DNA of 64,000 bases, taken from assembly GCA_944322305.1 (NCBI GenBank), contig CALUOP010000004.1, positions 62,001-126,000 of the forward strand, given 5' to 3'. The notes beneath the pieces were generated by a model that saw only the letters and a list, made by a program, of their open reading frames with translations, searched no databases and was not told the DNA's origin. Within the stretch, counting starts at the first letter, position 1; each line of letters starts with the position of its first letter. Both the position numbers and the translations under genes were made by a program. Below, in pieces: positions 1 to 64,000 of the stretch. The DNA comes from an uncultured Coriobacteriaceae bacterium. Lineage in GTDB: Bacteria > Actinomycetota > Coriobacteriia > Coriobacteriales > Coriobacteriaceae.

Positions 1-1
1 T

Positions 2-1324
2 GGCTTTGAGATGCCGCGCCGCCACATCACCGTGAACCTTGCGCCTGGAGACGTGCGCAAGGTGGGCTCCGGGTTCGACCTGCCCATCGCGGTGGGGGTT
101 CTTGCCGCCACCGGGCAGATTCCCGTGCGCGAGCTGGACGGCGCGCTGTTCGTGGGGGAGCTCGCGCTCGACGGGCGGGTATGCCCGGTGAAAGGCGAGG
201 TGGCCTACCAGCTCTACGCCCGCCGCGAGCGCCTGCGCTTGGTGGAGAGCCGCGAGGCGCACCGCGCGGTGGTCGACGGCGCCGACACCTGCGCGCTTGA
301 GAGCATCGCCCAGCTGAGGGCGGGGTTGTCCGAGGTGGGCGCGACGCGCCTGGAGCCGCCGCGGGGCGCTGTGCGCGCGCCGGGCGACTATCGCGACGTG
401 ATCGGCCAGGAAATGGCCAAGCGCGCCTGCGCCATCGCGGCGGCGGGATCCCACAGCCTGCTCATGGTGGGCAGCCCCGGCTCGGGAAAGTCCATGCTCG
501 CCCAGCGCCTGCCGGGCATCCTGCCGCCGCTGGCGGGCGCACAGAAGGAGGAGGCGCTCGCCATCCACTCTATCGCCGGCGAGCCGCTGGGCGGCCTCAT
601 CGAGGGGGTGCGCCCCTTCAGGTGCCCGCACCACACGGTTTCGCTCGCCGGGTTGATAGGCGGCGGACGTCCCGTGCGCCCCGGCGAGGTGAGCCTCGCG
701 CACAACGGCGTGCTGTTCTTAGACGAGTTGGCCGAGTTCCCGGCTAACGTCCTGCAGACGTTGCGCCAGCCCATGGAGGACGGCGTGGCGCGGGTGGTGC
801 GCGTGGAGGGCGCGTTTGCCTTCCCGGCGCGGTTTCAGCTTGTGGCGGCGAGCAACCCCTGTCCCTGCGGCAACCTCGGAGACCCGGAGCGTCCCTGCAC
901 CTGCTCGGCTGCGCGCGTCGAGCGGTACCAAGAGAAGCTCGGCGGGCCCGTTGCCGACCGCATCGACATGGCGCTCACCATACGCAGGCCCGATCCAGAG
1001 GAGATCGTGCTTGGCGTGGAGGGGCTTACCTCGGAGGATATGCGCGCGATGGTGACGCGCTCGCGCGCCTTCGCGGCGTGGCGCGCCGCCAAGGCCGACG
1101 AGCGGACCCGCGTTAACTGCGTGAACAAGCGCGACGACCGCCCCGTCATGCCGGCCGAGGCCGAGGAGGCGCTGCTCGCCCTGGCGCGGAGCGCCCACCT
1201 CACGGGTCGCGGCATCACGCGGCTTGCGCGCATCGCGCGCACGATAGCCGACATGGCGGAGTCCGAGCACATCTTGCCCGGACACATCCGCGAGGCGGCC
1301 GCCTACCGCGGGAACCGGGCGTGA
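2..1324 (+). CDS. comM: ComM/YifB-family Mg-chelatase-like AAA+ ATPase, 5' end missing
   Basis: The reading frame is open from the first bases of the window (GFEMPRR...ITVNLAP), which is an internal segment of the family, so the true start lies upstream. Visible parts are the end of the Lon-like N-terminal domain, a Walker A motif VGSPGSGKS near bases 467-493, a Walker B VLFLDEL near 709-729, and the C-terminal Mg-chelatase region with a Cys-rich NPCPCGNLGD segment. Family members are hexameric helicase-like motors that help branch migration during integration of transformed DNA. dprA follows 9 bases downstream, fitting a natural-transformation or DNA-processing role. That role is family knowledge; competence itself is not shown here. 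Confidence 0.93.
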   Translation, partial: GFEMPRRHITVNLAPGDVRKVGSGFDLPIAVGVLAATGQIPVRELDGALFVGELALDGRVCPVKGEVAYQLYARRERLRLVESREAHRAVVDGADTCALESIAQLRAGLSEVGATRLEPPRGAVRAPGDYRDVIGQEMAKRACAIAAAGSHSLLMVGSPGSGKSMLAQRLPGILPPLAGAQKEEALAIHSIAGEPLGGLIEGVRPFRCPHHTVSLAGLIGGGRPVRPGEVSLAHNGVLFLDELAEFPANVLQTLRQPMEDGVARVVRVEGAFAFPARFQLVAASNPCPCGNLGDPERPCTCSAARVERYQEKLGGPVADRIDMALTIRRPDPEEIVLGVEGLTSEDMRAMVTRSRAFAAWRAAKADERTRVNCVNKRDDRPVMPAEAEEALLALARSAHLTGRGITRLARIARTIADMAESEHILPGHIREAAAYRGNRA

Positions 1325-1333
1325 GGAGGGGCC

Positions 1334-2278
1334 ATGCGCGTTACCTACGGAAGCTACGAGGGATGTCGGCGTTTCGAGCTCGCCCCCGGGGACCGGGCGT
1401 GGCCCTCTGCCCTCGACGAGCTGGATGACCCGCCCCGGCGCCTGTACGGCTACGGCAACCCCGAGGCGCTGTCCCTGCCGTCTATCGCCATCATCGGAGC
1501 ACGGCGCGCCACCCCCTACGGGCTTGCGGTGTCCGCGCTGGCGGCGAGGATCGCTGTGGAGTCGGGCGTGGCGGTGGTGTCGGGAGGCGCCATTGGATGT
1601 GACCAGGCAGGCGGCCGGGCGACGCTCGAGGCGGGCGGCACGCATGTGGCCGTGCTGGGTTGCGGGGCGGACGTGGTGTACCCGGCGGGTGCGGCCGACA
1701 TGCTGCGCTCGCTTGCCGCCGGCGCGGGCGCGGTGGTGTCCATCTCGCCTTGGGGCGCGCCGCCTGCGCGCTTCACGTTCCCCAAGCGCAACCGCGTCAT
1801 CGCCGCGCTCGCGCAGGCGCTTTTCATCAGCGAGGCGGGTGCGCCGTCGGGGACTTTCTCCACAGCCGAGACCGCGCTCGCCCTCGGCCGGGAGCTCATC
1901 TGCGCCCCGGGCTCCATCCTCTCGCCGCTCTCGCGCGGCACCAACCAGCTCATCGCCGACGGCGCGACCTGCATCGTCGACGAGGCGTCGCTCGAGGTGG
2001 CGATCTCGCGCGTGTTCGGCACGCTGCGCTTCAGCCACGGTCCGGCGCCGGGGGTGCCGGGGCTTTCCGGGGCGGAGCGTCGCGTGATGTCGGCGCTCAC
2101 GGCCGCGCCCGAGCGCGTGGAGGCGGTGGCGCGCCTGCTCGACGCGTCGGTTATCCGCGCGCTCGAGGTGCTGGGGAGCCTCGAGGGCGAAGGGCTCGTG
2201 TGCCGTCTTCCTGACGGGGCGTACGCGCCTACGGTGCGCGCGTTGCAAAGCGCAACGTCGTTCGGGCACAATAGGTAG
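1334..2278 (+). CDS. dprA: DNA-processing protein DprA
   Basis: DprA binds incoming single-stranded DNA and loads RecA. The 314-residue protein shows the Rossmann-like DprA core: GARRATPYG, VVSGGAIGCDQ, VAVLGCGADVVYP and FPKRNRVIAALAQA. A C-terminal winged-helix-like tail follows from about residue 250 (RRVMSALTAAPERVEAVARL). The usual SEYPPG loop reads SISPWGAPP, a mild variant. The start ATG is preceded by GAGGAGGGGCC just after the comM stop, implying co-transcription. In many Firmicutes topA separates dprA from trmFO; here trmFO follows directly, so topA is elsewhere or absent from this locus. Confidence 0.95.
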   Translation: MRVTYGSYEGCRRFELAPGDRAWPSALDELDDPPRRLYGYGNPEALSLPSIAIIGARRATPYGLAVSALAARIAVESGVAVVSGGAIGCDQAGGRATLEAGGTHVAVLGCGADVVYPAGAADMLRSLAAGAGAVVSISPWGAPPARFTFPKRNRVIAALAQALFISEAGAPSGTFSTAETALALGRELICAPGSILSPLSRGTNQLIADGATCIVDEASLEVAISRVFGTLRFSHGPAPGVPGLSGAERRVMSALTAAPERVEAVARLLDASVIRALEVLGSLEGEGLVCRLPDGAYAPTVRALQSATSFGHNR

Positions 2279-2308
2279 GTTCAGCAAGCGATCGGGAAGC
2301 GAGGGGCT

Positions 2309-3634
2309 ATGGCCGAGAAGGTAGTGGTGGTGGGCGGCGGGCTCGCCGGTTCGGAGTGCGCGCTCGCGCTCGCGGCGCGCGGGGTACCCGTGCGCCTGGT
2401 AGAGATGCGGCCCGAGAAGAGCTCGCCTGCGCACCATACGGGAAACCTCGCCGAGCTCGTGTGCTCGAACTCCATGAAGTCCACGCGCGAGGACTCGGCC
2501 GCCGGCCTTCTGAAGCGCGAGCTCAAGATGCTCGGCTCGGTCCTCCTCGCGTGCGCGGAGCAGGCCGCGGTACCGGCGGGCGGGGCCCTCGCCGTCGACC
2601 GCGAGAGGTTCTCGCAGCTGGTGGAGGAGCGCGTGGCGGCCGCCGACAACATCGAGGTCGTGCGCGCCGAGGCGTCCGAGATCCCCTCCGGCCGCGTGGT
2701 TATCGCCGCCGGCCCCCTGTGCTCGCCGTCCTTGGCCGAGAAGATCCACGAGCTCGTGGGCGGCGAGGCGCTGTCGTTTTTCGACGCGGCCGCGCCCATC
2801 GTCGACGCCTCCACGATCGACCGCTCGGTGCTCTTCTGCCAGTCGCGCTACGGCGAGGCGGGGGAGGGCGACTACCTGAACGCGCCCTTCACGCGCGAGG
2901 AGTACGACGCCTTCATCGACGCGCTCGTGGGCGCGGAGCGCGTGGTGCTCAAGGACTTCGAGCGCCGCGAGCTCTTCCAAGCCTGCCAGCCGGCCGAGGA
3001 GGTGGCGCGCACAGGGCACGACGCGCTGCGGTTCGGCGCCATGAAGCCGGTTGGCCTCACCGACCCGCGCAGCGGCAAGCGCCCCTGGGCCGCCTTGCAG
3101 CTGCGCGCCGAGAACGCCGAGCGCACGGCCTACAACCTCGTGGGCTTCCAAACCAACCTGACCTTCGGCGAGCAGCGTCGGGTGTTTCGCATGGTCCCGG
3201 GCCTGGAGAACGCCGAGTTCTTCCGCTACGGCGTCATGCACCGCAACACCTTCGTCGACAGCCCGCACGTGCTCGACCGCACCTTCAAGGTGCCCGGCAC
3301 CACGGTGCGCCTCGCCGGTCAGATCACCGGCACGGAGGGCTACGTCGAGGCGATCGCGTCAGGTCTGCTCGCCGCGCTCAACACCTACGCCGAGATCTGC
3401 GGCGCGCCTGCCGTGGAGCTTCCGCGCACCACGGCCTTCGGCGCGCTGGTCGCCTATGCCACCGACCCGGCCACCGAGGGCTACCAGCCCATGCACGTGA
3501 ACTTCGGCCTCGTGCCGCCGCTCGAGGACGGCCGGCGCCGCAAGAAGCGCGAGCGCTACGCTGCCTACGCGGCCCGTGCGCAGGCCGACCTCGCCGCCTA
3601 CCTCGCAACGCGCCCGGACCTGCGGATTGGGTAG
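2309..3634 (+). CDS. trmFO: Methylenetetrahydrofolate-tRNA-(uracil-54-C5)-methyltransferase TrmFO
   Basis: This folate- and FAD-dependent enzyme makes ribothymidine at position 54 of tRNA, instead of the SAM-dependent TrmA. At 441 residues it is full length. It opens with an FAD-binding GGGLAGSECALALAARG dinucleotide fold. The family signatures VEMRPEKSSPAHHTGNLAEL, LVCSNSMKS and GFQTNLTFGEQRRVF, and the terminal GLVPPLEDGRRRKKRERYAAYA segment, are all present. The start ATG has GAAGCGAGGGGCT upstream. It sits between dprA and a Xer recombinase gene, the order known from Firmicutes and deep Actinobacteria. Confidence 0.96.
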   Translation: MAEKVVVVGGGLAGSECALALAARGVPVRLVEMRPEKSSPAHHTGNLAELVCSNSMKSTREDSAAGLLKRELKMLGSVLLACAEQAAVPAGGALAVDRERFSQLVEERVAAADNIEVVRAEASEIPSGRVVIAAGPLCSPSLAEKIHELVGGEALSFFDAAAPIVDASTIDRSVLFCQSRYGEAGEGDYLNAPFTREEYDAFIDALVGAERVVLKDFERRELFQACQPAEEVARTGHDALRFGAMKPVGLTDPRSGKRPWAALQLRAENAERTAYNLVGFQTNLTFGEQRRVFRMVPGLENAEFFRYGVMHRNTFVDSPHVLDRTFKVPGTTVRLAGQITGTEGYVEAIASGLLAALNTYAEICGAPAVELPRTTAFGALVAYATDPATEGYQPMHVNFGLVPPLEDGRRRKKRERYAAYAARAQADLAAYLATRPDLRIG

Positions 3635-3638
3635 CGCC

Positions 3639-4652
3639 GTGGAGGGTGAGACGAAAAGGGAAGCCCTCGCTGCGCATGGTTCTGCCGGCGCGGCCGAGAG
3701 CGTGCGCGCGGGACGGGACCTCACGGCCGGGCAGGACCGCTTCGAGGGGTGCATCGCCGACTTCACGGGCGCCCTGAGCGGTGTGATGGGCTACTCGCCC
3801 GAGACGGTCCGCGCCTACGCCGAGCACCTGGCGGCTTTTGCGCGCTGGGTGCGGCGCGCGGGCGCCGACCCGTTCGCGCTTGCCCCGCGCGACTTCAGGC
3901 GCTACCTCGGCGAGATGCGCGCCGCGCGCTACGCGCCCAAGACCGTGCAGGCGCACCTCTCATCCATCCGCTCCCTTTACCGCTGGATGGCGTCGGAGGG
4001 CATCATCGAAGCCGACGCCTCCTCCACGGTGGCGAGCCCCAAGCTGCCGCGGGGCCTTCCGCGCACGCTTGCGGCAGACGAGCTCGCCCGGCTCTTCTCG
4101 GCACCGGACACCTCAACGCCCGACGGCCTGCGCGACCAAGCCATGCTCGAGGTGCTCTACGCCACCGGCGCGCGCATCTCGGAGGCGGCGGGGCTCACCT
4201 TGGCAAGCGTTGACGCGGCGCAGGGCACGGTGCGCCTGTTCGGCAAGGGATCCAAGGAGCGCATCGTGCCGGTGCACGAGACGGCCCTGCGCGCTTTGAG
4301 CGCCTACCTCAAGCGCGGTCGTCCCGAGCTGCTCGCCCGTCGGAAGCGCCGCGCCGCAGGCCCTGCCGAGACCCCGGCGCTGTTCATCTCCCGCCGCGGC
4401 GCCCCCATGAGCGCCGACGCCCTGCGCCAGCGCTTCGGCCGCCTGGTGCGCGCAGCCGGCCTTCCCGCCGACGTGACGCCGCACGTGATGCGCCACACCT
4501 TCGCCACCGACCTGCTCGCCGGCGGCGCCGACCTGCGCTCGGTCCAGGAGCTTCTCGGCCACAGCCAGCTCGCCACCACGCAGATCTACACCCACCTCAC
4601 CCCCGAGCGCCTCAAAGACGCCCTGCACCAAGCCCATCCGCGCGGGGAATGA
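3639..4652 (+). CDS. xerC: Tyrosine recombinase, XerC/XerD type
   Basis: Site-specific recombinase that likely resolves chromosome dimers at dif. The N-terminal SAM-like core-binding domain (about residues 35-120) precedes the catalytic domain. All active-site residues are seen: Arg in ATGARISEAAG, Lys in LFGKGSKER, His-x-x-Arg in HVMRHTFATD, His in LLGHSQLATT and nucleophile Tyr in QIYTHLTPE. The GTG at 3639 lies five bases after the trmFO stop and was chosen because upstream starts would overlap trmFO deeply. It gives 337 residues, about 35 more than typical Xer proteins, so a later start is possible. Its place after trmFO favours XerC, but XerC and XerD cannot be separated by eye. Confidence 0.9.
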   Translation: MEGETKREALAAHGSAGAAESVRAGRDLTAGQDRFEGCIADFTGALSGVMGYSPETVRAYAEHLAAFARWVRRAGADPFALAPRDFRRYLGEMRAARYAPKTVQAHLSSIRSLYRWMASEGIIEADASSTVASPKLPRGLPRTLAADELARLFSAPDTSTPDGLRDQAMLEVLYATGARISEAAGLTLASVDAAQGTVRLFGKGSKERIVPVHETALRALSAYLKRGRPELLARRKRRAAGPAETPALFISRRGAPMSADALRQRFGRLVRAAGLPADVTPHVMRHTFATDLLAGGADLRSVQELLGHSQLATTQIYTHLTPERLKDALHQAHPRGE

Positions 4653-4706
4653 GCGGCCGCGCAGCTCGCTCACGTGCAGAGGATGTGGGCGCGTTGCGTT
4701 TGGGTG

Positions 4707-4735
4707 TTGGAATCCCGGCGCCGAGCTGCTATTAT
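4707..4735 (+). promoter_or_regulatory. Sigma-70-type promoter of rpsB-tsf
   Basis: TTGGAA (4707-4712) and TATTAT (4730-4735) are separated by 17 bases. The predicted start near 4742 leaves an rpsB leader of about 125 nt. The leader contains a short CCCTGG/CCAGGG hairpin near 4800-4815. S2 leaders are sites of autoregulation in other bacteria, but no known leader motif can be assigned by eye. Confidence 0.75.
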
Positions 4736-4866
4736 GCCTTAGGTTGCCGCCAGGCAGCCGTATCTATCACACACGCGCGGCTACTTGCTCCCCTGTGGTG
4801 CCCTGGGATCCAGGGTGGGGGTGCGGGGCTGAAACCGCGCGGAGGCCAAACCAAACGGAGGTTCAC

Positions 4867-5622
4867 ATGGCTACCAAGATCAATCTGCGCACGCTCCTCG
4901 AGGCCGGGTGCCACTTCGGCCACCAGACCCGTCGCTGGAACCCGAAGATGAAGCCCTACATCTTCGGCGAGCGCAACGGCGTCTACATCCTCGACCTCAA
5001 GCAGACCGTGCTCGAGGCTGACAAGGCCTACACCTTCCTGCGCAACACCGCCGCGCAGGGCGGCACCGTGCTGTTCGTCGGCACCAAGAAGCAGGCCCAG
5101 GAGGTCGTTGCCTCCGCGGCCGAGCGCTGCAACATGCCCTACATCAACCAGCGCTGGCTCGGCGGCATGCTCACCAACTTCGTGACGATCCGCTCCCGCA
5201 TGAACCGCATGGAGGAGCTGGAGAACATGGTGGAGAACGGCACCATGGCGACCCTGCCCAAGAAGGAGCAGGCCGTGCTCGGCAAGGAGCTCGAGAAGCT
5301 TCAGAAGAACCTCGGCGGCGCCCGCACCATGAAGGCCGTGCCCCAGGCTCTGTTCGTCATCGACACCAAGCGCGAGGAGATCGCCATCAAGGAGGCCCAG
5401 CGCCTGCACATCCCGGTGGTGGCCCTGCTCGACACCAACTCCGATCCCGACGAGGTCGAGTACGGCATCCCGAGCAACGACGACGCCATCTCCGCGATCT
5501 CGCTCATGACCAACCTCGTGGCTGACGCGATTCTGGCCGGCTCGGGCAAGGAGCAGATCTCCGAGGCCGAGATGGCCGGCGAGGCTCCCGCCGAGGAGGC
5601 CGCCGCTCCGGCTGCCGAGTAG
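4867..5622 (+). CDS. rpsB: 30S ribosomal protein S2
   Basis: S2 bridges the head and body of the 30S subunit. The 251-residue protein has the conserved opening INLRTLLEAGCHFGHQTRRW, the QRWLGGMLTNF motif and the LHIPVVALLDTNSDPD segment of the family. The ATG at 4867 follows ACGGAGG with ideal spacing; earlier in-frame ATGs are in the leader and lack a ribosome-binding site. The C-terminus ends in an Ala/Glu/Pro-rich tail, as in other actinobacterial S2. It is followed by tsf, the near-universal partner. Confidence 0.98.
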   Translation: MATKINLRTLLEAGCHFGHQTRRWNPKMKPYIFGERNGVYILDLKQTVLEADKAYTFLRNTAAQGGTVLFVGTKKQAQEVVASAAERCNMPYINQRWLGGMLTNFVTIRSRMNRMEELENMVENGTMATLPKKEQAVLGKELEKLQKNLGGARTMKAVPQALFVIDTKREEIAIKEAQRLHIPVVALLDTNSDPDEVEYGIPSNDDAISAISLMTNLVADAILAGSGKEQISEAEMAGEAPAEEAAAPAAE

Positions 5623-5634
5623 CAACGCACCTTT

Positions 5635-5668
5635 GCGGCGGCAGCGCGCCTGCCGCCGCCCACTTTTT
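5635..5668 (+). terminator. Stem-loop with T-tract between rpsB and tsf (attenuator)
   Basis: GCGGCGGCAG (5635-5644) pairs perfectly with CTGCCGCCGC (5650-5659) around a five-base loop and is followed by CCACTTTTT. It has terminator form but lies between two genes normally co-transcribed. It probably gives partial termination so that S2 and EF-Ts levels differ. Confidence 0.75.
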
Positions 5669-5698
5669 AGGTTTACCCTTCGCGAGAAAGGAACGCAC

Positions 5699-6577
5699 AT
5701 GGCAAACATCACCGCCGCGCTCGTCAAGCAGCTTCGCGAGATGACCGACTCGCCCATGATGGAGTGCAAGAAGGCGCTCGTCGAGGCCGAGGGCGACATC
5801 GAGAAGGCCGTCGACGTCCTGCGCACCCGCGGCCTTGCCGCCGCCGCCAAGAAGGCCGGCCGCGAGACCAACGAGGGCACCATCGGTGCCTTCATCTCCG
5901 AGGACAAGAAGTCCGGCGCCCTTATCGAGGTCAACTGCGAGACCGACTTCGTGGGCACCAACGCCAAGTTCACCGGCTTCGCCCGCGAGCTTGCCCAGGT
6001 CGTCGTCGACAACAAGCCGGCCGACCTCGAGGCTCTCATGGCCTGCCCGATGGGTCAGGACACCGTTGACGGCGAGCTCAAGGAGCGCATCCACACCTTC
6101 GGCGAGAACATGAAGATCGCCCGCTTCGCTCAGCGCACCGTTGAGAACGGCGCTCTGGACTCCTACGTCCACCTGGGCGGCAAGATCGGCGTCCTCGTCG
6201 AGTTCTCCTTCGAGAAGCCCGAGACCGCCGATGCCGAGGCCTTCAAGACCTTCGCGCACGACGTTGCCATGCAGGTTGCGGCCACCGCGCCGATCTGCGC
6301 CCGTCGCGAGAACGTGCCGGCCGAGACCGTTGAGCACGAGCTTGCCATCTACAAGCAGCAGGCTGCCGACTCCGGCAAGCCCGAGAACATCCAGGAGAAG
6401 ATGGCTCAGGGCCGCCTGGAGAAGTTCTTCAAGAGCTTCGTGCTCACCGAGCAGGAGTTCATCAAGGACAGCTCGCTGACCATCTCCAAGTACGCTGAGA
6501 AGGTCTCCAAGGAGCTTGGCGACACCGTGACCGTGGTGGGCTTCGACCGCCTGGTGCTGGGCGACGACGCCGAGTAA
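5699..6577 (+). CDS. tsf: Elongation factor Ts
   Basis: EF-Ts is the nucleotide exchange factor for EF-Tu. The 292-residue protein has the UBA-like N-terminus with VKQLREMTDSPMMECKKAL, the EVNCETDFVG motif of the core domain and a C-terminal KFFKSFVLTEQ segment. The ATG at 5699 is preceded by GAGAAAGGA with good spacing. A strong terminator follows, so rpsB-tsf forms a closed unit separate from pyrH. Confidence 0.98.
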   Translation: MANITAALVKQLREMTDSPMMECKKALVEAEGDIEKAVDVLRTRGLAAAAKKAGRETNEGTIGAFISEDKKSGALIEVNCETDFVGTNAKFTGFARELAQVVVDNKPADLEALMACPMGQDTVDGELKERIHTFGENMKIARFAQRTVENGALDSYVHLGGKIGVLVEFSFEKPETADAEAFKTFAHDVAMQVAATAPICARRENVPAETVEHELAIYKQQAADSGKPENIQEKMAQGRLEKFFKSFVLTEQEFIKDSSLTISKYAEKVSKELGDTVTVVGFDRLVLGDDAE

Positions 6578-6600
6578 GCATCTGCGCTAGCGTTTGCGCC

Positions 6601-6636
6601 GCAGGCTGTGGGTTTCCGCTCACAGCCTGCTTTTTT
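6601..6636 (+). terminator. Rho-independent terminator after tsf
   Basis: GCAGGCTGTG (6601-6610) pairs perfectly with CACAGCCTGC (6621-6630) around a ten-base loop, followed by six Ts. Confidence 0.93.
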
Positions 6637-6665
6637 ATGACGCGCCGCATCGGCGATGATAAAAT
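6637..6665 (+). promoter_or_regulatory. Putative promoter of the pyrH operon
   Basis: ATGACG (6637-6642) and TAAAAT (6660-6665), spacing 17, begin just after the tsf terminator and lie about 30 bases before the pyrH start. The -35 matches consensus at four of six positions. Confidence 0.5.
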
Positions 6666-6695
6666 GGGAAAAGTTTCTGGATAAAGGAGGTTCCC

Positions 6696-7418
6696 GTGTC
6701 CGCGTACCTGTACAAGCGCGTTTTGCTGAAGCTTTCCGGCGAGGCGTTGATGGGGGAGGCCGGCTTCGGCATCGACCCCACCGTGACCGACCGCTTGGCC
6801 CGTCAGATCAAGGCCCTGCACGACGACGGGGTCGAGGTCGGCGTCGTGGTGGGCGGCGGCAACATCTTCCGCGGCCTCGCGGGTTCGGCCAGGGGCATGG
6901 ATCGCAGCCAGGCCGACTACATGGGCATGCTCGCCACGGTGATGAACGCGCTGGCGCTGCAGGACGCCATCGAGCACGAGGGCTGCCCCTGTCGGGTGAT
7001 GAGCGCCATCCACATGGACGAGGTCTGCGAGCCCTACATCCGCCGTCGCGCCATTCACCACCTGGAGAAGGGCTCCGTGGTCATCTTCGCGGCCGGCTCG
7101 GGCAACCCCTACTTCACCACCGACACCGCCGCGGCGCTGCGCGCCTGCGAGATCAACGCTGAGTGCCTGATGAAGGCCACCAAGGTTGACGGCATCTACG
7201 ACAGCGACCCGGTGAATAACCCCGACGCGGTGCGCTTCGACCGCATCACCTACCATGACGTGCTCGTGCGCAACCTGCACGTGATGGACTCCACGGCTAC
7301 GGCGCTGTGCCAGGACAACGACATGCCGATGATCGTCTTCAACATCGAGGGCGAGGACAATATCCGCAAGGCGCTCTGCGGCGAGCCGGTGGGCACCGTC
7401 GTCGTACGCGAGGACTAA
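6696..7418 (+). CDS. pyrH: UMP kinase
   Basis: Hexameric amino-acid-kinase-fold enzyme converting UMP to UDP. The 240-residue protein shows [15 protein letters not shown] (phosphate-binding), [25 protein letters not shown] and the ATP-site segment [15 protein letters not shown]. The GTG start at 6696 follows AAAGGAGGTTCCC, a near-perfect ribosome-binding site. It heads a run of seven same-strand genes with small gaps, the conserved pyrH-frr-uppS-cdsA-dxr-rseP-ispG order. Confidence 0.98.
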
Positions 7419-7428
7419 GGGAGGAACC

Positions 7429-7962
7429 ATGCCGGACATCAACGCTCGTATGGACAAGACCATCGACAGCCTCTTGCACCAGTTCTCCAAGGTGCGCACG
7501 GGCCGCGCCAACGCGAGCATTCTCGCAGACATCACCGTCGACTACTACGGCGTTCCCACGCCCATCAACCAGATGGCCGCAGTGAAAGTTCCCGAGGCGC
7601 ACATGCTCGTGGTGGAGCCGTGGGACAAGTCGATCCTGAACGCGGTGGAGAAGGCCATCGCCGCCTCCGACCTGGGGATTACCCCCACCAACGACGGCAC
7701 CTGCATCCGCCTGCCCTTCCCGGCGCCCACCGAGGAGCGCCGCCGCGAGCTGGTGCGCGAGTGCCGCGAGCTCGCTGAGCACGCGCGCGTCTCGATCCGC
7801 AACATCCGCCGCGAGGAGAACGCCAAGATCGAGCGCGACGAGGAGCTCTCCGAGGACGAGGTCCGTCGCGAGCAGGCCAAGGTCCAGAAGGCCACCGACA
7901 CCTACGTGGCCAAGATCGAGAAGCTTCTGAAGGACAAAGAAGCCGAGGTCATGGAGATTTAA
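7429..7962 (+). CDS. frr: Ribosome recycling factor
   Basis: RRF splits post-termination ribosomes together with EF-G. The 177-residue protein matches the usual length near 185. Conserved features are the LHQFSKVRTGRANASIL helix, VDYYGVPTPINQMA in the small domain, LGITPTNDGTCIRLPFP and the long charged three-helix bundle. The start has AGGGAGGAACC ten bases after pyrH. The stop abuts the uppS ATG directly, implying coupled translation. Confidence 0.98.
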   Translation: MPDINARMDKTIDSLLHQFSKVRTGRANASILADITVDYYGVPTPINQMAAVKVPEAHMLVVEPWDKSILNAVEKAIAASDLGITPTNDGTCIRLPFPAPTEERRRELVRECRELAEHARVSIRNIRREENAKIERDEELSEDEVRREQAKVQKATDTYVAKIEKLLKDKEAEVMEI

Positions 7963-8748
7963 ATGCAGGTGGACGAGGATAAGCTCGCGGCCTACTTCGC
8001 CGACGAGCCGTCAGACGCGCCCTTCTCGCACTTGGACCGCACCCGGCTGCCGCGACACGTCTCCATCATCATGGACGGCAACGGCCGCTGGGCGCAGGCC
8101 CAGGGGCTCAGCCGCAGCGAGGGGCACAAAGCGGGCATCGTTGCCCTGCGCGAGATCATCACCGCGAGTGTTCGCTTGGGCATCGACGTCCTGAGCGCTT
8201 ACGCGTTCTCCACCGAGAACTGGAACCGCCCGGCGCACGAGGTGAATGTGCTGATGCACTTGTTCGCCAAGACGTTCATCGACGAGCTGCCGCTGCTCAA
8301 GCGCGAGAACGTGCGCGTGGTGTTTCTCGGTGACATCGAGGCGCTGCCCAAGAAGACGCGCGAGGTCTTTGAGTACGGCGTCGAGGCCTGCAAGGACCAC
8401 ACCGGCATGGTGCTCGCCCTGGCGGTGAACTACGGCGCCCGCGCCGAGCTGACGCGCGCCTGCCGCCTGCTGGCCCAAGACGTCGCCGCCGGGCGCGTCG
8501 ATCCGGCGGCGATAGACGAGCGCGCGATCTCCTCGCGCCTCTACACTGCGGGCCTGCCCGACCCCGAGCTGGTGATTCGCACCTCGGGGGAGCTGCGCCT
8601 GTCTAACTACCTGCTGTGGCAGGTGGCCTACGCTGAGTTTTACGTCACGGACACGTACTGGCCCGATTTCAACCGTTGGGACTACGTCCGCGCGCTGCTC
8701 TCGTTCGAGGGGCGCGACCGCCGTTTCGGCGGCCTTTCCAAGAAGTAA
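7963..8748 (+). CDS. uppS: Isoprenyl (undecaprenyl) diphosphate synthase, cis type
   Basis: It condenses isopentenyl diphosphate in cis onto farnesyl diphosphate to give the C55 lipid carrier for cell-wall synthesis. The 261-residue protein has the catalytic HVSIIMDGNGRWA, the SAYAFSTENWNRP region, and LVIRTSGELRLSNYLLWQ with YAEFYVTDTYWPDF at the C-terminal substrate site. The ATG follows the frr TAA with no gap. An N-terminal extension of about 30 residues precedes the catalytic core. Confidence 0.97.
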   Translation: MQVDEDKLAAYFADEPSDAPFSHLDRTRLPRHVSIIMDGNGRWAQAQGLSRSEGHKAGIVALREIITASVRLGIDVLSAYAFSTENWNRPAHEVNVLMHLFAKTFIDELPLLKRENVRVVFLGDIEALPKKTREVFEYGVEACKDHTGMVLALAVNYGARAELTRACRLLAQDVAAGRVDPAAIDERAISSRLYTAGLPDPELVIRTSGELRLSNYLLWQVAYAEFYVTDTYWPDFNRWDYVRALLSFEGRDRRFGGLSKK

Positions 8749-8753
8749 CCGCC

Positions 8754-8773
8754 GGCCGCCCGCATGGGCGGCC
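8754..8773 (+). promoter_or_regulatory. Perfect hairpin upstream of the cdsA start
   Basis: GGCCGCCC (8754-8761) and GGGCGGCC (8766-8773) form a perfect 8-bp stem with a GCAT loop and no T-tract. It buries the in-frame ATG at 8764 in the loop and stem, which argues for a later cdsA start. It may act as an RNA-processing or translation-control structure in the operon. Confidence 0.6.
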
Positions 8774-8805
8774 TTACCATGCCGAGGATTGTTGTGAGGA
8801 ACCAC

Positions 8806-9723
8806 GTGGAGGAGCATACCACCCTGCAGGAACAGCTTGAGGCGTTCGACCAGCCTGTGACCGCCGCCGAGGTCGACCAAGCGGCGCGCCGCCCGTCGCG
8901 CCAGCGCGAGGGCAGCGGATTCAAGGGCTTTTTAGTTCGCGCGTGGTTCGGCGTGCTGTACGCCGTACTCTTCATCGCCTGCCTGCTGCTCGGTCGCTTT
9001 ACCACGGCTGTCTTCACCGCGCTGATGAGCTGGCTGTGCTGCTTTGAGTTCTATCGCATGATGCGCATCGACGGCAAGATGCCCAACGAGTTTCTGGGCC
9101 TTGTCGCGGCGGTGCTCTTTCCGCTGAGCGCCTTGGTTAGCCCCATTTTCCTCACGGCGCTGCTCTTTTTGCTCATCCTCTCCCTGGGGCTGTGGTACGT
9201 GTGGTCGCCGCGCACGCGCATCGCCGACGTGGCGGTGACGGCGTTCGGCCCGCTGTACACTGGCTTCATGCTCTCGGCCATCGTGCTGGTGCGCGACGCC
9301 GCGCCGGGCATGGCGGGCGCGCTGCTGGCCATCGGGGTCTGCGCGTCGCTGTGGGTGAGCGACTCGTGCGCCTACCTGGTTGGCAGCCGCTTCGGCAAGC
9401 ACAAGATGGTGCCCAAGATCAGTCCTAAGAAGTCCTGGGAGGGCTTTGCGGGAGGTCTTGCGGGCGGCGTGCTCATCTGGGTGATCCTGTGGGCCACCGG
9501 CCAGTTCAGGCTTGAGCTGTGGTACGCGGTGGTGTGCGGCCTGGTGGTCTCGGTCCTCGGCGTCTTCGGCGACCTCATCGCCTCGCGCATCAAGCGGGGC
9601 GCCGGCGTGAAAGACTCCGGCAACCTCATTCCCGGGCACGGTGGCATGCTCGACCGCAGCGACTCGCTCATCTTCGGCTGCATCACCGCCTACCTGCTGC
9701 TCATCATCGGAGGGGTGCTCTAA
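8806..9723 (+). CDS. cdsA: Phosphatidate cytidylyltransferase (CDP-diglyceride synthase)
   Basis: An integral membrane enzyme that makes CDP-diacylglycerol, the branch point for phosphatidylglycerol synthesis. Several hydrophobic helices run from the first third to the end. The family signature KxSPKKSWEGFAGG and the C-terminal GDLIASRIKRGAGVKDSGNL and PGHGGMLDRSDSLIF motifs are complete. Three starts are possible: ATG 8764, ATG 8779 and GTG 8806. GTG 8806 was chosen because GAGGA lies five bases upstream; ATG 8764 is inside a perfect hairpin. Roughly 40 hydrophilic residues precede the first helix. Confidence 0.93.
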   Translation: MEEHTTLQEQLEAFDQPVTAAEVDQAARRPSRQREGSGFKGFLVRAWFGVLYAVLFIACLLLGRFTTAVFTALMSWLCCFEFYRMMRIDGKMPNEFLGLVAAVLFPLSALVSPIFLTALLFLLILSLGLWYVWSPRTRIADVAVTAFGPLYTGFMLSAIVLVRDAAPGMAGALLAIGVCASLWVSDSCAYLVGSRFGKHKMVPKISPKKSWEGFAGGLAGGVLIWVILWATGQFRLELWYAVVCGLVVSVLGVFGDLIASRIKRGAGVKDSGNLIPGHGGMLDRSDSLIFGCITAYLLLIIGGVL

Positions 9724-10908
9724 ATGACACGAAGCGAAAACGAGGCTGCGCCGAAGCTGCGCGTCGCCGTGCTCGGCTGCTCGGGATCCATCGGCACCCA
9801 GACGCTCGACGTCTGCCGCCGGCATGCCGACAAGCTCCAGGTGGTCGCGCTTTCGGTGAACAGCTCCACGGCGTTTCTCGCCCAAGCGGCGCGCGAGTTC
9901 GGTGCTGCCCACGTGGCGGTGGCAAGCGAGGAGCACCGCCACGACGCGGCCCTTGCCGACCTGCCCCAAGGCTGCGCGCTTTCCTTTGGCGAGGAGGCGG
10001 TGGCCCGCTTGGCCGAGCTGCCTGAGGTCGACGTGGTCATCGTGGCGCTTGTGGGCGCCATCGGCGTCTGGTCGTGCGAGCGCGCGCTCAGGGCCGGCAA
10101 GCGCGTGGGCCTTGCCAACAAGGAGTCGCTCGTCATCGCCGGAGACCTCATCATGCCGCTCGCGGCGCGCTCGGGCGAGCTTATTCCGGTTGACTCCGAG
10201 CACTCGGCCATCTTCCAGTGCTACCGGGGCGAGAAGGCCGACCAGGCTCACGCCATCTGGCTCACCTGCTCGGGCGGGCCGTTCTTCGGCCGCAGCCGCG
10301 CAGAGCTTGCCGCGGTGACGCGCGAGGACGCGCTCGCGCACCCCACGTGGCAGATGGGCGCCAAGATCACGGTGGATTCGGCGACCCTCATGAACAAGGG
10401 CCTCGAGTGCATCGAGGCGCACCACCTCTTCGGGGTGGACATGGACTTCATCAACGTGCTGATCCAGCGCGAGAGCAAGATCCACTCCATGGTCGAGTAT
10501 GCCGACGGCTCGGTTATCGCCCACCTGGGCGCCTCGGACATGCGCATCCCCATCCAGTACGCCTTCTCCTGTCCCGACCGCTGGGACACCCCCTGCCCGC
10601 GCGTTGACTTCCGCACCCTGGGCGCACTCACCTTCGCCGCGCCCGACACCGAGGCCTTCCGCTGCCTTGCCCTCGCGCTTGAGGCGGGTCGCGCAGGCGG
10701 CACGTTGCCGTGCGTGCTCAACGCGGCCAACGAGGTGGCCGTGGCGGCCTTCCTTTCAGGTTCCTGCAGCTTCACCGACATCGACGCGGCGGTCGAGCAC
10801 GCCATGGATCATCACGACCGGATGCGGGTAGAGTCCCTAGAGCAGCTATGGGACATCGACCGCGCGGCGCGCACCGAGACCGCGCGGTTCTTGCAAGCAA
10901 GGAGTTAG
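9724..10908 (+). CDS. dxr: 1-deoxy-D-xylulose 5-phosphate reductoisomerase
   Basis: It catalyses the first committed step of the MEP isoprenoid pathway (DXP to MEP, NADPH-dependent). The 394-residue protein has the NADPH-binding VAVLGCSGSIGTQTLDV and the substrate and metal site LANKESLVIAG, PVDSEHSAIFQ and ATLMNKGLECIEAHHLF. The ATG follows the cdsA stop with no gap. With ispG two genes later and ispH near 28 kb, three MEP enzymes are encoded in this window, and uppS consumes the product. Confidence 0.98.
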   Translation: MTRSENEAAPKLRVAVLGCSGSIGTQTLDVCRRHADKLQVVALSVNSSTAFLAQAAREFGAAHVAVASEEHRHDAALADLPQGCALSFGEEAVARLAELPEVDVVIVALVGAIGVWSCERALRAGKRVGLANKESLVIAGDLIMPLAARSGELIPVDSEHSAIFQCYRGEKADQAHAIWLTCSGGPFFGRSRAELAAVTREDALAHPTWQMGAKITVDSATLMNKGLECIEAHHLFGVDMDFINVLIQRESKIHSMVEYADGSVIAHLGASDMRIPIQYAFSCPDRWDTPCPRVDFRTLGALTFAAPDTEAFRCLALALEAGRAGGTLPCVLNAANEVAVAAFLSGSCSFTDIDAAVEHAMDHHDRMRVESLEQLWDIDRAARTETARFLQARS

Positions 10909-10909
10909 T

Positions 10910-12277
10910 GTGGACACGCTCGTCACCGTCGTCACGTCCCTGTTCTGGTTCGTGGTGATCATCTCCGTGCTCGTCTTCGTACACGAGGGCGGGCACTTTC
11001 TCGCTGCACGCGCCTGTGGGGTGCGCGTGACTGAGTTTTTCCTCGGCATGCCGTGCCGCTTCAACCTGCACCACGTCTCGCGTCGCATCGGCACCAAGTT
11101 CGGCGTCACCCCGCTGCTTATCGGCGGCTATGCCATGATCTGCGGCATGGAGCCCTTCGAAGACGAGCTGGGGCCGGATGCCCTGGCGCTTATCCACGAG
11201 CGCGGGCGCCTGAGCACCTCCGAGCTCGCCGAAGCCCTCTCCATAGACGAGGATCGGGCGCTCAACCTTTGCGTGGGCCTCATGGGCTGGGGGTCGGTCG
11301 CCCCGTACTACGACGAGGGGGCGGGCGAGAAGCCCGACGGCAAGTATTACGCCACCACCTACGAGGCCATGCCACGCGACGCGGCAGGCAGCACCATCTA
11401 CGACGGCAAGCGTTTCGACCGCGCGCACGCAACCGCGCAAGGCGAGGCGTGGGTGCCTCCGTACGGCGCCGAGGCGTTCTTCGCGGCTGAGAAGCGCCGC
11501 ACGTACTTGGGCGTGGGCTTTTGGAAGCGCGCCTTCATGCTAGTCGCCGGCATCGCGGTCAACATCGCGGTAGGCTTCCTTCTGATGATGAGCGTGTTCT
11601 CCGTCATCGGCTACGACGTGGCCTACGACGTGAACCAGGTCGGCGCCGTCGAGGCGGGCTCGCAGGCCGAGAAGATCGGCATCGAGCCCGGCGACCGCAT
11701 CCTGTCTGTCGGCAGCCTTAAGACCAACACCTGGAGCGAGCTTACCGCCGCGATCGACGCTGTGGCCGGTACCGGCCCGGTCGAGGTAACCTTCGAGCAT
11801 AACGGCCAGGACCACACCGCCACGGTCGACCTCTCCGAGGACGAGCTGCTCGGCATCTCGGTCGTGCGGGAGCACGTGACGCTCAACGTGGTCGACTCCG
11901 CGCGCGTGGCGTGGGCCACCGTCAGCGCAACCGCCCAGGCCATCGGGCGGCTGCTGATACCCTCGCAGACCATGGAGGTCTTGAGCCAGTCCAGCTCGAT
12001 GGTTGGCATCGCGGTGATGTCGGGGCAGGCGGCCTCGGCAGGTGCGGCTACGCTCATCAACTTCGCGGCGGCGCTGTCGTTCTCGCTTGGCTTCATGAAC
12101 CTGCTGCCCATCCCGCCGCTTGACGGGGGCAAGCTCCTCATCGAGGTTATCCAGGCGGTAACGCGCCGCAAGGTGCCGATGCGCGTGCAGATGGCCGTCA
12201 CCTATGTGGGCGTAGGGCTTCTGGTGCTGCTGTTCGTGTTCATGCTGAGGCAGGATATCCTGCGGTTCTTCTTCTAG
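10910..12277 (+). CDS. rseP: RseP-type site-2 intramembrane metalloprotease with HTH-like insertion
   Basis: An M50 membrane protease that cleaves transmembrane substrates. The zinc-binding HEGGH lies at residues 25-29 in TM1; a GxxxN segment (GIAVNIAVGF) and one PDZ domain (about 235-320) follow, and the third zinc ligand is in LLPIPPLDGGK. The GTG start follows AAGGAG one base after the dxr stop. Oddity: roughly residues 85-190, in the loop between TM1 and TM2, are an insertion. Its first part (ALALIHERGRLSTSELAEAL and on to GLMGWGSV) reads like a winged helix-turn-helix. The rest is a charged linker. Confidence 0.94.
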   Translation: MDTLVTVVTSLFWFVVIISVLVFVHEGGHFLAARACGVRVTEFFLGMPCRFNLHHVSRRIGTKFGVTPLLIGGYAMICGMEPFEDELGPDALALIHERGRLSTSELAEALSIDEDRALNLCVGLMGWGSVAPYYDEGAGEKPDGKYYATTYEAMPRDAAGSTIYDGKRFDRAHATAQGEAWVPPYGAEAFFAAEKRRTYLGVGFWKRAFMLVAGIAVNIAVGFLLMMSVFSVIGYDVAYDVNQVGAVEAGSQAEKIGIEPGDRILSVGSLKTNTWSELTAAIDAVAGTGPVEVTFEHNGQDHTATVDLSEDELLGISVVREHVTLNVVDSARVAWATVSATAQAIGRLLIPSQTMEVLSQSSSMVGIAVMSGQAASAGAATLINFAAALSFSLGFMNLLPIPPLDGGKLLIEVIQAVTRRKVPMRVQMAVTYVGVGLLVLLFVFMLRQDILRFFF

Positions 12278-12301
12278 CAGCGTAAAGGCAAGGGGGTTGG
12301 T

Positions 12302-13378
12302 ATGAAGGCACAGGAAAGCGGGGGTGCGCCGCGCGCTGCAACGCGTCCGGCGCAGCTGGGCTCCGTTCAGATCGGCGGCGGTGCTCCGGTGGTGGTGCAG
12401 TCGATGACCTGCACGCCCACCGAGGACGCCGCGGCCACGCTCGCGCAGGTGCGCGCGCTTGCCGCTGCGGGCTGCGACATCGTGCGCGTGACGCTGCCGA
12501 ACGCTGCTGCGGTGCCTTCGTTTGCGCGCGTCTGCGCCAAGAGCCCGGTGCCCGTTGTGGCCGACATACATTTCGACTACCGCCTGGCCATAGCGGCCGC
12601 CGAGTCCGGGGCGGCAAAGCTCCGCATCAATCCCGGCAACATCGGCTCGTGGGACAAGGTGGACGCCGTGATCGACGCGGCGGGGGAGCACGGCTGCGCC
12701 ATCCGCATCGGCGTCAACGCCGGTTCGCTCGACCCCGCGGTTGACGCGCGCGAGGGTCTCACGCTGCCCGAGAAGCTTGTGGCCTCCTCGGTGGAGTTCG
12801 TGCGGCATTTCGAGAACCGCGGGTTCAGCAACATCGTGCTCTCTGCCAAGGCGCACGACGTCGTCACCACCATCGAGACGTACCGCGCCCTTTCGCGCGA
12901 GCTCCCGCAGGTCCCGCTGCATTTGGGCGTGACCGAGGCCGGCACGCGCGAGCAGGGCACCATCAAGAACGCCGTGGCGCTGGGCGTGCTGCTTTCCGAG
13001 GGCATCGGCGACACCCTGCGCGTCTCGCTCACTGCCGATCCCGTGGAAGAGGTCCCCGTGGCCTGGGGCATCCTTCAGGCGCTGGGCCTGCGCCGCCGCG
13101 GCCCCGAGATCATCTCGTGCCCAACCTGCGGGCGCACCCAGGTCGACCTCATTCCCATCGCCGAGGAGGTGGAGCGGCGCCTGCGCGGCGTTGACAAGCC
13201 CATCTCGGTCGCTGTGATGGGTTGCGTGGTAAACGGCCCGGGCGAGGCGCGTGGCGCCGACATCGGCGTAGCCTGCGGTCGCGGTTCGGCGCTGCTCTTC
13301 AAGAAGGGCGAGGTCGTGCGCAAGATCTCCGAGGACGCCATCGTAGAGGAGCTCATGCGCGAGATCGAAGCGCTGTAG
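12302..13378 (+). CDS. ispG: 4-hydroxy-3-methylbut-2-enyl diphosphate synthase IspG (GcpE)
   Basis: A [4Fe-4S] enzyme of the MEP pathway, upstream of IspH. The 358-residue protein has the TIM-barrel opening VVVQSMTCTPTEDAAATLAQ, KLRINPGNIG, and the cluster ligands in SCPTCGRTQVD and MGCVVNGPGEARGADIG. The ribosome-binding site is AAGGGGGT. It ends the pyrH operon; a 387-bp gap with a long palindrome separates it from proS. Confidence 0.98.
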   Translation: MKAQESGGAPRAATRPAQLGSVQIGGGAPVVVQSMTCTPTEDAAATLAQVRALAAAGCDIVRVTLPNAAAVPSFARVCAKSPVPVVADIHFDYRLAIAAAESGAAKLRINPGNIGSWDKVDAVIDAAGEHGCAIRIGVNAGSLDPAVDAREGLTLPEKLVASSVEFVRHFENRGFSNIVLSAKAHDVVTTIETYRALSRELPQVPLHLGVTEAGTREQGTIKNAVALGVLLSEGIGDTLRVSLTADPVEEVPVAWGILQALGLRRRGPEIISCPTCGRTQVDLIPIAEEVERRLRGVDKPISVAVMGCVVNGPGEARGADIGVACGRGSALLFKKGEVVRKISEDAIVEELMREIEAL

Positions 13379-13517
13379 GCGAGATTCTCAAGGGTCCTTG
13401 TCGATAAAAACAGTACGTGCGCCCGGCCCCGGCCGGGGGCTTTGAGGTTCTCGCTGCGCTCGCTCCTCTTTATGACATTCTCGCGCATGCGCTTTAAAGC
13501 TGCATGGCAATGCTCCA

Positions 13518-13632
13518 GGGCGCCTTCGGCGGCAATGCTCCGCCGAGTTCTGAGCCCGCCTTTTCGCAGGGCGTAAGCCCGCGAAAAGACTGCGGGCGAT
13601 CACGAGGCGGAGCCTTGCCGCCGAAGGCGCCC
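13518..13632. repeat. Long intergenic palindrome C (115 nt, 27-nt arms)
   Basis: The left arm 13518-13544 and right arm 13606-13632 are complementary over 27 nt with one mismatch; the outer 18 nt (GGGCGCCTTCGGCGGCAA and its complement) are perfect. The centre holds nested stems: GCCCGC/GCGGGC, TTTTCGC/GCGAAAA and GGGC-GTAA-GCCC. Arm length, overall size and the inner motif TTCTGAGCCCGCCTTT match the family A elements near 40.7 and 44.3 kb, though the arm sequence is unrelated. No T-tract follows directly. The remaining gap (13379-13517 and 13633-13765) shows no gene. Confidence 0.85.
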
Positions 13633-13765
13633 GTCCAAGCGGAAAGCGCTTTTATCGTCCGCTGAATTTTATGCCGGCTGGTACGGTGAAATCCAAGCAC
13701 CCGCTCGCATGCGCTATCATGCTGTAGATCTATCGTTTTGCATTCGTTTCGGGGAGGAGACCCTC

Positions 13766-15502
<1,737 letters not shown>

Positions 15503-15512
15503 GGGAACCGCT

Positions 15513-16535
15513 ATGGGCTATGCCGAACTTGCCGCGGCTGCGCGGGGAAAGATGGGGCCGCACTGCAAGGCCTGCCCGGTGTGCGACGGACGCGCCTGCC
15601 GCGGGGTCATCCCCGGCCCTGGCGCTAAAGGGGCAGGCCGTGTGGCTGAGCGCAACTACGAGGCGTGGCAGGGCGTCACGGTAAACATGGACACCTTCCA
15701 TGATCCGTTTGCCGCCGACACGCGCTTCTCGTTTTTCGGCCACGAGCTTTCTGCGCCCATCATGGTCGGGCCGGTGGGCGACGTGCAGCGCCATTACGGC
15801 AGCGCGCTCACCATGGACGCCTACAACGAAATCGTGGTTGCCGGTGCGCGTGAGGCCGGCACCATCGCTTGGACAGGCGACGGCGTTGACCCGGGTATTT
15901 ACCGCTACGCGTGTCAATGCATTGACGAGGTGGGCGGTGCCGGCGTGGCGGTGTGCAAGCCGTGGTCGGCCGACGTGGTGGCCGAGAAGGTTGCGCTCGC
16001 GCGCGAGGCGGGTGTCGCGGCGCTTGCGATGGACGTTGACTCTGCGGGCCTGCCTTTTTTGAAGGGCGCGGTGCCGCCGGCGGGCCCGAAGTCGGTTGAG
16101 GCGCTGGCCGAGATCATCGGCAGCTGCGGCATGCCGTTTATCGTAAAGGGCGTGATGACGCCTGCGGCGGCGCTCGCTGCGCGCGAGGCGGGGGCGGCCG
16201 GCATCGTGGTCTCAAACCACGGCGGCCGTGTGCTCGACGGGTGTCCGCCCACGGCCTACGTGCTGCCCGAGATCGTAGCGAGCATTCCCGACGACCTGCT
16301 CGTGCTGGTGGACGGCGGCATTCGCAGCGGCCTCGACGTGTTCCGCGCGCTGGCGATGGGTGCACACGCGGTTTTGGTGTGCCGACCCTTCGTGGTGGCC
16401 GCCTACGGTGGGGGAGCCGCAGGCGTTGCGGCATACCATGCGCAGCTTACCGAGGAGCTCAAGGATGTCATGGAGATGTGCGGCGCGGCAACGCTCGCCG
16501 ACATTTCCGGTGAGATGATCTACGAGATGGCGTAA
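15513..16535 (+). CDS. FMN-dependent alpha-hydroxy-acid dehydrogenase with N-terminal Cys cluster
   Basis: The 340-residue protein is a TIM-barrel flavoenzyme of the lactate oxidase/glycolate oxidase family. Seen are PFIVKGVMTPAAA (flavin-contacting Lys), SNHGGRVLDGCP with the catalytic His and substrate Arg, and VDGGIRSGLDVFRALAMGA for FMN phosphate. Before the barrel lies C18-x2-C21-x2-C24-x4-C29, a spacing that could ligate a metal or Fe-S cluster. The ATG at 15513 has AAGGGAACC upstream and is 10 bases after proS. The substrate cannot be named from sequence; lactate or another 2-hydroxy acid is the family expectation. Confidence 0.88.
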   Translation: MGYAELAAAARGKMGPHCKACPVCDGRACRGVIPGPGAKGAGRVAERNYEAWQGVTVNMDTFHDPFAADTRFSFFGHELSAPIMVGPVGDVQRHYGSALTMDAYNEIVVAGAREAGTIAWTGDGVDPGIYRYACQCIDEVGGAGVAVCKPWSADVVAEKVALAREAGVAALAMDVDSAGLPFLKGAVPPAGPKSVEALAEIIGSCGMPFIVKGVMTPAAALAAREAGAAGIVVSNHGGRVLDGCPPTAYVLPEIVASIPDDLLVLVDGGIRSGLDVFRALAMGAHAVLVCRPFVVAAYGGGAAGVAAYHAQLTEELKDVMEMCGAATLADISGEMIYEMA

Positions 16536-16622
16536 GCGCGGTATACAGCGCGTTGAGCGGGGTTCAGATGCCATGCGGCGTTTGGACCCCGCATATGTTT
16601 GCAGGGGCGAGGTGGGGGACGG

Positions 16623-16656
16623 TTGACTGCGGTTATCGCTTGACTGCGGTTATCGC
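16623..16656 (+). repeat. 17-bp perfect tandem duplication
   Basis: TTGACTGCGGTTATCGC occurs twice head-to-tail at 16623-16639 and 16640-16656. It lies in non-coding sequence between the FMN dehydrogenase and the tRNA-Ala terminator. The segment 16536-16850 otherwise shows no convincing gene; an 8-bp inverted repeat CACGTAAC/GTTACGTG sits at 16715-16746. Confidence 0.8.
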
Positions 16657-16850
16657 CTAAGCCCGTAGTTGATCGCGAGAACGACAGGTAAATCTCGTTT
16701 GGTCGCATTAGTGTCACGTAACGCTCAGATTTCCGGAAGTTACGTGCAGTTCGAGCATCAAACTTTTCTGACAATGACGGAAGCGCGTCTATCCACGTCT
16801 TTTCTTCACGGGAGAAAGATGCGATCAGGCTCTTGGCGCCTTTTGGCAAA

Positions 16851-16881
16851 AGAAAACCCACAGGCTTAAAACCTGCGGGTT
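16851..16881 (-). terminator. Terminator of the first tRNA-Ala gene
   Basis: On the minus strand AACCCGCAGG pairs with CCTGTGGGTT (plus-strand 16855-16864 and 16872-16881) around a seven-base loop and is followed by TTTTCT. Confidence 0.88.
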
Positions 16882-16893
16882 GCTGATTCGAAG

Positions 16894-16969
16894 TGGTGGA
16901 GACAGCGGGGCTCGAACCCGCGACCTCTTGACTGCCAGTCAAGCGCTCTCCCAGCTGAGCTATGCCCCC
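16894..16969 (-). tRNA. tRNA-Ala(GGC), copy 1
   Basis: The 76-nt cloverleaf runs from GGGGGCA at 16969 to an encoded CCA at 16894-16896. The anticodon stem CTTGA/TCAAG encloses CTGGCAG, anticodon GGC. The acceptor stem contains the G3:U70 wobble pair that identifies alanine tRNAs. The sequence is identical to copy 2 at 18093-18168. Confidence 0.96.
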
Positions 16970-16985
16970 ATGTGGTGCGAGAAGT

Positions 16986-17014
16986 ACTATACGGAAAACC
17001 CCGGGCGATTGCAA
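16986..17014 (-). promoter_or_regulatory. Promoter of tRNA-Ala copy 1
   Basis: Reading on the minus strand, TTGCAA (17009-17014) and TATAGT (16986-16991) are 17 bases apart, with the tRNA 5' end 17 bases further on. Copy 2 has the same two hexamers and spacing. Confidence 0.88.
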
Positions 17015-17171
17015 GAAGAAACGGTAACTTTTTGCAGGGGACCTTTATGGAGCCGCGCAGGAGAAGCCTGACGCCAGTGCTTGAGCCATAGCATCACGTT
17101 GTCAAAGCCATGTGCCTGCACGACGTCGCCAGGGGCAGATTATCCCTTGCATCAGAGCATAACGGGTCGTC

Positions 17172-17180
17172 GGGGGGGGG
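17172..17180 (+). repeat. Nine-G homopolymer upstream of a membrane-protein gene
   Basis: A run of nine Gs directly precedes TATCCT, about 57 bases before the ATG of the small membrane gene. Such tracts can slip during replication. No well-spaced -35 is evident with the present length. Confidence 0.6.
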
Positions 17181-17236
17181 TATCCTAAGCGTAACGTCCG
17201 CCGAGAGAAACGCGTGGTTGCGGAAAGGCGTTGATT

Positions 17237-17713
17237 ATGAAACGAGACGAGGTTCCGCAACGGGTATACCCGGGGAAGAACGGGCTGTGGTACGTTGTCC
17301 TTGCGGCTTTGTTTGCCGTGGTGATCGTTGCCACGGTCGCTGCGTTTCTCGGCATATGGAATACGTCGGTACCGATGCGTTGCGTGCTCGTTGCGCTTTC
17401 GGTGGCTGGCGTTGTCGTGATGCTTTCGCTGTTCAGCAATCGGGTTGAGCTGTATCCTGACCGTTTTGAGATCGTCTATGCCTTTACCCGTAACCGCATA
17501 CCGCACGCTCACGTTACGAGCGTGCGGCGCGTCCGGACGCTGTGGGCGGGGACCGCCAACTCGTTAGACCGTGTGCTGATCGAGGCGCCGATAGACGGAG
17601 ACGCGGTGGTTTCCGTGCACGGCAACGATGCTTTGGTAGACGAGCTTGTCAGGCGGTGCGGCTTGCGCGATGGGCCAGTGGGCGTTCTCCAGCGAAAGCG
17701 CACGCCGAAGTGA
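17237..17713 (+). CDS. Small membrane protein with PH-like (bacterial PH) domain
   Basis: Not assigned to a named gene. The 158-residue protein has a short basic N-terminus, two hydrophobic helices (about residues 18-40 and 46-65), then a soluble domain beginning with RVELYPDRFEIVYAF. A two-helix hairpin followed by such a strand pattern resembles bacterial PH-domain membrane proteins. The ATG at 17237 has GGAAAGG eight bases upstream; an in-frame TTG two codons earlier is less likely. It stands alone between tRNA genes on the opposite strand, so context gives no role. Confidence 0.75.
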   Translation: MKRDEVPQRVYPGKNGLWYVVLAALFAVVIVATVAAFLGIWNTSVPMRCVLVALSVAGVVVMLSLFSNRVELYPDRFEIVYAFTRNRIPHAHVTSVRRVRTLWAGTANSLDRVLIEAPIDGDAVVSVHGNDALVDELVRRCGLRDGPVGVLQRKRTPK

Positions 17714-17904
17714 CCCCTGCCTATCAAAGACGTAACGAGTAGATCGGCAATTAAATGTATGCGTCTGACAAGAGTGCACATGCTTGCACGAATTGGCACG
17801 GTGATGCAGCCCTCAAAGCCGAAACATACATAGCTTACCTACAGACTTCAGATAAGCCCGCAAACCGAGAGGGCGATTAGCGCAAAGTTGGACAACTTCG
17901 CTTA

Positions 17905-17939
17905 AAAGCACCAAACCCCCAGCTCAGGCTAGGGGTTTG
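17905..17939 (-). terminator. Terminator of tRNA-Met
   Basis: The stem CAAACCCC-AGC/GCT-GGGGTTTG (plus-strand 17912-17939) has a TCAG loop, one bulge on each side, and TTTT downstream on the minus strand. Confidence 0.7.
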
Positions 17940-17955
17940 AGGAAATATCAGTGGG

Positions 17956-18028
17956 TGGGCCCTCCGGGATTCGAACCCAGAACCCAGGGATTATGAGTCC
18001 CCTGCGCTAACCGTTGCGCCAAGAGCCC
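17956..18028 (-). tRNA. tRNA-Met(CAT), probably elongator; CCA not encoded
   Basis: The acceptor GGGCTCT pairs with AGGGCCC. The anticodon stem AGGGA/TCCCT encloses CTCATAA, anticodon CAT. A paired first position (G1-C72) argues against initiator tRNA; a CAU-decoding tRNA-Ile modified to lysidine cannot be fully excluded. After the discriminator A the genome reads CCC, so CCA must be added after transcription, unlike the Ala, Val and Pro genes here. It lies 64 bases after tRNA-Ala copy 2 with a terminator-like hairpin and a CAGGCAATTGCCTG palindrome between them. No separate promoter is evident. Confidence 0.85.
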
Positions 18029-18051
18029 GTATCCAGGCAATTGCCTGTAGT

Positions 18052-18080
18052 AAAAAACCCGCAAGCACGGCTTACGGGTT
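18052..18080 (-). terminator. Terminator after tRNA-Ala copy 2
   Basis: On the minus strand AACCCGTAAGC pairs with GCTTGCGGGTT with one mismatch, then a run of six Ts. Read-through is probably needed to transcribe tRNA-Met. Confidence 0.8.
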
Positions 18081-18082
18081 TC

Positions 18083-18211
18083 AGTAACGAGGTGGTGGAG
18101 ACAGCGGGGCTCGAACCCGCGACCTCTTGACTGCCAGTCAAGCGCTCTCCCAGCTGAGCTATGCCCCCGTGGTGCGGTAGTAACTATACGGTAAGCCATC
18201 ACGGATTGCAA
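18083..18211 (-). promoter_or_regulatory. Promoter region of tRNA-Ala copy 2
   Basis: TTGCAA (18206-18211) and TATAGT (18183-18188), read on the minus strand, are 17 bases apart, as for copy 1. The interval given also spans the tRNA gene; the hexamers themselves are at the right end. Confidence 0.85.
18093..18168 (-). tRNA. tRNA-Ala(GGC), copy 2
   Basis: The 76-nt sequence is identical to copy 1, with anticodon GGC, the G3:U70 pair and an encoded CCA. It is followed by its own terminator, then tRNA-Met. Confidence 0.96.
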
Positions 18212-18814
18212 CAACTTTTTTTCGAATATGGAAGATTCGCTTCCACGAAGAAGGAGCGACGCGTCGGACCTGAAAAGCTGTCACGTAACTCGCGCGAGAC
18301 CACCGCTTGTCTTAAGAACATTACCGACCAAACGTCCAAACTTCCCGCGTCAGCCCGTGCGTTTGCGTGCTAACGCCCGGTGCCATTTCAGTTGGTCGCA
18401 ATAATGACATGGCCGATGTGGTTGGTCGCTTCAACGACGGCTAATTCTCGGAAATATGAGAGATAGATGCCATCGGAGCGGTTAAACGAAATTTGGCGGA
18501 TGTTCTCGCGTCTAACCTGAGCCTTACATGACATTACGGCGGGCAACTGAACCTTAGCTGCGATAAAGGCGCTCAACCGAAGCCTCCACTTCGGCCTAAA
18601 TGCGATAACCGCGGGCAAATGCACCGGGCGGCTGCCTTAGCGGCTATTTTCGCGATCAACCGCCGAGGCGCCCTTGCGTTAGACGCGCTTGTCGCAGCTA
18701 AGCGTCAGCCATGCCCCTGCTCTTCACCCATCGGCAACACCCGGGTAGCTTTCGGCTGCTTTTCATGCCGGGATGCTACAATCGGCTAAAGCGCGGACGG
18801 CGCGCTAAGGGCGG
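18212..18814. other. 600-bp gene-poor spacer
   Basis: No open frame here has good coding character or a ribosome-binding site. A short hairpin CCGAAG/CTTCGG lies at 18577-18594. On the minus strand, 18388-18500 resembles 16650-16750 at short scale (both contain GCGACCAA and, in one frame, an IYLS peptide), suggesting two decayed copies of one sequence flanking the tRNA genes. Confidence 0.5.
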
Positions 18815-19417
18815 ATGGGAGAGCTGATGACAGGTCAGCATGAGGTTCAACGCGACGTGATGCCGCGCGTGTATACGGGTGCGCAGCAGCTGCTGCGCTT
18901 TGTGTCGTGGCTGTACATAGCGTGGTGCGTCGTCACCACGGCGGGCTCTGTGCTGGTCGGCGTGACGGCGTTTTTCTCGGACAGGGTGTCTGACCTGCCT
19001 GAGGGCGGCGCAAGGTTCGTGATGCTTATCGTGAGCGCCGCCACGTTCTTTGTCTCTGCGGCCATCAACTTCTTCATCGCCATCTTCGCGGCGCGCTGCG
19101 CGGTGCACCCGCGCTTGGCCCGCGCGTTTCGCATCGTCACCATCGTGCTTATCGTCATCAACGTGGCCGCGCTTGGCGTGAGCGTGTTCTCCCGCCAGTT
19201 CAGCGGCGTGCTCACCAACATCTACGCGCTGTTCATCTCGGGGCTGCTGTGCTACCTCGCCACGCAGATCGCCCGCGAGCACGAGGCGGGGGAGGCGGTT
19301 GACAAGGTCGATTTGCCGCGCACCGTGATGGGCAAGCTCATCACGAGCAAGCGCAAGCTCGAGCACGCCATTGACCAGGGCGTTCTCGCTCGCTCTCCGC
19401 GCAACCAAGAAATTTGA
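18815..19417 (+). CDS. Four-helix integral membrane protein, unknown function
   Basis: The 200-residue protein has four hydrophobic helices, roughly residues 25-50, 60-90, 105-125 and 130-150, and hydrophilic ends. No catalytic motif is recognised. Two starts are close: ATG 18815 with AAGGGCGG upstream, and ATG 18827 with GGGAGAG upstream. It stands alone, followed at once by the tRNA-Val promoter. Without a family match its role is unknown. Confidence 0.75.
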
Positions 19418-19426
19418 AAAAAGTTC

Positions 19427-19455
19427 TTGGCATGCGTTGGGAGCCATGCTATTAT
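19427..19455 (+). promoter_or_regulatory. Promoter of tRNA-Val
   Basis: TTGGCA (19427-19432) and TATTAT (19450-19455) with 17-base spacing, about 20 bases before the tRNA. Confidence 0.88.
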
Positions 19456-19475
19456 TCCTTTCGTTGCGAAAGCAT

Positions 19476-19550
19476 GGGCGTTTGGCTCAGGGGCAGAGCA
19501 CTTCCTTCACACGGAAGGGGTCGCTGGTTCAAATCCAGCAACGCCCACCA
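19476..19550 (+). tRNA. tRNA-Val(CAC)
   Basis: The acceptor GGGCGTT pairs with AACGCCC. The anticodon stem CTTCC/GGAAG encloses TTCACAC, anticodon CAC. CCA is encoded at 19548-19550. Confidence 0.95.
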
Positions 19551-19562
19551 TGACTTGCATGA

Positions 19563-19592
19563 GGGCTCCGAGCACCGCTTGGAGCCCTTTTT
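19563..19592 (+). terminator. Terminator of tRNA-Val
   Basis: GGGCTCC-G-AG pairs with CT-T-GGAGCCC around a short loop and is followed by TTTTT. Confidence 0.88.
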
Positions 19593-19719
19593 CGTATACG
19601 TTGCCGGTCGCAGCCTGGCGGCTCCCGCACCGGCTCGTAGGCCTCGCGCAGCCGCAAGCACCCCGTGGTTTCGCCTCCTGACAGACAACTACGCTTGCGC
19701 TTACGCGGATGTGACGGCC

Positions 19720-21741
19720 ATGATTCTTCTCGTAGACAAGGTAGGAAAAAGCTTCGGGGGGCGCACGCTCTTTTCCGGCGCGACCCTGCAGGTGAACAAG
19801 GGCGAACGCTATGCGTTGGTGGGCCCCAACGGAGCGGGCAAGACCACCATGCTCAAGATCATCATGGGGCTCGAGTCGGCCGACAGCGGCACGATCACCT
19901 ATGCCAAGGGCGTGCAGGTGGGCTACCTGGAGCAGGAAACCAAGCTGGCAAGCGAGAACCCCATCCTCACCGAGGTCATGCAGGCTGCCGTCGAGATCCA
20001 GCGCTTGGGTGCGCGCGCCGAGGAGCTGCAGGTGGCCATCGCCGAGGCGGGGGAGGACGCAGAGGGCAACCTCGAGGCGCTGCTTGCCGAGTACGGCCAG
20101 GTGCAGGATCGCTTCGAGGGCTTGGGCGGCTACGAGCTGGAGAGCAACGCGCGCCAGATCCTCGCGGGCCTGGGCTTCAAGGTCGAGGACTTCTCGCGCC
20201 CCTGCTCGGAGTTCTCGGGCGGCTGGCAGATGCGCATCGCGCTGGCCAAGCTCTTCCTGCGCCGTCCCGACCTGCTTCTGCTCGACGAGCCCACCAACCA
20301 CCTGGACCTCGAGAGCGTCCAGTGGCTGCGCGGCTTCATCGCCGCCTACGAGGGTGCGGTGCTCATCGTTTCCCACGACCGCGCCTTCATGGACGCCTGC
20401 GTGGACCACGTGGCCGCGCTTGAGAACCGCCGCATCACCGTCTACACCGGCAACTACACCTCCTACCTCAAGCAGCGCGAGGACAACCTCGAGCAGATGC
20501 GCGCCAAGCGCGCCGCCCAGGAGCGCGAGATCGCCCACATGCAGGTGTTCGTAGACAAGTTCCGCTACAAGCCCACCAAGGCCGCCCAGGCCCAGGAGCG
20601 CATGCGCCGCATCGAGCAGATCAAAAAGGAGCTCGTGGTGCTGCCCGAGGGCCACAAGCACGTGGACTTCAAGTTCCCCGACCCGCCGCGCTCCGGCGAC
20701 ATGGTCGTCAGCCTGGAGCATGTGGCCAAGCACTACGGCGAGAAGCACGTCTACGAGGATGTGAACCTGACGCTGTACCGCGGTGACCACGTGGCGCTGG
20801 TGGGTCCCAACGGCGCGGGCAAGTCCACCCTCATGAAGATCGTGGCAGCCGTCGAGCAGCCCACGCGCGGCACCCGCTCGCTCGGCGTTAACGTGGGCTG
20901 CGCCTACTACGCGCAGCACCAGCTCGAGGGCCTCAACGAGGGGCGCACGGTGCTGCAGGAGATCGACGCGGTGGCGCCCGGCTGGACGGTGCCGCAGGAG
21001 CGCAGCCTCCTGGGCGCGTTCCTCTTCTCAGGCGACGACGTCGAGAAGCGCGTGGGCGTGCTCTCGGGCGGCGAGCGGGCGCGTTTGGCGCTGGCCAAGA
21101 TGCTCGTGGCGCCTGAGGCGCTGCTGTGCCTGGACGAGCCCACCAACCACCTGGACATCGACTCGGTGGACATGCTGGAGCAGGCGCTCAAGCAGTTCCC
21201 GGGCACCATCGTGCTTATCAGCCACGACGAGCACCTGGTGCGCGCGGTGGCCAACCGCGTGGTGGACGTGCGCGACGGAAAGATCACCGTGTATGACGGC
21301 GACTACGACTACTACCTCTGGAAGCGCGAGGACCTGGCTGCGCGCGCCGCAGAAGAGGCGGGCAAAAAGGACGCTCCCGCCCAAGGCGCTGCGGCTTCTG
21401 CGCAGGCCGCGCCCGCAGCACCTGCAGCCGCGCCCGTGCGCGAGAAGAAGACTAAGGAGCAGAAGCGCGCCGAGGCTCAGGCCCGCGCCGAGCTCAACCG
21501 CCGTCTGAAGAAGCGCCGTGCGCGCCTGTCCGAGCTTGAGAAGGCGCTCACCGCCGCGCAGAAGCGCTACGACGAGCTTATGGCCCTCATGGCCACCGAG
21601 GAGCTCTACGCCGACACCAAGCGCTTCGACGAGGCCATGCAGGAGTACACGGCGCTCAAGAAGAAGCTGCCCCTCATCGAGGAGGAGTGGCTCGAGCTTT
21701 CCGAGGAGATCGAGCAGGAGGTTGCCCATGCGTCTGCCTAA
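19720..21741 (+). CDS. ABC-F family ATPase (Uup-like, ribosome-associated)
   Basis: Soluble double-ATPase protein without membrane domains; the family acts on the ribosome in translation or antibiotic protection. In 673 residues there are two complete cassettes: [33 protein letters not shown] and then [32 protein letters not shown]. They are joined by the charged linker typical of ABC-F. The C-terminus carries an Ala/Pro-rich stretch and a coiled coil (about 600-670), as in Uup. ATG 19720 starts at the family-typical [11 protein letters not shown] 19711 is also possible. No resistance specificity can be inferred. Confidence 0.93.
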
Positions 21742-22033
21742 GTCGCGCGCCTTCGCGCTTGCCGCATCCATCCTCGCGGTTATCCTGCGCATCTTCGGGA
21801 TTGCGCTGTGCGTGCTCACCGTGGTGCTGTGCTTCGCTGGGGCCGCGGCGCGCCTGTCGATCGTGGGCCTCGTGGTCGACCTCTCGCGGATGCTGCCCGA
21901 CGTCATCGCCGGCTACGGGGTGATGACCACGCCCTTCGGCGGCGTGTTCCGCTTAGACTTCGCCATCATGGCCGTGGTGTTCTTCGCGGCCGACTACCTG
22001 CTTTGTCGGCTCTCGCGCGCCCTGCGCCCGTAA
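21728..22033 (+). CDS. Small membrane protein, unknown
   Basis: The 101-residue protein has a basic start and two long hydrophobic segments (about residues 8-48 and 75-95). The ATG overlaps the end of the ABC-F gene by 14 bases in another frame, with AGGAGG seven bases upstream, so translation is probably coupled. No family is recognised. The next gene, a membrane protease, follows after 14 bases. Confidence 0.72.
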
Positions 22034-22047
22034 CGCTTGGAGTTCCC

Positions 22048-22749
22048 ATGGGACTTTCCTACCTTGTCAGCCTGCTCGTGCAGGCGGCGGCGCTCATCAT
22101 CGGCATCGTGGTGCACGAGAGCGCCCACGCCCTCACGGCCTTTTTGCTGGGCGATAAGACCGCTCGCTCGCGGGGCCGCGTGTCGCTCAACCCCCTGAGC
22201 CACATCGACCCGTTCGGTACGGTCCTCCTGCCGTTGCTGATGATCCTCGCCGGCGGGCCGGTCTTCGCTTTCGCAAAACCCGTCCCGGTGAACCTGCGCA
22301 ACCTCAAGCATCCCAAGCGCGACGAGGTGCTGGTGGCGCTTGCGGGTCCGGCCTCCAACATCGCGCTGGCGGCTGTGGCGGCGGTCCTCTGGGGCGGTCT
22401 GGCCGCCGGCTACGACGCGCTGCCCTTGAGCGCGGACGCCGCGGTGGGCGTCGCCCAGTTCCTTGCCTCGCTTATGCTCGTGAGCCTCTCGCTGGCGTTT
22501 TTCAACCTGATTCCGCTGCCGCCGCTCGACGGCTCCTCGGTGCTCGTGCTGCTGCTCCGCGGGCAGGCGCTTCAAACGTACTACCGTATCCAGCGCTACG
22601 CCATGCCCATCCTCATCATCGTGCTCTACCTGCTGCCGAGCGTCACGGGCATCGACCTTGTCGGCCTGTACTTCAACGCTACGGTGTACCCGCTGGCCAA
22701 CGCGCTGCTTGACTTCGGGGCAGGGCTGTTCGGGCTCGCCGCGCTGTAG
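22048..22749 (+). CDS. Site-2 protease family protein (M50B)
   Basis: A 233-residue polytopic membrane metalloprotease of the compact type without PDZ. Zinc ligands are HESAH at residues 23-27 and the Asp in LIPLPPLDGS. A conserved LNPLSHIDPFGT motif follows the first helices. TTGGAG precedes the ATG. Such proteases are commonly encoded just upstream of scpAB in Gram-positive genomes, as here, but the substrate is unknown. It differs from the RseP-type protease near 11 kb. Confidence 0.9.
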   Translation: MGLSYLVSLLVQAAALIIGIVVHESAHALTAFLLGDKTARSRGRVSLNPLSHIDPFGTVLLPLLMILAGGPVFAFAKPVPVNLRNLKHPKRDEVLVALAGPASNIALAAVAAVLWGGLAAGYDALPLSADAAVGVAQFLASLMLVSLSLAFFNLIPLPPLDGSSVLVLLLRGQALQTYYRIQRYAMPILIIVLYLLPSVTGIDLVGLYFNATVYPLANALLDFGAGLFGLAAL

Positions 22750-22850
22750 GCCGGGCGTCGGGTGCCGGGCCTGCTGGAGATCTGCCGGGCGGCGCGCAGC
22801 TGATGCGCTACACTTAGCAGGTCAAACCTTGGGCGAGCCGTCTGCCCACC

Positions 22851-22918
22851 GGGGCGCGGGCGATAAGAACCCGGATTTTGCCCGATAACAAAATCCGGAA
22901 CCTTATCACCTGCGCCCC
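22851..22918. repeat. Palindrome B1 (family B, first doublet)
   Basis: 68 nt with outer arms GGGGCGC/GCGCCCC, then GATAAG/CTTATC, then CGGATTTTG/CAAAATCCG around CCCGATAA. It pairs in composition with B4 near 27.87 kb, which has the same GATAAG and GGGGC features. Confidence 0.85.
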
Positions 22919-22949
22919 TGAGGGCAACTTGCTTGATGCGCTGCCGTCT

Positions 22950-23027
22950 CGCCTTGGCTGCGGGGGACAAGGTTCTCAGATTTGATATCGGGTAAATCTG
23001 ACGTTTTTGTCCCCTGCAGCCAAGGCG
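22950..23027. repeat. Palindrome B2 (family B, first doublet)
   Basis: 78 nt. Arms 22950-22968 and 23009-23027 are complementary over 19 nt with one mismatch. The core AGATTT-GATATCGGGT-AAATCT is the family B core in opposite orientation to B1. A 31-nt spacer separates it from B1. The gap 22750-23088 holds nothing else recognisable except the start region of scpA. Confidence 0.87.
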
Positions 23028-23088
23028 CCAACCAAGGCATGCTCGCACGTCGTTTCTTATCGCACGTAGGAGTTCAGGAGGTGAAGGG

Positions 23089-23898
23089 ATGTCATACCGC
23101 GTCGCCACGCAGGCCTATACCGGACCGTTCGACCTGCTTTTGCAGCTTGTCTCGCGGCAGAAGGTCGACATCGGCTCCATCTCCATCTCCGAGGTGGCCG
23201 AGCAGTACCTCGCGGAGGTGGAGCGCATGGGTGCGCTCGACCTCGACGTGGCGAGCGACTTTCTGCTCGTGGCCTCCACGCTTCTCGACATCAAGGCGGC
23301 CTCGCTCGTGCCCGACGAGCCGCGCCGCCCTGACCCGGACGAGGAAGAGGACGACGAGCTCGCCAACCTCACGGGCGACGAGCTGCGCGAGGTGCTTATC
23401 GCCCGCCTCATCGCCTACAAGCAGTTCCGCAACGCCGCCGCGGCGCTGGGCGCGCGCATGGAGGCCGAGAGTCGCATGCACCCGCGCGTGGCCGGCCCCG
23501 ATCCGGAGTTCTTGGGCATCATGCCCGACTACCTGGCCGGCATCACGCTGCGCGGCCTCGCCGTCATCTGCGCCGACATCGACGGCCGGCGCGAGTCGTT
23601 TCTGCTTGAGGCCGAGCACGTGGCACCTAAGCGCGTGCCGCTCGACCTCGCGGTTGCCTCGGTTGACCGCTTCACCTTGAACCGCGGGCACCTCACCTTC
23701 AGCGAGCTGCTCGACGGCTCTTCCAACGTTGAGCAGGTGGTGGTGACCTTCCTCGCCATCCTGGAGCTCGCCAAGCGCGGGTCGCTCACGTTGGAGCAGG
23801 CCGAGCTTTTCGGCACCATCGTGATCGACCGCGTGCCGGGCGCGGAGCCCTACCAGGCCGGCGAAGCGCTCGACTCCGACGATCCCGCCACTGCGTAA
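23089..23898 (+). CDS. scpA: Segregation and condensation protein A
   Basis: Kleisin subunit of the SMC-ScpAB condensin that compacts and segregates the chromosome. In 269 residues there is the N-terminal YTGPFDLLLQLVSRQKVDI helix pair that binds the SMC neck, an acidic linker (PDEEEDDE near residue 85) and a C-terminal winged helix binding the SMC cap (VVVTFLAILELAKRGSLTLEQ). AGGAGGTGAAGGG precedes the ATG. scpB follows after 12 bases. Confidence 0.97.
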   Translation: MSYRVATQAYTGPFDLLLQLVSRQKVDIGSISISEVAEQYLAEVERMGALDLDVASDFLLVASTLLDIKAASLVPDEPRRPDPDEEEDDELANLTGDELREVLIARLIAYKQFRNAAAALGARMEAESRMHPRVAGPDPEFLGIMPDYLAGITLRGLAVICADIDGRRESFLLEAEHVAPKRVPLDLAVASVDRFTLNRGHLTFSELLDGSSNVEQVVVTFLAILELAKRGSLTLEQAELFGTIVIDRVPGAEPYQAGEALDSDDPATA

Positions 23899-23910
23899 AG
23901 GAGAACCCCC

Positions 23911-24636
23911 ATGGCCGATCTGGATAAGCTCGAGGCGACCTCGCTCAAAGGCGCGCTCGAAGCGCTTCTGCTGGTGTCGAGCGACCCGGTGAGCGCAAGC
24001 GCGCTGGCCGCAGTGCTCAAGGCCACTCCCGGCGAGGTGGCGAGTGCCTTAGCCGAGCTCAAGGTTGAGTACGAGGAGGCCAACCGGGGCTTCCAGCTGC
24101 GCGAGGTCGCCGGCGGCTGGCGCCTGTTTACTCACCCTGCCTACCACGACCAGGTTGAGGCTTTCGTGCTGTCGTGGGACACCCAGAAGCTCTCCCAGGC
24201 CGCGCTTGAGACGCTCGCGGTCATCGCCTACCACCAGCCGGTGACGCGCGAGATGGTCAAGGGCATTCGCGGAGTCAACTCCGACGGCGTGATCTCCTCG
24301 CTCGTGGACAAGGGCTTGGTGCGCGAGCTCGGGCGCGACAAGGAGCGCGGGCAGGCCATCATCTACGGCACCACCAACGCCTTCTTGGAGAAATTCGGCC
24401 TACGGAGCTTGAAGGACCTGCCCGATCTGGAGCAGTTCGCCCCAGACGAGCAAGCGCGCCAGTTCATCCGCGAGCGCCTTTCGGGCCGCTCGATCCAAAG
24501 CACCCTGGAGGAGACGGCCGAAGACCTGGACGAGGAGCGCGCGCTCGCCGACGAGGCTGAGACCGAGGACGACGAGCTCGTGATCATCGGGAACGCCGAT
24601 ACGGACGCGGATGCCGAGGAGGGCTTCGATGAGTAA
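23911..24636 (+). CDS. scpB: Segregation and condensation protein B
   Basis: Dimeric kite protein of the SMC complex. The 241 residues hold two winged-helix domains: LKGALEALLLVSSDPVSASALA at the start, and the second with LAVIAYHQPVTREMVKGIRG and LVRELGRDKERGQAIIYGTT. A long acidic C-terminal tail (about 185-241) is typical of actinobacterial ScpB. It overlaps the rluB start by eight bases, implying coupling. Confidence 0.97.
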   Translation: MADLDKLEATSLKGALEALLLVSSDPVSASALAAVLKATPGEVASALAELKVEYEEANRGFQLREVAGGWRLFTHPAYHDQVEAFVLSWDTQKLSQAALETLAVIAYHQPVTREMVKGIRGVNSDGVISSLVDKGLVRELGRDKERGQAIIYGTTNAFLEKFGLRSLKDLPDLEQFAPDEQARQFIRERLSGRSIQSTLEETAEDLDEERALADEAETEDDELVIIGNADTDADAEEGFDE

Positions 24637-25450
24637 GGACGCCGCAGCGCCGCAGGCGGGCGGGGAGCGTCTTGTGCCCATGCGGCTGCAGCGCTTTCTG
24701 GCACGCGCCGGCGCCGCCAGCCGCCGCGGCTCGGAGAACCTCATGACCGCCGGGCGCGTGCGCGTGAACGGCGAGGTGGTGACCGAGCTCGGCGCCAAGG
24801 TCGATCCGCTCGTCGACGAGGTCACGCTCGACGGGATGCCGGTGCGCCTGCCGGCCGAGCCTGTGTACCTGATGCTCAACAAGCCCGCCGGCTACCTCAC
24901 CACCATGAGCGACCCGCAGGGGCGCCCCTGCGTGGCGAGCCTGGTGCCGCGCAAGCGCTACCCGGGCCTGTTCCCGGTGGGGCGCCTGGACAAGGACACC
25001 ACGGGGCTTCTGCTCTTCACCACCGACGGCACGCTGGCCCAAAACCTCCTGCACCCCTCTAAGCACGTGGACAAGCACTACGTGGCGTTGGTTGACGGCG
25101 TGGTGGACGAGAACGGCTTGGAGCCGCTGCGCCGCGGCATCGAGCTCGACGACGGTCCGTGCCAGCCGGCTCGCGCCCGCGTGCTTAAGGCGCGCGAGGC
25201 GCTCTCCGTGTGCCCCTACGGCGTGCCTTCGGGCGACACCTGCGTGGAGGTTGTCATCCACGAGGGGCGCAAGAACCAGGTGAAGCGCATGCTGGGCAAG
25301 ATCGGTCACCCGGTGCTGCGTTTGCACCGCTCCACCTTCGGGCCGCTAGAGCTCACCGGGGTGGAGGAGGGCAGCTGGCGCCACCTCGCCCCTGAAGAAG
25401 TGCGCAAGCTTACGCAGGCTTGCGCCCACCTTGACAAAAACACGCTATAA
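24629..25450 (+). CDS. rluB: 23S rRNA pseudouridine synthase, RluB/RsuA family
   Basis: It isomerises a uridine in 23S rRNA to pseudouridine. An N-terminal S4 RNA-binding domain (MRLQRFLARAGAASRRGSE) precedes the catalytic domain with GRLDKDTTGLLLFTTDG, whose Asp is the nucleophile. KNQVKRMLGKIGHPVLRLHR closes the fold. The ATG at 24629 overlaps the scpB stop and has GAGGAGGGC upstream. The length, 273 residues, is normal. Exact target site (RluB versus RsuA-like) is inferred from context with scpAB. Confidence 0.93.
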   Translation: MSKDAAAPQAGGERLVPMRLQRFLARAGAASRRGSENLMTAGRVRVNGEVVTELGAKVDPLVDEVTLDGMPVRLPAEPVYLMLNKPAGYLTTMSDPQGRPCVASLVPRKRYPGLFPVGRLDKDTTGLLLFTTDGTLAQNLLHPSKHVDKHYVALVDGVVDENGLEPLRRGIELDDGPCQPARARVLKAREALSVCPYGVPSGDTCVEVVIHEGRKNQVKRMLGKIGHPVLRLHRSTFGPLELTGVEEGSWRHLAPEEVRKLTQACAHLDKNTL

Positions 25451-25497
25451 TCTCTGCGTTTGAGAGCTCAGCCCCCACCGGAAAGGACGTTTTGAGG

Positions 25498-26166
25498 ATG
25501 ACGGAAAGCATTACCCTGCGCGGCTACTATGCCACCGAGCGTGCCCGCGTGCTCTACCTCCGCCACCCGCAGACCGTCTACAACGAGGGGGACCGCACCT
25601 GCGGCCAGGTGAACCCGCCGCTCTCCGAGCTCGGGGAGCGTCAGCGCGCTCGGGCCGAGGAGGCGCTCGTCGCCTGGGCGCCCACGCGCATCGTCGCAAG
25701 CCCGCTCGAGCGCTGCCGCGCCATCGCCGACCCAGCCGCCGCGCGCTTGGGGCTTACCGTCGAGGCCGACCCGCGCTGGATGGAGCTCGCCTACGGCCCC
25801 CTCGAGGGCATCAGCCAGCGCGAGGCGCACGCTAAGGGCCTGCCCTCCCAGCTCGACCCGGAGTGGCCGGCGCCGGGCGCGGAGTCGCTCGAGACTCTCG
25901 AGGAGCGCGTGTTTGCCGCGCTGCGCGACCTTGTTTCCAGCGCGGCGCAAGGCGACCGCATCGCCATCGTGGCGCACGGCGGGGTGATGCGCCCGCTGTT
26001 CTCGTACGTGTTCCACACGCACACCAAGGACATATGGTTCAACATGAAGACGCAGAACGTCGGCAGCACGCTGTTCTCGCTCAAAGACACCGGCGAGCTG
26101 TGCCTGCAGGCGTTCAACCTCACGCCCGAGGAGCTTGTGGCCCGCTGCGCAAACGGCGGCTGCTAG
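25498..26166 (+). CDS. Histidine phosphatase family protein
   Basis: The 222-residue protein belongs to the phosphoglycerate-mutase-like branch. The phosphorylated His is in VLYLRHPQT (RHP where RHG is usual), the general acid in ELAYGPLEGIS, and the second His in IVAHGGVMRPL. The substrate cannot be told. The ATG at 25498 has AAAGGA upstream. A TATAAT at 25446-25451 may be a -10, but the nearby TTGACA is only nine bases away, so no normal promoter is formed. It precedes cmk by 32 bases. Confidence 0.85.
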   Translation: MTESITLRGYYATERARVLYLRHPQTVYNEGDRTCGQVNPPLSELGERQRARAEEALVAWAPTRIVASPLERCRAIADPAAARLGLTVEADPRWMELAYGPLEGISQREAHAKGLPSQLDPEWPAPGAESLETLEERVFAALRDLVSSAAQGDRIAIVAHGGVMRPLFSYVFHTHTKDIWFNMKTQNVGSTLFSLKDTGELCLQAFNLTPEELVARCANGGC

Positions 26167-26198
26167 GGCGTGAAGGTAACGCAAGCAAGGAGGAGTGC

Positions 26199-26891
26199 AT
26201 GATCGTTGCGATCGACGGGCCGGCGGGCTCGGGTAAGTCTACGATAGCCGGCCTCGCAGCCGAGCGCTTCGGCATGGCCAAGCTGGATACGGGGGCGATG
26301 TACCGCGCAGTGGCGCTGGCGGCGCTTGAGCGCGGCGTGGCGCTTGACGACGCAGAAGCGCTCACCGAGCTTGCCCATGCCGTTTCGCTCACCTTCGAGC
26401 CCGACGCAGCTGGCATGCTGCGCATCTGCCTGGACGGCCGCGACGTTTCACGCGAGATCCGCACGCCTGAGGTCGACGCGGCGGTGTCGCTCGTAGCCGC
26501 GGTGCCCGGGGTGCGCGAGGGCCTGGTGGTCCAGCAGCGCCGCTTTGCCGAGAACCACGACGTGGTGGCCGAAGGGCGCGACATCGGCACGGTGGTGTTC
26601 CCCGAAGCCGAGGTGAAGGTGTTCCTCACGGCTGACCCGGCCGAGCGCGCGCGCCGCCGCGTGCTGCAGCGCCACGGCGGTCAGATGGACGACAAGGACG
26701 CCTTCGAGGCCGAGGTGGCCGAGACCCTCGCCGGCATCGAGGAGCGCGACCGCATCGACTCCTCGCGCGACGTGGCCCCGCTCAAACCCGCGCCTGACGC
26801 GGTGAAGGTCGACTCCTCGGCGCTGTCCGTCGACGGCGTGCTCGACCGCATCGCCGCGCTTGTCCGCCCGCATCTTGAGGAGTCGCGATGA
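26199..26891 (+). CDS. cmk: Cytidylate kinase
   Basis: Phosphorylates CMP and dCMP. The 230-residue protein has the P-loop IDGPAGSGKSTIA, KLDTGAMYRAVAL, REIRTPEVDAAVS and the CMP-site motif VAEGRDIGTVVFPEA, with RIDSSRDVAPL near the end. AAGGAGGAG precedes the ATG. The stop overlaps the plsC start (ATGA). The cmk-plsC-ispH order is common in Gram-positive genomes. Confidence 0.97.
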   Translation: MIVAIDGPAGSGKSTIAGLAAERFGMAKLDTGAMYRAVALAALERGVALDDAEALTELAHAVSLTFEPDAAGMLRICLDGRDVSREIRTPEVDAAVSLVAAVPGVREGLVVQQRRFAENHDVVAEGRDIGTVVFPEAEVKVFLTADPAERARRRVLQRHGGQMDDKDAFEAEVAETLAGIEERDRIDSSRDVAPLKPAPDAVKVDSSALSVDGVLDRIAALVRPHLEESR

Positions 26892-27631
26892 AAGTGAAGC
26901 CCTTCGTCGCCTCGGTTGACGACTACTTCGACAACGGTATGGCCGAGTACCCGCTTTCTGCCCGCCTGTTCTACTATCTCGTGCTTACGGTGCTGTTGGT
27001 CTTCACCAAGCTCGCCTGGCCCTGGAAGATCGAGTGCCGCGAGCTTCTGGGCGAGGGCAAGCCCGCTGAGGGCGAGACGGGCAAGGTCATCATCTGCAAC
27101 CACACCTCCATGCTCGAGATCATCGCGATCGTGGTGGACGGTTGGACGCGCCACCGCCGCGTGCGGCCGCTGTTCAAAAGCGAGTTCGCTAAGAACAAGA
27201 TCATCGACTGGTTCTTCGCCCGCGTGGGCGGCATCCCGCTGCACCGCGGCGCGGCCGACCTCAAGGCCGTGAAGCGCGCGGCCAACGCCCTCAAGCGCGG
27301 CGAGGACATCCTGATCTTTCCCGAGGGGACGCGCGTCAAGTCTGACGACCAGCCGGTGAAGATGCACGGGGGCTGCGCGCTTATCGCCAGCCGCGCCGGC
27401 GCAGACATCGTGCCCATGGCCATCATCGGCGCGCGCGACATCAAGAAGAAGGGCAAGCTGCCGCGCTTCTTCCTGCGCGTGTGGATGCGGGTGGCCGAGC
27501 CTGTGACCGAGGCCTCGGTGCCGGCGGGGTATACGCGCAAGCAGCGCGTGCAGTGGATGGAGGACGAGTCCATCGCGCGGATGATCGGCATGCGCGACTG
27601 GCTCAAGCGCGAACATTGCGGGCGGAACTAA
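26888..27631 (+). CDS. plsC: 1-acyl-sn-glycerol-3-phosphate acyltransferase family protein
   Basis: Adds the second acyl chain to make phosphatidic acid. The 247-residue protein has one hydrophobic N-terminal segment, the catalytic block NHTSMLEI, glycerol-phosphate site GGIPLHRG, and FPEGTRVKSDD. The catalytic HX4D motif reads HX4E here, a conservative change. It is translationally coupled to cmk. With plsY, gpsA and cdsA in the window, most of the phosphatidate route is present. Confidence 0.93.
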   Translation: MKVKPFVASVDDYFDNGMAEYPLSARLFYYLVLTVLLVFTKLAWPWKIECRELLGEGKPAEGETGKVIICNHTSMLEIIAIVVDGWTRHRRVRPLFKSEFAKNKIIDWFFARVGGIPLHRGAADLKAVKRAANALKRGEDILIFPEGTRVKSDDQPVKMHGGCALIASRAGADIVPMAIIGARDIKKKGKLPRFFLRVWMRVAEPVTEASVPAGYTRKQRVQWMEDESIARMIGMRDWLKREHCGRN

Positions 27632-27643
27632 CTTCCGCACGGG

Positions 27644-27775
27644 GCTGACCCGGACGCCCCGCAACGGCTCCTTGGCGAGGCGCAGGGGACGAGAACCTCG
27701 GATTTGCCCGATATCAAATCTGAGAACCTCGTTCCCTGCGTCTCATTCGTATACGCTTTGGGCGTCCGGGTCAGC
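27644..27775. repeat. Palindrome B3 (family B, second doublet)
   Basis: Outer arms 27644-27659 and 27760-27775 are perfect over 16 nt (GCTGACCCGGACGCCC). Inside them a second hairpin spans about 27678-27743, with CGCAGGG-ACGAG arms and the core CCTCGGATTTGCCCGATATC/CAAATC. It corresponds to B2 of the first doublet. Confidence 0.87.
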
Positions 27776-27839
27776 GCGGTGACATTGCTAGGTTTCGGCT
27801 GGAAGCCTTGAAAGCGCTTGAAAGAGTTGCCTTTCTGAA

Positions 27840-27905
27840 GGGGCGGGACGATAAGGTTCCGAAATCTGATATCGGGCAGATTTAGGGTTCTTATCGTCCC
27901 GCCCC
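27840..27905. repeat. Palindrome B4 (family B, second doublet)
   Basis: Arms GGGGCGGGACGATAAG (27840-27855) and its exact complement (27890-27905) enclose GTTCC-GAAATCTGATATCGGGC, the family core in opposite orientation to B3. It corresponds to B1. The 349-bp gap between plsC and ispH contains this doublet and no gene. Confidence 0.88.
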
Positions 27906-27980
27906 GTCTTGTGTGGTTCTCGTTTATAGCGGCTGAGTTGGTAGAATCGGTAGCGGGAAAGACTGGAGTGAGGAGGGCGT

Positions 27981-28829
27981 ATGGCTCGGATTGTGGTGGC
28001 TCAGCGGGCGGGGGCCTGCTATGGGGTTGAGCGGGCGCTTTCGCTTACGCTTGAGCAGGCTGAACAGGCGGCAGGGCCGGTGCATACGCTGGGGCCGCTG
28101 ATCCACAACCCGCTGGTGGTGGAGGATCTCGAGGCGCGCGGGGTGCGGGTTACGGACGCGCCGGAAGGCGCCGGCTCGGGGCTGCTCATCATCCGGGCGC
28201 ACGGCACCACGCCCGAGGTTATCGCCGACGCCGAGGCGCGCGGCCTGACGGTGCTCGACGCCACGTGCCCGTACGTGAAGAAAGTGCACGTGGCAGCCAA
28301 GAAGCTCGTGGACGCGGGATACGACGTGCTCGTGGTGGGGGAGGCCGGCCACCCCGAGGTTGAGGGTATCCTCGGTCACGCCGGGCACGCGCGCGTGGTA
28401 GGCGGCGTCGAGGACGTTCGCGCGCTTATCGACGCGGACGCGTTGGGTAAAAAAGTGGGCGTGGTGGTGCAGACCACCCAGACGCTCGCGCTTCTGCAGG
28501 CCGTGGTGGCCGAGCTGCTGGCTTGCGCGCAAGAGGTGCGTGTGGTCAACACCATCTGCGCCGCCACGCAGGAGCGCCAGCAGGCGGCGGCCGCCCTTGC
28601 CGCGCAGGCGGACGCCATGGTGGTTGTAGGCGGCAAGAACTCGGGCAACACGCGGCGCCTCTTCGAGATCTGCGCTGAGCGCTGCGCGCGCACCCACCAC
28701 ATCGAGGCCGCCGACGAGCTTGAGGCGAGGTGGTTTGCCGGTGTCGAGACGATCGGCGTGACGGCCGGCGCCTCCACGCCGCAGGCGCACATCGACGCGG
28801 TGGTAGCCGCGCTGCAGGCGCTGGCGTAG
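27981..28829 (+). CDS. ispH: 4-hydroxy-3-methylbut-2-enyl diphosphate reductase
   Basis: Last MEP-pathway enzyme, giving IPP and DMAPP with a [4Fe-4S] cluster. The three cluster cysteines are seen at C13 (AGACYGV), C96 (DATCPYV) and C193 (VVNTICAATQERQ), close to the E. coli positions. VVGGKNSGNTRRL and VGVTAGAST-like IGVTAGASTP segments are in place. At 282 residues it is compact but complete. GAGGAGGG precedes the ATG. Confidence 0.97.
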   Translation: MARIVVAQRAGACYGVERALSLTLEQAEQAAGPVHTLGPLIHNPLVVEDLEARGVRVTDAPEGAGSGLLIIRAHGTTPEVIADAEARGLTVLDATCPYVKKVHVAAKKLVDAGYDVLVVGEAGHPEVEGILGHAGHARVVGGVEDVRALIDADALGKKVGVVVQTTQTLALLQAVVAELLACAQEVRVVNTICAATQERQQAAAALAAQADAMVVVGGKNSGNTRRLFEICAERCARTHHIEAADELEARWFAGVETIGVTAGASTPQAHIDAVVAALQALA

Positions 28830-28855
28830 CACACGACAAGGGGCAGGTGGGGCTC

Positions 28856-30277
28856 ATGGCAGCCGAGGACAGGCAGGCAACGACGGCGCCGGCATACGCA
28901 CAGGCGCGCGCGGACTACGCGCCGAGCCGCGAGAGCGGGCGCGGGGCCTGGGTCACCGCGGTGCGCGAGGGTTCTCCCGCGTGGGCGGTGGGCATCGAGC
29001 CGGGCATGTGCGTGACCACGGTCAACGGCCAGGAGCTCACCGACATGATCGTGTGGCTGTGGGAGACGGGCGAGGAGTACGTTGACCTGGACGTGTTTGA
29101 CCCGCGCGACGGCACGACCACGCCCGTGACCCTTGAGCGCGAGCCCGGCGAGGACTGGGGCCTCACCTTCTGCGACGCCGTGTTCGACGGCATGCGCACT
29201 TGCGTGAACGCCTGCACGTTCTGCTTCATGGGCATGCTGCCCAAGCACCTGCGCACCACGCTCTACATTCGCGACGACGACTACCGCCTGAGCTTTTTGC
29301 AGGGCAACTTCGTCACCCTCACCAACCTGTCCGACGCCGACGTGCACAACATCATCGAGAAGCACCTGAGCCCCATGAACGTGTCGCTACACGCCGTGAG
29401 CCCGGATGTGCGCCGCCGCCTCATCGGCAAGAACGCCCAGCGCGGTATGGACGTGCTCGAAGCGCTCATAGCCGCTGACATCGAGATCCACGCGCAGATC
29501 GTGCTCTGCCCGGGCGTGAACGACGGCGCGGAGCTTGACCGCACGCTCGCGTTCTGCGAGGGGCACCCGCAGGTGACGAGCTTGGCGGTGGTGCCGCTTG
29601 GCTACACCAAGTACGCGCGGAACTTCTCGTCATCGTTTTCCGACGACCTTGCGGCGGCCCGCGCCGTGGTGCGCCAGGTGGAGCCCTATCAGAAACGGGC
29701 GCGCAAGCGCTGCGGCCGCACCGTGTTCCAGCTCTCCGACGAGTTCTATCTGGACGCGGGGCTTCCCATCCCCGAGGCCGAGGCTTACGACGGCTACCCC
29801 CAGTACTACGACGGCATCGGCATGCTGCGCAGCTACCTTGACGAGGCTGAAGCCTGCCTGGCTGGGGAGAAGGGCCGCCTTGCGCACGTGCGGGAGGCGC
29901 TTGACGCCCAAGGCCTTGAGCTCATGGTGCTCTCCGGCTGCGCCGCTGCCGACACGATCCGTAGCTTCGTGGAGGCGCCCGAGCTTGGCGGGAGCGTGGT
30001 AGCCGTGAAGAACAACTTCTTCGGCGGCAACGTGGACGTAACGGGCCTCATGTGCGTCTGCGACATCCTCGACCAGCTGCCCGAGAGCCTTGCCGGCACG
30101 CTCGTGGTCGTTCCCAACGTCATGTTCAACGCCGACGGGTTGACGCTGGACAGCTCTTCTGAGACTGAGCTCACCCATGCTCTTTTCACCCGCGGAGCAA
30201 AGGTTTTGGCATGTTCGACCACACCCTGCGATCTTTTGCTAGGACTGGAGCGTCTAGTTGTTTCTGCTGGAGCCTAA
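28856..30277 (+). CDS. DUF512 radical-SAM-like Fe-S protein with N-terminal PDZ
   Basis: The 473-residue protein begins with a PDZ-like domain (residues 30-95: VTAVREGSPAWAVGIEPG). A C116-x3-C120-x2-C123 triad follows, as in radical SAM enzymes, then the DUF512 region (HAVSPDVRRRLIGKN, VVPLGYTKYARNF, LMVLSGCAAADTIRSF). The reaction is not established. In Clostridia this gene normally sits immediately before der-plsY-gpsA. Here a foreign island of about 1.5 kb separates them. ATG 28856 was chosen; a GGGGCAGGTGGGG run lies upstream. Confidence 0.9.
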   Translation: MAAEDRQATTAPAYAQARADYAPSRESGRGAWVTAVREGSPAWAVGIEPGMCVTTVNGQELTDMIVWLWETGEEYVDLDVFDPRDGTTTPVTLEREPGEDWGLTFCDAVFDGMRTCVNACTFCFMGMLPKHLRTTLYIRDDDYRLSFLQGNFVTLTNLSDADVHNIIEKHLSPMNVSLHAVSPDVRRRLIGKNAQRGMDVLEALIAADIEIHAQIVLCPGVNDGAELDRTLAFCEGHPQVTSLAVVPLGYTKYARNFSSSFSDDLAAARAVVRQVEPYQKRARKRCGRTVFQLSDEFYLDAGLPIPEAEAYDGYPQYYDGIGMLRSYLDEAEACLAGEKGRLAHVREALDAQGLELMVLSGCAAADTIRSFVEAPELGGSVVAVKNNFFGGNVDVTGLMCVCDILDQLPESLAGTLVVVPNVMFNADGLTLDSSSETELTHALFTRGAKVLACSTTPCDLLLGLERLVVSAGA

Positions 30278-30365
30278 CAGCACGAATCGATAGCACGCAT
30301 AGGTAGAAGCTAGCATACATACTATGAAGATACCTATATCTATGTAAATGCTCTGATTTGTCGTC

Positions 30366-30647
30366 TCATTCATACCTATCAATAATGAAGACAATCCTGG
30401 TGAAAATAGAAATGGAAAGGCAAGAATTGCATCGAAATGCTCTCTTAATTTTATGCAGTATTTGAGCGTTCTTGCTGGTTCTCTTTATACACCGTAGCGC
30501 AACTATTTTGCTCAAGTAAATGCCACTTATTAAAAGTATTATATGGACACCTATGCGAAGAAGATCGCAATGAACGATATGTGGATAAATAATAAACCAC
30601 ATAGATGATACAAGAATTGATATAAGCACAGATATGATATAAAGCAT
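30366..30647 (-). CDS. Putative small hydrophobic protein in AT-rich island
   Basis: A 93-residue frame starting at 30647 with AGGTGG seven bases upstream. The first 25 residues (LYIISVLISILVSSMWFIIY) and residues 30-52 are strongly hydrophobic, followed by a Lys/Arg-rich segment. No family is recognised. Codon and base use are AT-rich, unlike neighbours, consistent with horizontal origin. It may be a real small membrane protein or chance. Confidence 0.4.
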   Translation of the reverse strand: MLYIISVLISILVSSMWFIIYPHIVHCDLLRIGVHIILLISGIYLSKIVALRCIKRTSKNAQILHKIKRAFRCNSCLSISIFTRIVFIIDRYE

Positions 30648-30672
30648 AACGATACCACCTAGCAGAAAAAAA

Positions 30673-30711
30673 GTAAGAGCGCCCGCCTGTGAGCCACATA
30701 CACGGGCGGGC
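30673..30711 (-). terminator. Terminator-like hairpin in AT-rich island
   Basis: GAGCGCCCGCC and GGCGGGCGCTC form an 11-bp stem around a loop of about 17 bases. On the minus strand it is followed by TTACTTTTTTT. It would stop transcription entering from the transposase remnant or act as a leader of the small minus-strand frame. Confidence 0.72.
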
Positions 30712-31212
30712 GCTCATCTCTAGAAACAACATTAGGAATATTGAGGAGCGTATGGCCCGTATTCATAACTCGCAACATTACTGTGAGCCATATGATCCCC
30801 TATCACCTTGAACCGCTTTGCTTTTAAATAAATTAAGCCCCATAACCTTATAGATATATTTGATTCCCAGCTTTACGGCAGGTCATCGCCGGTAAACGGT
30901 TGCGGTCATGACGTTACCTGTTCTGGGTTGATTTCCAACCTTAGCGAAACACCCCGGCCCGGGATGGCGTCTCCGCACTTAACCGAACGCGCGGCCCCCT
31001 CACTTGTCTCCGCCGCTGCTATAGGTTTGGGGTCCGGGCGTCAGGTCGAGCCCGTCGCGGCCCACCTCGACGATCCCGAAGGCGTCCATGAGCGCCCTCG
31101 TGTCGCCGCCGAAGGCGAGAGAGAGCATCTTGATGGGCGACATGAAAGCGAGCTCGCCGCGGGGCTCGGAGTTCACCTGGAATATGAATCTACCCCGATT
31201 CCGTTTACACCT

Positions 31213-31569
31213 CTACGCCGTCCCCGGGGCGGCCCGCTCGCGCGTCTCGAAGGTCCTCGCGTGCACGCACTCGGCCTTGATGAGGACCGTGTGCGATCCC
31301 ATCGTGGCGCTGTCCCAAGGCGACGATATTGAGCCCGTCGACGTCCTGACGCCGGCATCGCGCATTGTCTTCCCGATCAGGTGCGACGCGTACTGCGAAC
31401 CGTGGTTCGAGTGATGGACGCTGCCCTGCCGAAGCCGTAGCCTTTGCGCCGCCTGCATCCGTTGCAGCGTCTCGGCCCCTTCGGGCGCCGGCTCTATCGC
31501 ATTCCTCTCGTGACGCACGAGCCTCGCGTACGACCTCTCGGGAACCCTCTTCCTTCCCTTCCTCAGCAT
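31213..31569 (-). pseudogene. IS3-family transposase remnant
   Basis: Reading on the minus strand, MLRKGRKRVPERSYARLVRH resembles an OrfA start (GAGGAGG ribosome-binding site present). It runs straight into an OrfB C-terminal fragment with HHSNHGSQYASHLIGKTMRD and IKAECVHARTFETRERAA. The DDE catalytic Asp (HSDxGSQY) is Asn here, and the final catalytic Glu (normally AMES) is Gly. Most of the protein between OrfA and the second catalytic motif is missing, and the frame stops at 31213; a degenerate continuation (FMSPIKM) is seen beyond in another frame. It is inactive. Confidence 0.82.
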
Positions 31570-31622
31570 GCCCGCCTCCTCTGTCTCAGGGCCGGCGGAT
31601 CCGGACACCGAGGAGATGGTTC

Positions 31623-31656
31623 CCGGACTCAGCGCTACGCATAGCGCTGAGTCCGG
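31623..31656. repeat. Perfect 15-bp hairpin near the IS remnant
   Basis: CCGGACTCAGCGCTA (31623-31637) and its exact complement (31642-31656) flank a CGCA loop. It lies upstream of the remnant transposase start and may be part of an element end or a terminator. No T-tract follows. Confidence 0.75.
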
Positions 31657-31816
31657 AGATCCGCGTGATTCGTTTCGATGAGGTTGCAAGTCTTCGGTTA
31701 CTTGTTCTGCATGCGGCGTTTCGGGACATGCTGTGAAGCTCAAGCGGCGGCAAGGGCGCGTGGTAAACTTCTTCTGAATGCAGATTCGCGTCTCTACCCG
31801 CTCTAGGAGCTGATAC

Positions 31817-33160
31817 ATGAAACCCATCGTAGCCATCGTCGGCCGCCCCAACGTGGGCAAGTCGACGCTCGTCAACCGCCTGGCGCAGAAGAAGGACGCC
31901 ATCGTGCACGAGAGCCGCGGCGTCACGCGCGACCGCTCGTACCACGAGGCCGATTGGAACGGCCGGGACTTCATCCTCATCGACACCGGCGGCATCGAGC
32001 CCATGAAGTCCGACGACGTCTTCGCCGACTCCATCCGCGACCAGGCGCTCATGGCCGGCCGGGAGGCAGACGTGATCCTGTTCGTGGTCGACGGAACCAC
32101 CGGCGTTACCGAGGAGGACGAGAGCGTGGCGCGCATGCTCAAGCGCCTGGATGTCCCGGTGATCCTGCTGGTGAACAAGCTCGACAACCCGCAGCGCGAG
32201 GACGCCATGTGGGAGTTCTATTCGCTGGGCATCGGCGAGCCGCACGCGCTGTCGGCCTTGCACGGCCACGGCACCGGCGACATCCTCGACCTGTGCGTGA
32301 GCTACTTCCCCGAGCCGAGCGAGGATGAGGACGAATCCGAGGTGGACGACGACGCGCTCAACATCGCCATCATCGGACGCCCCAACGCCGGCAAGTCGTC
32401 GCTCTACAACAAGATCATCGGCTCCGAGCGCTCGATCGTCTCCGACGTGGCCGGCACCACGCGCGACGCCATCGACACCGTGGTTGAGCACGAGGGGCGC
32501 CGCTACCGCTTCGTGGACACGGCGGGCATGCGCAAGAAGAGCAACGTGCACGAGCCCATCGAGTACTATTCCACGGTGCGCGGCCTGCGTGCGCTCGAGC
32601 GCGCCGACGTGGCGCTGCTCGTCGTCGACTCTACCACCGGCGTGACCGAGCAGGACCAGAAGATCGCCAACCTGGCCATCGAGCGCGGCTGCGCGCTTAT
32701 CGTGCTGCTCAACAAGTGGGACCTCATCACCGAGGAGCACGAGCGCGAGCGCGTGCTCGAGACGGTGGACTTCCGCCTCACCTTCGCCACCTGGGCGCCC
32801 ATCCTGCGCATCTCTGCCCTCACCGGCCGGGCGGTGGTGCGCATCTGGCAGCACATCGACACGGCGGCCGAGCACCGCGCCGCGGTGATCCCCACCGCGC
32901 AGCTCAACCGCCTGCTCACCGAGATGCGCGAGTTCGGCCACACGGTCACCAAGGACCGCCGCCGCCTGCGCATGAACTACGTGACCCAGACGGGCGAGAA
33001 GCCTCCGGCGTTCACCTTCTTCGTGAACCATGTCGACCTGGTGAACGACTCGTACCGCCGCTACATCGAGAATCGCTTCCGTGACACCTTCGACCTCACG
33101 GGCACCCCCATCCGCCTGCGGTTCCGCAAGAAAGATGCTAAGAAAGAGGAGCAGGAGTAA
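31817..33160 (+). CDS. der: Ribosome-associated GTPase Der (EngA)
   Basis: Tandem-GTPase needed for 50S assembly. The 447-residue protein has two G domains: VGRPNVGKSTLVNRL, DTGGIEP, VNKLD and then IGRPNAGKSSLYNKI, DTAGMRKK, LNKWDL. A C-terminal KH-like domain (about 365-445) ends in a basic tail. AGGAG precedes the ATG. The stop overlaps the plsY ATG by one base. Confidence 0.97.
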   Translation: MKPIVAIVGRPNVGKSTLVNRLAQKKDAIVHESRGVTRDRSYHEADWNGRDFILIDTGGIEPMKSDDVFADSIRDQALMAGREADVILFVVDGTTGVTEEDESVARMLKRLDVPVILLVNKLDNPQREDAMWEFYSLGIGEPHALSALHGHGTGDILDLCVSYFPEPSEDEDESEVDDDALNIAIIGRPNAGKSSLYNKIIGSERSIVSDVAGTTRDAIDTVVEHEGRRYRFVDTAGMRKKSNVHEPIEYYSTVRGLRALERADVALLVVDSTTGVTEQDQKIANLAIERGCALIVLLNKWDLITEEHERERVLETVDFRLTFATWAPILRISALTGRAVVRIWQHIDTAAEHRAAVIPTAQLNRLLTEMREFGHTVTKDRRRLRMNYVTQTGEKPPAFTFFVNHVDLVNDSYRRYIENRFRDTFDLTGTPIRLRFRKKDAKKEEQE

Positions 33161-33843
33161 TGCTGATCCCGGTCCTTCTCGCCTGCATGGTGGCGTCCTA
33201 CCTCATCGGCGGCGTCACCTTTGGCTACCTCATCGGCAAGTTCGGCAGCGGCGAGGACATCCGCACCGAAGGCTCGGGCAATGTGGGCGCCACCAACGCG
33301 TTGCGCGTGCTGGGGCCGGCTGCGGGTGCGCTCACCTTGCTGGGCGACGTCCTCAAAGGCGTGCTGTGCGTGTGCGCGAGCCGTGCCGTCCTGCAGTGCG
33401 TGCTGGGGCCGGAGGCCTACCTCTTGAACCCGGGCGAGAGCTACGATTACTTCCTGGCGCTTATCTGCGCCAGCGCCCTGCTCGGCCACATGTTCTCGCC
33501 GTACCTGGGCTTCCACGGCGGCAAGGGCATCGCCGTGGGCTTCGGCGTGTGCGTGGCGTGGCTGTGGCCCATCGGGCTTTCGCTGTGGATTCCGTTTCTT
33601 GTGGGCGTCGTGCTGACCAAGTACGTCTCGGTGGGCTCCATCGCCGCCGCGGTCTCGCTGCCGGTGTGGGGTCTTGTGTATTACCCGCAAGGATCCGTGT
33701 TGCTCCATGTGATCCTTGCGGTGCTGGGGCTTCTCGTGGTGTGGGCGCATCGCTCGAACATCAAAAAGCTCGCCCGCGACGAGGAGTCAAAGCTTTCGTT
33801 TACCAAAAAGGACAAGGAGAAGGCCGGCAAGAGCGCCCGCTAG
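33160..33843 (+). CDS. plsY: Acyl-phosphate:glycerol-3-phosphate acyltransferase
   Basis: Membrane enzyme that acylates glycerol 3-phosphate at position 1. The 227-residue protein has about five helices and the three family motifs: GSGNVGATNALRVLG, GHMFSPYLGFHGGKGIAVGFG and VWAHRSNIKKL. It is followed by a basic tail (KLSFTKKDKEKAGK). Coupled to der by a one-base overlap and followed by gpsA, which makes its substrate. Confidence 0.96.
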   Translation: MLIPVLLACMVASYLIGGVTFGYLIGKFGSGEDIRTEGSGNVGATNALRVLGPAAGALTLLGDVLKGVLCVCASRAVLQCVLGPEAYLLNPGESYDYFLALICASALLGHMFSPYLGFHGGKGIAVGFGVCVAWLWPIGLSLWIPFLVGVVLTKYVSVGSIAAAVSLPVWGLVYYPQGSVLLHVILAVLGLLVVWAHRSNIKKLARDEESKLSFTKKDKEKAGKSAR

Positions 33844-33872
33844 CGCCCCTGCTGACGAGAAAGGAAGCGCAC

Positions 33873-34886
33873 ATGTCCATCGCGCTCATAGGCTCGGGCT
33901 CGTGGGGCACCGCCGTGGCCGGGCAGCTCGCGCCGCGCACCAACCAGGTGAGGATGTGGGCCCTGGAGCCCGACGTGGTGGCGGGCATCAACGGCGGCCA
34001 CGTGAACCCCCGCTACCTCACCGACTACCGCCTGCCCGACAACGTGGTCGCCACCGGCGAGCTCTCCGAGGCGCTCGAGGGCGCCGACGGCGTGGTGCTG
34101 GCGAGCCCGTCGGCCTTCGTGCGCGCCACGGCCCGCTCCATGGCGCCGCACCTCCCCGCGGAGACCCCGGTGCTGGTGCTCGCCAAGGGCCTCGACCCGG
34201 ACACCGGCGAGCTCATGACCGAGGTCGTGGCCGACGAGGTCGGCTGCCCCGGGCGCATCGCCGCGCTGTCGGGCCCCAACCACGCCGAGGAGGTGTGCCG
34301 GGGGTCGCTGTCCGCCTCCGTGATCGCCTCGCCCTCCGAGGCCGTGACCGAGTTCTTCAAGCGCCTCCTGCTCACCCGCGAGTTCCGCGTCTACGCGAGC
34401 TCCGACATGGTGGGCGTGGAGGTCTGCGGCGCCGTGAAGAACGTGGTGGCCCTCATCTGCGGCATGGCCGTGGGGTACGGCTACGGCGACAACACGCTGG
34501 CCCTCATCATGACCCGCGGCCTGGCCGAGATCAGCCGCCTGGTGGCCGCCAAGGGCGGCGACCCCATGACCTGCATGGGGCTCGCCGGCATGGGCGACCT
34601 CGTGGTGACCTGCACCTCCCCGCACTCCCGCAACCGCACCTTCGGCGAGCTGTTCGCCCGCGAGGGGGTCACGCTCGAGGAGTACCGCGAGCGCACCCAC
34701 ATGGTCGTGGAGGGGGCGCTGGCCGCGAAGAGCGTGGCGCGCCTGGCGCGCGAGCTTGAGGTCGACGCGCCCATCACCTTCGCCGTCAACGCCGTACTCT
34801 GGGAGGGCGCGGGGCGCGACGAGGCCTTCCACGCCCTGGTGGACCGCTTCCCCACGGAGGAGTTCTACACGGGGATCAAGGCGTGA
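33873..34886 (+). CDS. gpsA: Glycerol-3-phosphate dehydrogenase [NAD(P)+]
   Basis: Reduces dihydroxyacetone phosphate to sn-glycerol 3-phosphate for PlsY. The 337-residue protein has the Rossmann GSGSWGTAVA, LAKGLD, SGPNHAEEV, the catalytic-Lys region CGAVKNVVALICGMAVGYGYG and GDLVVTCTSPHSRNRTFG. The ATG at 33873 follows GAGAAAGGA. It closes the der-plsY-gpsA set. Confidence 0.97.
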   Translation: MSIALIGSGSWGTAVAGQLAPRTNQVRMWALEPDVVAGINGGHVNPRYLTDYRLPDNVVATGELSEALEGADGVVLASPSAFVRATARSMAPHLPAETPVLVLAKGLDPDTGELMTEVVADEVGCPGRIAALSGPNHAEEVCRGSLSASVIASPSEAVTEFFKRLLLTREFRVYASSDMVGVEVCGAVKNVVALICGMAVGYGYGDNTLALIMTRGLAEISRLVAAKGGDPMTCMGLAGMGDLVVTCTSPHSRNRTFGELFAREGVTLEEYRERTHMVVEGALAAKSVARLARELEVDAPITFAVNAVLWEGAGRDEAFHALVDRFPTEEFYTGIKA

Positions 34887-34984
34887 TGCCCCATTGGCGG
34901 CGCGACCTTTCGCAAGCCGCCCGTCACTTTTCCAGATGCGCTTGCGCACCCCTGTTGTCCGTCACTTGAGAAAAGGATACGCCC

Positions 34985-35647
34985 ATGCCCTCGCCGCTCA
35001 TCGCGCCCTCGCTGCTCTCTGCCGACCTCACCAACCTCGCTGCCAGCCTCGATGCGGTGCGCGGTGCCGATTACCTGCACTTCGACGTGATGGACGGGCG
35101 GTTCGTGCCCAACCTCACCTTCGGCCCGGCCCTTGTCCAGGCGGTCAAGCGCTGCTCGGATCTGCCGGTTGACGCCCACCTCATGGTGGACGACCCCGAC
35201 GGCACCGTCGACTGGTACATCGACGCGGGCGCCGACATCGTGTCCGTGCATGTCGAGGCGGCCCGTCACCTCGACCGTCTCGTTCACCACATCCAGGATC
35301 GCGGCTGCAAGGCCGGCGTGGTCCTCAATCCCGCCACGCCCGTCGAGGTGCTTGAGGACATCGTGGACGCGGTGGACCTCGTGGTGCTCATGAGCGTGAA
35401 CCCCGGCTTCGGCGGTCAGAAGTTCATCGAGAACACCTACGCCAAGCTCGACCGCCTCGCGCGGATGCTTGACGCCCACGACGCGCGCCCGATCGTGGAG
35501 GTCGACGGCGGCGTTACGCGCTGCAACGCCCGTGAACTTGCTGCGCGGGGCGTGCGGATGTACGTGGCCGGCTCCGCGGTGTTTGGCGCCGCCGATCCCG
35601 CTGCCGAGGTCGAGGCCATCCGCGCCGCTGCCGGGCAGGTTCGCTGA
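34985..35647 (+). CDS. rpe: Ribulose-phosphate 3-epimerase
   Basis: Interconverts ribulose 5-phosphate and xylulose 5-phosphate. The 220-residue TIM barrel shows IAPSLLSADLTNL, HFDVMDGRFVPNLTFGP, DAHLMVDDPD, LMSVNPGFGGQKFI and VEVDGGVT, giving the metal-binding His and Asp residues. AAAAGGA precedes the ATG. Its stop overlaps the next ATG (TGATG). Confidence 0.97.
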   Translation: MPSPLIAPSLLSADLTNLAASLDAVRGADYLHFDVMDGRFVPNLTFGPALVQAVKRCSDLPVDAHLMVDDPDGTVDWYIDAGADIVSVHVEAARHLDRLVHHIQDRGCKAGVVLNPATPVEVLEDIVDAVDLVVLMSVNPGFGGQKFIENTYAKLDRLARMLDAHDARPIVEVDGGVTRCNARELAARGVRMYVAGSAVFGAADPAAEVEAIRAAAGQVR

Positions 35648-36825
35648 TGAGCGATAAGAGCGCGCCGGCGTATGTGAACCTCGACATGGCGGCCTCGGCG
35701 CGACTGCGTCCCGAGGCGCTCTCCGCCATGGCTGCCTACGACGCCTCTGCGTTTGCCGGCGCCAACCCCAACTCGCTGCACTCGCTTGGACGCGCGGCGG
35801 CCGCCGCGCTTGAGCGCGCGCGCCGCTCGATCGCGCGAAGCCTCGGCGCCCGCGTCCGCCCCTCGGAGATCGTCTTCACAAGCGGCGGCACGGAGTCCAA
35901 CCAGCTGGCGGTGGTGGGCATCGCCGAGGGTGTTCGCGCCCGCGAGCCGCGCCGGCGGCGCGTGGTCTTCTCGGCCATCGAGCACGACTCGGTGCTCGAC
36001 TACGCGCCCGAGCTCAAGCGCCGCGGCTTCGCAGTCTCAACGGTCGCGCCAAACCGCGCGGGCGTGGTCGCGGCCGAGGCGCTGCAGCCCCTGCTCGCAG
36101 ACGACGTGGCGCTCGTGTCCTGCCAGCTTGCCAACAACGAGACCGGCGCCGTCCAGCCGGTTGCCGCCCTTGCCGCAGCCGCTCACGCCGCCGGCGCTCG
36201 CTTCCACACCGATGCCATCCAAGGCTACCTGCACGTGCCCTTCGACGCCGCGGCCGCAGGCGTGGACGCGCTAAGCGTCGCGGCGCACAAGGTCGGCGGG
36301 CCGGTGGGCGTGGGCGCGCTGTACCTCAAGGCGCGCTGCCCGCTTGCCCCGCAGCTTTTCGGCGGCGGGCAGGAGGCGGGCCTGCGCGCGGGCACCCAGG
36401 ACGTGCGCGGCGCCCTGGCCTTCGCCGCCGTGGCTGACGCGCTGGCCCCGCATGTTGCCGAAACCGCCCGCAGCCTGCGCGAGCGCTCGGACGCGCTCTA
36501 CCGCCGCCTGCTCTCGTCGCCCGCCGTCGCCTCCACGCTGCCCGACCCCTACGGCACTGAGCGTCTGCCGGGCATCGTCTCGGTCACTGTGCGCGGCCAG
36601 GAGAGCGAGGAGCTCGTCCTCAAGCTCGACGCGACGGGCTTCGCGGTGTCGGCGGGCTCGGCTTGCTCGTCGGGCTCTCTCGATCCCAGCCACGTGCTCA
36701 CCGCCATGGGCATCCCGCGCGACGAGGCGGCGGGCTCGCTGCGCATCTCCTTCGACGAGCGCGTGGATCCCGCGGACCTCGAGCGCTTTGCCGAGGTGCT
36801 TCTTGCCCTTGCGGGGCCGCGATGA
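35647..36825 (+). CDS. iscS: Cysteine desulfurase (IscS/NifS-like)
   Basis: PLP enzyme releasing sulfur from cysteine as a protein persulfide. In 392 residues the PLP Lys is K215 (AAHKVGGP), with H113 and D189 stacking on and pairing with the cofactor, and the catalytic C340 lies in SAGSACSSGSLDPSHVL. Overlaps with rpe upstream and mnmA downstream indicate one operon. Its position beside mnmA suggests it feeds tRNA 2-thiolation; no IscU gene is adjacent. Confidence 0.94.
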   Translation: MSDKSAPAYVNLDMAASARLRPEALSAMAAYDASAFAGANPNSLHSLGRAAAAALERARRSIARSLGARVRPSEIVFTSGGTESNQLAVVGIAEGVRAREPRRRRVVFSAIEHDSVLDYAPELKRRGFAVSTVAPNRAGVVAAEALQPLLADDVALVSCQLANNETGAVQPVAALAAAAHAAGARFHTDAIQGYLHVPFDAAAAGVDALSVAAHKVGGPVGVGALYLKARCPLAPQLFGGGQEAGLRAGTQDVRGALAFAAVADALAPHVAETARSLRERSDALYRRLLSSPAVASTLPDPYGTERLPGIVSVTVRGQESEELVLKLDATGFAVSAGSACSSGSLDPSHVLTAMGIPRDEAAGSLRISFDERVDPADLERFAEVLLALAGPR

Positions 36826-37925
36826 CGCGCGTGCTCGTAGGGCTCTCGGGCGGCGTGGACTCCTCGGCGGTGGTGGAGCTGCTCCGCGAGGAGGGCCTGG
36901 AGGTCACCGCCTGCGTGCTTACGATGCAGACGGCGCCGGTTGCGGTGCCGACGGCCGAGGCGCTTGAGCGCGCCCGCGCACTCTGCGCCGAGCGCGGCGT
37001 GCCGCTTGTCGAGGTCGACGTTGCCGAGCGCTTCGCCGCCGCGGTGGTGGACCCCTTCGTTGCCGAGTACGCCTGCGGACGCACGCCGAACCCCTGCGTG
37101 GTCTGCAACGCCGCGGTGAAGTTCGCCGCCCTTGCGGCCGAAGCGGACCGCTTGGGTTGCGAGCTGGTGGCAACCGGACATTACGCGGGCGTCGAACGCG
37201 CCGCTGGCGGCACGCCGCGCGTCGTGCGCGGCGCCGACGCGGGCAAAGACCAGAGTTACTTTATGTACCGCCTGCCGCCCGAGCTGGTCGGGCGGTGCCG
37301 GTTCCCGCTTGGCGCGCAGACCAAGGAGCGCACCCGCGCCTTCGCGCGCGACCGCGGCTTGGCGGCGGCCGAGGCGCCCGACTCCACCGGCGTGTGCTTC
37401 GCCCCGGGCGGCGACTACCACCTCACGATGGCGGAACGCGCGCCCGAGCTTCTCAACCCCGGCCCCATCTACGCCGAGGACGGAACGTACTTGGGCGAGC
37501 ACCGCGGCATCGCCTGCTACACGCTGGGGCAGCGCAAAGGCTTGGGGCTCTCGGGCGGCCCCTGGTTCATCACGCGCATCGACGCGGCCGCCAACGCGCT
37601 CACGGTGGCGCAGGGCACCCCGCCTCGGGCGCGGAGCTTCACGCTCAGGATGCCGGTGCTGTGGCGCGCCATGCCGTCGGAGGGCTTGCGCTGCCTGGCG
37701 CAAACCCACTACCGCGCCCACCCGGTGAGCGCCCAGGTGACGCGCGCGGGCGACCGTTTGCGCGTTGAGCTTGAGGGAGCGGGCACGCTGGCGGCCGACG
37801 GTCAGTCCTGCGTGCTCTACGAAGGCGACGCCGTCATCGGCGGCGGCTTCATAGCGTTGGACAACACCTGCGCCGGCACCGACGCAGACCGTGCGCCGGC
37901 AGGCGAGAAGGGACAAAGCGTATGA
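36822..37925 (+). CDS. mnmA: tRNA-specific 2-thiouridylase
   Basis: Adds sulfur at C2 of wobble uridine 34 in tRNA-Lys, Glu and Gln. The 367-residue protein has the PP-loop VGLSGGVDSSAVVELL, the first catalytic Cys (C95) in RTPNPCVVCNAAVKF, GKDQSYFMYRL, and the second catalytic Cys in DSTGVCFAPGGDYH. A C-terminal beta-barrel follows. It starts inside the desulfurase stop (ATGA) and ends over the next ATG. Confidence 0.95.
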   Translation: MTRVLVGLSGGVDSSAVVELLREEGLEVTACVLTMQTAPVAVPTAEALERARALCAERGVPLVEVDVAERFAAAVVDPFVAEYACGRTPNPCVVCNAAVKFAALAAEADRLGCELVATGHYAGVERAAGGTPRVVRGADAGKDQSYFMYRLPPELVGRCRFPLGAQTKERTRAFARDRGLAAAEAPDSTGVCFAPGGDYHLTMAERAPELLNPGPIYAEDGTYLGEHRGIACYTLGQRKGLGLSGGPWFITRIDAAANALTVAQGTPPRARSFTLRMPVLWRAMPSEGLRCLAQTHYRAHPVSAQVTRAGDRLRVELEGAGTLAADGQSCVLYEGDAVIGGGFIALDNTCAGTDADRAPAGEKGQSV

Positions 37926-38722
37926 CGATCGGCGAGTTGGAGCGTGCGCTGCTGGCGCGGTTCCCAAAAGACACGGCGGAAGACTGGGACAACGTCGGCC
38001 TTTTCGTTGGGCGCCCCGCCGACGAGGTGGCGGGCGTGCTCGTGGCGCTCGACGTCTCCGAGCACGCGCTCGGCGAGGCGCATGCGACGGGCGCGAACGT
38101 TCTGGTTACCCATCATCCCTTGGCAATAGACCCGCCCGCGCGCCTTACGCCTACGGCGGCCGACTCGTCCCAGGCGGGGGCCGCGGCTTTCCGCGCGGCT
38201 GAGCTGGGGGTGAGCGTCATCTCGCTTCACACCAACCTCGACCGCAGCCTCGAGGCGCGCGCCTGCCTGGCAGAGCGCCTGGGGGTCGAGGCTTCCTCCT
38301 CGCTGGAGCACCCGGGAGAACCCGAGGTGTGCGGCCTCGGCTTTCTTGCCGAGGCGCCGACGTCTTGCGCTGCGCTGGGGCAGCTGGCCGCCCGTTGCGC
38401 CGAAGCCTTTGGCTGCGAGCCGCGCGTGTGGGGCAGCGCGGAGGCGCCGGTGGCGCGCATGGCCGTGCTCGGCGGCTCGCTCGGAGGCTTCGGCAAGGCT
38501 GCTGCTGCGGTGGGGGCCGATGTGGTGATTACGGGGGAAGCGGGCTACCATGTGTGCCTCGACCTCCTCGCACGCGGAACTTCGCTTATACTTCTCGGAC
38601 ATGACAGGTCCGAGGCTCCCTTCTGCTCTGTGCTCGCTGATGCGTGCGCGGATGCCGACGTGCCTCGCGACCTCATCTCGTTGGCATCTACTGAGCGTCC
38701 CTGGTGGACGTGCGCGGCGTAA
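37922..38722 (+). CDS. NIF3-like (DUF34) metal-binding protein
   Basis: The 266-residue protein has the di-metal ligands of the family: TAEDWDNVGLFVG near the start, THHPL, LHTNLD and, near the end, GHDRSE. The family is annotated as type-2 GTP cyclohydrolase I but its true role is debated. It is coupled to mnmA and followed after 11 bases by the zinc-ribbon gene, a frequent pairing for NIF3. Confidence 0.9.
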   Translation: MTIGELERALLARFPKDTAEDWDNVGLFVGRPADEVAGVLVALDVSEHALGEAHATGANVLVTHHPLAIDPPARLTPTAADSSQAGAAAFRAAELGVSVISLHTNLDRSLEARACLAERLGVEASSSLEHPGEPEVCGLGFLAEAPTSCAALGQLAARCAEAFGCEPRVWGSAEAPVARMAVLGGSLGGFGKAAAAVGADVVITGEAGYHVCLDLLARGTSLILLGHDRSEAPFCSVLADACADADVPRDLISLASTERPWWTCAA

Positions 38723-38733
38723 AGGATACGGCA

Positions 38734-39464
38734 ATGAGCGTGGGAACGACCCTTCTTAACCTGCAGGAACTCGACCTCGCGTTGATGCGCAACCAGGAGG
38801 CCTTGGACGGCATGCCCGAGGTCCGCGAGCTTGCGCGCAAGCGCCAGCAGTACCGCACCCTGAAGCTCGAGGCGCAGCGCCTGCTCGGCGTGCGCAAGGA
38901 CGTGGAGATCGACCTGGCCGACTTGACCGCCCAGCGCGCCCAGACCGAGTCGATGGTGGAGGCGGCGCAGGTGCAGGCGGCGGGCCTTACCGATTACCGC
39001 GCCGTGCGCGACTTCGAAAACGAGCTCTCCGGCCTCGCCAAGCGCCTGGACAAGCTTTCCTTCGCAATCGAGAAGCGCACCGCCGAGCTCGATGAGGCCC
39101 GCGCTCAGGAGACGCGCATGACCAAGGCGCTGGCCAAGCTCGAGGCTTCCGTGCGCGCCGAGGCCGATCGCACCCGCGCCAAGGCCGGCGACCTTCTCGC
39201 CGAGCGCGAGAAGCTCAACGCCCGCCGCGCCGACCTGGTGCACGAGATCCCGATGGACCTGTTCACGCGCTACGAGGCGGTGGCCAAGCGCTTCAAGGGC
39301 ATGGCGGTCGAGCGCCTGGTGGGCAACAAGCCGAGCGCCTGCCGCGTGGCCCTGCAGCCGAGCCAGATGGGCGACCTGAAGCACGCCGGCGAGGTTGCCG
39401 AGTGCCCCTACTGCCACCGCATCCTTATCCGCCCGGATGACGCTGCCGAGGAGGCGCAGGCCTG

Positions 39465-39465
<1 letters not shown>
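38734..39465 (+). CDS. Coiled-coil protein with C-terminal zinc ribbon
   Basis: The 243-residue protein is a long charged coiled coil from about residue 10 to 185. A small C-terminal zinc-binding module follows, with the cysteines of SACRV and ECPYCHR. This is the pattern of the C4-type zinc-ribbon family often found beside NIF3 genes, proposed to act in nucleic-acid contacts or trans-translation-like roles. The ATG at 38734 has AAAGGA upstream. The stop overlaps coaBC (TGATG). Confidence 0.85.
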
Positions 39466-40685
<1,220 letters not shown>

Positions 40686-40700
40686 CTTTTCCACTGTCCC

Positions 40701-40813
40701 GGACCCTTTCGCTTTTGCTTCAGCGTGCTCCTCGCTCGCTTCTCTTGCGCGCCGCTTTCGCGGCGCTTAGAGGCTCGCTCAGAAGTCACGCCGAAGCAAA
40801 AGCGAAAGGGTTC
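40701..40813 (-). repeat. Palindrome A1 (family A, first doublet, subtype a)
   Basis: 113 nt. Arms 40701-40727 and 40787-40813 are complementary over 27 nt with two mismatches. The arm reads GAACCCTTTCGCTTTTG in its own orientation. A central 7-bp stem GCGCCGC-TTTC-GCGGCGC lies at 40749-40766. Between arm and central stem lie the conserved strands TGAGCGAGCCTCTAAGC and GCGCAAGAGAA. Orientation is minus by the core sequence. Confidence 0.92.
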
Positions 40814-40845
40814 TTGCGTTGAGTGTTGCTCTTCAAGGCTGATCA

Positions 40846-40958
40846 GATCCCTCGGCCTTTAGTCATGGGATGTCTTTTGAGCGAGCCTCTATGCGGCACG
40901 CAGTGCCGCGCAAGAGAAAGCGAGCGAGGAGCATCCCGGGGTTAAAGGCCGAGGGATC
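40846..40958 (+). repeat. Palindrome A2 (family A, first doublet, subtype b)
   Basis: 113 nt. The outer 16 nt (GATCCCTCGGCCTTTA, 40846-40861) pair perfectly with 40943-40958; GGGATG/CATCCC closes the 27-nt arm. The central stem GCGGCAC-GCA-GTGCCGC is at 40893-40909. It is in inverted orientation to A1 across a 32-nt spacer. It lies upstream of the tRNA-Pro promoter. Confidence 0.92.
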
Positions 40959-40998
40959 GCGCCGCAAAGATTGATCAGAATTCGTTGTAATTTTTCGC

Positions 40999-41026
40999 TT
41001 GCATTCCGCAGAGAGTTTGGTAAAGT
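40999..41026 (+). promoter_or_regulatory. Promoter of tRNA-Pro
   Basis: TTGCAT (40999-41004) and TAAAGT (41021-41026), spacing 16. Confidence 0.75.
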
Positions 41027-41058
41027 ATTCGTTGCTGCTTGAGAGAGCGGTTCTTATT

Positions 41059-41135
<77 letters not shown>

Positions 41136-41144
41136 GAGCATTCG

Positions 41145-41173
41145 GAGCCGTGTCGGTTGACACGGCTCTTTTT
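41145..41173 (+). terminator. Terminator of tRNA-Pro
   Basis: GAGCCGTGTC (41145-41154) pairs perfectly with GACACGGCTC (41159-41168) around GGTT, then TTTTT. Confidence 0.92.
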
Positions 41174-41275
41174 GTATACCACGAGCATGCCGCATTGCTG
41201 TGCGCTTTCCGTGGCAGACGCGTTGGGAGGCGCGGGTTCGGGAAGAATGCACGGGGTATGCAAGAGGGGAGTACT

Positions 41276-41992
41276 GTGGGTCTGCGCAAGAAGATCAAAC
41301 GTGAGCTTATCGGCACGTCAGAGTATCCTTCGAACAAGGTGTTCACCATCTCCAACGTCATCACGCTCACGCGCCTGGTTTTGACGGGTGTGTTTCTCTA
41401 CCTGTTCGTCACGGACACCAACCGCGTCGTCTCCCTCGTGATCTACGCCATCGCCGCCTCGACCGACTGGTTGGACGGGCAGATCGCGCGCCGCACCAAG
41501 ACGGTGAGCTGGCTGGGCAAGATCATGGATCCCGTGGTTGACCGTGCGCTGCTCTTCACCGGTGTGCTCGGCTTGGTGCTTCACGGCGAGCTGCCGCTGT
41601 GGGTGTGCTTGCTCGTGATCGGCCGCGACGTGTACCTCGCTGCCGGCTCGATCGTGGTGCGCCGCTTCCACAAGCGCCCGATCGACGTGGTGCTCGTGGG
41701 CAAGGCGGCTACGGCGCTTCTTCTGGTGGGTTTCTGCCTGCTTTTGCTCGGATTCCCGCGCGTGGACGGCCTGGGGGTTGTTCCCGACAGCCTTTCGTTT
41801 TTGCCGGGTCTCACCTCGGGCACGGTGCCGGTGGGTATGTTCGTGGTGTACGCTGGGCTTGTGTTCTCGATGATCACCGCGGTTGTCTACACGGTCGAGG
41901 GCGCGCTGGCCATCAAGCACGCGTGCGAGCACCCCGAAGATGAGGAGGACGACTTCCTCAACCCTGAGGTGGAGGATGATGCTACGGCCTAG
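41276..41992 (+). CDS. CDP-alcohol phosphatidyltransferase family protein
   Basis: The 238-residue membrane protein carries the complete family signature: DG-x2-AR-x8-G-x3-D-x3-D, read in DGQIARRTKTVSWLGKIMDP and the following VVDR. About six helices are visible, with an acidic C-terminal tail. The alcohol acceptor is not predictable; a second family member near 62 kb looks like the standard PgsA, so this one may make cardiolipin or another head group. GTG 41276 is preceded by GAGGGGAG. Confidence 0.88.
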   Translation: MGLRKKIKRELIGTSEYPSNKVFTISNVITLTRLVLTGVFLYLFVTDTNRVVSLVIYAIAASTDWLDGQIARRTKTVSWLGKIMDPVVDRALLFTGVLGLVLHGELPLWVCLLVIGRDVYLAAGSIVVRRFHKRPIDVVLVGKAATALLLVGFCLLLLGFPRVDGLGVVPDSLSFLPGLTSGTVPVGMFVVYAGLVFSMITAVVYTVEGALAIKHACEHPEDEEDDFLNPEVEDDATA

Positions 41993-42132
41993 GCGGCCTT
42001 TGCCTCAACCCCTTGCGTTACCGTTGCGCGGCTCGGTGCGTAGCCGCGCCGCAACGTCGCTCGGTGGGGTACAATGGGGACAAGCTTGCCGCCTGCCGGG
42101 CCGCACGCGCCCGCCTTTTCTCTGGAGGTACC

Positions 42133-42552
42133 ATGCAACCGATGAACAGCGCTTCCAACGACTCCACCCGCGTGTTCCGGGTTCCCTCTAACGACGTCAC
42201 CGCTCCCGACCTCATGCGCAGGCCCGACGGCTCCACGCCGGTGCTTACCATCATCAAGGGACCCCAGTCAGGGGCCTCGTTCCCGCTCGAGGGCTCGGAG
42301 ATCTCGGTGGGCCGCGATCCCAAGAACTCCATCTTCCTGAACGACATGACCGTCTCGCGCGCGCACGCCAAGATCATCGTGAACGCGCAGGGTGCCATGG
42401 TGGAGGATCTCGGCTCGCTCAACGGCACGTGGGTTGACGGCGCCATCGTAAACGCCGCTCCTCTGCACGACGGCTCCACCCTGCAGATCGGCACCTTCAC
42501 GTTGGTGTACCACACGGGCAGCGCCCCCGAGCGAATCGAGACCGGTGAGTAG
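42133..42552 (+). CDS. FHA-domain protein, GarA/OdhI-like
   Basis: The 139-residue protein has an FHA phosphothreonine-binding domain (about 38-125) with VGRDPKNSIFLND, VSRAHAKI and LGSLNGTWVDG. The N-terminal tail contains DSTRVFR, aligned with the ETTSVFR phosphoacceptor of mycobacterial GarA and corynebacterial OdhI; Thr12 would be the phosphorylated residue. In those relatives the phospho-tail folds onto the FHA domain and switches off control of 2-oxoglutarate enzymes. TGGAGG precedes the ATG. A TACAAT at 42070-42075 may be the -10. It overlaps the MerR gene start by eight bases. Confidence 0.88.
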   Translation: MQPMNSASNDSTRVFRVPSNDVTAPDLMRRPDGSTPVLTIIKGPQSGASFPLEGSEISVGRDPKNSIFLNDMTVSRAHAKIIVNAQGAMVEDLGSLNGTWVDGAIVNAAPLHDGSTLQIGTFTLVYHTGSAPERIETGE

Positions 42553-43282
42553 CTTGGCAGATCGGAGCTACCTGAGCATCGGACAAGTCGTCAACCTGCT
42601 GCGCAGCGCCTATCCCGACCTCTCCAACTCCAAGATTCGCTTCTTGGAGGAGGAGGGGCTCATTACGCCGCACCGCACGCCCAAGGGGTATCGCCAGTAC
42701 TCCAAGGAGGACGTGGACCGGCTCGAGGTTATCCTCCACCTGCAGAAGACGCGTTACATGCCGCTCAACGTCATCAAGTCCAAGCTCGACAGCGCTTCCT
42801 CGCTCGACGCGCTCGCCTTCGAGGTTGGCTTGCTTTCCAACGAGCCGCTGAAAGAGGAGCCGGCCGAGGAGGAGTCCAAGCTCTGCACGATCGAGGACAT
42901 CCCCGACCGCTTGGGTGTGGAGATAAGCTTCGTGCGCCAGCTGGTGGAAAACGACATCATCACGTTGGTCAAGAGCCCGCAGAACCGCGAGCTGGTCGAC
43001 AGCGCTGACTTCACCATCATCCGCACCTGCGCAGAGCTGCGTCGCTTCGGCATCGAGCCGCGCAACCTGCGCCAGTACGTGGCTGCCGCCAACCGCGAGT
43101 CGGCTATGTTCGAACAGGTGCTTATCACCATGCTCGGCCGCGACGACAGCACGCCGAAGCGTGAAGAAAAACTCGAGAAGGCCTTTGAAACCCTGTCTGT
43201 GCTCACCGAGACCGTTCACCGCTCGCTTCTGAAGCGTCGCGTGTTCAACGCGCTCAGCGCGTCGCAAGACGATCGCGCCTAA
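42545..43282 (+). CDS. MerR-family regulator, FtsR-like
   Basis: The 245-residue protein has an N-terminal MerR winged helix (YLSIGQVVNLLRSAYPDLSN, FLEEEGLITPHRTPKGYRQY) and a second helical domain from about residue 115 to 180. Length and placement next to the FHA gene match mycobacterial Rv1828/FtsR, which activates ftsZ. The GTG at 42545 overlaps the FHA stop. The effector and targets here are unknown. Confidence 0.85.
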   Translation: MSSLADRSYLSIGQVVNLLRSAYPDLSNSKIRFLEEEGLITPHRTPKGYRQYSKEDVDRLEVILHLQKTRYMPLNVIKSKLDSASSLDALAFEVGLLSNEPLKEEPAEEESKLCTIEDIPDRLGVEISFVRQLVENDIITLVKSPQNRELVDSADFTIIRTCAELRRFGIEPRNLRQYVAAANRESAMFEQVLITMLGRDDSTPKREEKLEKAFETLSVLTETVHRSLLKRRVFNALSASQDDRA

Positions 43283-43316
43283 GTCACAGCCAGGCTTTTT
43301 TGCAAGGGGAGGAACC

Positions 43317-44168
43317 ATGAAGTGGGGCATCGTCGCCGACTCAAGCTGCAACTTCCGCAGCTATGACCCGCGAACGCCGGGGCTGTTTTTCGCCACGGCG
43401 CCGCTTAAGATCAATGTTGACGGCACGGAGTACATCGACGACGACAAGCTCGATGTAGCTGAGCTCAACTGCCGGGTAGCGGCGTCTGAATCTGAGAGCC
43501 ACAGCGCCTGCCCAAGCGCAGGGGAGTGGGCCGAGCTTTTCCGCAAGGCTGACAACGTGGTGGCCATCACCATCTCGGCCAACCTCTCGGCCAGCTTCGA
43601 AGCGGCTGAAATGGCGCGCGACATCGTGCTCAAAGAGGATCCCTCCAAAAACATTCTCGTTGTCAACTCGCGTGCCACGGGCGGCAAGATGGAGCTCATG
43701 GTGCAGCGCATCGACGAGTTCATCGCCGCCTCGTCAGGTACCTGTTCTTTTGAAGAGGTCGCTGCCTACGCGCTGGATCTCGAGAAGCGCTCCCAGGTGC
43801 TGTTCTCGCTCAGCAGCTACGAGAACCTCGTGAAGGCCGGGCGCATGCCGCGCTTGGCCGGCACGCTTGCCTCGCGTTTAGCGATCCGCGTGCTGGGCAT
43901 TGCGAGCGACGAGGGGACCATCAAGATCGTGGGTCCCACGCGCGGTGAGCGCCGCACCTTCAAGAAGATCATCGACACGCTTGAGTCCCACGGCTACCAG
44001 GGAGGCCTTGTCTACATTGACCACGTGGACAACCGCGCGGCGGTGGAGACCTTGCGCGCCACCATCAAAGAGCGCTGGATCAACGCCGAGATCCACGTGC
44101 TGCCGTGCGGCGGCCTGTGCTCGTACTACGCCGAGGAGAGCGGCATCATCATCGGCTTCGAGTACTGA
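43317..44168 (+). CDS. DegV family fatty-acid-binding protein
   Basis: The 283-residue protein has the DegV two-domain fold: WGIVADSSCNF at the start, the lipid-contacting TISANLSASFEAAEMAR, VVNSRATGGKMELMVQ, and KAGRMPRLAGTLASRLAIRV in the second half. Family members hand exogenous fatty acids to FakA kinase as FakB; no fakA gene is adjacent here. GGGAGGAACC precedes the ATG. Confidence 0.9.
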   Translation: MKWGIVADSSCNFRSYDPRTPGLFFATAPLKINVDGTEYIDDDKLDVAELNCRVAASESESHSACPSAGEWAELFRKADNVVAITISANLSASFEAAEMARDIVLKEDPSKNILVVNSRATGGKMELMVQRIDEFIAASSGTCSFEEVAAYALDLEKRSQVLFSLSSYENLVKAGRMPRLAGTLASRLAIRVLGIASDEGTIKIVGPTRGERRTFKKIIDTLESHGYQGGLVYIDHVDNRAAVETLRATIKERWINAEIHVLPCGGLCSYYAEESGIIIGFEY

Positions 44169-44197
44169 CGCGCAGCCTTTCGAGAAGACCTGTTTGC

Positions 44198-44232
44198 AAG
44201 CCCCACTGCACTGATGTTCAGCGGGGCTTTTT
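44198..44232 (+). terminator. Terminator of degV gene
   Basis: AAGCCCC-CTG pairs with CAG-GGGGCTT (44198-44229), followed by Ts to 44232. Confidence 0.88.
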
Positions 44233-44252
44233 GATTGTCTTCTTTGTAACGC

Positions 44253-44365
44253 GATCCCTTGCCCTTTACCGTCGGGATGCTCTTCGCTCACTTCTTTTTG
44301 CGCGGCACTGCGTGCCGCTTAAAGGTTCGCTCAAAAGACATCCCTACGGTAAAGGGCAAGGGATC
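44253..44365 (-). repeat. Palindrome A3 (family A, second doublet, subtype b)
   Basis: 113 nt. Arms 44253-44279 and 44339-44365 pair over 27 nt with one mismatch; the arm begins GATCCCTTGCCCTTTA. The central stem GCGGCAC-TGC-GTGCCGC is at 44302-44318. The core matches A2 closely but in reverse orientation. Confidence 0.92.
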
Positions 44366-44402
44366 TGGGAAGCTGGCACAAGAAGCTTTTCAACAACGCA
44401 CG

Positions 44403-44516
44403 GGCCCCCTTCGTCTTTGTCTCGGCGTGACTTCTGAGCGAGCCTTTAAGCGCCGCACAAGCGGCGCGCAAGAGAATGCGAGCGGGGAGCACGCCGAGAC
44501 AAAGACGAAGGGGGCC
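44403..44516 (+). repeat. Palindrome A4 (family A, second doublet, subtype a)
   Basis: 114 nt. The 27-nt arms 44403-44429 and 44490-44516 are perfectly complementary (start GGCCCCCTTCGTCTTTG). The central stem GCGCCGC-ACAA-GCGGCGC is at 44450-44467. The core matches A1. The rest of the gap to trxB (44517-44692) is AT-richer and has a weak interrupted inverted repeat GTTATGG/CCATAAC at 44538-44599, but no gene. Confidence 0.93.
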
Positions 44517-44639
44517 TCATGGCAGTACGTAACAGATGTTATGGTTGCTTCAAACCTAGTCAGCCCCGTGTGAAGCAAATCTTGTCTGCATACCATAACA
44601 TTACATAAGATATATTATCAGAGTTTACTAATGAGAAAG

Positions 44640-44690
44640 ACAACGGAGCGCGTACGAGGTGCTTCACCTTGTACAGCGCTCCGTCTACAA
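44640..44690 (-). terminator. Terminator of trxB
   Basis: On the minus strand ACGGAGCGC pairs with GCGCTCCGT with further inner pairing (GTAC, GGTG/CACC) and is followed by TGTCTTTCTC. Confidence 0.65.
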
Positions 44691-44692
44691 TT

Positions 44693-45640
44693 CTAGATGC
44701 CCTGAGTAGCTTCAACATAGTCGTAAGCGGCTACAGCGGCGATGGCTCCGTCGTTGGCGGCGGTGATCACCTGGCGCACGCGCTTCTCGCGCACGTCGCC
44801 GGCAACAAAGAGGCCCGGCGTCTTGGTGGCCATCATCTCGTTGGTAAGCACACCGCCATGCGGGCCGATTTCGACCAGGTCGCGCACCAGCTCGACCTGT
44901 GGTTCATGCCCCGTGAAGACAAAGATGCCGAACGAGCCCTCGTCAAAGTTCTCTGTGGTTTGCTCGTGCGTGCGCGTGTCTTCAAAGGTCACAGAAGCCA
45001 GGGCGTCGTTGCCGTCAACTGCTACGATCTTGGTTGTGAAGCGCACGTCGATCTTGTCGTGCGCCATAACCCTGTCGGCTACGCCCTTGGGCGCACGGAA
45101 CACGTCGCGGCGCACCACCATGGTCACGTGCTCGGCGAAGTTCGTGAGGAACAGCGCCTCCTCGCAAGCTGAGTTGCCTCCGCCGATTACGAACACGCGC
45201 TTGCCACGGTAGAACATGCCGTCGCATGTGGCGCAGTACGAGACGCCGCGGCCGCGGAAGCGCTCCTCGCCGTCGAAGCCCGCCATGCGCGGTGTGGCGC
45301 CTGCCGTGTAGATCACCGAGCGCGCAGCAAGCTCCTCACCGTTGTCGGCTGAAACCACGAAGCCGCCTGCACCGTCTGCGCGCAAACCGGTGACGCCGCG
45401 ATACGCAATCTCAACGCCAAAGCCCTCGGCCTGCTCCTGCATCTTCATGCCCAGCTCGGCGCCGTTTATGGCCGGTACGCCGGGATAGTTGTCAATCACA
45501 TCGGTTTGGGCTATCTGACCGCCAGGCAAAGCCTGCTCCATTACCAGCGTGCGCATGCTGGAGCGAGCGGCGTAGATGGCCGCGGAAAGACCCGCCGGAC
45601 CGGCGCCGACGATGATGACGTCATAGGGTTGGTTGCTCAT
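44693..45640 (-). CDS. trxB: Thioredoxin-disulfide reductase
   Basis: NADPH- and FAD-dependent reductase of thioredoxin. The 315-residue protein has [16 protein letters not shown] (FAD), the redox motif C136-A-T-C139, [15 protein letters not shown] (NADPH) and [15 protein letters not shown]. The ATG at 45640 follows AAGGAGA; an in-frame start eight codons earlier lacks one. No thioredoxin gene is adjacent. Confidence 0.96.
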
Positions 45641-45739
45641 ATGCTCTCCTTGGTGCGGATACATGACACGTGCCTGCGTTTCTCATACCCACTTGGCGTT
45701 GAGCTATATCGGCGTCTGTTGATGATTGCGCCTTCGGTG

Positions 45740-45767
45740 TTGTACGGCTGGCTTCAAGACGTACAAT
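45740..45767 (+). promoter_or_regulatory. Promoter of the glycosyltransferase gene
   Basis: TTGTAC (45740-45745) and TACAAT (45762-45767) with spacing 16, about 100 bases before the start codon. Confidence 0.6.
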
Positions 45768-45874
45768 AACGTGCGGTACCCGATGCTTTTTGCTGCGGGC
45801 GTTTTACTGAGTGTACGCGTCTGCCTGGCGTTCTTGTGGCCCGCAGATACGCGGCTGGCGGGATGGAGGACGTT

Positions 45875-47338
45875 GTGAGCGAAGCTGTTGAACGCGAGCA
45901 GGATGCTGAGGCATCTAGCGCGATCCAGGCTGACGCACCGTTCCCCTGCGATGCCGATTCCCCTACAACGCTTATTATGAAGGTACCTTCTTGTAATACT
46001 GATTCGCTTGACGGCAACACGGTGGCTGAAACAGCGCAAACTGCCCCCTCTGACGCGGCGGCGCCTGACGAGCCGCTGCATGCTGAGGGGTCGTCTGCTG
46101 CCGCGCCATCCGATGACGCCGACGCTCCTCTCGTGGTGATCATGCACGCGTCGGTGGGCTCCGGCCACAAAAGCGCCGCCCTTGCGATCGCCCAAGCCTT
46201 CGAGCAACTGCGCCAAACCGGTACCGTTCCCAAGAACCTGCAGGTTGAGGTGCTTGACGTTCTCGACTACGGGCGCGTCTCCATAGACGGCAACAAGACC
46301 GCTTCCCTTTTCACCGGCGCCACGCGCCCCATCTACGATGTGACGTGGCGCTACACCCTCACCGGGCGCCTGCTGTGGGGCGGCGGAACGGCGTGGTCGC
46401 GCATCATGTTCCCAATGTTCAACGACTACGCGCGCACGCGCAAGCCCTCGGTAATCGTAGCCACGCACATCACGGCGGCCAACGTGGCGGTGGGCGCGCG
46501 CATGCTTACCGGCGTTGAGTACCCCATCGTGTGCGTGCCCACAGACTACGAAGTCGAGGGCTTTTGGCCGCACAAGGAGTGCGACCTGTTCTGCGTGGCA
46601 ACCGAGGCCATGGCAGAGACCTTGCGTCCGCGCAAGGTGGACGATGAGCGCATCGCCATCACGGGAATCCCCGTGCGTCCGGGCTTTGGCGCGCAGGTAG
46701 ACCGCGAAGAGGTGCTCGACACCTACGGGCTGCCCCATGACAAAACCATCGTGCTCGTCATGGCGGGCGCGAGCCTGCCGCAGCCCTACGTGCGCTTCCG
46801 CGCGGCCATGGAGATGACCATCCCGTTTCTGCGCGGCTTCGACAAGATGCACTTCGTGTTCCTGCCGGGACGAGACAGCACCTACGAGACCAATCTGCGC
46901 AAGCTCTTCGACGCGATGAAGCTCGACAACGCCTCGGTGCTCGGCTTTGTGGACAACATGGCGGCGCTCATGCAGGCTGCCGACCTCGCCATTCTCAAGT
47001 CGGGCGGCCTTACGGTGACGGAGTGTCTGTGCGCGCGGCTGCCCATGATCCTGCTCGGCAAGTCGTACGGCCAGGAGAAGTCCAACACCGTGATGCTCAC
47101 ATCGCTCGGCGCGGCGCTGCATGTTACCACCGCCCGCGAGCTTATCGGCACGCTGCGCCACATCCATGACCTGCCCGAGGTGCGGCGCGCCCTGTTGGTG
47201 GGCGGCGAGGCTCTGAGGCGTCCTGACGCCGCTCATGAGATAGCGCAGGCAGCTCTTGGACGCATTGGCGTGAAGCGCCCCCGGAAAAAGCATTTCGTAG
47301 AGTTCTATCTCGGCGGCAAGCCCGCTCACACGCGTTAA
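45875..47338 (+). CDS. Diacylglycerol glucosyltransferase-like GT28 glycosyltransferase
   Basis: Likely makes membrane glycolipid from diacylglycerol and a UDP-sugar. The core from about residue 80 shows the MGDG-synthase-type start VVIMHASVGSGHKSAALAIA, TDYEVEGFWPHKECDLF and the donor-binding ILKSGGLTVTECLCARLPMI. The first 75 or so residues are acidic and Ser/Ala/Pro-rich, probably disordered. GTG 45875 has GGAGGA four bases upstream; ATG 45863 is also possible. Lipid specificity is inferred from family only. Confidence 0.85.
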   Translation: MSEAVEREQDAEASSAIQADAPFPCDADSPTTLIMKVPSCNTDSLDGNTVAETAQTAPSDAAAPDEPLHAEGSSAAAPSDDADAPLVVIMHASVGSGHKSAALAIAQAFEQLRQTGTVPKNLQVEVLDVLDYGRVSIDGNKTASLFTGATRPIYDVTWRYTLTGRLLWGGGTAWSRIMFPMFNDYARTRKPSVIVATHITAANVAVGARMLTGVEYPIVCVPTDYEVEGFWPHKECDLFCVATEAMAETLRPRKVDDERIAITGIPVRPGFGAQVDREEVLDTYGLPHDKTIVLVMAGASLPQPYVRFRAAMEMTIPFLRGFDKMHFVFLPGRDSTYETNLRKLFDAMKLDNASVLGFVDNMAALMQAADLAILKSGGLTVTECLCARLPMILLGKSYGQEKSNTVMLTSLGAALHVTTARELIGTLRHIHDLPEVRRALLVGGEALRRPDAAHEIAQAALGRIGVKRPRKKHFVEFYLGGKPAHTR

Positions 47339-47345
47339 CCATCCT

Positions 47346-47421
47346 GGCGCCCTTAGTGAGGCGCCGTCTCGTGTCTTTATAACAGAAGGGCGGCCGCCTT
47401 ACGAAGCGGTCGCCCTTCTGT
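47346..47421. terminator. Convergent terminators between glycosyltransferase and permease
   Basis: GGCGCC/GGCGCC (47346-47365) is followed by a larger hairpin ACAGAAGGGCG/CGCCCTTCTGT (47382-47421) with inner CCGC/GCGG pairing. The larger one can serve both strands; on the minus strand it is followed by TTATAAAG. Confidence 0.75.
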
Positions 47422-47471
47422 CTGCTTGCGTTATCTGCTCCCAACAGAGGCATATGCGCGCGAAGTTTTTT

Positions 47472-48818
47472 TTAAGCCCCCATCAACGTCATCACGAAGT
47501 ACGCGAGGAACGCCGCAGCGGCAACCCACATGAGCGGGCGCACCTTCTTGATGTGACCGGTGGCCACCGACACGATCACGTAGGTGATGAAGCCGAGGCC
47601 GATGCCGTTGGAGATGGAGTAAGTGAACGGGATGCCCACGATGATCATGAAGGCCGGGAAGGACTCGACCGGGTCGGCCCAGTCGATGTCGGCCACGTCG
47701 CTCATCATCAAGAAGCCCACGAACACCAGCGCGCCGCAGGTGGCCGCAGACGGAATGCAGTTGATCAGCGGCGAGAAGAACGCGGCGAGCAGGAACAGGA
47801 CACCGGCAACGGCCGAGGTCAGGCCCGTGCGGCCGCCGTCAGCTGCACCGGAAGCAGACTCGACGAAGGTGGTGACCGACGAGGCGCCGAAGAAACCGCC
47901 GACCGCTGCGGCGATCGAGTCGACGATGAGGATGGGCTTGATATCCTCAACCTTGCCGTCCTTGGTCAGGAAGTCGCCCTGCTTGGCCACGGCCATCGCG
48001 GTGCCCATGGTGTCGAAGAAGTCGCTCATCATCAACGAGAAGGCGAACAGCAGGAGCGCCGGGGTGGTAACGGCCTCGACGATGCCGGTAATGCCGGTGA
48101 CGCTGCTTGCCTGGAAGGGCGCGCCGAAGGTCGTGAAGTCGAGCGGAGCCACAACACCCGTGGGCAGCGGCGTGACACCGAGCGGGATGCCGATGATGGC
48201 CGAGATGATGATGCCCCAGAGCAAGGCGCCCTTGATGCGGCCGACATACAGGATAACGGTGATGACGATGGAGATCAGGCCGACCAAGAGCGTGAGGTTA
48301 AGCGCGCCGTCCTCGCCGGTGATCGAGCCGAAGGAAACCAGCGTGTCGGCGTTAGCGGCGATGACGCCACCGTCCTTGAGGCCGATCATAGCGATGAAAA
48401 GACCCAAGCCGATGGAGATGCCGTGCCTCAGCGACACCGGGATGGCGTCCATGATGGCCTCGCGCAGACCGCAGAGCACCAGCACCAAAATGGCGACGCC
48501 CTCGACAAGGATCACGGCCATGGCCGTTTGCCAGCCAAGGCCCATGCTGCCGCAGAGCGTGAAGGCAACGATGGAGTTGATGCCCATGCCTGAGGCGCAT
48601 GCGAGCGGACGGTTGGAGAACAGGCCCATGGCGACGGTCATCACCGCAGCGCCCAGGCAGGTCGCGGTAACGGCGGCCGTCGCCGGAATCCCTGCGGCCG
48701 AGAGGATGCTCGGGTTGACGATGATGATGTAGGCCATCGCCAAAAACGTCGTGAAGCCGGCCCGAAGCTCGGTGCCGACCGACGACCCTCTCTCGGAGAT
48801 CTTGAAAAACGTATCCAT
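47472..48818 (-). CDS. NCS2 purine permease (guanine/hypoxanthine, AzgA-like)
   Basis: Proton-coupled nucleobase importer. The 448-residue protein has about 12-14 hydrophobic helices and the family landmarks GFTTFLAMAYIIIVNP, ASGMGINSIVAF, SDFFDTMGTAMAVAKQG and TTFVESASGAADGGRTGL. GGGGAGAG precedes the ATG at 48818. No purine riboswitch is visible in the short leader. Substrate (guanine/hypoxanthine versus adenine) is inferred from overall similarity. Confidence 0.93.
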   Translation of the reverse strand: MDTFFKISERGSSVGTELRAGFTTFLAMAYIIIVNPSILSAAGIPATAAVTATCLGAAVMTVAMGLFSNRPLACASGMGINSIVAFTLCGSMGLGWQTAMAVILVEGVAILVLVLCGLREAIMDAIPVSLRHGISIGLGLFIAMIGLKDGGVIAANADTLVSFGSITGEDGALNLTLLVGLISIVITVILYVGRIKGALLWGIIISAIIGIPLGVTPLPTGVVAPLDFTTFGAPFQASSVTGITGIVEAVTTPALLLFAFSLMMSDFFDTMGTAMAVAKQGDFLTKDGKVEDIKPILIVDSIAAAVGGFFGASSVTTFVESASGAADGGRTGLTSAVAGVLFLLAAFFSPLINCIPSAATCGALVFVGFLMMSDVADIDWADPVESFPAFMIIVGIPFTYSISNGIGLGFITYVIVSVATGHIKKVRPLMWVAAAAFLAYFVMTLMGA

Positions 48819-48887
48819 ATCTCTCCCCTTCTACACGGCGGCGCTTGTTCCGCAGCTTGAGCCGTGTTCATATAAAAACGGCGCGCG

Positions 48888-49328
48888 TTACTGCACGCCG
48901 CTGGAACCGAACCCTCCGCATCCGCGGTCTGTATCGTCTAAAGAGTCGACCTCGACAAGATCCACGGCGGGAACCGCCTGGATAACGAGCTGGGCGATGC
49001 GCTCGCCACGCTCGATGTGGATAGGCGTGTGGGCGTCAAGGTTGACGGCGATGACCTTGAGCTCGCCGCGGTAGTGCGAATCGATGAGGCCGGGGGTGTT
49101 GGCCATGGAAAGCCCCTCTTTGAGGGCGCGGCCGCTGCGAGGCTGCACGAAGCCGGCATACCCCTCGGGAATGGCAATGGCAAGGCCGGTGGGAATCAGC
49201 GCGCGCGTAAGCGGTGCTATGTCGAGCGTGGCGTTGGCCCGCAAATCGAGCCCGGCATCGCCTGCGTAAGCGTAGGAGGGCAGCTCAACGGACTCGTCGA
49301 GCTTGGTGATGCGTACCTGGATGCTCAT
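48888..49328 (-). CDS. dut: dUTP diphosphatase
   Basis: Trimeric dUTPase that prevents uracil incorporation and supplies dUMP. The 146-residue protein has the five motifs, including AGDAGLDLRA, PRSGRALKEG, NTPGLIDSHYRGE, RGERIAQLVI and the C-terminal GCGGFGSSG. The ATG at 49328 has GAGG five bases upstream; a GTG two codons earlier is the alternative. It lies next to nrdR, so dNTP quality and nrd control are together. Confidence 0.96.
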   Translation of the reverse strand: MSIQVRITKLDESVELPSYAYAGDAGLDLRANATLDIAPLTRALIPTGLAIAIPEGYAGFVQPRSGRALKEGLSMANTPGLIDSHYRGELKVIAVNLDAHTPIHIERGERIAQLVIQAVPAVDLVEVDSLDDTDRGCGGFGSSGVQ

Positions 49329-49330
49329 AC

Positions 49331-49774
49331 TCACCTCAGCTTGTTCAGTTCGTCAATGAACTCGTCGATGTCCTTGAAGTCACGGTACACGGATGCAAAG
49401 CGGATGTAGGCGACCTTGTCGAGCTTCTGCAGGCGCTTGAGCACCATGTCTCCGAGCGTGTGGGACGAGACGGGGGTCTGCGCCGAAGCACGCAGCTCGA
49501 ACTCGATGTCGTCGATAAGCTCGTTGAGCTTTGAGGTGTCGATATCGCGCTTGATGGTGGCGCGCATCAGGCCAACGAGGATCTTGTTGCGGTCAAAGGC
49601 TTGGATAGACCCATCGCTTTTCAGCACCTCAAGCGGATCCTCGCAGCGCTCGAAGGTAGTGAACCGGTGTCCGCAGCTCAGGCATTCGCGACGCCGTTTG
49701 ATGGCGTTTGAGGATTCCTGCGAGCGGGAATCGATGACGCGCGTTTGAGGATGACCGCATTGGGGACAGTGCAT
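49331..49774 (-). CDS. nrdR: Transcriptional repressor NrdR
   Basis: Zn- and ATP-cone repressor of ribonucleotide reductase genes. The 147-residue protein has the zinc ribbon C3-x2-C6 and C31-x2-C34 and an ATP-cone from about residue 50 (DGSIQAFDRNKILVGLMRAT). Its stop lies just before the dut start. No nrd genes are in the window. Confidence 0.96.
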   Translation of the reverse strand: MHCPQCGHPQTRVIDSRSQESSNAIKRRRECLSCGHRFTTFERCEDPLEVLKSDGSIQAFDRNKILVGLMRATIKRDIDTSKLNELIDDIEFELRASAQTPVSSHTLGDMVLKRLQKLDKVAYIRFASVYRDFKDIDEFIDELNKLR

Positions 49775-49862
49775 GCACACCTGCTTCACGGACGTACGGA
49801 TGAAAACGTGAACAACCATACCACAGCGCTTGCGCGCGAAGGTGCCGCAATTCAAGTTGAAA

Positions 49863-49920
49863 CGACGGGGCCCGCAGCGAGGGTGCCTCGGAGGCAGCAC
49901 CCTCGCTGCGGGCCCCGTCG
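49863..49920. repeat. Perfect 24-bp palindrome D, probable terminator
   Basis: 49863-49886 and 49897-49920 are exact complements around a 10-nt loop. It lies downstream of the LysM gene and upstream of nrdR on the minus strand. A weak TTTCAACTT follows on the minus strand, so it is likely a terminator, but the stem is unusually long. Confidence 0.85.
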
Positions 49921-49985
49921 AGGACCACGCGATACGGGCAAGCTTGCAAGCGCAGAACATGAAGCCCAAGCAAAAGTGAGACCTT

Positions 49986-50411
49986 CTACGCCGCAGGAAC
50001 GGTAAGCACCTCGCCAGGCGAGAGCAAACCACTCTCAAGGCCGTTCCACTCCTTGACGAGGTCGATAACCTCGCGCGTGGAAAGCCCGCTGACCGGATGG
50101 GCCTCCGCGATCGTCCAGAGCGTGTCGCCCTTGCTGACGGAAACCTCGGTATGCTCAAGCCCCATGGTTGCAGCGTCGTACGACACCTGATCGAAGAAGG
50201 TTTTGGCCGCAAACAGCGTGCAGGCAACAAGAACGATCGCAAGGACGCAGGCAACGCACCACGCAAGCGAGCGCTTGGTGCCACGCTTCCACACCACGGT
50301 CGGGGCCGCAGCGAAACGGGGGCCACCCTCGACCACGGTAAGGCGGCGCGCAGGACGCGCGGGCGCGGAAACGTATGGTGCGGGCTGGGCGTAGGCGACG
50401 TTGGTGTTCAT
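49986..50411 (-). CDS. Single-pass membrane LysM protein, YneA/DivS-like SOS gene
   Basis: The 141-residue protein has a basic and Pro/Ala-rich N-terminus, one membrane helix (about residues 49-70) and an external LysM domain (about 88-140, SVSKGDTLWTIAEAHP). It is transcribed divergently from lexA across SOS operators, the arrangement of yneA in Bacillus and Rv2719c/divS in other Actinobacteria. Those proteins delay division during DNA damage; this role is inferred from position and architecture. AAAGGAGGAG precedes the ATG. Confidence 0.85.
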   Translation of the reverse strand: MNTNVAYAQPAPYVSAPARPARRLTVVEGGPRFAAAPTVVWKRGTKRSLAWCVACVLAIVLVACTLFAAKTFFDQVSYDAATMGLEHTEVSVSKGDTLWTIAEAHPVSGLSTREVIDLVKEWNGLESGLLSPGEVLTVPAA

Positions 50412-50478
50412 GACTCCTCCTTTGGTGATCGTCTGTTCTTGTTATACCGGTCCGTGCGGACATGAAATTTCGATGCAA

Positions 50479-50490
50479 GAACGAATGTTC
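50479..50490. promoter_or_regulatory. SOS box 1 (LexA operator)
   Basis: GAAC-GAAT-GTTC, a perfect match to the Gram-positive SOS box GAAC-N4-GTTC, on the LysM side of the divergent region. Confidence 0.88.
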
Positions 50491-50506
50491 GTTTATTATT
50501 ATGGAC

Positions 50507-50518
50507 GAACAATTGTTC
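50507..50518. promoter_or_regulatory. SOS box 2 (LexA operator)
   Basis: GAAC-AATT-GTTC, a perfect operator, 28 bases centre to centre from box 1. Confidence 0.88.
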
Positions 50519-50534
50519 CTGTCAAGAGAAAAGA

Positions 50535-50573
50535 GAACATTTGTTTGATGTTTCTTGGAGAAACGGGTATGAT
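50535..50573 (+). promoter_or_regulatory. lexA promoter with overlapping imperfect SOS box 3
   Basis: GAAC-ATTT-GTTT (50535-50546), one mismatch to consensus, overlaps the -35 TTGATG (50545-50550). The -10 TATGAT is at 50568-50573, spacing 17. This predicts LexA autorepression. Box 3 lies 28 bases from box 2, the same interval as between boxes 1 and 2. Confidence 0.78.
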
Positions 50574-50599
50574 GGGCTCATCGAACGAAAGGAGCCGCC

Positions 50600-51247
50600 A
50601 TGGCACGGAAGATCACCAAGCGCCAGCAGCAGATCTACGACTTCATCCGTTCCTACCAGATGGAGAAGGGCTATCCGCCGAGCGTGCGCGAGATGGCTGC
50701 CGCCGTGGGGCTCTCGTCTCCCTCCACGGTGCACGCTCATCTCAACGCGCTGGAGGATCACGGCCTCATCAAGCGCGACGCCACCAAGCCTCGTGCGCTC
50801 GAGCTTTTCAATGCAGACGGCACCTCGGTTATCAAGCCGCAGGAGTCCGCAGGCGCCTCTCAGCCTCGCGGCACGGTGTCGCTGCCGCTTGTGGGACGCG
50901 TAGCCGCTGGCATGCCCATCCTCGCTGAGCAGAACGTCGAGGACACCTTCACCCTTCCCACCGAGATCGCCACCGACGCCAGCTCGTTCATCCTCGAGGT
51001 CCATGGGGACTCCATGATCAACGCCGGCATCTTCAACGGCGACTACATCGTGGTGCGCGAGCAGAAAAGCGCCATGAACGGCGAGATCGTAGTCGCCATG
51101 ATCGACGGCGAGGCCACGGTCAAAACCTTCTACAAAGAGCGCGGCCGCGTGCGTCTGCAGCCCGAGAACGACAGCATGGAGCCCATCTACGCCTCTAACC
51201 CCACCATCTTGGGCAAGGTCGTTGCGCTGATGCGCCGCTTCGCGTAA
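50600..51247 (+). CDS. lexA: SOS repressor LexA
   Basis: The 215-residue protein has an N-terminal winged helix (1-65, YPPSVREMAAAVGLSSPSTV) and a C-terminal self-cleaving peptidase domain. The cleavage site is A103-G104 (RVAAGMPI), and the dyad is Ser138 (VHGDSM) and Lys175 (EATVKTF). GAAAGGAGCCGCC precedes the ATG. Divergent from the LysM gene. Confidence 0.97.
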   Translation: MARKITKRQQQIYDFIRSYQMEKGYPPSVREMAAAVGLSSPSTVHAHLNALEDHGLIKRDATKPRALELFNADGTSVIKPQESAGASQPRGTVSLPLVGRVAAGMPILAEQNVEDTFTLPTEIATDASSFILEVHGDSMINAGIFNGDYIVVREQKSAMNGEIVVAMIDGEATVKTFYKERGRVRLQPENDSMEPIYASNPTILGKVVALMRRFA

Positions 51248-51260
51248 AAAGGGAGTCGCT

Positions 51261-51980
51261 GTGGCCGTGCCGTCTGCCGCACAACCGCATCGCGAGCGCA
51301 TCGCTGTTCTCGACACGCTGCGCGGCCTCACCATCCTTTCGATGGTTGCCTTCCATACCATGTTCGACTACGTGTACGTATACGGCTTCTCGGCGCTGTG
51401 GTTCGCCAACCCGATTAACCAAGAGGTGTGGCGCTGCAGCATCAGCTGGGTGTTTATCGCGCTGGCGGGCCTGATGACGTCGTTTTCACGCAACAACCTC
51501 AAGCGCGCGGGCACCTACGCCGCCGCGGCGCTTGCCGTGTTCGTCGCAACGTCAGTCACGCAGCTCACCACACCCATCTCGTTCGGCATCCTGTATTGCA
51601 TGGCAGCCTGCACGCTTGTGTTCGCCGCCACAAGATCCTTGCTTGCCCGGGCACACGCCCCCGTGGTGCCTTTGGGGCTCATCGCGCTGTTCATAGCGCT
51701 GTACGGCGTGCCGCATGCAACCTATTCGGTGGAGGGGCTCGCTTGGCTCGGTTTCCCCAGCGCAAGCTTCGCCTCAGGCGACTACTACCCGCTCATCCCC
51801 TTCGTGTTTCTCTACCTCGCGGCTGCGTGGGCGGGTATGCGCATTGTCCGCTGGCCGGCATGGACTAAGCGTGACATATGCCCACCGCTTAGTTGGCTCG
51901 GTCGCCATAGCTTGGTCATATACCTCGCCCACCAGGTTGTCATCGTAGCCGTGTTCGAGGTCGTCTTACACGTTCTGTAG
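51261..51980 (+). CDS. DUF1624/HGSNAT-like membrane acyltransferase-family protein
   Basis: The 239-residue protein has about seven helices and opens with RIAVLDTLRGLTILSMVAFH, the signature of the heparan-alpha-glucosaminide acetyltransferase-like membrane family. A C-terminal LGRHSLVIYLAHQ segment is also typical. Substrate unknown; bacterial members may acylate cell-surface glycans. The GTG start has AGGGAG upstream, 13 bases after lexA, so it may be co-transcribed under SOS control. Confidence 0.82.
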   Translation: MAVPSAAQPHRERIAVLDTLRGLTILSMVAFHTMFDYVYVYGFSALWFANPINQEVWRCSISWVFIALAGLMTSFSRNNLKRAGTYAAAALAVFVATSVTQLTTPISFGILYCMAACTLVFAATRSLLARAHAPVVPLGLIALFIALYGVPHATYSVEGLAWLGFPSASFASGDYYPLIPFVFLYLAAAWAGMRIVRWPAWTKRDICPPLSWLGRHSLVIYLAHQVVIVAVFEVVLHVL

Positions 51981-52006
51981 CTTGCGCGTCCGCTGACCCA
52001 AGCAGC

Positions 52007-53311
52007 CTAGGCATCCTCGGCGCAGCGGTACGGCGCGGCGATTTCAGCCAAGCGCTTGGGGATCTTCGTCACAAGGCGCACGCCTGTCTCACCGTAGGTT
52101 TCCTGCAGCACCTGACCTTGCTCGTGAATCAGGCGCAAAAGGTTTCCCTCGCGGTACGGCAGCTCGAGCGCAACCAGTCGGTCGGTTGCCGCAGCCTCCT
52201 CACCGATGCGCGCAAGCAAGCCCTCAAGACCCTCCCCCGTCAAGGCGGAGAACGCCACGGCGTCCGGGTAGCGCCTCAGCAACGCCTGAAGCCCCACGGG
52301 ATCGGCAAGGTCGGCTTTGTTGAAAACCACGAGCGCGGGCTGCTTTTCGGCTCCGATCTCTTGCAGCACGTCGTTCACCGCGTCGATATGGCGGGCGCGG
52401 TCCTCGTCAGCCACATCCACCACTTTAAGAATGAGATCGGCCGAACGCACCTCGGCAAGGGTCGACTTGAACGCTTCAACCAAGCCGTGCGGCAGCTTCT
52501 GGATGAAGCCAACGGTGTCGGTGACGGTGACAAGGCGCCCGCCGGGGAGGCGCAGGCCGCGCGTGGTGGGGTCCAGCGTGGCGAAGAGCTTGTCCTCAGA
52601 AAGCACAGAGGCCCCGGTCAGCGTGTTGAGCAGGGTGGATTTACCGGCGTTGGTGTACCCGGCAAGCGCCACGCGAAACGCCGGCGAGGCCATGCGCTCT
52701 TTGGACTGCACGTCGCGCCGCTGCTGCAGAGCCTTGAGCTCGCTTTTGAGCGTGGCGATGCGGTTGCGGATCATGCGGCGGTCGACCTCAAGCTGGGTCT
52801 CGCCCTGTCCGAAGCGGCTGCCGATGCCGCCGCGCGTCTGCTCTTTGGCCAGATGGCTCCACATGCCGCGCAAGCGCGGCAGCAGGTACTGCAGTTGAGC
52901 AAGCTGCACCTGCAAGCGGCCCTCGCGCGTGCGGGCGTGAAGACCGAAGATGTCGAGGATGAGCGCGGTACGGTCGATGATCTTCACAGGCTCGCCCAGG
53001 AGCTTCTCAAGGTTCGACTGCTGGGAGGGAGTGATCTCGTCATCGAAGATCACGGTGTCAACCTCGAGGTTGCGCACCATGCTGACGAGCTCCTGCACCT
53101 TGCCTGAGCCGATGAACGTGCGCGGCACCGGGGTGTCCAACCGCTGCACCATGCGACCAACCACCTCGGCACCTGCTGTCTCAGCCAAGCGCTCGAGCTC
53201 GTCAAGCGACTTGTCGATGGGCCAGGCGCTCCCCCGCCAAACCACGCCCACCAAGAAAGCGCGCTCGGGGACCGGCGCCATGGAGATGGGCACGCGCTTA
53301 GCACGCGACAT
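52007..53311 (-). CDS. hflX: Ribosome-splitting GTPase HflX
   Basis: The 434-residue protein has the N-terminal HflX domain (FIGSGKVQEL, FDDEITPSQQSNLE, DRTALILDIFGLHARTREG), a GxGE-type GIGSRFGQGETQLEVDRR linker helix, then the G domain with GYTNAGKSTLLNTL, DTVGFIQKLP and FNKADL. It dissociates stalled or heat-damaged ribosomes. ATG 53311 has GGGAGG upstream and overlaps miaA by 14 bases. Confidence 0.96.
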   Translation of the reverse strand: MSRAKRVPISMAPVPERAFLVGVVWRGSAWPIDKSLDELERLAETAGAEVVGRMVQRLDTPVPRTFIGSGKVQELVSMVRNLEVDTVIFDDEITPSQQSNLEKLLGEPVKIIDRTALILDIFGLHARTREGRLQVQLAQLQYLLPRLRGMWSHLAKEQTRGGIGSRFGQGETQLEVDRRMIRNRIATLKSELKALQQRRDVQSKERMASPAFRVALAGYTNAGKSTLLNTLTGASVLSEDKLFATLDPTTRGLRLPGGRLVTVTDTVGFIQKLPHGLVEAFKSTLAEVRSADLILKVVDVADEDRARHIDAVNDVLQEIGAEKQPALVVFNKADLADPVGLQALLRRYPDAVAFSALTGEGLEGLLARIGEEAAATDRLVALELPYREGNLLRLIHEQGQVLQETYGETGVRLVTKIPKRLAEIAAPYRCAEDA

Positions 53312-54275
53312 GGCTCGCCTCCCTTTGACCCGCAACCTCTTCGCAGGCAAAACGGTACGCCGCGGTCACCTGGCGCACTGCCTCGTCGAGGCCCACCTCG
53401 TCGCGGTTGATCCACGTGATGCGCTTGTCACGCCTAAACCACGTGAGCTGGCGCTTGGCATACCGGCGGCTGCGCAGCTTTATCGTGTCAACCGCCTCTT
53501 CAAGCGTGCAGGTTCCCTGCAGGTAATCGATCAGCTCCTTGTACCCGATGGCCTGGCGCGCCGTGAGCGTGCCGGCAAGACCTTCGTCGGCCAGCGCGCG
53601 CACCTCGTCCAAGAGCCCCGCTGCCATCATGGCGTCAACGCGCGCGTCGATCAGACGGTACAGCTCGGCGCGGTCTCGCGTGAGCGCGAACTGCAGGGAC
53701 CGGTAATGAGGGTGCGGCTCGGCAAAGCCCACCTGCTGCTCAGCGTAGGAACGTCCCTGCTCGAGCATCTCAAACGCGCGGACCACGCGCCGCACGTTGT
53801 TGGGGTGGATGAGCGCCGCGGAGGCCGGATCGCGCTCGGCCAGCAGGTCATGCAGCCCCTTTGGACCCAGCTCGTCGGCAAGCGCCGTGTAACGCTTGCG
53901 CACCGGGTCGGCTCCCTCGCCAGCCGGGAAATCCATCTCGTCGAGCACCGCCTTGAGGTAAAGCCCGGTGCCGCCGCAGAGGACCGGAGGGCGCCCCTCG
54001 ACAAGAAGCTCGTCTACCACGGCGCGCGCGTCGCGTTGGTAGAGCGCCGCAGAGTACTCCTGCGCGGGCTCAACCACGTCGACCATCAGCAGCGGGGCCT
54101 TGCACCAGGCGGGATTCGCTTTAGCCGTGCCGATGTCCATGCGACGGTAGACCTGCATGGCGTCAGCCGACACCACGGCACCGCCGAGCTCGGCGGCGAC
54201 CGCGTCGGCAAGCTCGGTTTTTCCGGTGGCCGTGGGACCGCCGATGGCGATGACCGAACCTGCGAGCTCGGTCAT
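53298..54275 (-). CDS. miaA: tRNA dimethylallyltransferase
   Basis: Transfers dimethylallyl to A37 of tRNAs reading UNN codons. The 325-residue protein has the P-loop GGPTATGKTELA, SADAMQVYRRMDIGTAKA, VLCGGTGLYLKA and TARQAIGYKELIDYL. It overlaps the miaB stop; MiaB then methylthiolates the product. Confidence 0.96.
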   Translation of the reverse strand: MTELAGSVIAIGGPTATGKTELADAVAAELGGAVVSADAMQVYRRMDIGTAKANPAWCKAPLLMVDVVEPAQEYSAALYQRDARAVVDELLVEGRPPVLCGGTGLYLKAVLDEMDFPAGEGADPVRKRYTALADELGPKGLHDLLAERDPASAALIHPNNVRRVVRAFEMLEQGRSYAEQQVGFAEPHPHYRSLQFALTRDRAELYRLIDARVDAMMAAGLLDEVRALADEGLAGTLTARQAIGYKELIDYLQGTCTLEEAVDTIKLRSRRYAKRQLTWFRRDKRITWINRDEVGLDEAVRQVTAAYRFACEEVAGQREASHVAC

Positions 54276-55630
54276 CGGGCCTCGCCTGCGATAGTTCCCG
54301 CGAGATACCAGGTGCGGGCCACATCCACCTTCACGTCGACGATCTTGCCGGTGAAAGCGGCGGCGTCAGCGCCTGCCGGGATCGGCGTATGGACGGTCTG
54401 GTTCTTGGGGCTCTTGCCCTGCAAAATCGACGGGTCGTGCTTAGAGGGACCCTCCATGAGCACGGGAACGGTGCAGCCGAGCTCGTGCTGGTTGAAGGCG
54501 AACGCGGTATCTTGGATCACGTTCACCAAGCGGTCGAAACGGTCCTGGATCACCGCGCGCGGCGTGTCGTCGGGGATCTCCGCGGCCGGGGTGCCGGCGC
54601 GCCGCGAGTAGATGAAGGTGAACGCCTGAGCATAACCCACCTCGCGCGCAAGAGTGAGCGTCTCGAGGAAGTCTTCCTCCGTCTCTCCCGGGAACCCGAC
54701 GATGATGTCGGTCGAAAGTGCGATGCCGGGGATCTTGGCGCGCACCGCCTCAACCAGCGCCAGATAGTCCTCGCGCGTGTACTTGCGGTTCATGGCTTTC
54801 AAAATACGCGACGAGCCCGACTGGACAGCCAGGTGGAGTTGCGGCATGACCGCCGGCACCTCCGCCATGGCGTCGATGGTTTCGGGAAGGAGGTCTTTGG
54901 GGTGCGAGGAGGTGAAGCGGATGCGCTCCACGCCGGTGTCGCCTACGCGGCGCAGCAGCTCGGCAAAGCGCGGCGCGCCGAAGAGATCGCGCCCATAGGA
55001 GTTCACGTTCTGCCCGAGCAGCGTCACCTCGCGCACGCCGGCGCGTACAAGGCCGCGAACCTCGTCCACCACCTCGTCGAAAGGACGGCTCTTCTCGCGC
55101 CCGCGCACGTAAGGCACGATGCAGTACGAGCAGAAGTTGTTGCAGCCCGTCATGATCGGAACCCAGGCGTGGTAGGCGGTCTCGCGGTGCCAGGGCATGT
55201 CGGTGGCCGCGCTCTCCTCAACTTCCTCGCAGCGAACCTGCGGATCGTCCGAGGCAAAGGCGTCAGCGATAAGCTCAGCCACGTGCGCGATGGAATGCGT
55301 GCCAAAGACCACGTTCACGTTGTCGAGGTTCGTGAGCAGCCCGGCGCCGTCGCGCTGCGCGATGCAACCGCCCACCGCAACCACGCGCTTGCCGCCAGGC
55401 GGCTCCGGCGCGCTCTTGAGCGAGGAGCACTGCCCGTACAGGCGCGTGTCGGCCTTCTCGCGCACGCAGCAGGTCATGAAGACCACGATGTCGGCGTCGT
55501 CAGGGGACGCAGCGGGAAGGCACCCGCAGGAGTCGAGGAGCCCGGAGACGCGCTCGGCGTCGTGCATGTTCATCTGGCACCCGAAGGTGCGCACGAAGTA
55601 CGTCTTGCCCTGAAGCACGGAAAGCGACAT
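54272..55630 (-). CDS. miaB: tRNA-2-methylthio-N6-dimethylallyladenosine synthase
   Basis: Radical SAM methylthiotransferase acting on i6A37. The 452-residue protein has the UPF0004 domain with cysteines in TFGCQMNMHDAER, FMTCCVREKA and AVGGCIAQRDG. The radical-SAM CNNFCSYCIVPYVRG and a C-terminal TRAM domain follow. The ATG at 55630 has AGGTGAGG upstream. Actinobacterial miaB and miaA are adjacent here, without the mutS and mutL genes found between them in Firmicutes. Confidence 0.97.
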   Translation of the reverse strand: MSLSVLQGKTYFVRTFGCQMNMHDAERVSGLLDSCGCLPAASPDDADIVVFMTCCVREKADTRLYGQCSSLKSAPEPPGGKRVVAVGGCIAQRDGAGLLTNLDNVNVVFGTHSIAHVAELIADAFASDDPQVRCEEVEESAATDMPWHRETAYHAWVPIMTGCNNFCSYCIVPYVRGREKSRPFDEVVDEVRGLVRAGVREVTLLGQNVNSYGRDLFGAPRFAELLRRVGDTGVERIRFTSSHPKDLLPETIDAMAEVPAVMPQLHLAVQSGSSRILKAMNRKYTREDYLALVEAVRAKIPGIALSTDIIVGFPGETEEDFLETLTLAREVGYAQAFTFIYSRRAGTPAAEIPDDTPRAVIQDRFDRLVNVIQDTAFAFNQHELGCTVPVLMEGPSKHDPSILQGKSPKNQTVHTPIPAGADAAAFTGKIVDVKVDVARTWYLAGTIAGEAR

Positions 55631-55663
55631 AACCTCACCTGTCATATGTTGGAAACGCAAGCG

Positions 55664-55975
55664 TTAACGGATATCCTCGTCCACCATGGTGCCGGCGGCG
55701 TTTTGCAGGTTGATGCGGTGCACGTAAACCGCGAGCCGAATGGCTGTGCGCGACTCGCCGTTGATGAGGATGTCGGAGAACGTGGGGGCGCAGGAGATGT
55801 CGCACCCCGTGGGGATGAGGAAACCCCGCGCGATGGCCACGGCCTTCACGGCTTGGTTCACCGCGCCGGCACCTACGCATTGGATGTTCACCGGGACGCC
55901 GTCTTTGACCATACCGGCAATCGCACCCGCCACTGAGGCCGGCGACGACTTGCTCGATACTTTCAGATAATCCAT
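55664..55975 (-). CDS. spoVS: Stage V sporulation protein S homologue
   Basis: The 103-residue protein matches the Alba-like SpoVS family along its length: LKVSSKSSPASVAGAIAGM, VGAGAVNQAVKAVAIARGF and ESRTAIRLAVYVHR. It has about 15 extra C-terminal residues. In endospore formers it affects septation and coat assembly; in non-sporulating genomes its role is unclear. It sits between miaB and the GHKL ATPase. Confidence 0.93.
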   Translation of the reverse strand: MDYLKVSSKSSPASVAGAIAGMVKDGVPVNIQCVGAGAVNQAVKAVAIARGFLIPTGCDISCAPTFSDILINGESRTAIRLAVYVHRINLQNAAGTMVDEDIR

Positions 55976-56059
55976 GAACTGCTCCGTGTTGATGTGTTAC
56001 TGCTGCGTTGCCTGTAACTTTACGTGAAGATTCGCCCTGCGTAAAGCACCTGCGGGCGG

Positions 56060-57142
56060 CTATTCGTCCTTGTCGATGTCGAAGGTTACCGTGATACGGT
56101 CACGCCGCACGCGCACCTTGGGCTCGGTTGCCAGCGAGATGAAGTACTTGTTGCCGAGCTGGGCGAAGCTGCGCTCGAGCACGCGCGAGAAGTCTGCGAG
56201 GTCGTCTGCGGCGATCTTGAGGCCGCGCCGGTCTTTGGCAAGGTCGATCGGCGCCGGCTCGCGATGTGCGCTTCCCTGCCTGAGCAGGCGGCCCGAGACG
56301 GTGTTCAGCGGCGGTATGGCTCCGGCAAGGATGCGGTGCGCCGTTCGCTCGGAGAGCTCGAGGCCCAAACCTGCGGCGATGCGGATGAAGTCAGCCGCGT
56401 CGCCGGCGCAGCCCAATCGGTCAGTAACCGGCAGGGTGCTCTCGTCGTCTACGAACAGCAGCTTGGAGCGGTCGATGGTGCGCTGGGCGCGGACGTAGAG
56501 CGTGGCAGCGATTTCGGTGGGGGTGCCGAGGTACACGTCGCAGGTGTGAAGCTCTTCCAAGGCAAACTCGCCCGCCGCACGGATGATGTTGTGCGGACCC
56601 TTCACGCAGGCGAAGGCGCCCTCGTCGTTTTTCTTGGCGATGGGCCAGGTCGACTGGTCGGCGCGCTCGCGCAGCGCGTCGAGGTCAACCACCACCTTGA
56701 AGGAAGAACCGAGACCCGCGTCCGAAGTTATCACGCGCGCCTCGTCAGCGTTCTCGCGAATGGAGTACAGCGCCATGCCGCGCCCGTGCACGCCCCAGCG
56801 ATCCATGCGCATGCTCTCGAGCTTGGAGGTTACGCGCGGCTCGAAAACGTGCTCATGCATGGCAGGCGGGATGCCGCAGCCGTTGTCGATGAAGAGGAGC
56901 GTACGAGTACGCTCCTCTTTCAGGGTTGCGATGAAGACGGCGTCAGCGCCGGCGTCGCGGGCGTTGCGCAGCATCTCCACCACGATGTCCTCGACATACT
57001 GGATGTCGTGCTTGGCTTGGCGGCGCTCAGCCTCGGCAACGCGCAGACGCACGAACCCCGCGCCGAGGTTCTCCTCGACGCGGAGGTTGCCTTCGCCCGT
57101 CATGGACGCGATAAACGAGATCAGGTCGCCGGAATCCGCCAT
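56060..57142 (-). CDS. Stand-alone GHKL (HATPase_c) ATP-binding protein, unknown role
   Basis: The 360-residue protein has the Bergerat ATP fold of MutL, Hsp90 and gyrase B. The N-box is VVEMLRNARDAGAD (about residues 53-66), the G1 box IDNGCGIPP, and the G2 box DRWGVHGRGMALYSIREN. There is no sensor, dimerisation or membrane domain. The rest (about 170-360) is a soluble region with no recognised motif. It starts just after the rny stop, so it is probably co-transcribed with RNase Y. It is not MutL by length or C-terminus. Function unknown. Confidence 0.85.
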   Translation of the reverse strand: MADSGDLISFIASMTGEGNLRVEENLGAGFVRLRVAEAERRQAKHDIQYVEDIVVEMLRNARDAGADAVFIATLKEERTRTLLFIDNGCGIPPAMHEHVFEPRVTSKLESMRMDRWGVHGRGMALYSIRENADEARVITSDAGLGSSFKVVVDLDALRERADQSTWPIAKKNDEGAFACVKGPHNIIRAAGEFALEELHTCDVYLGTPTEIAATLYVRAQRTIDRSKLLFVDDESTLPVTDRLGCAGDAADFIRIAAGLGLELSERTAHRILAGAIPPLNTVSGRLLRQGSAHREPAPIDLAKDRRGLKIAADDLADFSRVLERSFAQLGNKYFISLATEPKVRVRRDRITVTFDIDKDE

Positions 57143-57145
57143 GGC

Positions 57146-58696
57146 CTACTTCGCAATATCCACGGCGCGACTCTCGCGGATAACCACCACGCGCACCTGG
57201 CCGGGATACTCCATCTCCTCTTCGATCTGATGGGCGATGTCGTGCGCGAGCACGGTTGCCTGGGCGTCGGAGATCTTCTCGGGCTCCACCATCACATGGA
57301 GCTCGCGGCCGGCCTGCATGGCGTAGGTGCGCTCGACGCCCTCGTGGGCGTTGGAGATCTCCTCGAGCTTCTCCAGGCGCTTGATGTAGTTCTCAGCCGA
57401 CTCGCGACGCGCGCCCGGGCGGGCGGCCGAGATCGCGTCGGCAGCTTGAACGAGAACAGCCAGCACCGAGTTGGGGTCTACGTCGCCGTGGTGCGCCTCG
57501 ATGGCGTGCACGATGGCGGGGTTCTCGCCGTAGCGGCGCGCAAGGTCGGCGCCGATGACGGCGTGCGGCCCGTCGACCTCGTGGTCGATGGCCTTGCCCA
57601 GGTCGTGCAGCAAGCCGGCGCGGCGGGCGGCGCGCGAGTCGACTCCGAGCTCGGAGGCCATGATGGCGCACAGCTCGCCGACCTCCTTGGAGTGCTGGAG
57701 CACGTTCTGGCCGAAGGAGGTACGGTAACGCAGGGCGCCGAGAGTTTTGACGAGCTCGGGATGCAGGTCGTGGATGCCGGCGTCGAAGGCGGCTTCCTCG
57801 CCGGCCTCGCGCACGCGTTGCTGCACGAGCGAGGACGCCTTCTGGTACATCTCCTCGATGCGCGCCGGATGGATGCGTCCGTCGGCGATGAGGTTCTCGA
57901 GCGCCACGCGCGCCGTCTCGCGGCGAACCGGGTCGAAGCTCGAGAGAATAACGGTCTCAGGCGTGTCGTCGATGACGAGGTTCACGCCGGAAACCTGCTC
58001 GAAGGTGCGGATGTTGCGGCCCTCGCGGCCGATGATGCGGCCCTTGAGGTCGTCAGAGGGGATGTGCACCGAGGTGACGGTGACCTCGGCGGTGTGGTCG
58101 GCGGCGCAGCGCTGGATAGCCAGCGAGATGATCTCGCGGGCGGTCTTGCTGCACTCGTTTTTCACGCGCTGCTCGGAGTCGCGGATGATGGTGGCGGCCT
58201 CGTGGGTCACCTCGTTGCGCACGCGGTCGAGAAGCTCCTCGTGGGCCTCGGCGCGCGTGAGCTCGGAGATGCGCTCGAGCTCGGACTGCTGCTGGGCGTA
58301 GAGACCGTCGATCTCGCGGCTGCGGCGGTCGAGCTGGCCGGCCTGGCTGGAGAGCTGGTGCTCGCGCTTGTCGAGCGCGTCGTTGCGGCGGTCGAGCGAC
58401 TCCTCGCGCTGCATGACGCGGTTCTCGAGCGTGCGCAGCTCGCGCTTGCGCTGCTTCTCCTCGGCCTCAGCGGCCTGACGGTGCTGGATGATCTCCTCCT
58501 TGGCGGAGAGGAGCGCTTCCTTCTTCAGGGTCTCTGCCTGTCGCTGCGCCTCGCCGAGAACCTGCTCCGCTTGGGAGCGGGCCTGCTCCAACTGGGCGTC
58601 CGCCTGACGGACGCGCCCGTTGCTCGCGTTGCGCATGGCGACGAACATCACGCCGGCGCCGAGCGCCAAGGCGATGATCGCGATAACAATCTCCAT
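57146..58696 (-). CDS. rny: Ribonuclease Y
   Basis: Membrane-anchored endonuclease that starts mRNA decay. The 516-residue protein has an N-terminal helix ([19 protein letters not shown]), a long coiled coil (about 30-190), a KH domain ([19 protein letters not shown]) and an HD domain ([26 protein letters not shown]). The ATG at 58696 has GAGG upstream; a GTG three codons earlier is possible. Confidence 0.97.
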
Positions 58697-58727
58697 GCGT
58701 GTCACCTCGTTTAGGTCATTGTGTCAA

Positions 58728-58765
58728 AACAGCAAAAGCACCTGCCGCGAGGACAGGTGTCGTCA
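58728..58765 (-). terminator. Stem-loop with T-rich tail upstream of rny
   Basis: On the minus strand CACCTGTC/GGCAGGTG is followed by CTTTTGCTGTTTT. It can end recA-recX transcripts or attenuate rny. The rest of 58766-58958 shows no gene; a CTCATG/CATGAG palindrome lies near 58820. Confidence 0.7.
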
Positions 58766-58958
58766 TGTAGGTGATATGCACCCGCAGTATGATGTTGATA
58801 CAAAACCTATCTATACCATCTCATGTTGCATGAGCTCATAACACGTCTATGACTGCGTTCAATCCTACGTTGTCGGCACGGCATCGTCAAGCGCAGCGGC
58901 ATGTAAATCCCCACAAACGGTGCGAACGCGGAGTGGAGCCGAGGCCGGCAGACGCGCC

Positions 58959-59684
58959 TTACCGCTCCCCCTCGTCCAAGTGCGCGCGGACCGCCTGCGA
59001 GGCCGTGCCGTAGCTGAAGCCCTTGCCCATGAGAAAGCGCACGAGCTTTTCGTACGCACGCTGCTCCGGCACGCTCTTTTTGGCGAGAAGCGTCGCGGCG
59101 CGGGCGAGGTCGTCCTCCTCGGTGAAGAATGCCTCGGGATAGCCCTCTAGCACGTCTGCGCACACGCCGCGCACCTTGAGCTCGCGCTCGATGCGGCCAC
59201 GTCCCCACCCTTGGCGCTTCTTGCGCTCGATGAAGGACGCGGTGTACCGCGCGTCGTCGATGAAGCGGCGCGCAACGGCCTCCTCAACGCAGGGTTCGGC
59301 ATACTCGGGCAAAAACCCCAGGGTTTCAAGTTTTTTCAGCGCCTCGGTGCGCGTGAGGTCGCGGCGCTCAAGGGCAGCCACGAGCTCGCGCATGCAGGCG
59401 GTGCGCTCGCGTGACGCCAGCGTGGAGAAGAACTCCTCCTTCTCAAGCGGGAGGGGGATCTCCTTCGCGTTGAGGAAGCGCCCTGCCGCTTGGGGGAACT
59501 TAAGCGAGAGGACCGCGCCGGTGTCGAGCGTCACGGTAAGGTCGGCCTTGGGCTTGCGCTTGCCCATGCCGAAGGACGTGCGGGCGGGAAAGCACACCTC
59601 ATACGAGGTTACGTATGTCTCCCCGTCCGCCAGCTCGTCCGCAAGCGTGGATACGACGCCTGCCGCCTCGAAGCCCGCCGGCAT
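58959..59684 (-). CDS. recX: Regulatory protein RecX
   Basis: Modulates RecA filaments. The 241-residue protein has the repeated three-helix pattern of RecX in its C-terminal 140 residues (RRFIDDARYTASFIERKKRQ, GWGRGRIERELKVRG, KLVRFLMGKGFSYGTASQAV). An N-terminal region of about 95 residues is longer than in E. coli. It begins three bases after the recA stop, with GGAGG inside recA. Confidence 0.93.
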   Translation of the reverse strand: MPAGFEAAGVVSTLADELADGETYVTSYEVCFPARTSFGMGKRKPKADLTVTLDTGAVLSLKFPQAAGRFLNAKEIPLPLEKEEFFSTLASRERTACMRELVAALERRDLTRTEALKKLETLGFLPEYAEPCVEEAVARRFIDDARYTASFIERKKRQGWGRGRIERELKVRGVCADVLEGYPEAFFTEEDDLARAATLLAKKSVPEQRAYEKLVRFLMGKGFSYGTASQAVRAHLDEGER

Positions 59685-59687
59685 ACC

Positions 59688-60773
59688 TTACGCCTCCGCA
59701 GCCTCTACGGCGTCGCCGGTTGTTTCGTCGTCGGCAAACTCCAGGCCGCAGGCGACGCGCACCTTGTGCTCGATCTCGTCGGCGAGCTCGGGATGCGTGC
59801 GCAGGAACTCCTTCGCCGCCTCGCGACCCTGGCCCAGGCGCTCGGTGTCATAGGTGTACCAGGCACCCGACTTCTTCACGATGTTGCTCTCGACACCCAT
59901 GTCGAGCAGCGACCCCTCTTTGGAGATGCCGGTGCCGTACATGATGTCGAACTCGGCCGCGCGGAACGGCGCCGCCACCTTGTTCTTCACGACCTTGGCG
60001 CGCACGCGGTTGCCCACGACCTCCTGGCCCTGCTTGATGCTGTCGATGCGGCGGATGTCGATGCGCACCGAGGAGAAGAACTTGAGCGCGCGGCCGCCCG
60101 TGGTAGTCTCGGGGTTGCCGAACATGACGCCGATCTTCTCGCGCAGCTGGTTGATGAAGATGCAGGTGGTTTTGGACTTGGCGAGCGAGCCGGCGAGCTT
60201 GCGGAGCGCCTGGCTCATGAGACGGGCCTGCAGGCCCACCGTGGTGTCGCCGATTTCGCCCTCGATCTCGGCGCGCGGAACAAGCGCGGCCACCGAGTCG
60301 ATCACGATGACGTCGATGGCGCCGGAGCGCACGAGCATGTCGCAGATCTCGAGCGCCTGCTCGCCGTAGTCGGGCTGAGAGATGAGCAGGTCGTCGATGT
60401 CCACGCCGATGCGGGCTGCGTAGCCCGGGTCGAGCGCGTGCTCGGCGTCGATGAAGGCCGCCACGCCACCCGTTGCCTGGGCCTCCGCCACGATCTCGAG
60501 CGCAAGCGTGGTCTTACCCGAAGACTCCGGGCCGTAGATCTCGATGATGCGGCCGCGCGGAACGCCTCCGATGCCCAGCGCGGCGTCCAGTGCGAGCGAG
60601 CCGGTGGGAATGGCCTCGACCTCGAGCTCGGGGCCGCCGTCGCCGTAGCGCATGATGGATCCGCTGCCGAACTTCTTTACGATCTCGGCCTTGGTGAGGT
60701 CGATCATCTTGTCGCGTTCCTCGCCCGTGGTACGCTCATGCACAGTGCGCACGGGACCTGAGTTCTTAGCCAT
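59688..60773 (-). CDS. recA: Recombinase RecA
   Basis: Homologous recombination and LexA co-protease. The 361-residue protein has Walker [12 protein letters not shown], Walker [13 protein letters not shown], the L1/L2 loops ([20 protein letters not shown]) and the C-terminal domain with an acidic tail. Two starts compete. ATG 60794 would lie only about six bases after the predicted transcript start, with its AAGGA outside the transcript. ATG 60773 has AAGGAG inside the message and is preferred. Confidence 0.97.
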
Positions 60774-60806
60774 TGCCTGCTCCTTGTCCGCCATGATTGC
60801 ATCCTT

Positions 60807-60835
60807 ATACTATTCGAACGGTTGTTCGCTGTCAA
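60807..60835 (-). promoter_or_regulatory. recA promoter with embedded SOS box
   Basis: On the minus strand TTGACA (60830-60835) and TAGTAT (60807-60812) are 17 bases apart. The spacer contains a perfect LexA operator, GAAC-N4-GTTC, at 60816-60827. LexA bound there would block polymerase directly. Confidence 0.9.
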
Positions 60836-61072
60836 CAGCTCACGCCCATCCTATCGCCTGGATCCAACCAAAACCTGTCAATACGCCCAGCGTGCCCTTG
60901 GCACAAGCTTGCCCAAATCTGGCACGATTCCAACCATGCCGAAAAACACCTGGTAGCGAAGCGGCTCGATGTAGTGAAAGTCCATTGTGTGAAAAGCAAG
61001 GCAGGCAAGAAGGCTGTACCGCACATGAAAGATGCACAACCTAAGGCAGCAAGGCAAGCGAGAAGACCCTGC

Positions 61073-61606
61073 TTACTTCTCCTCCTTGAGCCCCTCGAGC
61101 AACAGGTTCAGCGCGAAGAGCGCTGCCGCCTGGCGCACCTCGGTGCGGGTGCCCGCGAAGCGGCGCACATGGGTCTGGGTGCCTGCGGCGGTGGCGAGCC
61201 CGAAGTACACGGTACCCACCGGGTCGGCAGCGGTGCCGCCCGTGGGGCCCGCGTAGCCGGTGACGCTCACCGCCGCGTCGCTGTCGAAGAGCCGGCGCGA
61301 GCCCTCAGCGAGTTCGCGCGCCGTCTGCGCAGACACCGCCGTGTGCTCGGCCAAAGTCTTCTCGGACACACCGAGCACCTTGTGCTTGATAGCGTCGACG
61401 TAGGTGACCGCGCCGCCCAGCAGCACCTCGGAGGCGCCGGATACCGCGCCCAAGGAGCTCGCCACCATGCCGGCCGTGCACGACTCGGCGGTAGAGACGT
61501 GCAGGCCGCGCGCGGTACCAAGGGAGATCACCTGCTCAGCCGCGCAGGTAAGATCATCGGCGCACACAGACGCAGCGTTGGAGCGCGGATGCTCGGAACC
61601 AGCCAT
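61073..61606 (-). CDS. cinA: CinA-family nicotinamide-nucleotide amidohydrolase (PncC domain only)
   Basis: The 177-residue protein is the C-terminal CinA domain alone, hydrolysing NMN to NaMN. It has STAESCTAGMVASSLGAVSG, a catalytic Ser/Thr region, and VSVTGYAGPTGGTAADPVGTV. The N-terminal MocF-like half of long CinA proteins is absent. It lies between pgsA and recA, as in many bacteria. The gap to recA (60836-61072) shows no gene. Confidence 0.93.
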   Translation of the reverse strand: MAGSEHPRSNAASVCADDLTCAAEQVISLGTARGLHVSTAESCTAGMVASSLGAVSGASEVLLGGAVTYVDAIKHKVLGVSEKTLAEHTAVSAQTARELAEGSRRLFDSDAAVSVTGYAGPTGGTAADPVGTVYFGLATAAGTQTHVRRFAGTRTEVRQAAALFALNLLLEGLKEEK

Positions 61607-61619
61607 GGTCGCACGCCTC

Positions 61620-62231
61620 CTACACGCTGAAGACGATGGCGCGCGAGCGCCAGAAGTACTGAACGCCCGAGATCACGGTAAGCACCACGGCCGCGGCCAT
61701 GAGCACATGCCCCACCAACAGCAGCGAGGCGGCCCCGGGGATGGAGAAGCTCACCATCACGTCGTTGAACAGGAACAGGCAGATGGACACCATCGTGGTG
61801 GCGGTCTTCCATTTGCCGAGCTTGTCGGCTGCGATGACCACGCCGTTGGCGCTCACCACCATGCGCAGCGCGCTCACCAGAAACTCGCGCACCAAGATGA
61901 TGAAGACCACCCAGAAGCTCAAGGTACCCTGCTCGATGAAGATGAGCAGGGCGGAGAACACGAGGAGCTTGTCGGCGATGGGGTCGAGGAACTTGCCGAA
62001 GTCGGTGATCTCGTGGCGTGAGCGCGCAAGGTAGCCGTCGACCTTGTCGGTCAGGCTCAGCGTGAGGTAGATGAGAAACGCCAGCACGTCGAAGATCCCC
62101 GTGCTCAGCCCCAGCGTGCCGTCGGGAAGGGTTGCCAGCACCATGTAGACGGGGATGAACAGGATGCGCACGCAGGTGACGATGTTGGCCGGCGTCCAGA
62201 TGCTCGTCAGCTCTTTTTGAGTATCGCTCAT
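61620..62231 (-). CDS. pgsA: CDP-diacylglycerol-glycerol-3-phosphate 3-phosphatidyltransferase
   Basis: Makes phosphatidylglycerophosphate, the committed step to PG. The 203-residue membrane protein has the CDP-alcohol motif DGYLARSRHEITDFGKFLDP and the following IADK, and opens with IWTPANIVTCVRILFIPVYM, typical of PgsA. It ends 13 bases before cinA. Confidence 0.95.
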   Translation of the reverse strand: MSDTQKELTSIWTPANIVTCVRILFIPVYMVLATLPDGTLGLSTGIFDVLAFLIYLTLSLTDKVDGYLARSRHEITDFGKFLDPIADKLLVFSALLIFIEQGTLSFWVVFIILVREFLVSALRMVVSANGVVIAADKLGKWKTATTMVSICLFLFNDVMVSFSIPGAASLLLVGHVLMAAAVVLTVISGVQYFWRSRAIVFSV

Positions 62232-62234
62232 GGC

Positions 62235-63575
62235 TTATTTCACCACATGTCCTATCAGCTCGTAGCAGAAGCTGTCCGTGAATTCACACGTTACCATATC
62301 ACCAACGCGCGCGTCTGTGACGTCCAAATGCACGGCGCCGTCGGAATCGGGGGCTTGGAACCACGCATGGCCCACGAACTCAGGGCCGTCGTCCGTCTCC
62401 TCCACGCCGTCGATAATGACCTCCGCGCGCTCGCCAACGTGCGCGGCGGTAGCGGCGAAGCCCAGCGACTCGGCCAAGTCCATGAGCGTCTGGGTGCGCT
62501 CGCGCTTGGTCTCCTCATCAACCTGATCTGCCATGCGCGCCGCCAGCGTACCGTCCTCCCGCGAGTAGGCGAAGACGCTCGTGTAGTCGAAGCCCACGCG
62601 GTCGAGGAAGTCAACGAGCTCGGCCGCCTCCTCGTCCGTCTCGCCGGGAAAGCCTGCCATGGCCGTGGAGCGCAGCACCATGCCGGGAATCTCGGCGCGC
62701 AGGCGCGCAAAAAGCGCCTCAAGCTCGGGCGCCGACCCGCTGCGGCGCATGGCCGCGAGGATCCGCTCGTTGCAGTGCTGGATCGGGATGTCGATGTAGG
62801 GCAGCACCTCGGGGGTGTCGCGGATGGCGGCGATGAGCTCGTCGGTCATGCCCTCGGGCTGCAGGTACAGCACGCGCACCCACACGCGCTCCGGGCGAAC
62901 CGCCTCGGCCACCGCGCACAGAAGCTCGGCGAGCGTGCGGGGACCGGGGACGTCGTCGGAGAAGTCGGTGCCCCAGATGCCGGTGTCCTGGCCGATGAGC
63001 ACGATCTCGCGCACGCCGCCCGCCACCAGCTCACGGACCTCGGCGATGATGTCGTCGGCCGGGCGCGAGGCGTAGCGCCCGCGGATATAGGGAATCGCGC
63101 AGAAGCTGCAGAAGCGGTCGCAGCCGTCGGAGATCTTCACGTAGGCGCTCGCCGCGGTCACGGTGCGCAGCGTGTCGGGAATGAACGGGGGCTCGGCGCG
63201 GTGCGTCCCCACCACGGCGTCCACGCGCGAGACGATGTCGTCCTCCTCGTCCGTGCGCACGAAGGCGGCAACCTCCGGCAGCTCCTGGGGAAGCTCGTCG
63301 CCGTAGCGAGACGGCACGCATCCGCACATCACGATGGGCACGGAGCGCACGCCGTCGGCGACCTCCTCGGCCAGCTCGATGGTGGCGGTGACGCTCTCCT
63401 CGGTTGCGGAGGCGAGAAACGAGCAGGTGTTCACGATGACGCAGCTCGCATCGGCCGGCTCTGCGGCCTCCGCGTAGCCGGCAGCCGTGAGCCGGGCGCG
63501 CATGCGGTCGGTGTCCACCTCGTTTTTGGCGCAGCCCAGCGTGATGTAAAAGACAGATCCCAAAGCCTCAGACAT
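62235..63575 (-). CDS. rimO: Ribosomal protein S12 methylthiotransferase
   Basis: Radical SAM enzyme methylthiolating an Asp of S12. The 446-residue protein has the N-terminal FYITLGCAKNEVDTDRM, CSFLASATEESV and MCGCVPSRYGDEL cysteines, the SAM cluster DRFCSFCAIPYIRGRYASR and a C-terminal TRAM-like domain. LGCAKNxVD separates RimO from MiaB. GAGGAACC precedes the ATG. Confidence 0.96.
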   Translation of the reverse strand: MSEALGSVFYITLGCAKNEVDTDRMRARLTAAGYAEAAEPADASCVIVNTCSFLASATEESVTATIELAEEVADGVRSVPIVMCGCVPSRYGDELPQELPEVAAFVRTDEEDDIVSRVDAVVGTHRAEPPFIPDTLRTVTAASAYVKISDGCDRFCSFCAIPYIRGRYASRPADDIIAEVRELVAGGVREIVLIGQDTGIWGTDFSDDVPGPRTLAELLCAVAEAVRPERVWVRVLYLQPEGMTDELIAAIRDTPEVLPYIDIPIQHCNERILAAMRRSGSAPELEALFARLRAEIPGMVLRSTAMAGFPGETDEEAAELVDFLDRVGFDYTSVFAYSREDGTLAARMADQVDEETKRERTQTLMDLAESLGFAATAAHVGERAEVIIDGVEETDDGPEFVGHAWFQAPDSDGAVHLDVTDARVGDMVTCEFTDSFCYELIGHVVK

Positions 63576-63615
63576 GGTTCCTCACATGACAGGTGAAAGC
63601 GGGCGGGAGCCCGGC

Positions 63616-64000
63616 TTAGCGGTAGTTCACGTACTGCAGGGGCTGACCGTAGTCTTGGTCGCGCAAAAAGGCGATGACCTGCTGCAAGGTGTCGCGCGAC
63701 GGCGAGCTCACGCGCAGCTTGTCGGACTCGATGGTGACCTTCACCTTGAGCTTGGTGCCCTTGATGTCCTTGTTGATCTTCTTGGCGGTGTCCTGGTCGA
63801 TGCCCTCCACGATGCGGCCCACGATGCGCACGCTGCCGCCCGAGGCAGCCTGCGGCTCTGCCCACGAGACGCTCTTGAGGTCGACGCCTCGCTTGACGAA
63901 CTTACTGTTGAGGATGTCGATGACCTGGCGCGCCACGAAGTCGGCCGGGGCGGTTACGGTGAAGGTCTTCTCGGGCTTGGAGAGCTCGATCGCCGCGCCC
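63616..64000 (-). CDS. YajQ-family nucleotide-binding protein, start beyond the window
   Basis: The frame is open to the right edge. The visible 128 or so residues include AIELSKPEKTFTVTAPADF, RQVIDILNSKFVKRGVDLKS and TKLKVKVTIESDKLRVSSPS with the end LQQVIAFLRDQDYGQPLQYV, matching the C-terminal three-quarters of YajQ (about 162 residues). The GTG at 63936 is internal, not a start. Some homologues bind cyclic-di-GMP. Confidence 0.9.
   Translation of the reverse strand, partial: GAAIELSKPEKTFTVTAPADFVARQVIDILNSKFVKRGVDLKSVSWAEPQAASGGSVRIVGRIVEGIDQDTAKKINKDIKGTKLKVKVTIESDKLRVSSPSRDTLQQVIAFLRDQDYGQPLQYVNYR

Follow-up and report, generated by a model that had tools for sequence, protein, structure and literature searches.

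In the 64,000-nt stretch of DNA analysed here (the window), the two hairpins between plsC and ispH are, judged from sequence, two copies (B3 and B4) of family B, a set of dispersed, REP-like 68-nt hairpins confined to a single gut-bacterial genus. The unit consists of a 17-bp lower stem, a 3x3 AAC/AAC internal loop, a 10-bp upper stem and an 8-nt loop, CCCGATAT. B3 (27,677–27,744, plus strand; 81.2 bits with the covariance model, together with folding and gene calling) starts 46 nt past the stop codon of the acyltransferase gene plsC (26,888–27,631, plus strand, PF01553) and points in the same direction as that gene, and B4 (27,839–27,906, minus strand; 84.3 bits) is convergent with B3 and lies upstream of ispH/lytB (27,981–28,829, plus strand, PF02401). 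In the fixed 68-nt geometry B3 forms 24 and B4 25 of the 27 possible Watson-Crick pairs, far above the maximum of 18 reached when the intergenic region was shuffled 2000 times, so that both hairpins described in an earlier sequence-only reading are present, as is the 16-bp perfect arm noted for B4. That reading had placed B3 at 27,644–27,775; the span does hold B3, but the repeated unit covers only 27,677–27,744, and the rest belongs to an outer frame. The frame itself is as described, with 16 perfect pairs between a left arm at 27,644–27,659 and a right arm at 27,760–27,775 (both plus strand). Two origins had been suggested for it, a target duplication and an earlier, nested insertion. In 41 copies the borders of the hairpins showed no excess of direct repeats over what the stem ends explain; the frame is thus not a target duplication, and the edge repeats that mark DNA transposons and MITEs are not a property of B. 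The frame has no second copy in the analysed sequence, made up of the stretches around B copies, and so nothing suggests, as far as sequence can tell, that a member of some repeated family inserted here earlier.

The family was searched with a loop-core pattern and then with a covariance model built from 23 copies. After scoring of 150 of 515 first-look candidates, the 2.35-Mb genome (G000) was found to carry at least 44 strong and three variant copies, and further analyses of this genome were run on the sequence stretches around them. Nine copies were found in a sister species (G003) and at least one in a third congener (G002), the latter count and the absence of B from the fragmented genome G001 being lower bounds. 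Since long hairpins break assemblies, draft assemblies undercount B copies. Contig 33 of G002 begins (L063 1–120) inside a B hairpin whose 5' half is a poly-C assembly artefact. Among 65 genomes of the bacterial family, the pattern matched four; three of these belong to this genus, and the fourth, from another genus, had a model score no better than background. Pattern and model together thus gave no convincing copy outside the genus in this set. Two weak matches were rejected, one (G036) missing the conserved loop and one (G059) reaching 14.7 bits at best, and a single viral match to the core pattern was a chance occurrence without a hairpin. No Rfam family matched the B hairpins at the gathering threshold, and a direct-repeat search of the window returned, among the families listed, just coding similarity and tRNAs. 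Mean pairwise column identity was 0.45–0.50 in the outermost stem, about 0.3 just outside it and 0.25 further out; likeness between copies thus drops almost to chance level where the hairpin stops, and the boundaries are precise. At L129 5029–5129 lies a copy resembling B in which a different, longer hairpin stands in place of the upper stem and loop.

All 47 copies are intergenic according to a simple codon-usage gene caller applied around them, lying between gene pairs that run ++ (16), -- (15), convergently (15) or divergently (1). Co-oriented single copies start 8–131 nt past the upstream stop codon (median about 32), and anti-oriented ones lie farther from the nearest gene 3' end than this (p = 0.006). 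Read in core orientation, T makes up 37% of the 6 nt directly 3' of the hairpin and 21% further on, with three or more consecutive T residues in just 10 of 47 copies. Within co-directional gene pairs 19 of 31 copies are co-oriented with the genes; since this bias is not significant, a terminator role for B, though reasonable to infer, does not count as a result. Adjacent copies are mostly convergent (11 of 13 pairs, with two in tandem; p = 1e-5), in support of the proposal that the repeated hairpins occur in doublets. The spacers of 12 doublets range from 36 to 165 nt, and no convincing common sequence was found among them; the one between B3 and B4 (27,745–27,838, not assigned to a strand) is likewise unconserved. 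Because the spacers are variable and share no sequence, the single hairpin is the unit.

The window holds one other doublet, between an M50 peptidase gene and scpA, made up of B1 (22,851–22,918, plus strand; 84.5 bits) and, convergent with it, B2 (22,955–23,022, minus strand; 70.3 bits). The sequence-only reading took the plsC–ispH doublet to be inverted relative to this one, with B3 corresponding to B2, B4 to B1 and the spacers alike once reversed. In core orientation both doublets read plus then minus, as do all 11 inverted pairs, and the supposed inversion is not there. B3 and B2 are indeed mutually closest (38 of 54 stem positions identical, 84th percentile; B2 is tied with one other copy), but the match between B4 and B1 is ordinary (35 of 54, 68th percentile), many other copies being as close to B4. 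The resemblance of the reversed spacers is not significant (p = 0.085). With more copies aligned, both the spacer likeness and the B4–B1 correspondence vanish.

Pairing is maintained across the family although the arms vary, as had been proposed from the window copies: 95.5% of stem cells are paired, and 24 of the 27 base pairs show changes on both sides. The 46 mismatches in B stems are strand-symmetric, with 24 G.U and 22 A.C, whereas selection on a sense RNA would be expected to leave G.U far in excess of A.C. A control set of 44 ordinary T-tailed, short-loop hairpins from the same genomes gave 14 G.U and two A.C (Fisher p = 0.017 vs B). The AAC/AAC internal loop is wholly unpaired in 35 of 41 copies, fully paired (3/3) in three and intermediate in three, and one G003 copy also has it fully converted to pairs. 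GGGTTC, complementary to the 5' arm, stands on the 3' side in the G003 copy and in two of the three converted copies, L108:14699 and L117:5050. Template switching within hairpins is known to make and maintain stems (PMC8794818; see also PMC8604942, PMC7202029), and the marks by which we would recognise it, strand-symmetric mismatches and block conversion, are both found in B; on sequence grounds they apparently reflect template-switch correction in DNA. The symmetry, measured on no more than these 46 mismatches, could also come from transcription of, and selection on, both strands, or from selection on a cruciform. The small number of converted internal loops means either that the mismatch is defended by selection or that conversion is rare.

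Copies have been gained and lost between the sister species. Six of the nine G003 copies lie at sites common to G000 and the remaining ones have no G000 counterpart; conversely, B is missing in G003 from many of the sites that it occupies in G000, those of both window doublets among them. The window sites there hold unrelated hairpins, that between plsC and ispH being 67 nt long. Intergenic divergence is too high for a clean empty site to be found by comparison with G003. Several shared-site copies show paired changes on both arms, as at L101/L114, where C-G has become T-A twice with zero unpaired changes. At another shared site (L104 10703–12270 and L105 5044–6611) the two species agree at 99.9% over the B copy and the 1.5 kb that follow it, against 87% upstream, which is likely, from the sequences compared, to be the result of recent DNA exchange.

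We give a probability of about 0.5 to a joint explanation in which B disperses as non-autonomous units, is retained at gene ends by termination or insulation, and has its arms kept up by template switching. The hairpins would spread as small non-autonomous units; at gene ends, hairpin and weakly T-rich 3' side might be kept as a transcription terminator, an insulator or an mRNA 3'-end block, and a convergent pair could serve both strands. DNA replication would switch template within the hairpin and copy one arm from the other, and such recopying would keep the arms complementary as they drift. No transposase could be tied to B. Covariation is the standard proof of functional RNA structure; if arms are recopied in DNA, covariation alone does not demonstrate that an RNA is functional. 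About 45 hairpins of one family in one genome, with pairing that looks strand-symmetric, set beside a control of ordinary terminators that lack this symmetry, offer a clean natural test of the share that template switching has in covariation.

Selection on a transcript is one competitor. Were such selection on a structured RNA, or on an intrinsic terminator of a specialised type, the source of the covarying stems, B's strong covariation, its conserved unpaired loop and internal loop, the one-sided T enrichment and the position after stop codons would all be expected, but the near-equal G.U and A.C counts, so different from those of ordinary terminators in the same genomes, speak against it, as do the lack of an Rfam family at threshold and the gain and loss of copies between sister species, and we regard it as unlikely. 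Less probable still is that terminator hairpins already in place received a conserved core in their loops, in which case the arms are simply the different old terminators. Some terminator stems are as GC-rich as the arms, B3 has its outer frame, and flanking inverted repeats of at least 9 bp occur in six of 41 copies; yet lower-stem length peaks at 16–19 bp, the arm positions share a consensus, and the B-less G003 sequence at both window sites contains no hairpin with matching arms.

It is also doubtful that a RAYT (Y1 transposase) mobilises B as a REP or REPIN, recognising single-stranded hairpins, with the inverted doublet as the mobile unit. The genome does encode one Y1_Tnp protein, and the inverted doublets, the conserved stem mismatch and the position downstream of genes recall REPs (PMC8266576, PMC3733652). 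The characteristic tags are nevertheless at background level in the 12-nt flanks of the 47 copies (GTAG in none on the 5' side, CGTC in 3 of 47 with about two expected), the variable spacers and many single copies argue against the doublet as the unit, and the excess of G.T over A.C on one strand that single-strand recognition should favour is not seen. The single RAYT-like gene (L131 1078–1869; about 265 kb on C4 of G000) has its own flanking hairpin family, GGGTYRGATGGAACACGTCCCC, of about 10 copies; with this different family at its flanks and no B found within about 4.5 kb, the gene was rejected as the mobiliser of B. The joint explanation of dispersal, retention at gene ends and template switching remains the one that we prefer.

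Other hairpin families were seen alongside B. Family A palindromes lie in the window at 40,703–40,811, 40,846–40,958, 44,253–44,365, 44,403–44,516 and 13,518–13,632; their arms of about 25–27 bp differ in each copy, are 85–100% paired and surround a core of about 60 nt, and two pairs stand as inverted doublets. Family C, of about 11 copies (L114 8965–9080, L110 5080–5180 and L183–L193 among them), has a conserved unpaired core, GTGCTCAAACAGCTTCG ... TGCAGAACTGCGC, with variable but paired outer and inner stems; at two sites a B copy is found about 17 nt away from it. Family D was seen in G003 as a doublet (L085 19225–19286 and 19328–19397) and a third copy (L097 1713–1782), the three having the loop AAGCGATTCTTGCTTGCAGGGG in common and arms that differ and are well paired; at the L125 site a B doublet in G000 is matched by a family D doublet in G003. 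We advance only tentatively the idea that in this genus the unrelated families B, C, D and probably A are all built from an invariant unpaired core and drifting stems that template each other, their covariation arising from template switching and not from RNA selection.

Compared with known systems, B resembles intrinsic (Rho-independent) terminators in being a GC-rich hairpin soon after stop codons with a T-enriched 3' side, but differs from them in its length, its conserved loop, its weak T-tract, its repetition as a family and its strand-symmetric mismatches. It shares with template-switch (quasipalindrome) mutation the homogenisation of arms and the multi-base conversion of mismatched stretches; here, in contrast, the pattern spans dispersed copies in one genome and is accompanied by an ordinary-terminator control. 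REPINs, like B, form inverted doublets, and compensatory changes on either side have been reported for them (PMC3116915), whereas B hairpins are independent units joined by spacers conserved neither in length nor in sequence, the compensatory changes lie within each hairpin, and the doublet does not behave as a unit. REPs are intergenic, lie downstream of genes in opposite orientation and in some cases need a stem mismatch, and a GTAG or CGTC tag is required of them (PMC3733652, PMC8266576). Like REPs and BIMEs, B consists of high-copy, dispersed intergenic palindromes that are genus-specific, lie mostly downstream of genes between unidirectional or convergent ORFs, have adjacent copies often opposed and carry a conserved stem mismatch. 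Its unit, however, is 68 nt long as against 20–40 nt, it has neither tag, it does not flank a cognate RAYT gene, and its stems drift widely, the conserved parts being the loop and internal loop, which are unpaired. In organisation B is REP-like without being a member of the REPs, and an untagged REP-like family is now documented in Coriobacteriaceae; this new family is ordinary in kind, and what is unusual in it is the strand-symmetric upkeep of pairing in stems that drift.

Follow-up and report, generated by a model that had tools for sequence, protein, structure and literature searches.

A probable REP-like family of extragenic hairpin repeats, with a conserved core and copy-specific complementary arms, in the Coriobacteriaceae

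The window, a 64,000-nt stretch of DNA from an uncultured Coriobacteriaceae bacterium, carries two close pairs of long hairpins, one of them beside coaBC, and a single related hairpin elsewhere (Table 1). The paired hairpins are each 113 or 114 nt long and fall into two subtypes, a (A1 and A4; centre GCGCCGC-N4-GCGGCGC, arm end CGGCGTG) and b (A2 and A3; centre GCGGCAC-N3-GTGCCGC, arm end GGGATG). At 40.7 kb subtype a precedes b, and at 44253-44516 b precedes a. A preliminary description of the locus regarded the doublet as one composite element present twice in opposite orientation, and this is borne out by a BLAST alignment in which the two doublets are 79% identical over ~280 columns spanning both hairpins, the TGCGTTG spacer and ~12 nt (GCG...CAAAGA) beyond the b hairpin, as well as by a repeat search of the window that returned a 127-nt inverted repeat (40844-40970 / 44241-44367, 82%). 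The positions, geometry, subtypes and b-a order of A3 and A4 were likewise found as first described. At its arm start, A2 (window 40836-40850) has 14 bases, GGCTGATCAGATCC, identical to those of a copy on contig C1 (L041); the rest of the arms of these two copies is unrelated.

Table 1. Hairpins and associated features in the window
Feature	Position	Strand	Remarks
Single family member	13518-13632	+	Between a 359-codon gene and the following proS-like gene; core like A1-A4, 27-bp arms unrelated to A1-A4
Hairpin A1, subtype a	40701-40813	core on -	Begins 15 nt past the coaBC stop codon (40685)
A1/A2 spacer	40814-40845	none	
Hairpin A2, subtype b	40846-40958	core on +	
Outer 12 nt of composite beside A2	40959-40970	none	GCGCCGCAAAGA
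Outer 12 nt beside A3	44241-44252	none	Common with 40959-40970; belongs to the duplicated composite
Hairpin A3, subtype b	44253-44365 (113 nt)	core on -	27-bp arms around conserved core
A3/A4 spacer	44366-44402	none	TGCGTTG present when read reversed
Hairpin A4, subtype a	44403-44516 (114 nt)	core on +	27-bp arms, 27/27 pairs Watson-Crick

Across the family the repeat occurs mostly singly, just downstream of stop codons, and the doublet is one of its arrangements. Each unit is built from a polar, conserved core of ~60 nt, one strand of which carries purine-rich internal mismatches, and from copy-specific arms that surround it. Exact-core searches recovered two further copies, with unrelated arms, in the genome to which the window belongs; a covariance model of the core (R1) and its refinement (R2) find 11 copies there at E<=0.01 and 13 at E<=0.05. 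Unit length in this genome is 113-116 nt and the arms of the ten clearest copies measure 25-27 bp, those in other genera mostly about 13-19 bp. Nearly every model match is flanked by long complementary arms, when the core model itself demands only ~7 bp. The 359-codon gene beside the single copy in the window is, by inspection, ispG. A weak hit at window position 1053 (20 bits), the one hit lying wholly within a predicted gene, was treated as chance; a weak match inside a merR-like gene (L170:286) was treated in the same way.

The distribution of the family is centred on one taxonomic family. About 90 copies were found in the related genomes examined, including all three congeners (G001, G002, G003), and, of the six genera that make up the taxonomic family, five have copies, with none in the single genome of the sixth. 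An order-wide scan matched 41 of 199 genomes, chiefly from the same taxonomic family. With a strict A-type core pattern the copies of the window's own genome are the sole real elements across the taxonomic family, and the covariance model is needed for the others. Among the matches listed when the genomes of 84,980 species were scanned with the core pattern (at least 117 stretches), none outside the own-genome copies has pairing arms; core-pattern scans of viral contigs gave no match, nor did a plasmid collection match the core. An Rfam scan of the window at gathering score reported tRNAs only, leaving the hairpins unmatched. The literature searched yielded no account of repeats of this kind from these bacteria, which is weak evidence of novelty; the family adds a palindromic repeat that lacks the usual link to a transposase and is apparently undescribed in this group. 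A GC-rich palindromic repeat unrelated to the family, TTGGGTGAGGGGT...ACCCCTCACCCAGCT, which also contains GAGCGAGCCTTTGGCTCGC, was seen in three near-identical copies in three Sphingomonas genomes (L066, L128, L138).

The predicted folds are extreme in their stability. As DNA, the hairpins have z-scores of -9.3 to -10.3, with none of 200 shuffles as stable. As RNA, each of the four copies folds better on the strand bearing GAGCGAGC...GCGAGCGA than on the opposite one (-79.2 against -70.7, -70.0 against -58.8, -71.9 against -67.4 and -88.2 against -78.7 kcal/mol), and on that strand, by direct reading, tandem G.A mismatches can form within the core. In A3 a compensated change from a G-C to an A-T pair sits between these tandem mismatches. 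Because the core mismatches are conserved, the core itself is probably selected, most plausibly for recognition.

Among the predicted pairs of A1-A4, 20 of 47 are changed on both sides with pairing kept. Comparison of A1 with A4 and of A2 with A3 (52 arm pairs) gives 11 two-sided changes, nine of them Watson-Crick in both copies, against three one-sided ones. Covariation over 92 distinct cores scores 0.607, and shuffled data 0.197, in an alignment fitted to the structure and thereby favouring the score, and it falls to 0.125 or less when partners are slid by 1-3 columns in the same alignment. Across 20 copies of this genus, left arms share 35% identity; an arm pairs at 91% with its own partner and at 35% with the partner of another copy. 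The preliminary claim that arm differences are compensated thus holds, as neither a majority of pairing-breaking differences nor a lack of covariation above background was found. It proposed two causes, selection on pairing or a copying process that rewrites both arms. Of these, block replacement of a whole hairpin or inner module is seen directly at one site in a sister genus; selection on pairing and replication template switching are not separated by these data. Either selection or template switching inside the hairpin may keep the arms paired, and the latter has been reported both to form stems and to preserve them (PMC8794818).

That site adjoins a gene identified by inspection as uspA, where 19 close genomes carry one of two hairpin alleles, X or Y. 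About eight pairs distinguish the alleles, changed on both sides and without intermediates, and scattered one-sided changes occur within each type. In the 1.3-kb flanks, X and Y genomes reach an identity of 98.4% (G012-X against G023-Y), and a tree of the flanks interleaves the two types, making the alleles polyphyletic relative to their surroundings. The inner 75 nt of Y match, at 98.7% identity, a hairpin from a different locus that X and Y genomes both possess, there with other outer arms. From this match, together with the occurrence of X and Y in near-identical flanks, it follows that replacement is modular, affecting a hairpin or its inner part as a block. The exchange itself may reflect ectopic conversion, or ordinary recombination between species rather than mobility. 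A further case of sharing is provided by two unrelated sites in one genome (G025, L246 and L248), where the entire hairpin is common, arms included, with the same outer boundaries, AACGCAGG...CCGGTCA. In four genomes (G009, G015, G029, G031; L338-L341) the uspA site is without a hairpin and the match to the end of the neighbouring gene lies ~1.7 kb further off, so the region there has been replaced or carries an insertion.

Both doublet sites of the window are without a hairpin in the three congeners, so the presence of the composite is lineage-specific; the flanks of the empty sites are too diverged to align, and no exact insertion junctions or target duplications were caught there. Such empty sites bear on the proposal that a core module inserts into pre-existing dyads or terminator stems, the arms being the host's own dyad. 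Targets of the YPAL repeats span or adjoin dyad symmetry (PMC2229807), and the present family has locus-specific outer arms around a common core and copies placed where terminators lie. In addition, a simple dyad at the uspA site of another genome (G043) resembles the outer arms found elsewhere. Against this, arm length in this genus is nearly constant at 25-27 bp, longer than in ordinary terminators, and the arms of A1-A4 have no clear resemblance to the empty coaBC site of G001, where 38, 59, 56 and 10 of 300 shuffles were as good for A1, A4, A2 and A3, respectively. Insertion into resident dyads is quite improbable. The G043 dyad (L345), whose arms are CAGGAAGCCC/GGGCTTCC, is a short hairpin that looks like a terminator and has no core; it may be a remnant or a precursor of a family hairpin.

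The placement of the copies, determined with a simple codon-usage gene finder, is in most cases just past a stop codon and in fixed orientation. In 65 of 97 copies the core ends 12-48 nt from the stop codon of an antisense gene, and a lesser number of copies are found immediately before a start codon; one copy, on contig C8, sits between divergent genes. Position past stop codons, and the frequency of a TGCGTTT motif 3' of the hairpin in the transcript sense, would suit intrinsic transcription terminators of the clade. The hairpins are, however, without a T-tract (T fraction 0.40, 0.38, 0.29 and 0.22 in the first four 3' positions), canonical terminators stand separately from the hairpin near degV and uspA, and neither the copies before start codons nor the C8 copy fits this function, which is highly unlikely. 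Integron attC sites were considered for their position and strand polarity; the copies here adjoin dispersed core genes and are not arrayed.

A different account of the same placement is that of a vertically inherited 3'-UTR RNA hairpin that stabilises or processes mRNA, its arms free to diverge yet kept complementary by selection on RNA pairing and its core bound by a protein. The fixed orientation just past stop codons and the strong core covariation are as expected for such an element, and so are the neighbouring genes, which include groEL, pta, a class II aldolase gene, rpsJ (S10), a rubrerythrin gene, gdhA (glutamate dehydrogenase) and ilvN; many of these can be presumed, from their identity, to be highly expressed. 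Several sites are common to more than one species or genus, among them leuA-leuC, argJ-argB, ilvN and ispG-proS. Five genomes, representing three genera (G065, G042, G064, G054, G066), have hairpins in the leuA-leuC gap, followed by leuC and differing in their arms. This sharing of the leuA-leuC, argJ-argB and ilvN sites would also fit a long-kept regulatory RNA and was counted against a mobile, REP-like reading. The RNA account is opposed by paralogous modules common to separate loci, by the lineage specificity of both window doublets and by copies at degV that lie beyond a canonical terminator. Nor are G.U intermediates clearly enriched on the transcript strand: wobble counts in the core orientation are 37 G.T against 24 A.C (p = 0.12), reversed on the mRNA strand. 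Purely vertical inheritance of an RNA element is unlikely. In the argJ-argB gap, the window's genome and a congener have one hairpin each (L175, G000:C10; L193, G001:C4), in opposite orientations relative to the operon, which may be due to loss of different pair partners or to inversion between arms.

All eight close pairs of opposite orientation are head-to-head (A1/A2, A3/A4, L187, L236, L249, L224/L255, L256, L272), and one further pair is tandem; the eight are not all independent, as three represent the leuA-leuC site and two the window composite. REP dimers typically have this head-to-head form (PMC3733652), and 55 of the 67 genomes from the taxonomic family encode Y1_Tnp proteins, the window's own genome having one such gene, as would be expected if the hairpin were the REP of a resident RAYT (Y1/TnpA-REP) transposase. 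Yet none of 20 Y1_Tnp loci examined has a family hairpin adjoining the gene; R2 finds one clear family hairpin across all these stretches, ~4 kb from a RAYT gene, and palindromes of other kinds, GGTTGGGGACGTG... among them, flank several of the loci. Inspection by eye of the ends of the own-genome copies and of L246/L248 revealed no terminal GTAG/CGTC tag. With the tests of RAYT adjacency, terminal tag and size all failed, the assignment was rejected as very improbable, and the moving enzyme is probably not the resident RAYT. The own-genome Y1/RAYT-like transposase gene (G000:C4:265091-265420, L287) has its own palindrome, GGGTTCGTTGGGGACGTGCTCCATCTGACCC..., and such palindromes flank several RAYT genes across the taxonomic family.

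The explanation that best accommodates these observations, and one that is reasonably probable, is a family of palindromic, extragenic DNA repeats of REP/BIME-like type that are moved and exchanged as modules, the doublet being a composite copy. Units would spread and swap between loci as DNA, and arms would stay complementary through the replacement of whole hairpins or inner modules at once, as seen at one locus. Leftover mismatches may be repaired by template switching within the hairpin, purged by selection, or both. In the window, a head-to-head pair would have been inserted in this lineage and then copied again, inverted, 3.3 kb away. Once transcribed in a 3' untranslated region, the hairpin probably alters transcript stability or 3'-end processing. 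For small arm differences the balance leans to copying over selection, because selection should act only weakly on one mismatch among 27 bp of stem and the wobble counts show no clear wobble route. Units three to four times longer than classical REPs, and at most 11-13 of them per genome, were counted against the REP-like reading. A RAYT-independent mobile hairpin is a rather improbable form of mobility; here a core or inner module would move via an intermediate that is single-stranded or snaps back, each arm would serve as template for its partner, and every landing or repair event would thus write new complementary arms of fixed length.

Compensatory base changes are the standard proof of a selected RNA structure, and in this family complementary arms are replaced as blocks. 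Because of this, and because alternative alleles at one site lie in near-identical flanks and modules are common between loci, these hairpins offer a natural test of how much covariation arises from copying and how much from selection.

Comparison with known systems places the family near several types of repeat. Like REP, BIME and REPIN sequences (PMC3733652, PMC2817692, PMC3116915), its members are extragenic palindromes made of polar units, with several subfamilies per lineage, mainly head-to-head dimers, spacers mostly of 20-100 nt, and stems that vary yet stay palindromic. REP dimers are themselves predominantly head-to-head, CGTC REPs have no dedicated transposase (PMC3733652), and REPs flanking RAYT genes change yet stay palindromic (PMC3733652, PMC2817692). 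Unlike those repeats, which are 20-40 nt long and present in more than 100 copies, the units here are about 90-116 nt long, number about 11-13, enclose a conserved core in long variable arms, and have neither a GTAG/CGTC tag nor RAYT adjacency.

ERIC and YPAL are repeats whose sequence is conserved as a whole. By their descriptions they are set apart from the present family, in which arms are unrelated between copies and the core is kept. The family is nonetheless similar to YPAL/RU-2 and ERIC/RU-1 in being composed of imperfect intergenic palindromes of more than 100 nt with filled and empty sites (PMC2229807). YPAL has filled and empty sites and dyad targets, and both types of repeat are reported to be co-transcribed with their neighbours and to show either filled and empty sites or effects that depend on orientation (PMC2229807). 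The mitochondrial mobile hairpin elements DHE and RHE (PMC2800124) are dispersed and hairpin-forming as well, a resemblance by description only; they are organellar and are not known to share sequence with the present family. Finally, the hairpins maintained by template switching (PMC8794818) reflect a mutational process, unlike the element family described here, in which such a process may play a part; the two are alike in multi-base compensatory changes without G.U intermediates.
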